NCBI GenBank assembly: GCA_016780665.1
Contig: JADHLM010000003.1
Location: 1 to 33,080, forward strand
Length of the DNA stretch: 33,080 nt
From: Hyphomicrobiales bacterium
GTDB taxonomy: Bacteria > Pseudomonadota > Alphaproteobacteria > Rhizobiales > TMED25
Direction of reading: 5' to 3'
Shown: piece after piece, positions 1 through 33,080 of the stretch
How positions within the stretch are numbered: position 1 is the first letter of the stretch
Layout: every line of letters begins with the position of its first letter
Notes under the pieces: generated by a model
Seen by the model: only the letters and a program-made list of their open reading frames with translations
Told to the model about the DNA's origin: nothing
The model's database searches: none
Made by a program: the position numbers and the translations under genes

Positions 1-144
1 ACTGAAATCGCCAGCTCTTCTTGTAGCGACACGACCACCAAACCCACGTGATTTTTCAAAAAGCTCAACGTCTGCATTATTTTTTATTGTATTAGCAAGA
101 GCTAAACCAGAAATACCCGCACCAATGATTGCAATCTTGACCAT
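1..144 (-). CDS. Renalase-like FAD/NAD(P)-binding oxidoreductase, N-terminal fragment (runs off window)
   Basis: Reverse-strand translation MVKIAIIGAGISGLALANTIKNNADVELFEKSRGFGGRVATRRAGDFS: GxGxxG Rossmann motif and FEKSRGFGGRVATRR typical of renalase-like flavoproteins; ATG at 144..142. Confidence 0.8.
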   Translation of the reverse strand, partial: MVKIAIIGAGISGLALANTIKNNADVELFEKSRGFGGRVATRRAGDFS

Positions 145-173
145 AATATAATTTATTTATGAATAACGATGAA

Positions 174-614
174 TTATAAACCAGAGATAAGTTGTTCTAA
201 CTTCTTCTTACTTTTCCCAACAACCTTAGTAGAAGCTACTTGATTTAAGTTGCTTTTATCATCATCCACAACAACTATAGCAATCATGCCCATACTTTTA
301 TGCGGTGAGCATTGATATAAATATATGCCAGGTTCAGTGAATGTAAAGCTAAACTCTTTTCCAACTTTTGAAGGCTTTTGGGGTACATCGGCTTCATCTG
401 GATATGCGATAAATTCCACGTTATGCCCAGGTGATGTTGGTAACCAGTTGATTGTATCATTTGAGTTGATGTATATGACATCTTGTGAGTAGACCATTTT
501 TTCTCCATCACTTCTTTTGTTTAGCATATCAATATCTAACTGGGCTGACTGTACATTACCATTTAATGCTAAAAAAATAATTGCAGATAGCGAAAACATA
601 AAAAATTTATTCAT
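174..614 (-). CDS. Pseudoazurin / plastocyanin-family blue copper protein, secreted
   Basis: Signal peptide; type-1 copper ligands PGHNVEF ... YQCSPHKSMGM (His, Cys, His, Met). Confidence 0.88.
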   Translation of the reverse strand: MNKFFMFSLSAIIFLALNGNVQSAQLDIDMLNKRSDGEKMVYSQDVIYINSNDTINWLPTSPGHNVEFIAYPDEADVPQKPSKVGKEFSFTFTEPGIYLYQCSPHKSMGMIAIVVVDDDKSNLNQVASTKVVGKSKKKLEQLISGL

Positions 615-682
615 AAGTACCTCTTTTTTTCCAATGTTAAAGAAACGTATTACCTATGTAATAAGATTATAATAATGCAACC

Positions 683-1336
683 TCATGGTTTATTTACTTT
701 TATAGGATATTTTCTATCTGGATAACAGGTTCTGCAAATTTCACACTCAACACCAAAGCATGACCTTGCTTGACAAAATTCTCTGGCATAAAAAATTATT
801 TGAAGATGTAACTTATTCCATAGACTCTCAGGGAATAATTTTTTCAAATCACGTTCTGTTTGAGTTACATTTTTTCCATTAGTAAGTCCCCAACGCTGAG
901 CGCATCTGTGAATGTGTGTATCAACGGGAAATGCAGCAAATCCAAACCCTTGAGACATAACAACAGAAGCTGTCTTATGCCCAACTCCCGGTAATCTTTC
1001 TAACTCCTCAAATGTATTTGGTACATTAGAATTATGATCATCAACTAATATTTTTGAGAGTTCCTTTATTGCAGATGATTTTTGTGGAGCAAGTCCACAA
1101 GGCCTGATTATTTCATAGATCGTATCTATATCTAATTTATTCATATCGATGGGATTGTCTGCTAATTTAAATAAGTGCGGTGTTACTTGGTTCACTCTAA
1201 GGTCAGTGCATTGTGCACTAAGCAATACTGATATCAAAAGTTCAAATGAGTTTTTATGATCAAGTGGTATGGGGGGATTGGGATAAATTCTATTTAATAT
1301 TTGTATAATATATTTAACACGTTCGGATTTAATCAT
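683..1336 (-). CDS. nth: Endonuclease III
   Basis: HhH motif LPGVGHKTASVV, catalytic VDTHIHR, C-terminal 4Fe-4S cysteines CFGVECEICRTCYP. Confidence 0.95.
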   Translation of the reverse strand: MIKSERVKYIIQILNRIYPNPPIPLDHKNSFELLISVLLSAQCTDLRVNQVTPHLFKLADNPIDMNKLDIDTIYEIIRPCGLAPQKSSAIKELSKILVDDHNSNVPNTFEELERLPGVGHKTASVVMSQGFGFAAFPVDTHIHRCAQRWGLTNGKNVTQTERDLKKLFPESLWNKLHLQIIFYAREFCQARSCFGVECEICRTCYPDRKYPIKVNKP

Positions 1337-1408
1337 TTGTATTTTAACTTACAGTTGTTGTAATTAATCATTATAATCACTTTTCTAGTCTGATAAAGGA
1401 ATTAAGGA

Positions 1409-1843
1409 ATGTTTAAAATTTTTCTAATTTATTTTATTTTATTAATATTCAGCCAAAACACATTTAGCGAAGAAATAAAATGTTCTGCTGATAAAGTAGC
1501 TGTAACTGACGCAGATACAATAAGTGTTTGTGGCTTAAAAATAAGACTAAATGGAATATCAGCTGCGGAAAGAGGTCACATAACCTATAACTCTTGCAAA
1601 ATTAAAACAAAAAAAATAATCCATCAATCAGATGAAATCTCCTGCAAATTAACTGGAGAAAAAACCTACGACCGTTTTGTTGGCATATGCAAATTAATAA
1701 ATAATAATATTATTGTAGATTTACAAGAAAAGATCGTAGGAAGTGGCTGTGCAAGAGATTGTAAAAGATACTCTCATGGAAGATATGTAAAATTTGAGAC
1801 AGACAAATCCAGAAATTTACCTTTACCAAATTATTGTAATTAA
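1409..1843 (+). CDS. Secreted staphylococcal nuclease-like (SNase/thermonuclease) domain protein
   Basis: Signal peptide; ADTISV...IRLNGISAAE and YDRFVGIC match SNase active-site Arg/Glu/Arg positions; Cys-rich. Confidence 0.75.
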   Translation: MFKIFLIYFILLIFSQNTFSEEIKCSADKVAVTDADTISVCGLKIRLNGISAAERGHITYNSCKIKTKKIIHQSDEISCKLTGEKTYDRFVGICKLINNNIIVDLQEKIVGSGCARDCKRYSHGRYVKFETDKSRNLPLPNYCN

Positions 1844-1888
1844 TAAGTTGGACACGGTATTTTATGATATGATATGTTCTCTTAATAA

Positions 1889-1964
1889 GGGGCCATAGCT
1901 CAGCTGGGAGAGCGCTTCGCTGGCAGCGAAGAGGTCGGGGGTTCGAGCCCCCCTGGCTCCACCA
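1889..1964 (+). tRNA. tRNA-Ala (anticodon GGC), CCA encoded
   Basis: Acceptor GGGGCCA/TGGCTCC, D-arm, anticodon loop CTGGCAG, T-loop GGTTCGAGCC, terminal ACCA; 76 nt. Confidence 0.96.
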
Positions 1965-2024
1965 AATACCTAATGTTTAGAAAGCGTTTAAATTCGACAA
2001 AAGCCAAGGCTGAAAAAGGTTTCA

Positions 2025-2216
2025 CTACTCCATAGGCTGGATAGTAAAGACTTTAAAGTCTAAACCCATACTTTTGTCTTTTTCAACCTCTTCCGGATCA
2101 CTCATGAAAGCACCGAAAGCATTAAAGTCTTTAATTTCACCTAACCATACCATTCCATTGTCACCCTCGCGTATAAGAGACCATTCTCCAATCCATTGAC
2201 CAGGTTCACCATTCAT
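2025..2216 (-). CDS. Hypothetical small protein; may be the 3' part of an 83-aa ORF (2025..2276) interrupted by an in-frame TGA
   Basis: 63-aa ORF; the in-frame upstream reading MVRATYTCS*EEIQKRITDD continues into it. Confidence 0.5.
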   Translation of the reverse strand: MNGEPGQWIGEWSLIREGDNGMVWLGEIKDFNAFGAFMSDPEEVEKDKSMGLDFKVFTIQPME

Positions 2217-2374
2217 ATCGTCAGTAATTCTTTTCTGGATTTCTTCTCAAGAGCAAGTGTAAGTTGCTCTAACCATTGTGTTAATGATAAAATTATCCTT
2301 CTGTAACTATTTTAATTTAGTTTAAATTATATGATTCTTGTGAAATAACTATGACAATTGTACAGTTAATCCCT

Positions 2375-2397
2375 GCAGGCCTTATTTCAAGGCCTGC
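2375..2397. repeat. Perfect 9-bp GC-rich inverted repeat (hairpin), 5-nt loop
   Basis: GCAGGCCTT-ATTTC-AAGGCCTGC in an AT-rich intergenic region; no adjacent T-tract on either strand. Confidence 0.8.
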
Positions 2398-2516
2398 GAG
2401 ATCACAGATTTCACACCTTAATGTTTCGATGCCATCAAGGCGTAACCTTTCTTTTTAACTTCATAATTTTTAATAAATAAAAAATATCAAGCCTGTTTGT
2501 AATTTACATAGTAAAA

Positions 2517-2945
2517 TTAGATGGCATCATTTTTACGGGAGGAGGATGTAAAAGACTCATCTAATGATTTTACTAATGTTGGAGACATATCTCTGAATGT
2601 AATCTTTGAAAAGTGTAACCTTTGGATACAAAAATCGGTTAAGTAAATACCCCAAACTCTTTTGTCACTCGAACGTTCTTTACATATAAGATTAAAATTT
2701 TCCAGTCTCTTTAGATATCTATCAAAAGCTGGCTGTTTGGGTTTGCCAGATACAATACTGTTGTATAAGTTTTCAATCCCATTAATACCTTGGTACTTTA
2801 ATAATCTAAGTAATAACTCGAGCGAGTAACTTTCTTCAAGGAAATACTTTAAGGCCTCATCTTGTGATAAGATGACCATCTTTTCCATTAAGGTAGAGTC
2901 AGTCCACTTTTCCCATTCTATATTATTCAAATCCACGCACTCCAT
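2517..2945 (-). CDS. Hypothetical protein, possible MarR-like winged-helix
   Basis: LLRLLKYQGINGIENLY...QPAFDRYLKRLENFNLICKERSSDKRVWGIYLTDFCIQRL resembles a wHTH followed by a wing; no exact family recognised. Confidence 0.5.
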   Translation of the reverse strand: MECVDLNNIEWEKWTDSTLMEKMVILSQDEALKYFLEESYSLELLLRLLKYQGINGIENLYNSIVSGKPKQPAFDRYLKRLENFNLICKERSSDKRVWGIYLTDFCIQRLHFSKITFRDMSPTLVKSLDESFTSSSRKNDAI

Positions 2946-3263
2946 ATGTTATTTAAATCAAAAAAAAAGTAGAGATAAAATAACTTTATTAAGTAACTGT
3001 TTTAACAATTTAAAAAAAACTTTTTTATAAAAATAGCATAGAACTAAATTTTATTTAACAAATATTACTATCTAAAATAATGCGTTATTTTAAATAATAA
3101 TAACTATATATATTTATTTTTATGATCACAAGCGACTGTAATTAATGAATATTATTTATTATCTTGATAGATAGTAACTTATTTAGTTAGTTATTTTAAT
3201 AATTTATAATAAATATTAAAATTTAATTTTTGCAAAAGATACTATCATTAATATGTTTTTTAT

Positions 3264-3435
3264 TATGGATCAGTAAGTTGGTATTTAAGTTCTTTGCAAG
3301 AAGTTTTAGTTCAAATACTTGGAGCACAACCCCAACTTCTCTGTAATATCAATCTTATTGATATAAGCATGTCTATTTGGCATTAGAATTCAAGTCCATC
3401 AACCCCAATAATTGCCTAAAATTTAGGCAATTATT
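3264..3435 (+). ncRNA. Candidate structured RNA with terminal hairpin
   Basis: Nested stems AAGTTG(3275-3280)/CAACTT(3333-3338), GTATTT(3281-3286)/AAATAC(3313-3318), TTCTT-TGC-AAGAA(3290-3302); hairpin ATATCAAT-CTT-ATTGATAT(3346-3364); terminal inverted repeat 3407-3435; possible promoter TTGCAA(3230)-N16-TATGTT(3252); no ORF. Confidence 0.35.
3407..3435. terminator. Perfect 14-bp inverted repeat, possible rho-independent terminator or palindromic operator
   Basis: AATAATTGCCTAAA-A-TTTAGGCAATTATT, ends in TTATTTG. Confidence 0.5.
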
Positions 3436-3496
3436 TGATCGTTTGCATTTTTAGTGCTAACATTTATCAATAACTAAATCAATATATGGATAGGTT

Positions 3497-4711
3497 ATGA
3501 AAAAATTATTTTTTACATTAATTGGGATATTAGCCCTACCACTAACTTTCATTAGTATTGCTAGTGCTGACATATACGATGATTTGCAGATGGTCTTCCT
3601 AGCTGATGATCAAATCTTATATAACGAGACGATATCAACTCTTGAACCACAGCTTGATCCTTTGCAGTCAGCATATAATGAGAGTGAATTAAGTTATAAC
3701 TCAATCAATAATGACTATAATATTCTCATTGATGAACAAACAGAATTTGAAACAGAGTTGTTAGCTTTAGAAACAAAAATTGATAGTTTAGCCCAAGAGC
3801 AAGATTTACTAGAAAATAATTACAACGAATTGACTCTAAACCTTGTTGCAAAAGAAACTGAACTAGAGGGTTATCTCCAAATATTTTCTATTCTAAACCC
3901 AGATGATCCAGAATATACTGAATTTCAGAACAGGATTGATCTAGCAGAGTCAGATATGGTAGATTTATTTATTTCGTTAAATGAAGCTCAACTATTGATA
4001 GATAATAATCTGCAAAATTTAGAAACAACATCTCTATCCCAAATTGAGATTGAAAATTCTCTGAATATACTTAATGAAAATATTGATATATCCGCAGCTA
4101 ATTTATCAAGCGCTCTAGAGCTATTTGAATTAGCTGGTAGTGAATTAGCCACCCTACAAGATCAGATAAACCAAACTAGCACGTTATATGATTCAGAGCT
4201 AACTGCCGTAACTAATAAACTTCTCGAACTAAATGAAGAACAGCTAGACGCTCTCTATAGATCCTTAAAGAATGTTTATGATAAGGAAGACAGAGTTCTT
4301 CTGATAAGCTCTAATGATCTCTCTTTAATCATTGAAAACGATTACAACAAAAAACAGATTAATGATCTGACCAAAGCTTACGAAATAGAAGAGAAATTTA
4401 TTTCCAAAGGATATGATCTTCTACTAAAAGCTGAAGAAAAGAATAATGATAAGTTTCTTGAGTTAGCACAGAAAGCCTTTGATAATGCAGACAAGCAAAA
4501 GTCTAAATTTCTAGAAAAAATTGAAAAAGAAGAGGTCAAAAAAGAAAAGAAAGCCTCAGATAAAGCTGAGAAGAGTGAAAAGAAAGCCTCTGATAAAGCT
4601 GAGAAGGCTGAAAAGAAAGCCTCAGATAAAGTTGAGAAGGCTGAAAAGAAAGCCTCAGATAAGGCTGAGAAGAGTGAAAAGAAAGCCGCCAAAGAAGCAA
4701 AAGAGAAGTAG
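3497..4711 (+). CDS. Secreted coiled-coil protein with Lys/Ala/Glu-rich repetitive C-terminus
   Basis: Signal peptide MKKLFFTLIGILALPLTFISIASA; long Glu/Leu/Asn-rich helical region; C-terminal KKASDKAEK(S/A)E repeats. Confidence 0.75.
   Translation: MKKLFFTLIGILALPLTFISIASADIYDDLQMVFLADDQILYNETISTLEPQLDPLQSAYNESELSYNSINNDYNILIDEQTEFETELLALETKIDSLAQEQDLLENNYNELTLNLVAKETELEGYLQIFSILNPDDPEYTEFQNRIDLAESDMVDLFISLNEAQLLIDNNLQNLETTSLSQIEIENSLNILNENIDISAANLSSALELFELAGSELATLQDQINQTSTLYDSELTAVTNKLLELNEEQLDALYRSLKNVYDKEDRVLLISSNDLSLIIENDYNKKQINDLTKAYEIEEKFISKGYDLLLKAEEKNNDKFLELAQKAFDNADKQKSKFLEKIEKEEVKKEKKASDKAEKSEKKASDKAEKAEKKASDKVEKAEKKASDKAEKSEKKAAKEAKEK
4547..4678 (+). repeat. Four in-frame 33-bp tandem repeats (11 aa, KKASDKAEKSE-type)
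   Basis: AAGAAAGCCTC(A/T)GATAAAG(C/T)TGAGAAG(A/G)(G/C)TGAA units at 4547, 4580, 4613, 4646. Confidence 0.9.
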
Positions 4712-4749
4712 CTATTTTCAGTCAAAAAAAAATATGTCATACTTTTTGA

Positions 4750-6501
4750 ATGAGTTTTGAACAAGTTCAAAAGTATAGCAACCTGTTATCTGTATTTAGA
4801 GAAAAATCTATAGCAAATAAAGATAAACCCTACCTATGGTCAAAGCAAAATTCTGACTATACATCAATAAGCTGGTTGCAAACATACAAAGCTATAAATA
4901 ATCTTGCCAATTATCTTAAATCTATTGGAATTAAAAATGATGCAAGAGTATTACTTGTCTCTGAAAATAGACCTGAATGGCAAATAAGCGATATTGCAAT
5001 TATGGCGGCAGACGGCGTAACTGTTCCAGCTTACATAACTATAACCTCTCAGGATTACGAATATATAATTAATCATTCTGAGTCTATGGTTGTTATTGTT
5101 TCTAGCCAATCCTTATTTGAGAAAGTTGCCAATGCAATTAACAAATTAAAAAAAACAATCCATGTAATTATCATAGATGACTTTGATACTGAAGCATCTG
5201 ATTTCATCAAATTACACAATTGGGCTGATATACAAAAAGAAGTTAATAAAGAAGCAATTGATTTAATAGAATTAGAGTCAAAGAGAAAAGTTAGAACTGA
5301 TCTTTCTTGTATTATTTATACCTCTGGTACATCAGGTTCCCCAAAAGGAGTAATGTTGAGTCATGGTTCAATACTGCATAATTGTGAGGGTGCCTATAAA
5401 ATATTGAAACCAGCATTAGAGCATATTGAAGATGTATTATTTCTATCTTGGCTTCCATTATCTCATTCATATGAACACACACTTCAATTTTACAATCTAT
5501 ATTCAGGAAACCAGATATACTATGCCGAAGGTATTGATAAACTTCTACAAAATTTAGCTGAGGTAAAACCCCACCTAATGTCTGCCGTACCAAGATTTTA
5601 TGAGAACTTACTACAGAAAATTTCTTCTCAAATGAGTAAAGAAAGTAAAATTAAACAAAAATTTTTTTATGACACTATCGCTTTGGGTAGAGAACATTAT
5701 GAAAATGGTAAGTTACCTGTATACAAATCTATATACAACAAAATACTGTCCAAGCTTGTTAGAAAAAAAATTGGCAACAGATTTGGTGGTCGTCTAGTTG
5801 GATTAATTTCAGGGGGAGCTGCTCTTAACTATGAAGTGGGCATTTCACTTTACTCTTTAGGGATCCCAATTTATCAAGGTTACGGACAGACAGAAAGTGG
5901 CCCTGTTATTTCAGTAAACTACCCAGGTAATAATAAAATTAATACCGTAGGTCCCTTACTACCAAATACAAAAGTAAAAATATCTGATGATGGTGAGATA
6001 CTGGTGATAGGCGAGAACGTAATGAATGGATATTTTAGAGATAAAAATGCAACAGATGCAGCTTTTGATGGGGAATGGTTAAAAACAGGTGATATCGGAG
6101 AGTTTGATAATGATAACTACTTGCTTATTACAGATCGTATGAAAGATATTATCGTTAACTCTGGAGGTGATAATATTTCTCCCACTAAGATTGAGTCATT
6201 ATTAATTATGGAAGAAGGAATTTCACAAGCAATGGTTTTTGGTGATGGTGAAAAATATCTTGTTGCAATTATTGTCACTGACATGGATATAAATGATAAT
6301 AAAGAAAAAACTAAAGCAATTATTGATACCTCAATTGAAAAGGTTAATGGTATTCTTTCAGCAATCGAAAAAATTAAAAATTATGTGCTAATTGACGAAG
6401 AATTTACAATTGATAACGAGATGATGACACCATCAATGAAGGTTAGAAGGTTCAAAGTAATTGAAAAATATAAAAAAGAACTAGATAACCTATATCATTA
6501 A
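4750..6501 (+). CDS. AMP-forming long-chain acyl-CoA synthetase (FadD/FAA1-like)
   Basis: IIYTSGTSGSPKGVMLSH (P-loop), YGQTESGPVIS, WLKTGDIGEFD, MKDIIVNSGGDNISP. Confidence 0.92.
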   Translation: MSFEQVQKYSNLLSVFREKSIANKDKPYLWSKQNSDYTSISWLQTYKAINNLANYLKSIGIKNDARVLLVSENRPEWQISDIAIMAADGVTVPAYITITSQDYEYIINHSESMVVIVSSQSLFEKVANAINKLKKTIHVIIIDDFDTEASDFIKLHNWADIQKEVNKEAIDLIELESKRKVRTDLSCIIYTSGTSGSPKGVMLSHGSILHNCEGAYKILKPALEHIEDVLFLSWLPLSHSYEHTLQFYNLYSGNQIYYAEGIDKLLQNLAEVKPHLMSAVPRFYENLLQKISSQMSKESKIKQKFFYDTIALGREHYENGKLPVYKSIYNKILSKLVRKKIGNRFGGRLVGLISGGAALNYEVGISLYSLGIPIYQGYGQTESGPVISVNYPGNNKINTVGPLLPNTKVKISDDGEILVIGENVMNGYFRDKNATDAAFDGEWLKTGDIGEFDNDNYLLITDRMKDIIVNSGGDNISPTKIESLLIMEEGISQAMVFGDGEKYLVAIIVTDMDINDNKEKTKAIIDTSIEKVNGILSAIEKIKNYVLIDEEFTIDNEMMTPSMKVRRFKVIEKYKKELDNLYH

Positions 6502-6508
6502 AAGGTAT

Positions 6509-6637
6509 CTATTTTTTTTCCTGTCTGCATCTTTTTGAGCAGTACTTCACATCATCCCAATTTAATAACCATTTTTTACGCCAGGTAAATGGTCGGTTGC
6601 ATACAGGACAAATTTTTTGGGGTAAATTTTTATTCAT
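6509..6637 (-). CDS. DUF2256 family small zinc-finger-like protein (42 aa)
   Basis: Translation [42 protein letters not shown]; CxxC...CSKRC arrangement; absent from the supplied ORF track because of size. Confidence 0.88.
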
Positions 6638-6992
6638 ATAGCTGTCTTCTATTCTTTAAGTAAAGCAAATAAGAGATAACTTCATATAAATAATAAGCTA
6701 TAAAATAAATTATTTTGTACTCAAGTAATTTTTTAAGAAATCTATACTTATCAATATTCCCCCAAATTATTTTAAAAGCATCCACTCCAATATGTATTTG
6801 ACTGCCATCAAATACATGTAATCTTCGCAAGATATCTGCTTTACTTTTTAGATTTATAGCCTCTGGTAAATTCTTATCACTTAAATCAATAAAATCCAGG
6901 TTCTTTGGTCGCTGCTTTTTGTAATGATTAATTTCCATCCTACAAATAGAACAGGAACCATTATAAATTACACTAATTTTAGTTTTACTCAT
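6630..6992 (-). CDS. DUF393 / DCC-family thiol-disulfide oxidoreductase-like protein
   Basis: N-terminal [17 protein letters not shown] matches the DCC-family motif; overlaps the DUF2256 start by 8 nt. Confidence 0.8.
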
Positions 6993-7010
6993 AAGAAGAA
7001 AAGAAAAGTT

Positions 7011-7039
7011 ACTAGTGGAACAGAGATTGTTCCACTAGT
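7011..7039 (-). terminator. Terminator downstream of proteorhodopsin
   Basis: Perfect 12-bp stem ACTAGTGGAACA / TGTTCCACTAGT with 5-nt loop; followed on the minus strand by AACTTTTCTTTTCTT; sits 8 nt past the proteorhodopsin stop. Confidence 0.8.
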
Positions 7040-7047
7040 GTTTTAAT

Positions 7048-7737
7048 TCATTTTGACTCAGATGTTGCAGCAGCCCAAATTACAACACCGAATGCGATTT
7101 TGTTAACAAAATCAGCTAGGTTGTAAATAAGGTTCAGTGAGTCGGCACTTCCTGCTCCGACATACCCGATTACGTAGCCTATAGGATAAATAGCCCAACC
7201 AACCGTAACAATAATCCTTAATGCATTAAATGCTTTTTGGGATGCTGGAGTTCCCTCGCTTGCACTTATTTTACTTGCTTCACCTACGAAAATTTCATAG
7301 ATGATATAAATCCATGCAAGCATTCCAATAATAAATGCCAACCATACATTCATTGATCCAATTTCACCCAGATATCCTGCAATTAGCATAATAACGGATG
7401 CACTTAGCAATCTCCAAAATAATGATGCAGATACAACAGCAATTGCTGCAAGAATTAGATAAAATTCAACAATCTGTAATGGAACTGTTAAAAGCCAATC
7501 AACGTATCTGAATACAACTGGTGACTCACCTGTGGTAACCCATACATCACGCATATAAAAATAGTGAATTGCCGCAATACCAGTAACCATTGCAGCTACA
7601 GTTAGAGATGTCTTCCATTTCCCTACTGCTCTATCTCTTTCAACCCAGAAAAAGAAAGTGGCAGCGACCATCGCGGCTGAAATTATCCAAAAGCTAACAC
7701 CTACTAAATCTGAAGGATTGAGTTGTCCTGTTGTCAT
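7048..7737 (-). CDS. Proteorhodopsin, predicted light-driven proton pump, blue-tuned
   Basis: RYVDWLLTVPLQIVEFYLIL (Asp97/Thr101/Gln105/Glu108 in green-PR numbering), His75 in AAIHYF, Schiff-base Lys in LADFVNKIAFG. Confidence 0.98.
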   Translation of the reverse strand: MTTGQLNPSDLVGVSFWIISAAMVAATFFFWVERDRAVGKWKTSLTVAAMVTGIAAIHYFYMRDVWVTTGESPVVFRYVDWLLTVPLQIVEFYLILAAIAVVSASLFWRLLSASVIMLIAGYLGEIGSMNVWLAFIIGMLAWIYIIYEIFVGEASKISASEGTPASQKAFNALRIIVTVGWAIYPIGYVIGYVGAGSADSLNLIYNLADFVNKIAFGVVIWAAATSESK

Positions 7738-7783
7738 AGTATTCTCCCTTAAAATTTACTATATAACTCCTACTCAAATACAT

Positions 7784-7812
7784 AGAATATTTGAAAAAGA
7801 TTACAAAAACAA
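7784..7812 (-). promoter_or_regulatory. Candidate sigma70 promoter for proteorhodopsin
   Basis: Minus-strand TTGTTT-N17-TATTCT, with AAGGGAGAA RBS just before the ATG at 7737. Confidence 0.4.
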
Positions 7813-7855
7813 TAATTTTTTATAAATTATCAATTATTTGTCTGCTGTAATTGAT

Positions 7856-9298
7856 TTAATCACCCTTTAATATTGGAATCTGATAAGTAAATTCATCTAC
7901 CAAATGATAGCCGTCTAATGGCTCGAAATGATGCCTCTTTAGGACGTAATTTGGACTTACGACTCTGTAAGCAGAAATCTGTTTAGAAATATAAACGGCC
8001 TTTTCCCAAAAATCATCATCCCCAATAACGATAATAGTTTGTATTTTTTCTATTCCTGCGTGTGTTATTTTATTGTTAATATCAGATAATCTGTTGATCA
8101 AAAGATCTTCACTATTCATATGAACAAACTCAAGAAAATTACTCCTCGAATGAATGTTTAAGTCTAAATCCGATGGAGCATCATCAAAAATAGATAGATT
8201 TTCACTACTGATAATTGAAATAACGTTACCATAAATCTTTGACTTATAAACCTTAGAACCATTATCAGTAGCGCGATTTAATACCCTGTCTAACTTAAAT
8301 AAGTCAAACTCATTTAACGCTGAGTTTTTAGAGTCGTATATTGCTTCGAGCCTTTTAACTAACATTGTATAAAATTCATCGTGCCTGGTTGTTACGCAGC
8401 TTTGCCCCTGGCAAATCACATATGCTTCCGTCGGTGAACTGCATAATTGTTGACCTAATACTGATATAGACTTCGCCACTTCTCCTGACACGATATCTTG
8501 ATTTTTATTTAAATATTCTTCCTGTATTAATAAAATGCCAGTTAGTGCTTCCATATTTATAATATTTGGCCTATGTGAATTTTTTCTTACTGCTTGGTAA
8601 TAATATTCATTAGCTTCTCTGCCCCCCCAAATATTGATAACATCCCATGGTACAACATTTAATAATTGATCTAGTTCTAACTTTTGCATTTCAATTTGAT
8701 GGTCAAGATTTGTAAAATATATTGGAGTGCCATCGTCAAAGGGAAGAGAACTAAAAAGTTCTGTTATAGCAACTTGATGTAATTTTGGTAATTGAATAAC
8801 AGTCACATTCCCACAAAGAAAAGACAGTATACTGGCAGTAATTACTGGTAAAATAGTGTTTGAACTGCCAACTATTAAAATTAGACCCTTGGGTGATATG
8901 ACATATTCATAATTATCTGAAAGTCTCCGATTTACAGAGAGACATTCACTGTCATAAGAATTTGAAAAAGAATTACTCGGATTTTGAAAAATATTTTTTA
9001 TGGTTTCCATAGAAAATAACTCTTTGAGCAGATTAATCTCAATTTTTACTCCATTCTCTGGATATCCAAATTCAGTCATTCTATGAAAGAATTTATTTTC
9101 AACATCTTTCCAATGCTTAGTCTTAATATAATTACTGATTTTTTCTAGTTCTGCTAACCTATCTTGCAAACTCTTTTTTTTCTGTCGTGATAATTTATCA
9201 GCAAACTCCGTGAGCCATGGATATTTTTTATATAAGTTGGCCTCAACATTGCTATTATTATCATTTTTAAACCTAGAAAAAAATCTAATCATCCACAC
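7856..9298 (-). CDS. LuxC-like acyl-CoA reductase (fatty-acid reductase component)
   Basis: LIVGSSNTILPVITASILSFLCGN nucleotide-binding region and GQQLCSSP catalytic Cys motif as in LuxC; paired with a LuxE-like gene. Confidence 0.8.
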   Translation of the reverse strand: MWMIRFFSRFKNDNNSNVEANLYKKYPWLTEFADKLSRQKKKSLQDRLAELEKISNYIKTKHWKDVENKFFHRMTEFGYPENGVKIEINLLKELFSMETIKNIFQNPSNSFSNSYDSECLSVNRRLSDNYEYVISPKGLILIVGSSNTILPVITASILSFLCGNVTVIQLPKLHQVAITELFSSLPFDDGTPIYFTNLDHQIEMQKLELDQLLNVVPWDVINIWGGREANEYYYQAVRKNSHRPNIINMEALTGILLIQEEYLNKNQDIVSGEVAKSISVLGQQLCSSPTEAYVICQGQSCVTTRHDEFYTMLVKRLEAIYDSKNSALNEFDLFKLDRVLNRATDNGSKVYKSKIYGNVISIISSENLSIFDDAPSDLDLNIHSRSNFLEFVHMNSEDLLINRLSDINNKITHAGIEKIQTIIVIGDDDFWEKAVYISKQISAYRVVSPNYVLKRHHFEPLDGYHLVDEFTYQIPILKGD

Positions 9299-10620
9299 CC
9301 TTCGCGTATTTTGAACCCTTCATCTTCTTTTGCGCGACGAGAATATATGAAGCCATTTTGGGATAAGTTTCTTTTTCCCATAACCGTATCAATTTGATTT
9401 TTATCATCAGCTGGCTTTACAAAATCTCCAGGCACAATCGCTTCAATGTAATCAAGAGTCGCAAAATTTAAATAATATAACAAGTAATCTTTACCAGGCT
9501 TCGGATTCTTGACTGGAGTCAAATCAGTAGGTGACTCTAACAAAGCAATATAAGTAAGAGGATGAGGATATTTGACCCATGCATCAGAAGTTTGAGGATC
9601 ATTAGGTAAGCCTATAAATACACACAATGACTCTGTTAGACCCAACATATCTATTACTGGAGCTGATTTTTTAACCTTACTTCCTGTAAATATTTTATCT
9701 CCAGTTGCTCTTACAACCTGATCTAATGATGTAATGTGCGAAGGTAGTCTTTTTAGACCGCCTCCAATCATTAAAACTCCATTTTCACCTAGCTGCACAG
9801 GAGGGGCACCAAGAGATAATTTCATCATCAGAGCTTTGAACCCCGTCGGCTCAATGAACATCTTATATAAGCCAACTCCGCTAGCAATAAAGTATTTTGT
9901 ACTATTTTTGCTCTGAAAAAACTTCCTCATTTCTTTTATATTTGGGCCTATTCTTTGCCAAATGGTGGAGTCTTTAGGACCTTTGTTAACTTTTGCTCCA
10001 AAAGAGACTGACAAACCTCTGTGCCTCAGAAAATCTGAACCAATTGCAGCAAAAGCAAGAAAGTCTGTCATTTCTGGTGCCATGTGAAATAAACACTCTC
10101 CATCATTTATCTCCTTACCAATGGACCAATCAATCAAATTACCATTAATTTTTCTAGATAAATCTAATGATAGATTTGATCTATATACATTAACGGGCCC
10201 TATTGTTCCCAATGTTGTGCCACTTGACATGAAGCTCATGCCAAAGGATTTATCTGAAAAATGTTCAATTAAGCGTGACTTCTGGCCATCTCCTCTCAAA
10301 TCATCGGAGTGGATTCTTAATTTTATAAGATCATGTAATTTTATATCTTTCTTGAGTTTCCCATCATTATTTTCAGCTAAGCCACGGCTAAAAAATAACT
10401 TTTTGTAATAACCATTTTTATCATGACGTAAAAAAAACTCTAGATATGGATATATTAAACTATTCTGCAACCTCTCAGTATCATTTGGAGAGAAATCAGT
10501 CATAATGTTTTTATTAGACAGTACTTCCTGAAGTTTTTTTACATAGGGATCATCAATAACAAATGATTTTTCTATTGATAGATCTGCAGGCATTCCATGC
10601 CCATTAAAAGCTCCTATCAT
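9289..10620 (-). CDS. LuxE-like acyl-protein synthetase
   Basis: MSFMSSGTTLGTIGPVN adenylate-forming motif; LuxE-family body; C-terminal Cys (IREGCG) as expected for the acyl-carrying arm; overlaps the LuxC-like gene by 10 nt. Confidence 0.8.
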   Translation of the reverse strand: MIGAFNGHGMPADLSIEKSFVIDDPYVKKLQEVLSNKNIMTDFSPNDTERLQNSLIYPYLEFFLRHDKNGYYKKLFFSRGLAENNDGKLKKDIKLHDLIKLRIHSDDLRGDGQKSRLIEHFSDKSFGMSFMSSGTTLGTIGPVNVYRSNLSLDLSRKINGNLIDWSIGKEINDGECLFHMAPEMTDFLAFAAIGSDFLRHRGLSVSFGAKVNKGPKDSTIWQRIGPNIKEMRKFFQSKNSTKYFIASGVGLYKMFIEPTGFKALMMKLSLGAPPVQLGENGVLMIGGGLKRLPSHITSLDQVVRATGDKIFTGSKVKKSAPVIDMLGLTESLCVFIGLPNDPQTSDAWVKYPHPLTYIALLESPTDLTPVKNPKPGKDYLLYYLNFATLDYIEAIVPGDFVKPADDKNQIDTVMGKRNLSQNGFIYSRRAKEDEGFKIREGCG

Positions 10621-10662
10621 TATTCAACCCCCCTATTTATAAATAATGAATATCAAATTATC

Positions 10663-11082
10663 TCATAAGAAAATCTTATCAGATAATGAATAAGTCAACA
10701 AAGAATAAGAGAGTAATTTAAATACTGATGCATACATTGCTTCTGGAGATACCTTATATTTTCCTCTCCCATATGTCATGGCAATATCAAAATAGGATAA
10801 AGTGTTATAAATTGTACTAGCTCCAAATACGACGATGCCAAAAACGAAAAAAGCCCAGTTACCAGAAGGCCCAAAAATTAGTATTAAAAATGCAACCGTT
10901 GCCTCTGCTGTTGGCCAACATGCGGCAAATCTTGCGATTAATGCTGCAGACTCATCGATATTATACCTTGCTAAAACTTTTTTTGTTTCCCAAAGTTGGA
11001 CTGCTGCATAAAACCCAGGTGTAAATATACAAGCAAAAATAAACAATACTAATGTGTATATGTTGTTAAAATTCTCTACCAT
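10663..11082 (-). CDS. Hypothetical ~4-TM membrane protein
   Basis: Hydrophobic segments LVLFIFACIFTPGFYAA, ATVAFLILIF, WAFFVFGIVVFGAS, VFKLLSYSLLTYS; no family recognised. Confidence 0.65.
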   Translation of the reverse strand: MVENFNNIYTLVLFIFACIFTPGFYAAVQLWETKKVLARYNIDESAALIARFAACWPTAEATVAFLILIFGPSGNWAFFVFGIVVFGASTIYNTLSYFDIAMTYGRGKYKVSPEAMYASVFKLLSYSLLTYSLSDKIFL

Positions 11083-11096
11083 CTAAAATCCTCCCT

Positions 11097-11783
11097 CTAT
11101 TCTTTATTTGTTACAACATCAACTAACACTGCGATTATTAGATTTAATATTGTAATTGAACCAATTGCAATAAAACTATAAAAATAAATCCAAGCCCACC
11201 AAAATATTTCTTGCATTGGTAACATAACAGTTTCCCAACTGGATAGAGTTAGAACTTGAAAAAGAGTTATCATCGCAACGCCCAAATCACCCCAACGACC
11301 TGGGTCTGAAGTAGCGAATAAAATACTACCAATTGATGCATAAACATAAATTATAATAAACAGCAACAATGAAACATAAAAGACCCTTTTTAATGACTTT
11401 AGTAATGACTCAATGAGTTCCTTCAATTCGGGAATTGCTGAGATTAGTCTTAATACCCGAAAAATTCTTAACAACCTTAGAACAAGTATTGAGGAGTTTG
11501 GTCCTACAGGAATAATTGAGGCTATTACTATTATCGTATCAAATATATTCCATCCATCCTTAAAGAAATGTAACTTCCTTTTTTCTGCAAAAAATCGTAT
11601 CGAAATCTCTACCACAAAAAAAAGAGTTATCAATACATCCAAGGAATGAAGAATAAATAGAATACTTGGTGGTATATTATATGTGGATGCACCAACTAAA
11701 AGTGCAGATAATATAATGGCGAATACAACAATGGCCTGAAAAAGCCTGTGATCTTTGATATTTTTAAATAAGTTTCTGTTCAT
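11097..11783 (-). CDS. Single-domain voltage-gated cation channel (NaChBac-like ion transporter family)
   Basis: S4 LVLRLLRIFRVLRLIS with four regularly spaced Arg; pore FQVLTLSSWETVMLP; S6 ITILNLIIAVLVDVV. Start at internal ATG 11783 gives ATGA overlap with cutA (track start 11813). Confidence 0.88.
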   Translation of the reverse strand: MNRNLFKNIKDHRLFQAIVVFAIILSALLVGASTYNIPPSILFILHSLDVLITLFFVVEISIRFFAEKRKLHFFKDGWNIFDTIIVIASIIPVGPNSSILVLRLLRIFRVLRLISAIPELKELIESLLKSLKRVFYVSLLLFIIIYVYASIGSILFATSDPGRWGDLGVAMITLFQVLTLSSWETVMLPMQEIFWWAWIYFYSFIAIGSITILNLIIAVLVDVVTNKE

Positions 11784-12103
11784 GTCTCTGTTGTGATTGA
11801 TTTCAAGAGCCAATTTGCATAATCATCATCGATTTGAGTAATAGGTAACCCAATAATGCACGGTATCTCATATGAATGAAACTTTTTTATTTGTTTTTTA
11901 ATTTCAGTAAAATTCTTTTCAATTGCTTTCATAATGATTGTACATTCTTCATCTTGGGCAATCTTATTGTCCCATTTATATAAAGAGATCATTGAAGGGT
12001 ATATGTTTGAACAAGCAATTAAATTATTTTCAAGTAAAATTTCAGATATGCGTTTTGCTTCATTCAATGAAGAACATGTGGTGTAGATTAGAAAAAATTT
12101 CAT
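11780..12103 (-). CDS. cutA: Divalent-cation tolerance protein CutA
   Basis: IYTTCSSLNEAKRISEILLENNLIACSNIYP...YKWDNKIAQDEECTIIMKA: CutA1 signature. Confidence 0.93.
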   Translation of the reverse strand: MKFFLIYTTCSSLNEAKRISEILLENNLIACSNIYPSMISLYKWDNKIAQDEECTIIMKAIEKNFTEIKKQIKKFHSYEIPCIIGLPITQIDDDYANWLLKSITTET

Positions 12104-12759
12104 TTCTTAAACCTCTTAATGAATAGCAAAACCAAACTATATAATAATATTGCATTTAATATATGCCAGATCAAGTGCGTTCCAAATGGTATATAGGAAC
12201 AAGCAAAAGCATCGATTTGTCTAAATGTTAGAGAAATTATAAAGATAATTGATGCAATAAATAGTCCTCTTGAGATTTCAAGTTCTTGTTTCACAAGTGA
12301 TATAGCTGATATGAAAAGCATGGCAAATAGCGCTGTTAAATAGGATGATATTTCCTCCACACCAGCATACCCAAGCAAGATATTCAAACTCAAAAAAATA
12401 ATAAGTGCAACAACTGAAAGTAAATTAGTTTGTTCAAGATAAAATCTAACTGCGATGTAAAGATAGAAAAGTATAAATATCATTATTGGTAATGTATCTG
12501 CAAACGCAGACCACAAATTACCAAATGCATGAAATAAGAAGCTGCCTAAGCCAATTAGTAAGATTAAATAGGTTAATATAGTTGAGTATCTTTTATGAGA
12601 CTTATCGCTAAAAGATACATCTTTTAATTTCCGAAGAAGAATATAAAAAGCGATAATGAAAGCGATATTGGATAAAAAATTAATGGGTTCTGCAAATAGG
12701 TCTGAAGATACCCTTTCACAATAAATATCTATGCTTGTATTGAGGTTAATTGATGACAC
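12100..12759 (-). CDS. Ceramidase-like (CREST superfamily) integral membrane hydrolase
   Basis: DIYCERVSSDLFAEPINFLSNIAFI, GLGSFLFHAFGNLWSAFADTLPI, GTHLIWHILNA: conserved Ser/His/Asp/HxxxH pattern, 7 TM. Confidence 0.82.
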   Translation of the reverse strand: MSSINLNTSIDIYCERVSSDLFAEPINFLSNIAFIIAFYILLRKLKDVSFSDKSHKRYSTILTYLILLIGLGSFLFHAFGNLWSAFADTLPIMIFILFYLYIAVRFYLEQTNLLSVVALIIFLSLNILLGYAGVEEISSYLTALFAMLFISAISLVKQELEISRGLFIASIIFIISLTFRQIDAFACSYIPFGTHLIWHILNAILLYSLVLLFIKRFKK

Positions 12760-12766
12760 TAATTAA

Positions 12767-13144
12767 CTATGCACTTAATTCTGTGATTTTTTCTTTTGCT
12801 TCTCTGAGCTGTTTCATAATATTTCTCATTCTTGGCATCATATTATTTTCCCAATATTTTAACATCTCAATATTATCTCTGGTTATATTATAAACACCAG
12901 AAAAATGCTCAATTAATTCATCAGAGCCTGCAAGAAATATACCATCTAATGACTCGACGGTTGGAAAGCTTGCTTTTTGGCCTGACTTTTCGAGAATATA
13001 CATCGTTATTTCCTCATATGACTCTTCATCAGCATGCGCAACGTGTAATTCAAAATCAACTAATTTATTTATTTCATTGAGATACACAATAAACTTGTAG
13101 GAAAATGGGCATCCTGCTTTAACGAATAATTTATTTTTGTTCAT
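12767..13144 (-). CDS. Glutaredoxin/GST-N-like thioredoxin-fold protein
   Basis: KLFVKAGCPFSYKFIVYLNE (CPFS) and TVESLDGIFLAGSDELIEHF. Confidence 0.6.
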   Translation of the reverse strand: MNKNKLFVKAGCPFSYKFIVYLNEINKLVDFELHVAHADEESYEEITMYILEKSGQKASFPTVESLDGIFLAGSDELIEHFSGVYNITRDNIEMLKYWENNMMPRMRNIMKQLREAKEKITELSA

Positions 13145-13157
13145 TTAATTCTCGCTT

Positions 13158-14060
13158 CTATTTTATAAAATTTCCTGTATTTAAATCTTGCATAGCTTGG
13201 ATAAGTTCTTCTCTTGAATTCATGACAATTGGTCCGTGCCATGCTATTGGCTCTCTAATTGGTTTTCCAGATACAAGTAGAAATCTTACCCCTTCATCAA
13301 AAGTGTGCAATACAACATTTTCTCCTGGATCAAAATAAATTAGAGTCTTATTCCCCGAGGAGTCCCTAATATTGAATTCTTCGCCATTAAATTCCTTTTC
13401 TACTCTGATACCGACAGGATCTGAAGCATATTGAAAATGAGCTGAACCGCTAAATACGTACGCAAATGTACTTTTATAAGTATCAATTTTCAGTAATTTA
13501 TTCGTATTTGGTGGCACATAGACATCTAAAAACTGAGGCTCAGCAGCTATTCCATCTACAGGTCCCAATATCCCTCTGTAATCGCCAACTACAACTTTAA
13601 TTTTTGACCCGTCATCATCTTCAACTATTGGAATCCCCGTAGTATCTATATCTTGATATCTGGGTGAAGTCATTTTTTTATCAGATGGCAAATTAGCCCA
13701 TAATTGAAATCCATGCATCTGTCCAATCTCATTACCTTGAGGCATCTCTTGGTGCATGATCCCTGAACCAGCAGTCATCCATTGCACATCGCCGCCTGCA
13801 AGAAGTCCAGTATTACCGAGACTATCTTTATGTTCAACTGTTCCTTCAAGCACATATGTAATTGTTTCAATTCCTCTATGCGGATGCCATGGAAATCCCG
13901 CCTTATATTTTTCTGGGTCTTCATTTCTAAAATCATCTAATAACAAAAATGGATCAAATTTTTCTGGGTCTGCAAAACCAAATACTCTGTCAAGTGATAC
14001 ACCTGCTCCTTCCAGAACAGATTTTGGATTTGATTTAGTTGTGATTGGCCTAAATGACAT
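13158..14060 (-). CDS. Pirin family protein
   Basis: DPFLLLDDF...FPWHPHRGIETITYVLEGTVEHKDSLGN...WMTAGSGIMHQEMP. Confidence 0.95.
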   Translation of the reverse strand: MSFRPITTKSNPKSVLEGAGVSLDRVFGFADPEKFDPFLLLDDFRNEDPEKYKAGFPWHPHRGIETITYVLEGTVEHKDSLGNTGLLAGGDVQWMTAGSGIMHQEMPQGNEIGQMHGFQLWANLPSDKKMTSPRYQDIDTTGIPIVEDDDGSKIKVVVGDYRGILGPVDGIAAEPQFLDVYVPPNTNKLLKIDTYKSTFAYVFSGSAHFQYASDPVGIRVEKEFNGEEFNIRDSSGNKTLIYFDPGENVVLHTFDEGVRFLLVSGKPIREPIAWHGPIVMNSREELIQAMQDLNTGNFIK

Positions 14061-14068
14061 TTAAACTC

Positions 14069-14281
14069 CTAATTAAAAAATTTCATAATCGTAATGACTG
14101 TCATAGTAACTGCACATGCGAAGGATATCATTATTATCATCCCTAAGTAATGAGCCATCCTATTTGATGAAAGGGTGTCATCTATAACAGCCTCATCATT
14201 TGCTTTTACTTTTCTAAATAGGTATCCTGAAATGAGGAAAATACCATAAAATATCAATGTGTATTTGAGTTCTGTAGTCAT
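14069..14281 (-). CDS. Small hypothetical membrane protein
   Basis: 70 aa, two TM segments; co-oriented 8 nt upstream of pirin. Confidence 0.5.
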   Translation of the reverse strand: MTTELKYTLIFYGIFLISGYLFRKVKANDEAVIDDTLSSNRMAHYLGMIIMISFACAVTMTVITIMKFFN

Positions 14282-14377
14282 TTTTTAACAAATTAACATA
14301 ATTAAATCTCTGTGGGTTTACTTATTATAAGAAAAATTATATCCTCTTTAGAGAATTTGTGCAAATAGGAGTGAAAT

Positions 14378-15196
14378 ATGCCCATAATAAAGAAATTTGA
14401 TGATATAGAATTTAAATTTGATGATGATGGAATTAAATTTAAAAATCTTATCACTAAAGAAGACTTGGTAGATTCAAGAGTTACATTAGATTACTTTGAA
14501 TTGTCGGCACAAAAAAACTTAATTATTGAAAATAGCGAAAATGATGTTATGTGGATCCAAATATTATCAGGATTAATTAACATTGAAGATACTATTATTG
14601 ATCACAACAAGATCATCTTCATAAAAGGAAATAAAAATATAGACTGTGGTGCAATAGAAGCTTCAAATTTAGTTATTACAAAGATCCTGAATTACAAGGT
14701 TCACGAAAAAAACCCTACTGATAATTTTGAAAAGACCATAAATATAATTAACTGGGGAAATGAGCCTATCTTGAAATCTGAACATGATGATAGAAAAAGA
14801 GTTTATTTACTCTCTGAAACACTGGCTGATACTGATAGCGTTAAAGGAGAATTAATAATCTATCCAAAAGATACTTCTTGCCCAGAACATTACCACGTTG
14901 GTGCTGAACATTATCAATTTCTTACAGAGGGCAATGTTATTGCTGTACTTGATGGGAAAGAGTATGAATTATCAAAATACGATATTTTATATAATTTTGA
15001 AAATGAAAACCATTGGTTTTATACAAAAAATAGTATTTGTGAGTTTGTCGAATTTTTCATTCCTGGTGAAGCAAAGACAATCTGGACTCAAACAACAAAT
15101 GTGTGCACATGGTCACCAATTGGATTGGATATTAATGGGGAAAAACCTTCTAGACATATTGAAAAACATGTCCACGGTGAAGGAAAAAATATTTAA
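14378..15196 (+). CDS. Cupin-domain (bicupin-like) hypothetical protein
   Basis: CPEHYHVGAEHYQFLTEGNVIAVLDGKEYELSKYDILYNFENENHW cupin-2 motif. Confidence 0.65.
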   Translation: MPIIKKFDDIEFKFDDDGIKFKNLITKEDLVDSRVTLDYFELSAQKNLIIENSENDVMWIQILSGLINIEDTIIDHNKIIFIKGNKNIDCGAIEASNLVITKILNYKVHEKNPTDNFEKTINIINWGNEPILKSEHDDRKRVYLLSETLADTDSVKGELIIYPKDTSCPEHYHVGAEHYQFLTEGNVIAVLDGKEYELSKYDILYNFENENHWFYTKNSICEFVEFFIPGEAKTIWTQTTNVCTWSPIGLDINGEKPSRHIEKHVHGEGKNI

Positions 15197-15198
15197 AA

Positions 15199-15214
15199 AA
15201 GTGATCCTTCACTT
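15199..15214 (+). terminator. Weak hairpin after the cupin gene
   Basis: AAGTGA-TCCT-TCACTT 3 nt after the stop codon; no T-tract, so weak. Confidence 0.35.
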
Positions 15215-15233
15215 AAACAATCACGTTATGTTG

Positions 15234-15332
15234 TTGTGTGGGTAAGATGAATGTAAGTATAAACCTCATCTTACAAATAAATTTCAACATATCCCTATTA
15301 ATCCCTAAGGTTGATATCACTTACCCGCACAA
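15234..15332. repeat. Complex inverted repeats in convergent intergenic region
   Basis: TTGTGTGGGTAAG(15234-15246)/CTTACCCGCACAA(15320-15332), and alternative GTAAGATGA(15242-15250)/TCATCTTAC(15266-15274). Confidence 0.7.
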
Positions 15333-15334
15333 AA

Positions 15335-15661
15335 CTAACCTACTTTTGTTGCTCCCGTTTCACATCTATAGAGTTTGTTATCTTTTTTTGTGTAAGCTGC
15401 AAGAACAGCTTCTTTTGTATTATCCGGGAAAGCTATAACCATATGCTCTACTAATATATCCTCATTTTCATAGACGCATCTGTGCTGTTCAATTGTAAAG
15501 CTATCGCTGGCAAAAAAACCTTTGATCATACCAAGAGTTTCCTCTCTATTCATTGTTGTGCCAGATTGGTGTCTTATAAATGTATATTCTTCATGAATAT
15601 AACTACTAAATTTATCAAAATCCCTATTAGCTCTGGCTTCTTTTAGTTCTGGAAAAATATT
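15335..15661 (-). CDS. SnoaL/NTF2-like protein
   Basis: MNIFPELKEARANRDFDKFSSYIHEEYTFIRHQSGTTMNREETLGMIKGFF; internal ATG at 15661 preferred over the track start 15775, which overlaps the divergent aminotransferase. Confidence 0.65.
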   Translation of the reverse strand, partial: NIFPELKEARANRDFDKFSSYIHEEYTFIRHQSGTTMNREETLGMIKGFFASDSFTIEQHRCVYENEDILVEHMVIAFPDNTKEAVLAAYTKKDNKLYRCETGATKVG

Positions 15662-15750
15662 CATTAACTCAATCCTCTCATGATTATCATTGATTCTTAG
15701 GAAGATTATAACATAAGATGTTTCAGTAAAATAAAATTTTAAATTTAAAT

Positions 15751-17121
15751 ATGTATAGAAATAAATTGCCTTCATTAGATAAAGAAAATTTTATCCACCC
15801 TTTAACCCACCTTGCGAAGTTTGATAGAGGTGAGATACCAGCAAGGATTATGAAGTCTGCGAAGGGTGTAAAAATAAAAGACTTTGATGATAAAGAATAT
15901 ATAGATGCCTTCTCTGGGTTGTATTGTGTCAATGTTGGATATGGCTGCACTGAGATTATTGATGCAATAAAAAAACAGGCGGAAAATTTAGCTTACTATC
16001 ATGCATACTATGGGAATGGTACTGAAGCATCTATTAAATTATCTAATGTGGTTGTAAATTTAGCCCCAAAAAACATGAGTAAGATATATTTTGGATTAAC
16101 GGGTTCAGATGCAAACGAAACTAATATTAAATTGCTATGGCATTACAACAATTTGATAGGAAAACCTGAGAAGAAAAAAATTATTTCAAGAAATGGATCC
16201 TATCATGGCTCGGGGATAATTACTGGTAGTTTGACTGGACTTAAAAACTACCATAAAAACTTTGACCTTCCATTGAACAATTTCTTACATACTGAAGAAG
16301 CTAACTACTTTCATAGGAGTAATTTAGATCAAAGCGAGGAAGAATTCTCAAAATATTGTGCTGATAAATTAGAAGATACAATACTAATAGAAGGTCCAGA
16401 AACAATTGCAGGATTTATTGCAGAACCTGTAATGGGAAATGGCGGCTTAGTTCCACCACCAAAAGATTATTGGAGTAACGTATGTAAGGTACTCAAAAAA
16501 TATAATATTTTATTTATTGCAGATGAGGTTATCACAGGTTTTGGAAGACTCGGTGAGATGTTTGGCAGTGATTATTATGGCATCAAAGCAGATTTAATAA
16601 CTGTTGCAAAGGGTATTACGTCTGCCTATGCTCCGTTATCTGGTTCTATTATCTCAGATGAGATTTACGATGTTATAAGAGATGGGACAGATAAGAATGG
16701 TGTATTTACTCACGGATCCACATACTCGGCACACCCAATTTCATGCGCAGCTGCAGTAGCAAACTTAAATTTTATTAATAAAAATAATCTAATTAATAAA
16801 GGTTCAGAAATTGCAAAATATTTCAATATGAAACTGAAAGAGACATTTATTGATCATCCAAATGTGGGTGATATCAGATACGAGGGACTCCTATCAGCTA
16901 TTGAGTTGGTAAAAGAGAAAAAAAATAGACTCTACTTCAAAAATCAAGGGGCTTTGGCTCAAGAGATTGTTTCCAAAATGGCAGTTAATGGTATTCTCGC
17001 AAGAGCAATGCCGTCCGGAGACACTATTGGATTTGCACCTGCTTTTTGTTTATCCAAAAAAGATGCTGATATAATCATTGATTGCACATCAAAGAGTATT
17101 AATCAGGTTATAAACCACTAA
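15751..17121 (+). CDS. Class-III PLP-dependent aminotransferase (omega-amino acid:pyruvate type)
   Basis: GLTGSDANETNIKLLWHYNN, SYHGSGIITGSLTG, FIADEVITGFGRLGEMFGSDYYGIKADLITVAKGITSAYAPLSG. Confidence 0.93.
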   Translation: MYRNKLPSLDKENFIHPLTHLAKFDRGEIPARIMKSAKGVKIKDFDDKEYIDAFSGLYCVNVGYGCTEIIDAIKKQAENLAYYHAYYGNGTEASIKLSNVVVNLAPKNMSKIYFGLTGSDANETNIKLLWHYNNLIGKPEKKKIISRNGSYHGSGIITGSLTGLKNYHKNFDLPLNNFLHTEEANYFHRSNLDQSEEEFSKYCADKLEDTILIEGPETIAGFIAEPVMGNGGLVPPPKDYWSNVCKVLKKYNILFIADEVITGFGRLGEMFGSDYYGIKADLITVAKGITSAYAPLSGSIISDEIYDVIRDGTDKNGVFTHGSTYSAHPISCAAAVANLNFINKNNLINKGSEIAKYFNMKLKETFIDHPNVGDIRYEGLLSAIELVKEKKNRLYFKNQGALAQEIVSKMAVNGILARAMPSGDTIGFAPAFCLSKKDADIIIDCTSKSINQVINH

Positions 17122-17848
17122 TACTATGAACTTTGCTCAAGATATCTTGATCAATTTTTATCCTCTTATTGTTTACTGATAACTTCCACGGTATCCCTTC
17201 AACAGCTTCTTCAAAAGTGAAATCATCTAGAATACTATCTAAATTCCAACCACTTGGAGACATGACAAATTTAGCTTTGTCTGTAATTAAAATTGAAGGG
17301 CCTTTACCTAACTGATATTTAACTCTCAATTTATCAAATGCTGCTCCAGAGCCAGGACTTGTTATAAAATCAACTTTTTCAACAAATCTTCTTGGATCGT
17401 GGGGCATGAGAATAATTAAATTAGGGATTAAACATGCAATATCATGCGCTCCACCTGAGCCAACCATTCTTACCTTGGGATTTTGATAGCCTCCTATAAC
17501 TGTTGAGTTTAAATTACCAAAAATGTCTATTTGAGCGGCCGAGAGTAGTCCAACATCAATTCTACCAGCTTGTAGATCAGAAAAAACAGAGAAACTATCT
17601 GTGATCATATCTGATCCATGGGCTATTGATGGACTGCCTGTGGAATAAGATTTTGTTTTTGGCATTGCGCCAATAGCCCCAGACTCATAAATTAAATTTA
17701 TATTGGGTTCAATTGTATCCTTAGCAAGGCATGCAGTATCTGATGGAATTCCTATACCCACAAAACATGATCGGTATCCTTTTAATTCCATTGCTGCAAT
17801 CATGGCGATCCTTTTATCGGGGTTAATTTCTCTGTGGTTAACTTTCAT
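17108..17848 (-). CDS. CoA-transferase subunit beta (glutaconate CoA-transferase/IpdB-like)
   Basis: CFVGIGIPSDTACLAKDT..NLIYESGAIGAMP..DVGLLSAAQIDIFGNLNSTVIGGYQNPKVRMVGSGGAHDIA. Confidence 0.85.
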   Translation of the reverse strand: MKVNHREINPDKRIAMIAAMELKGYRSCFVGIGIPSDTACLAKDTIEPNINLIYESGAIGAMPKTKSYSTGSPSIAHGSDMITDSFSVFSDLQAGRIDVGLLSAAQIDIFGNLNSTVIGGYQNPKVRMVGSGGAHDIACLIPNLIILMPHDPRRFVEKVDFITSPGSGAAFDKLRVKYQLGKGPSILITDKAKFVMSPSGWNLDSILDDFTFEEAVEGIPWKLSVNNKRIKIDQDILSKVHSISGL

Positions 17849-18731
17849 CCAATGCTCCGCATAAACCCTTTTCTAGGGACAACCTATTTTCTTTCCCTAT
17901 CTTTTCCATATATAATTCGATATTATCTACGTTAATTACCCATTCACTAAGATAGCGCTCTAGTTCTGACTCATTTCTTGAGACAGAGTCATAAGATATA
18001 TAATGCTGGTCATCTCTTGAGTAAAAACCTGATACATAAGATGGATATGCACCCCATGGAAGCTCAACAATATTTGTAACCCTGTGAGATGGAATAATTG
18101 TTTTTTCAGGAGAGTCTTTTATTTCTATATTATCTATAATTCTTTCAACACTTACTATAATACGATCCGACGCTAATGCCCCCTCAACAGTGTCCCCGTC
18201 AATACCCCACATCTGAACATTTCCATATTTATCAGCCTGTTGCGCATGAATTAATGACACATCCGGTTTCAATGAAGGAATAGCTGTATATTCTTGACCC
18301 GTGTATGGAGAAATAATTTTTTTTATAAATTGGATATTTTCTGGCAAATTACCAATTTGTAGTATTTTTGAGGGTATAAAATCAATACCCATCCGAGCGG
18401 CATGTAACCTCATGATTATTGACTGATTTGTCCATTCTTCAATTTCAATCGTTTTAGATTTATATGCTCTATTAAAAGAATGAGAAAGCCCGACTGTTGG
18501 ATTCCCAATATAACCAAAAATAACTTTTTTTATTATGCCTGAAGCTATTAATTGATCAAACAAAATATCAGCACCAGACCTGCAAATAGACAAATTATTT
18601 ATATTCTGCCTTATAAGTTCGTGTGCTAAATAAAATGGTATTAAATGACCAAAACCACCAATAAATATTAAATCATCAGATGAAACATTATTTTTAATAG
18701 CATCATGTAAGTTTGATAACTTTTCAATCAT
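17838..18731 (-). CDS. CoA-transferase subunit alpha (glutaconate CoA-transferase/IpdA-like)
   Basis: SSDDLIFIGGFGHLIPFYLAHELIRQ...SLIHAQQADKYGNVQMWGIDGDTVEGALASDRIIVSVE. Confidence 0.85.
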   Translation of the reverse strand: MIEKLSNLHDAIKNNVSSDDLIFIGGFGHLIPFYLAHELIRQNINNLSICRSGADILFDQLIASGIIKKVIFGYIGNPTVGLSHSFNRAYKSKTIEIEEWTNQSIIMRLHAARMGIDFIPSKILQIGNLPENIQFIKKIISPYTGQEYTAIPSLKPDVSLIHAQQADKYGNVQMWGIDGDTVEGALASDRIIVSVERIIDNIEIKDSPEKTIIPSHRVTNIVELPWGAYPSYVSGFYSRDDQHYISYDSVSRNESELERYLSEWVINVDNIELYMEKIGKENRLSLEKGLCGALDES

Positions 18732-18741
18732 GATTTAATTG

Positions 18742-19941
18742 CTAAATAACTTCTGCTTTTGCAAGTGCCTCAATTTGATCATTATCGTAACCTATTGATT
18801 GCAGAATTTCTCTATTATCCTCGCCGAGCAGCGGTGGAGCCTTATTGATTGTCGCTGGTGTATCAGAAAACCTATATGGAACACCCAACATTTTTAAAAC
18901 TCCAGCTTCTGAATGATTTACACTCACGACCATATCATTTGATATAGTCTGTTCGTCAGAGAGTGCATTCTCAACGGAGTTCACAGCACTTGCAGGAATG
19001 TTAGAACCCAATAATTTCTCTAACCATTCATCTACTTTTTTTGTGCTAATTACATCTTGTATTTCCTTATCAATAATACTTCGATTTATAACCCGGTCAG
19101 CATTTTTTATAAATCTTTTGTCTTTTGCCCAATCATCTCTTCCAAGACAGGATGCAAATTTAGCAAATTGTATATCATTGCCTACTGCAATTGCAATACT
19201 ACCATCTATGGCATCAAATGTTCTATATGGAACAATATTTGGATGACCATTTCCAAATCTTCGAGCTGGTTTTCCGCTGACAAGATGATTTGCAGCAACA
19301 TTAACAAGCATTGAGATACTTGTGGTATAAAGACTTGTTTCAACTTTCTGTCCCTTACCAGATATGTTCCTTGAGTTTAATGCCCCTAGAATAGCAATTG
19401 TAGCATTCATACCGGTACAGACATCCACTAATGCGACACCAACTTTCATTGGATCACCATTTTCTTCCCCCGTGATGCTCATCAAACCGCTCTCTGCTTG
19501 AAGAAGAAAATCATAACCCGGTCTTTTGCCGCGAGGTCCTCTTCCCCCGTAACCAGTAATTTGACAATGAACTAGTTGAGGAGCCTCTTTTTTGCGCCAC
19601 TCATCTGTGATTCCATAGTTATCCATTGTTCCAAATTTAAAATTCTCAATCAAAACATCAGAGTTCTTTAGTAGTTTTTTGAGTATTTTTATGCCTTCTT
19701 CAGATTTAAGATTAAGGGTAACACTTTTTTTATTTCTGTTAATTCCAAGAAAATATGCTGCCTCACTTCCAGCAAATGGGGGTCCCCAGGATCTTGTATC
19801 ATCACCTTTTCCAGGTTGTTCAATTTTAATAATCTCTGCACCCATATCTCCGAGATTCATGGTGCAAAATGGACCAGCTAAAATTCTACTTAAATCAAGA
19901 ACCCTGATACCACTTAGTGGTCCATTTTTATTTTCACTCAT
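18742..19941 (-). CDS. CaiB/BaiF family CoA-transferase
   Basis: GPLSGIRVLDLSRILAGPFCTMNLGDMGAEIIKIEQPGKGDDTRSWGPPF...GYDFLLQAESGLMSITGE. Confidence 0.95.
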   Translation of the reverse strand: MSENKNGPLSGIRVLDLSRILAGPFCTMNLGDMGAEIIKIEQPGKGDDTRSWGPPFAGSEAAYFLGINRNKKSVTLNLKSEEGIKILKKLLKNSDVLIENFKFGTMDNYGITDEWRKKEAPQLVHCQITGYGGRGPRGKRPGYDFLLQAESGLMSITGEENGDPMKVGVALVDVCTGMNATIAILGALNSRNISGKGQKVETSLYTTSISMLVNVAANHLVSGKPARRFGNGHPNIVPYRTFDAIDGSIAIAVGNDIQFAKFASCLGRDDWAKDKRFIKNADRVINRSIIDKEIQDVISTKKVDEWLEKLLGSNIPASAVNSVENALSDEQTISNDMVVSVNHSEAGVLKMLGVPYRFSDTPATINKAPPLLGEDNREILQSIGYDNDQIEALAKAEVI

Positions 19942-19958
19942 ACCAATTGACCATAGCT

Positions 19959-20825
19959 TTATCTTGGTCTTTCATTTTCATCATTAGCAAGACCATCGAG
20001 ATATGATTCAACATTTTCTCTTCTTCTTTCACGGAACTGCTGGAAATTTGGTTTTCTCTTTTCAAGAAAAGCATTCATCCCTTCAAGTGACTCTTCTGAT
20101 CCCCATACGTGTGCTAGAAGCTCCATACCATGTTGCCAACTTGCATATAAAGTATCGGAGTCATGGTTAAGTGATTTTTTGGTTTGTCTAATTGTTTGTC
20201 CGCTTCGTTCTATTAATCCTTCAGCCCACTTTTGTGTTTCTTCTTCTAATTTAGCTTTTGGAACAACTCTGTTAATCAAACCGATGCTTACTGCTTCCTC
20301 TGCTGTAAATCTTCTGGCCATAAAAATCATTTCTTTAGCAAGTCTTGAACCAATTAATTGAGGCAAATATTGGGTAGCACCAACTGTTGGACATGCTCCA
20401 ACTACAGCACCACTTTGTCCAAATACAGCATCATCTGCAGCAATAACCAAATCGCACCATAATGCCAATTCATGACCACCACCCATGCAATACCCATGAA
20501 CTGAAGCGATGACAGGAATGGGAACACCTCTTATTGCCATTGCAAGAGCAAGCATTCTATCATTCCAATGTGCTGCATTTTCCCAATCTAATCTCATCAT
20601 TGCATGAAAATCACCGCCAGCCGAAAAAGCTTTATCACCAACTCCATTAATCACAATGCAGACTATTGATGGATCATTTCTTGTGGATAGAACTGCATCC
20701 GTTAGTTCGTCTAGTGTTTGTTCTCTGAAGGCATTCCTAACTTCAGGTCTATTTATTGATATCCATGCTACTTTATTTTTTATTTCAAATAAAATTTCCT
20801 TATACTTACCGCCAGCTTTTGACAT
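19959..20825 (-). CDS. Enoyl-CoA hydratase/isomerase family protein
   Basis: KVAWISINRPEVRNAFREQTLDEL, AFSAGGDFHAM, HGYCMGGGHELALWCDLVIAADDAVFGQSGAVVGACPTVGATQYLPQLIG. Confidence 0.93.
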   Translation of the reverse strand: MSKAGGKYKEILFEIKNKVAWISINRPEVRNAFREQTLDELTDAVLSTRNDPSIVCIVINGVGDKAFSAGGDFHAMMRLDWENAAHWNDRMLALAMAIRGVPIPVIASVHGYCMGGGHELALWCDLVIAADDAVFGQSGAVVGACPTVGATQYLPQLIGSRLAKEMIFMARRFTAEEAVSIGLINRVVPKAKLEEETQKWAEGLIERSGQTIRQTKKSLNHDSDTLYASWQHGMELLAHVWGSEESLEGMNAFLEKRKPNFQQFRERRRENVESYLDGLANDENERPR

Positions 20826-20870
20826 TCTTTACCTCTGTTTATTAATATTTTTTTCGAGTTTAAGTTATCA

Positions 20871-21269
20871 TCATTTTTCATTTTCTTCAACCTCAATCAG
20901 GGCACCTGAAAGCTCATTTGGATGAATAAAATATAAATTTCTCCCATGATACCCTGATGTTGGCTCTGCTGTAAGGTTCAAACCACTTTTTTTATGCTTG
21001 TCGTATTCACTATTAACATCGTTAACGGATACACAGTAATGATGAAGACCACCTTTTGGATTTTTCTCTAAGAACTTTGTAATTGGAGATTTATCGTTTA
21101 ATGGCTCCATTAGTTCAATTTTTAAGTTTTCAAATGAAATTACTGCCATCTTTATATTTTGCTTTTCAATAATCATTATCTCAGATATCGGAACATTGAA
21201 TAATTTTTTGTATGCTAAAATAGCTTTATCAATGTTTGGTACTGCATGTGCGATGTGATCAATATTCAT
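20871..21269 (-). CDS. VOC-superfamily protein, methylmalonyl-CoA epimerase-like
   Basis: MNIDHIAHAVPNIDKAILAYKKLFNVP...IELMEPLNDKSPITKFLEKNPKGGLHHYCVSVNDV. Confidence 0.8.
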   Translation of the reverse strand: MNIDHIAHAVPNIDKAILAYKKLFNVPISEIMIIEKQNIKMAVISFENLKIELMEPLNDKSPITKFLEKNPKGGLHHYCVSVNDVNSEYDKHKKSGLNLTAEPTSGYHGRNLYFIHPNELSGALIEVEENEK

Positions 21270-21430
21270 ATTTTTATTCCATATCAAATGTATTTTTCAA
21301 AAAAATTATCGAAGTCTTTCAAAGAAATTATAAAACTATTCTATATATGAATGAAAAAAAATCTATGTATTCTCAAAAAATTTTTGTAATGTATTTGTGA
21401 TATAAAACACATTAAATTATGAGGTCATAA

Positions 21431-22351
21431 ATGTTTAACCCCTTCAGTCAACCATCCTTAATTAAAGCAGAAGTTTTTGCTTCATTGCCTGAAAAATATA
21501 GAAATCTAGGCACAACAGATTGGTCCAATCCAAACAGGCAGGGCGCAAAAGTTGAGCAGTTCTTAGAAGGACCTTCTTTTGATAGAAATGGTAACCTTTA
21601 TGTTACTGATATCCCATATGGAAGAATATTTAAAATTGATACGTCCGGTAATTGGGATCTGGTTTGCGAATATGATGGATGGCCAAATGGTCTAAAATTT
21701 CATAAGGACGGAAGAGCCTTTATCGCATGTTACAAACAAGGCTTGATGGTTTTGGATGTCAATACAGGGAAAATTGAGCCTATTATTGAAACAATGTATT
21801 CAGAGGGGTTCAAAGGTTTGAATGACCTTCACTTCAATAATGAAGGAGATTTGTTTTTCACAGATCAAGGTCAAACGGGCATCATCGATTGGAGTGGCAG
21901 AGTATTTAAATACTCAAAGGATGGAGAACTTCAAAGATTAGTTACAAACGCACCCAGTCCGAATGGGATTACTCTAAATAATGCAGAAAATCAGGTCTAT
22001 GTGGCGGTAACAAGATCTCAACAAATTTGGCGTCTTCCACTCATGAAGGATAAGAGTATAAGTAAAAGTGGCGTTGCAATCCAACTTTCTGGTGGGCATG
22101 CAGGTCCAGATGGAATTGAAATGGACTCAGAAGATGGACTGATTGTATGTCACTTGGGCGTTGGTGTTTGGAGATTTGATAATAATTGTCTTCCAACTCA
22201 TCTTGTTTATACAGATGAGCATAGTTTGATGACAAATATTGCATTCGGTGGTCCTGAAAGAAAAACACTATATATTACAGACTCAATGAATGGAAGAATC
22301 ATGAGAGCTGAAATGCCCGTAGCTGGTAAAGTATTATACGGATTATCATAA
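21431..22351 (+). CDS. SMP-30/gluconolactonase family protein
   Basis: EGPSFDRNGNLYVTDIPYGRIFKID..GLNDLHFNNEGDLFFTDQGQTG..PSPNGITLNNAENQVYVAVTRSQQIWRL. Confidence 0.9.
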   Translation: MFNPFSQPSLIKAEVFASLPEKYRNLGTTDWSNPNRQGAKVEQFLEGPSFDRNGNLYVTDIPYGRIFKIDTSGNWDLVCEYDGWPNGLKFHKDGRAFIACYKQGLMVLDVNTGKIEPIIETMYSEGFKGLNDLHFNNEGDLFFTDQGQTGIIDWSGRVFKYSKDGELQRLVTNAPSPNGITLNNAENQVYVAVTRSQQIWRLPLMKDKSISKSGVAIQLSGGHAGPDGIEMDSEDGLIVCHLGVGVWRFDNNCLPTHLVYTDEHSLMTNIAFGGPERKTLYITDSMNGRIMRAEMPVAGKVLYGLS

Positions 22352-22377
22352 TTAAAAATTTAAAAGGGGATTTGATA

Positions 22378-23571
22378 ATGCAGAATGGCCATTTTATTAG
22401 CAGTCTAGATCAGGGTAGTAAAAAAATACTCCAAACCAAATATCCTGTATTTACGGAAAATGAATATAAAAGAAGAATTGCTCTCCTTTCAGACACTATT
22501 TCAAATCTTAATCTTGATAAGGTTGTCATATATGAAGCTATGGGATCCGGGAGTGCTGTACAATATTTTACAGGATGGCACACAACCCAAGAAGCATTGG
22601 TTGATATTGTCGCTGGGATGAAAATAAATTTATATGTGGAACATTACAACCATTTACCAATGGCAGAAAAATTAATTAATAATCAAACAAACCTGATATG
22701 GGGAGAGAGACAACTATCTCAGAAAATCTTTCCAAGAATAATTCAGGATCTTGATAGCAACAGTAAAATAGGTGTTATTGGTAGGTTACCCTATAGTTAT
22801 ATTGAACAATTGAATGAAAAAAATATCCAAGTAATAGATATTTTTTCACATTATAACAAGATGCGCTCAATCAAAAGTACAGAAGAAATTTCGTGGATGA
22901 AAATTGCTGCCGCTCTAACTGATGAAGGTATCAACAATTTAGTAAATAACCTTGAGCCTGGACTTACAGAACATGAAATGTCTCAAATCACTCAATCAGG
23001 TTATTTAAAACATGGCGGACATAAAATAATAAATTTTTTTGGTATAACTGATATGGATAAACCAGATAATTGTGTTCCCTATCAATATACTTCAAACAAA
23101 ACTATTACGAAAGATGATATTATTACAACAGAAATCAGTTCCCACTTTTGGAATTACCCTGGACAGGTTTTGAGGAGTATTGGTTTTAAAAAATTAAATT
23201 CATTGTATAGTGAATTACATGCAGTTGGGGATGAAGTATTCAAGAGTATCTTTAAAATATTAAAAGATGGAACTACTATTGAAGAAATATACAATATTTC
23301 TTCAAAAATAGAGGATGGTAGCTTTTCTATTTGGGATGATTTAATTCATGGTTACGGCGGCGGATATTTAGATCCGGTAATTGGTACAAAAAGCAGACCA
23401 GCAAGTCATTATGATAATTTTGTCTTCAAAGAAAATATGTTGGTAGTTATACAACCGAATGTTATTACCAATGATCATAAAGCTGGGATTCAAACAGGTG
23501 AGTTAGTCCATATTCAAAAAGACAAAGCTGTTCGTATGCACAGTTTTACACAAGGGTACATTCAATTGTAA
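22378..23571 (+). CDS. M24 (Xaa-Pro peptidase/creatinase) fold protein, probably not a canonical metallopeptidase
   Basis: MRSIKSTEEISWMKIAAALTDEGI and DDIITTEISSHFWNYPGQVLRS...HGYGGGYLDP...ENMLVVIQPN...AGIQTGELVHI; ATG 22378 preferred over TTG 22372. Confidence 0.8.
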   Translation: MQNGHFISSLDQGSKKILQTKYPVFTENEYKRRIALLSDTISNLNLDKVVIYEAMGSGSAVQYFTGWHTTQEALVDIVAGMKINLYVEHYNHLPMAEKLINNQTNLIWGERQLSQKIFPRIIQDLDSNSKIGVIGRLPYSYIEQLNEKNIQVIDIFSHYNKMRSIKSTEEISWMKIAAALTDEGINNLVNNLEPGLTEHEMSQITQSGYLKHGGHKIINFFGITDMDKPDNCVPYQYTSNKTITKDDIITTEISSHFWNYPGQVLRSIGFKKLNSLYSELHAVGDEVFKSIFKILKDGTTIEEIYNISSKIEDGSFSIWDDLIHGYGGGYLDPVIGTKSRPASHYDNFVFKENMLVVIQPNVITNDHKAGIQTGELVHIQKDKAVRMHSFTQGYIQL

Positions 23572-23579
23572 TGTCTTAT

Positions 23580-26039
<2,460 letters not shown>

Positions 26040-26102
26040 TTAAAATCTATCTTAGATTGAAAAAACTTGATTCTGCAAGTTTTTAATCAGTCAAGGCGCT
26101 TT

Positions 26103-27254
26103 CTAGATCAGTTTTCCATTACTAATGTCAAAAATATCAGTTTTATTGCAAATATGAGTAAAAAAATCAGGTGAAGTGCCAGTAAGCCACGTTTGAGATC
26201 CGATGTCTGAAATTTGATCAAATAGGTTTGTGAGCCTCTTATTATCCATATGTGCTGTGATTTCATCTAATAGTAAAATAGGTAAATTATTATTATTATT
26301 TTGAAATACTCTTGCTTCTGCAAGAATTAGTGAGATGAGTAGATTTTTTTGTTCACCAGTTGAACAATTTTCGGCGAACATATTATTTTTTTTATATAAA
26401 AGCGTAAAATCAGTTCTATGTACTCCGAAGTTTGCTTTAAAGGTTGCTTTATCTTTTTTACGGGACTCTAAGAATAAATTTTTAATATTTTCCTCAATTT
26501 GTTCCATATCTGTATGTAGATTGACATTACCAATCTCTTCTCTCATGACAATCTTTGCTGAGGGAAATAAATTTGATCGAACTTCTTCCTCCATAATTTT
26601 ATTTACTTTGTTTACTGCCAAATCACGTGAAATAAATATCTGTGTAGCTAGTTTAGCTATTTGTTTTTCAATATTGTCTAACCAATTATCATCTAAAATA
26701 TCCAATCTCGTCAAAATCTTATTTCTTTGCATAATCAACCGCTCATAATTTTTTATATTTTCTGAATGATCTGTTTCTAGAAGATTTATTAATTTATCAA
26801 AAAATTTACGTCTATCACTTCTTTGTCCAATGAATAGACCGTCCATTTGAGGTGTTAACCAGATTAAACCAAGATAATTTGTAAATATTTTTGGGCTTTT
26901 GTATGAAGTACCGTCTACTCTGCACTGCCTGGCTTTTCCTTTTATAAGGTCATGTTTATTAATCCCAGTCCCGAGCTTAATATTACCCAATTCACTATGC
27001 ACTTCCATGAAAACTGACCATCCTCCTCTTCCATTTGAATTCGACTGATCAGCCAAATTTGACCCCCTCAAACCTTTACTTGCTGTAAACATTGATATTG
27101 CTTCAAGAACGTTTGTCTTACCAGATCCATTTAAACCCGTTAGTAGAATGAAATCTTTATCGGTTGTTATAGATGAATAGCTGTGGTTCCTAAAATCAGT
27201 TAAATTAAGTTTATTAATTCTTGTTAAATTTTTAGTGTTTTTATCATAAACCAT
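26103..27254 (-). CDS. recF: DNA replication/repair protein RecF
   Basis: INKLNLTDFRNHS...LLTGLNGSGKTNVLEAISMF (Walker A), CSTGEQKNLLISLILAEA, ILLLDEITAHMDNKR. Confidence 0.97.
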   Translation of the reverse strand: MVYDKNTKNLTRINKLNLTDFRNHSYSSITTDKDFILLTGLNGSGKTNVLEAISMFTASKGLRGSNLADQSNSNGRGGWSVFMEVHSELGNIKLGTGINKHDLIKGKARQCRVDGTSYKSPKIFTNYLGLIWLTPQMDGLFIGQRSDRRKFFDKLINLLETDHSENIKNYERLIMQRNKILTRLDILDDNWLDNIEKQIAKLATQIFISRDLAVNKVNKIMEEEVRSNLFPSAKIVMREEIGNVNLHTDMEQIEENIKNLFLESRKKDKATFKANFGVHRTDFTLLYKKNNMFAENCSTGEQKNLLISLILAEARVFQNNNNNLPILLLDEITAHMDNKRLTNLFDQISDIGSQTWLTGTSPDFFTHICNKTDIFDISNGKLI

Positions 27255-27291
27255 ACAATTTTCATTTCTGATTATTCAAATAACACATAAC

Positions 27292-27882
27292 TTATTTGTC
27301 TGATTTACTGACCCCGACTCTGGCTGGTCTCAAAATACGGTCATATAAACGATAACCTGGTTCTACTAAATGAACAACAATACCACTCTCATTTTCTGAG
27401 TTAGGCACCTCGAACATTGCCTCATGCATTGTTGGATCAAATTTTTCTCCCAAAGGATCAAATCTTTCAATACCATTTCTAGAAAAAATCTGTGTCAAAG
27501 AACGTAAAGTTAGCTCTACCCCATCATAAAGCGTTTTCATTGCATCATTTGTTTCAAAATCGATCTCTTTAACACTTTCTATCGCTCTTTCAAGGTCATC
27601 TGCCACAGTTATTATATCCCTTGCGAATTTTGTTGTTGAATATTTAATAGCATCTTCTCTTTCCTTTAGGCTTCTCTTTCTAAGATTTTCCATTTCTGCA
27701 GCCATTCTCAATAAACGATCATTTAATTCGTCAAGTTGCCCTGCATGATCTAAATCTGAAATAGAGTTCTCATCCGAAGCTATAGCCCCTTCCTCTTCTC
27801 TAGTGTTTACGTCTAGATTGTCAGCATCAGTTACTTCGATATGTTCTTCTTTTTTTGATTTTTTATCTTGATTATTTTCCAT
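27292..27882 (-). CDS. grpE: Nucleotide exchange factor GrpE
   Basis: LLRMAAEMENLRKRSLKEREDAIKYSTTKFARDIITVADDLERAIES...FDPTMHEAMFEV. Confidence 0.97.
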   Translation of the reverse strand: MENNQDKKSKKEEHIEVTDADNLDVNTREEEGAIASDENSISDLDHAGQLDELNDRLLRMAAEMENLRKRSLKEREDAIKYSTTKFARDIITVADDLERAIESVKEIDFETNDAMKTLYDGVELTLRSLTQIFSRNGIERFDPLGEKFDPTMHEAMFEVPNSENESGIVVHLVEPGYRLYDRILRPARVGVSKSDK

Positions 27883-27948
27883 TAGAATCCCAACTAATTT
27901 TTTAACCTATATAATGCTATATAATATTTACTCTATACCTTTCTAGCC

Positions 27949-29010
27949 TTAACCTAAAATTTTTTTCATTAACTCAGCAGTATAATTTACCATAGGAATA
28001 ATACGCCCATAGTTCATTCTTGTTGGGCCGATCACCCCTAATACACCTATTACCTGTTTTTTCTCGTTCTGATAAGGCGCAACAACCATGGAAGATCCTG
28101 AAAGTGAGAATAATTTATTTTCAGATCCTATAAAGATTCTAACCCCTTCGGCTTTCTCTGCCATACCAAGTAATTGTATTATCTCTTTTTTGTCCTCTAG
28201 ATCTTGAAAAAGATGTTTTATCCTTTCTAAATCTTCACTTGCTTCAATATTGGATATTAGGTTTGATACACCTTTTACAATAAGTATTTTATCTTCTTTT
28301 TTATAATTCGAACTAGTCCAAGTTGCAAGCCCTTGAGTCAGCAGTGTTGCTGTTTCTCTGTCAAGTTCATTCTTCTTTTCTGAGAGATCAACTTCAATTC
28401 TTTTTATTGCCTCATTAAGTGTAAAGCCCCTCATATGATGGTTCAAATAATTTCCGGCAGCCGCAAGACTTGAAGCGGTTAATCCCTCTGAATTATCAAT
28501 TATTCTATTTTCAACATTTCCATCTTCATCAACCAGTATTACTAGAACTTTTGTTTTATCAAGTAAAACAAATTCAATGTGTTTAATATATTTAGCATCC
28601 TTATTTACCGATACTACTCCAGTATAATTTGTCAGACCTGATAGCATTTCGCTTGCTTTGGCAAGTGCATCCTCGATAGACATGTTATTTGCCATTGCCT
28701 GTTGTTTAATTACTGCTTGATCAACATCAGTCAAGCTTCCGATTTCCAACATAGCATCAACAAATAATCTCAAACCACCTTCAGTTGGAATTCTACCTGC
28801 GCTAATGTGAGGGGAATAAATTAATTCCAGTGACTCCAAATCATGCATTACGTTTCTAATTGAAGCAGCAGACAGATCAAATTGATCCATTTGAGATATA
28901 GTTCTAGATCCAATTGGAGAACCGGTATTTAAATATTCCTCAACTATTTTCTTAAATATTATTCTTGATCTATCATCTAGGTCTAAAAGATTTAATTTTC
29001 TATCAACCAT
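27949..29010 (-). CDS. hrcA: Heat-inducible transcriptional repressor HrcA
   Basis: IVEEYLNTGSPIGSRTISQ..LSAASIRNVMHDLESLELIYSPHISAGRIPTEGGLRLFVD; VIGPTRMNYGRIIPMV. Confidence 0.97.
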   Translation of the reverse strand: MVDRKLNLLDLDDRSRIIFKKIVEEYLNTGSPIGSRTISQMDQFDLSAASIRNVMHDLESLELIYSPHISAGRIPTEGGLRLFVDAMLEIGSLTDVDQAVIKQQAMANNMSIEDALAKASEMLSGLTNYTGVVSVNKDAKYIKHIEFVLLDKTKVLVILVDEDGNVENRIIDNSEGLTASSLAAAGNYLNHHMRGFTLNEAIKRIEVDLSEKKNELDRETATLLTQGLATWTSSNYKKEDKILIVKGVSNLISNIEASEDLERIKHLFQDLEDKKEIIQLLGMAEKAEGVRIFIGSENKLFSLSGSSMVVAPYQNEKKQVIGVLGVIGPTRMNYGRIIPMVNYTAELMKKILG

Positions 29011-29082
29011 ATAAATTGTTAATCTTTCTGTTTCGTTTAATAAATGTTATACATTATAAATATATTAAATAATAATACATAA

Positions 29083-29811
29083 ATGCAAGTGACTTTAATG
29101 CGAAGTTTTAAAAGAAAAAATACTGATTTACGTCCAATAAATCTTTCACCTAATTTTGTGAATAACGCTGATGGATCATGCATGATTGAAATTGGTAATA
29201 CTCGGGTTATTTGCACTGCGACAATTGATAGCAGAGCACCAATCTGGCTCAAAGGAAGTGGCAAGGGATGGGTCACAGCTGAATATGGGATGCTTCCAAG
29301 ATCTACTAACGACAGAATGCAAAGAGAGGCAAAATCTGGCAAACAATCAGGACGTACACAAGAAATACAAAGGCTTATTGGCAGGAGCTTAAGAGCATCT
29401 ATTGATCTTGATGGATTGGCAGAAAAACAGATCATAATTGATTGTGATGTTATTCAAGCAGACGGTGGAACCAGAACAGCTTCAATTACAGGGGGGTGGT
29501 TAGCATTGAAATTATGCATAGAAAAAATGCTTAAGATTGGAATTATTTCAAAAAATCCACTTAAAACGCAAGTCGCTGCAATATCCTGCGGTATAGTGAA
29601 TGGAGAAGTGCTCATGGACCTTGATTATGAGGAGGACTCAACAGCAGAAGTCGATGCAAATATCATTTTTACAAAAGAATTTGAACTAGTAGAAGTTCAG
29701 TCATCAAGCGAAGAAAAAACATTCTTAACTCAAGACCTTCTAATTATGTTAGACATGGTAAAAAATAAATCGACTGAAATTCTTCAGGCACAATTAAATG
29801 CAATAAAATAA
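29083..29811 (+). CDS. rph: Ribonuclease PH
   Basis: GSCMIEIGNTRVICTATID; GWVTAEYGMLPRSTNDRMQREAKSGKQSGRTQEIQRLIGRSLRA. Confidence 0.98.
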   Translation: MQVTLMRSFKRKNTDLRPINLSPNFVNNADGSCMIEIGNTRVICTATIDSRAPIWLKGSGKGWVTAEYGMLPRSTNDRMQREAKSGKQSGRTQEIQRLIGRSLRASIDLDGLAEKQIIIDCDVIQADGGTRTASITGGWLALKLCIEKMLKIGIISKNPLKTQVAAISCGIVNGEVLMDLDYEEDSTAEVDANIIFTKEFELVEVQSSSEEKTFLTQDLLIMLDMVKNKSTEILQAQLNAIK

Positions 29812-29813
29812 TT

Positions 29814-30449
29814 ATGCTTAGTTTTGATCAAAACAAATTATTAATCGCAAGTCATAATGAAGGAAAAATATCTGAATTCAGAGAGCTGTTAAATTTTAGT
29901 GACTTATGTATTGTTTCATCTAAAGAACTTGGGTTGATTGAGCCAATAGAGGATGGAAATACCTTTGAGGCTAATGCATTAATCAAAGCCAAGTCTGGCT
30001 GCGAACTGTCTGGCTTAACAACACTATCAGATGACTCAGGTTTAGCGGTGGATGCTCTCGGTGGAGATCCAGGTATTTATTCCGCGAGATGGGCAGGTCC
30101 AGATAAAGATTTTAATTATGCAATGAAAGAAGTTAATAGGCTACTTGAAGAAAAGAAGATTGCTGAAGAAAAAAGAACAGCGAGATTCATTTGTGCACTT
30201 TGTCTTTATAAGACAAATGGTGACTATTTGTTTTTTGTTGGAAAAGTTGAAGGTAAGATAGTATGGCCTCCAAGAGGTGATTATGGTTTTGGATATGATG
30301 CAATATTCAAACCAGATGATAGGTTTGAAACTTTTGGTGAGCTCACATCTACTGAAAAACATTCTTGGTCAAGAGAAAAAATAGGCTTATCGCACAGAGC
30401 TAGAGCATTTGATAAATTTATCAAATTTTTGATTAATGCAGAAAATTAA
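29814..30449 (+). CDS. rdgB: dITP/XTP pyrophosphatase (RdgB/HAM1)
   Basis: LLIASHNEGKISEFRELL; TLSDDSGLAVDALGGDPGIYSARWAG; GYDAIFKP; SHRARAF. Confidence 0.97.
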   Translation: MLSFDQNKLLIASHNEGKISEFRELLNFSDLCIVSSKELGLIEPIEDGNTFEANALIKAKSGCELSGLTTLSDDSGLAVDALGGDPGIYSARWAGPDKDFNYAMKEVNRLLEEKKIAEEKRTARFICALCLYKTNGDYLFFVGKVEGKIVWPPRGDYGFGYDAIFKPDDRFETFGELTSTEKHSWSREKIGLSHRARAFDKFIKFLINAEN

Positions 30450-30451
30450 AG

Positions 30452-31597
30452 ATGCCAAATTTTGGAATATATGTACATTGGCCATTCTGCCTCTCAAAAT
30501 GCCCTTATTGCGACTTCAATAGCCATGTCTCGAAACAGTCAATTGATCAGCTAAATTACCTCAGACTTCTAAAAAAAGAGCTCGACTCATACTCAGAAAT
30601 TATTGGAAATAAGATAATAGGCTCAATATTTTTCGGTGGCGGAACGCCATCTCTCATGGAACCAAATATAGTTGGTAACTTATTAGATTATATAAGTAAA
30701 CAATATAAAACCGAACAAGCTCTTGAAATTACACTTGAGGCTAATCCAACTAGTGTTGAACAAAATAAATTCATTGCATATTCGTCAGCAGGAATAAACC
30801 GAGTTTCAGTTGGTGTTCAGTCTTTAAACGATGTTGACCTAAAAAGATTGGGCAGAAATCATACTGCAAATGAAGCTATTAAGGCTATCGATATAGCATC
30901 TAACAATTTTGACTCAGTATCTATAGATTTAATATACTGTAGGCCTGATCAAAAAGAGACAGATTGGGAAAAAGAGCTTCACAAAGCGCTAAACTTATCT
31001 ACTCAACACCTGTCACTTTACCAACTAACTATCGAACCAAAGACAGTGTATGAAAAGTTATTCAAAGCTGGGAAATTAAAATTACCAGACGAATATACCT
31101 CAGCCAAACTATATCAAATGACAGAAGATATATGTGAAGAATTTGATTTACATAAATACGAAATTTCAAATTTTGCAAAAAATGGTCATCAATGTCACCA
31201 TAATCTGAATTATTGGCATAGCGGTGAGTGGGTTGGAATTGGTCCAGGTGCGCACTCCAGGATTTCAAAGAATATGAAAAGAACAGCAATAATTAATGAG
31301 TATGACCCACAAAAATGGTCAACTATGATAATTAAAAATGGAAATTCTGTGATTGAAGAAGAGATTTTAACAACCGAACAAAATTGTGATGAATACTTAT
31401 TAATGTCCATGAGAACCACGGAAGGAATGAAAATAAAAAGATATAATTCCTTAGGTGGAAAGCTCAATAAAGTTAAAGTTGATGAGTTTATTAATGATGG
31501 TTTTCTTGAAAAAAGTAACAATGGTGACAGTATAAATATTACTCGTAAAGGATCAATGTTAAGTGATATGATAATTGCAAATATAGCATCATTATGA
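30452..31597 (+). CDS. hemW: Radical SAM family heme chaperone HemW
   Basis: FGIYVHWPFCLSKCPYCDFNSHV (CxxxCxxC); FFGGGTPSLM; NRVSVGVQSLNDVDLKRLGRNHT. Confidence 0.96.
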   Translation: MPNFGIYVHWPFCLSKCPYCDFNSHVSKQSIDQLNYLRLLKKELDSYSEIIGNKIIGSIFFGGGTPSLMEPNIVGNLLDYISKQYKTEQALEITLEANPTSVEQNKFIAYSSAGINRVSVGVQSLNDVDLKRLGRNHTANEAIKAIDIASNNFDSVSIDLIYCRPDQKETDWEKELHKALNLSTQHLSLYQLTIEPKTVYEKLFKAGKLKLPDEYTSAKLYQMTEDICEEFDLHKYEISNFAKNGHQCHHNLNYWHSGEWVGIGPGAHSRISKNMKRTAIINEYDPQKWSTMIIKNGNSVIEEEILTTEQNCDEYLLMSMRTTEGMKIKRYNSLGGKLNKVKVDEFINDGFLEKSNNGDSINITRKGSMLSDMIIANIASL

Positions 31598-31604
31598 CAA
31601 AAAA

Positions 31605-32480
31605 ATGAAACACGAATATAAGAAAATGCAGGATAAAATCGAAGCAGGTTTATATTTAGTGGCAACCCCCATTGGAAATCTAGAAGATATTACTCTCAGG
31701 GCTTTACGTATTTTGAACTGTGTGGATAAAATTTATTGTGAAGATACAAGGGTAACAAAAAAATTATTAAATTATTATCAAATAGAAAAAAAATTATACA
31801 AATATAATGATTATAGCAATGAAGATGATAGAGAAATAATACTACAAGACATCATAAATGGGCTGAGCGTTGCAATATTATCCGATGCTGGAACGCCCCT
31901 CATTTCTGATCCAGGATATAAACTTGTAAGGGCATTAAGGGATAAGGATATTAATATTACTTCAATACCTGGTCCCTCAGCTTTAACTTCATCAGCGGTC
32001 GTATCTGGACTTCCTACAGATAAAATATATTTCATAGGCTTTTTGCCAAATAATATCACTAAAAGGAAAATTGAACTTGAAAAAGTAAAAACGCTGAATA
32101 CTACTGTTGTAATATTTGAGAGTTCAAAAAAATTATCAAAAATATTAGATGAAATTAAAAATATTTATGGAAATATTGATATCACTATTGTGAGAGAATT
32201 AACAAAAATTTTCGAGGAAATAATAAGCGCCAAAATTGAAGAAATAATCAAGATAAGTTCCGAAAATAAAATTAGAGGAGAGATTGTTGTTCTATTTAAC
32301 ACATCTCAATTTGATTATATTATTGATTATGATGTCGTTGAGACTGATATCAGAAAATTAATAAATGATTTGCCACTAAAACAAATTACAAATATCATTC
32401 ATACGAAACATAATCTACCAAAAAAAAAAATTTATGACCTTTGTCTTAAATTTAAAAAAACAATAAAAAATATTGGATAA
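31605..32480 (+). CDS. rsmI: 16S rRNA (cytidine(1402)-2'-O)-methyltransferase
   Basis: AGLYLVATPIGNLEDITLRALRIL; ILSDAGTPLISDPGYKLVRA; SIPGPSALTSSAVVSGLPTDKIYFIGFLP. Confidence 0.96.
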   Translation: MKHEYKKMQDKIEAGLYLVATPIGNLEDITLRALRILNCVDKIYCEDTRVTKKLLNYYQIEKKLYKYNDYSNEDDREIILQDIINGLSVAILSDAGTPLISDPGYKLVRALRDKDINITSIPGPSALTSSAVVSGLPTDKIYFIGFLPNNITKRKIELEKVKTLNTTVVIFESSKKLSKILDEIKNIYGNIDITIVRELTKIFEEIISAKIEEIIKISSENKIRGEIVVLFNTSQFDYIIDYDVVETDIRKLINDLPLKQITNIIHTKHNLPKKKIYDLCLKFKKTIKNIG

Positions 32481-32509
32481 CATCAAACATTAAAACATTG
32501 GTTATTAGC

Positions 32510-33080
32510 ATGAAAATTATTGTCCAAATGGATCCCATTGAAAAACTTAACCTTGAGGGAGATAGTACTTTTGCCCTTCTATATGAAGCACAAACCAGAG
32601 GGTATGAAATAGATTTTTATACTCCTAACATGTTGACATTAGAAGATGGAATCTTATTAGCCGAAGCTTATCAAATAAGTTTAAAAAATAACCCAAGTGA
32701 AATAATTAAATCAAATGGGGCAAAAAGTGTGCAACTCGATAAATATGATGTTGTTTTAATGAGACAAGATCCTCCATTTGATATGAATTATATTACCGCA
32801 ACACACTTATTGGAAACAGTTCAGGAAAGAGTACTTGTTCTAAATAACCCCTTCTACGTGAGAAATTGCCCTGAAAAAATTTTTGTGAATAATTATAAAA
32901 AATTTATGCCACCTACAATGATAACAAGAAATACTTCTGAAATTAATAGATTTAGAGATAGATATGATGAGATTATCATTAAACCTTTATATGGAAATGG
33001 TGGAGCGAGTGTTTTTTATTCCAATAAATCCGATAGAAATTTTAATTCAATAATTGAAAATTTTATGAATATAAGTAATG
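32510..33080 (+). CDS. gshB: Glutathione synthase, N-terminal part (runs off window)
   Basis: Translation MKIIVQMDPIEKLNLEGDSTFALLYEAQTRGYEIDFYTPNMLTLEDG...VLMRQDPPFDMNYITATHLLE...IIIKPLYGNGGASVF. Confidence 0.95.
   Translation, partial: MKIIVQMDPIEKLNLEGDSTFALLYEAQTRGYEIDFYTPNMLTLEDGILLAEAYQISLKNNPSEIIKSNGAKSVQLDKYDVVLMRQDPPFDMNYITATHLLETVQERVLVLNNPFYVRNCPEKIFVNNYKKFMPPTMITRNTSEINRFRDRYDEIIIKPLYGNGGASVFYSNKSDRNFNSIIENFMNISN

Follow-up and report, generated by a model that had tools for sequence, protein, structure and literature searches.

A cassette of three genes lies between an ion-channel gene and a proteorhodopsin gene on the minus strand of the window, that is, the whole 33,080-nucleotide stretch of Hyphomicrobiales contig JADHLM010000003.1 that was analyzed (Table 1). 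The cassette starts with a gene for a 139-residue membrane protein and continues with genes for a LuxE-like and a LuxC-like protein, whose intact open reading frames (ORFs) overlap by 10 bases. A first-pass annotation had placed the latter two ORFs at 7856-10620; these coordinates were borne out, and the unit was found to reach upstream of the LuxE-like gene and take in the gene for the 139-residue protein. The adjacent retinal-binding protein that it had noted is a proteorhodopsin of the Bac_rhodopsin family with the retinal lysine kept. It had also stated that luxA, luxB and luxD are missing from the window, and none of the three turned up in the Pfam scan of window ORFs, including the luxA and luxB by whose proximity a lux bioluminescence operon is recognized. 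Since the cassette occurs in two separate assemblies and its deletion has left a scar in another genome, an artifact is very unlikely.

TABLE 1 Features of the cassette and its surroundings, in window coordinates
Feature	Position	Strand	Basis or remark
Terminator-like strong hairpin, 12- to 14-pair stem	7010..7040		Just past the rhodopsin stop codon
Proteorhodopsin, 229 aa	7048..7737	-	PF01036, 169.7 bits; motifs
luxC-rhodopsin gap, 118 nt, with promoter-like block TTGTTTTT...TATTCTATG	7738..7855	-	Similar block in cassette-free relatives
LuxC-like acyl reductase (family assignment supported), 480 aa	7856..9298	-	PF05893, 31.7 bits, and whole-length alignment
TGGTAGA, second copy, near luxC 3' end	7896..7902	-	Other edge of the G004 deletion
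LuxE-like putative adenylating enzyme (remote homologue at most), 443 aa	9289..10620	-	Motifs, gene order, marginal profile scores
Hydrophobic membrane protein, 139 aa, first cassette gene	10663..11082	-	Hydropathy; no Pfam match
TGGTAGA, 7-bp direct repeat, start of the 139-aa gene	11075..11081	-	One edge of the G004 deletion
Voltage-gated-type ion channel (Ion_trans)	11097..11813	-	PF00520, 151.5 bits; synteny

The LuxC-like protein scored above the Pfam cut-off for LuxC (31.7 versus 21 bits). Because weak PF05893 matches are common among aldehyde dehydrogenases, mostly over positions 79 to 220 only, the protein was aligned with LuxC-family members. Along a whole-length alignment it shared with them the catalytic QxxCSSP motif, an IWGG segment and a DG motif at the C terminus. 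Cys286, within the GQQLCSSP motif that the first-pass annotation had picked out, aligned with the conserved cysteine of the family, and the C-terminal segment DGYHLVDEFT was likewise matched. Membership in the LuxC family is thus supported by sequence over the whole length of the protein. Between the window's genome (G000, 76% complete) and the MAG MED766 (G011, 99% complete), the luxC genes differ by 13 substitutions, 2 nonsynonymous and 11 synonymous (dN/dS of 0.04).

The LuxE-like protein had no Pfam, NCBIfam or PHROGs match, and none in Pfam even at an E value of up to 10, so it is a remote LuxE homologue at most; six of six control LuxE proteins matched PF04443. Its motifs nevertheless follow the order found in LuxE: SSGTT (residues 132 to 136), GGxK, GLTE(S) and a C-terminal cysteine. 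That cysteine, Cys442 of 443 in the terminus IREGCG, aligns with the RGC of LuxE, so both features on which the first-pass annotation had relied, SSGTT and the penultimate cysteine, are present. A profile-profile comparison (hhalign) with LuxE gave an E value of 0.0015, above 60 shuffled copies and at the level of the genus's genuine AMP-binding enzymes; hmmsearch with the LuxE profile was not significant (E value of about 0.5 to 1). The gene immediately precedes luxC, an order seen in other LuxE-LuxC pairs, and overlaps it as in several genuine pairs. Between G000 and G011 it carries 2 nonsynonymous and 5 synonymous changes. We call the product LuxE-like on the strength of its motifs, of the gene order and of profile scores that are marginal and fall below every curated threshold. 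Of the pair originally proposed, the LuxC half passed the Pfam cut-off and the LuxE half had no family match. The two AlphaFold2 models, one for each protein of the pair, had pLDDT values of 30 and 34, too low for comparison of folds or pockets.

In its two-enzyme order and LuxC catalytic cysteine, the cassette resembles the LuxC-LuxE system of luminous bacteria (LuxE of PDB 7xc6), and the LuxE-like protein shares with LuxE a cysteine near the C terminus and an SSGT-type ATP-binding motif. Unlike the lux system, the window has no luxA, luxB or luxD. The LuxE-like protein is too divergent for PF04443, is some 70 to 85 residues longer than the LuxEs compared (359 to 373 residues) and, unlike them, stops immediately past Cys-Gly.

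We read the cassette as a two-enzyme carboxylic acid reductase of LuxE-LuxC-like type that operates without luciferase, its substrate being most likely a long-chain fatty acid, and we give this reading about an even chance. What the analysis shows directly is that the genes are intact, with conserved catalytic residues and gene order, and, as described below, that the cassette is restricted to one clade and dispensable; reaction, direction and substrate we infer from the enzyme families. The LuxE-like enzyme would use ATP to adenylate a hydrophobic carboxylic acid and would hold the acyl group on Cys442 as a thioester. From there the acyl group would pass to Cys286 of the LuxC-like partner, to be reduced by that enzyme to the aldehyde with NADPH. 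The long-chain fatty aldehyde would then serve lipid or surface chemistry, and the 139-residue membrane protein may act as an anchor for the complex or as an exporter of the product. Against this reading, no partner that would consume fatty aldehyde was identified, and the adjacency of cassette and rhodopsin is left as a coincidence.

The 139-residue protein belongs to a hydrophobic family restricted to the genus, with endings DKIYL, DKIFL or DKIYI (10663-11082; L136-L144, L147-L153). Members have no Pfam match. A genome usually holds one or two further copies, and the distant paralogues found in the genus are 27 to 32% identical.

LuxE-LuxC pairs without luciferase occur elsewhere, in Alteromonas ponticola (L099) and in members of the class (L092 and L097), and flagellar-glycan islands of Aeromonas carry luxE and luxC without luciferase (PMC7874193). 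Like the pairs of A. ponticola and Aeromonas, the window has LuxE directly upstream of LuxC. Such pairs appear to act in polysaccharide and flagellar-glycan clusters, and the window pair might likewise modify a surface glycan or glycolipid, which we consider improbable. The pairs at L092, L097 and L099 have genes for adenylation enzymes and short-chain reductases, as well as sugar-nucleotide genes, around them, and the closest homologue outside the clade, the A. ponticola LuxC (23% identical to the window protein), sits in a polysaccharide cluster. The window cassette, in contrast, has the membrane protein and a rhodopsin as company, and among the window ORFs searched with Pfam, none near it was a glycosyltransferase, ACP or polysaccharide gene.

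The cassette was found in 2 of the 12 genus genomes compared, G000 and G011, the latter catalogued under the alphaproteobacterial label Rhodobiaceae bacterium MED766 (PAHC01000008.1). LuxC was present in 2 of 101 genomes (the window's genome and its nearest kin) and, among 399 genomes of the phylum, only in the window's own; the LuxE-like protein was likewise confined to its own genome among 385 of the class. Viral contigs, phages and plasmids yielded no relatives of the cassette. When about 85,000 species were scanned with a sequence pattern, only MED766 and one homologue, the 23%-identical Alteromonas protein, were returned; because the scan demanded one specific motif, near relatives with an altered motif could have been missed. 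Recent foreign origin was considered on compositional grounds and found unsupported, since the GC and GC3 of the cassette match those of its neighbors.

A third genome, G004, carries the scar of a 3.2-kb deletion in which the first codons of the 139-residue protein gene run into the last codons of luxC (MVDEFTYQIPLLKGD*). The deletion lies at a 7-bp repeat, TGGTAGA, whose copies are 3179 bp apart in the window. In a tree of six marker proteins, G000, G004 and G011 grouped together (support of 100), with G000 and G004 closest (81). Scar and tree indicate that the ancestor of the clade had the cassette and that G004 lost it, and deletion through the repeat indicates that the cassette is dispensable. 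Dispensability would also suit inert or decaying passenger genes inserted beside the rhodopsin by chance. We regard that explanation as very unlikely, as two genomes retain both genes intact, catalytic residues included, and nonsynonymous changes are fewer than synonymous ones, although the counts are small.

The rhodopsin has the D-T-E proton-pump triad (RYVDWLLTVPLQIVE) and the retinal lysine (FVNK), and a glutamine at the spectral-tuning position makes it a blue type by motif. The block in the gap upstream of it resembles one that precedes rhodopsin in relatives lacking the cassette. Judging from this promoter-like region and the terminator-like hairpin, the rhodopsin probably has its own transcript. 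A single operon of cassette and rhodopsin was also considered and seems doubtful in view of the rhodopsin's separate, conserved upstream region.

In most relatives the ion channel and the rhodopsin are direct neighbors; in G000 and G011 the three cassette genes stand between them. Among genus members with the syntenic locus (channel genes at 11097-11813 in the window and in L050-L052 and L054-L059; G008 falls outside this set), the channel is found immediately upstream of the proteorhodopsin or next but one to it, and this neighborhood may reflect a functional link of channel and proton pump. A gene for a ceramidase-family (PF05875) membrane hydrolase (12100-12759) is also conserved near the rhodopsin across the genus. 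When window positions 7048-14060 were compared with the G011 locus (L050), synonymous divergence was very low, at 0.007 to 0.04, in the genes of the cassette and in those for CutA, the ceramidase-like protein and pirin, and high, at 0.29, in the ion-channel gene, a contrast that suggests recombination mosaics.

Rhodopsin was present in 11 of the 12 genus genomes compared, and blh together with crtB and crtY in 7. No crtB, crtY, blh or RPE65-type oxygenase was found in G000, G004 or G011. The first-pass annotation had set a blh/crt pathway elsewhere in the genome against its idea that the pair supplies retinal, and this check, in G000 and G011, came out in favor of the idea. Six relatives (G001, G002, G005, G006, G009 and G010; L100, L102-L106) have crt-blh genes at a common site. 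In G004 that site is empty, and about 0.8 kb separates the genes on either side. Other genes occupy it in G011, G008 and the sister genus G012, and neither in G011 nor in G008 is the marker gene followed by a crt gene. G003 instead carries its crt-blh genes next to the rhodopsin, after it (L055, 10772-15046), which indicates that retinal-supply genes can cluster at the rhodopsin. Across the genus, crt-blh is an accessory island at two different sites, and rhodopsin is nearly universal. Rhodopsin with neither blh nor the cassette occurs in G004, G008 and probably G007 (73% complete). Several species of the genus look like retinal auxotrophs. The source of retinal in rhodopsin-bearing bacteria without blh is an open question (PMC7734400, PMC12422013).

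These absences, the adjoining rhodopsin and the precedent of G003 raise the possibility of retinal salvage: in a lineage that can neither make nor cleave beta-carotene, the pair would reduce retinoate or another apocarotenoid acid from seawater to all-trans-retinal for the adjacent rhodopsin. As with the crtIBY-blh genes linked to proteorhodopsin in G003, accessory genes with a possible part in retinal supply would lie beside a rhodopsin of the same genus; unlike crtIBY-blh, the enzymes are entirely different, and the putative acid reduction would replace oxidative cleavage of beta-carotene. Several observations make this rather unlikely. The cassette was acquired once, and the presence of LuxC in 2 of 5 genomes lacking blh versus 0 of 7 with blh is neither significant nor based on independent cases. 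The rhodopsin is flanked by a promoter-like region and a terminator-like hairpin of its own. The close relative G004, which has lost the cassette, retains an intact rhodopsin and has no blh, and rhodopsin occurs with neither system in G008 and in G007, the latter at 73% completeness. Literature searches gave no precedent for retinoate reduction by LuxC/LuxE, and a selection effect is at work, as adjacency is the reason the locus drew notice. It is a doubtful proposition that the cassette is a retinoate reductase bypassing beta-carotene and Blh, with which a streamlined marine bacterium runs proteorhodopsin on scavenged retinoic or apocarotenoid acids. The original interpretation is partly supported: an aldehyde-forming pair for a purpose other than bioluminescence is well supported as a reading, and the retinal option is unproven, given the rhodopsin's own promoter-like region and the relatives without either system. 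Family precedent favors a fatty acid as the substrate, and the genomic context raises retinoate as a serious minority option.

With a putative aldehyde-forming pair beside the rhodopsin and the known pathway absent, the clade provides a concrete candidate for retinal supply without blh. Luna-1 and other Actinobacteria similarly carry rhodopsin without known retinal synthesis genes, and the passages that describe them (PMC12422013, PMC7734400) mention no LuxCE-like cassette of the kind found in the window's clade. G004 offers a natural control, a relative from which the cassette has been deleted. Should the substrate prove to be a fatty acid, the cassette would still represent a highly divergent LuxE-LuxC system, limited within the scope of these searches to a single small marine clade.
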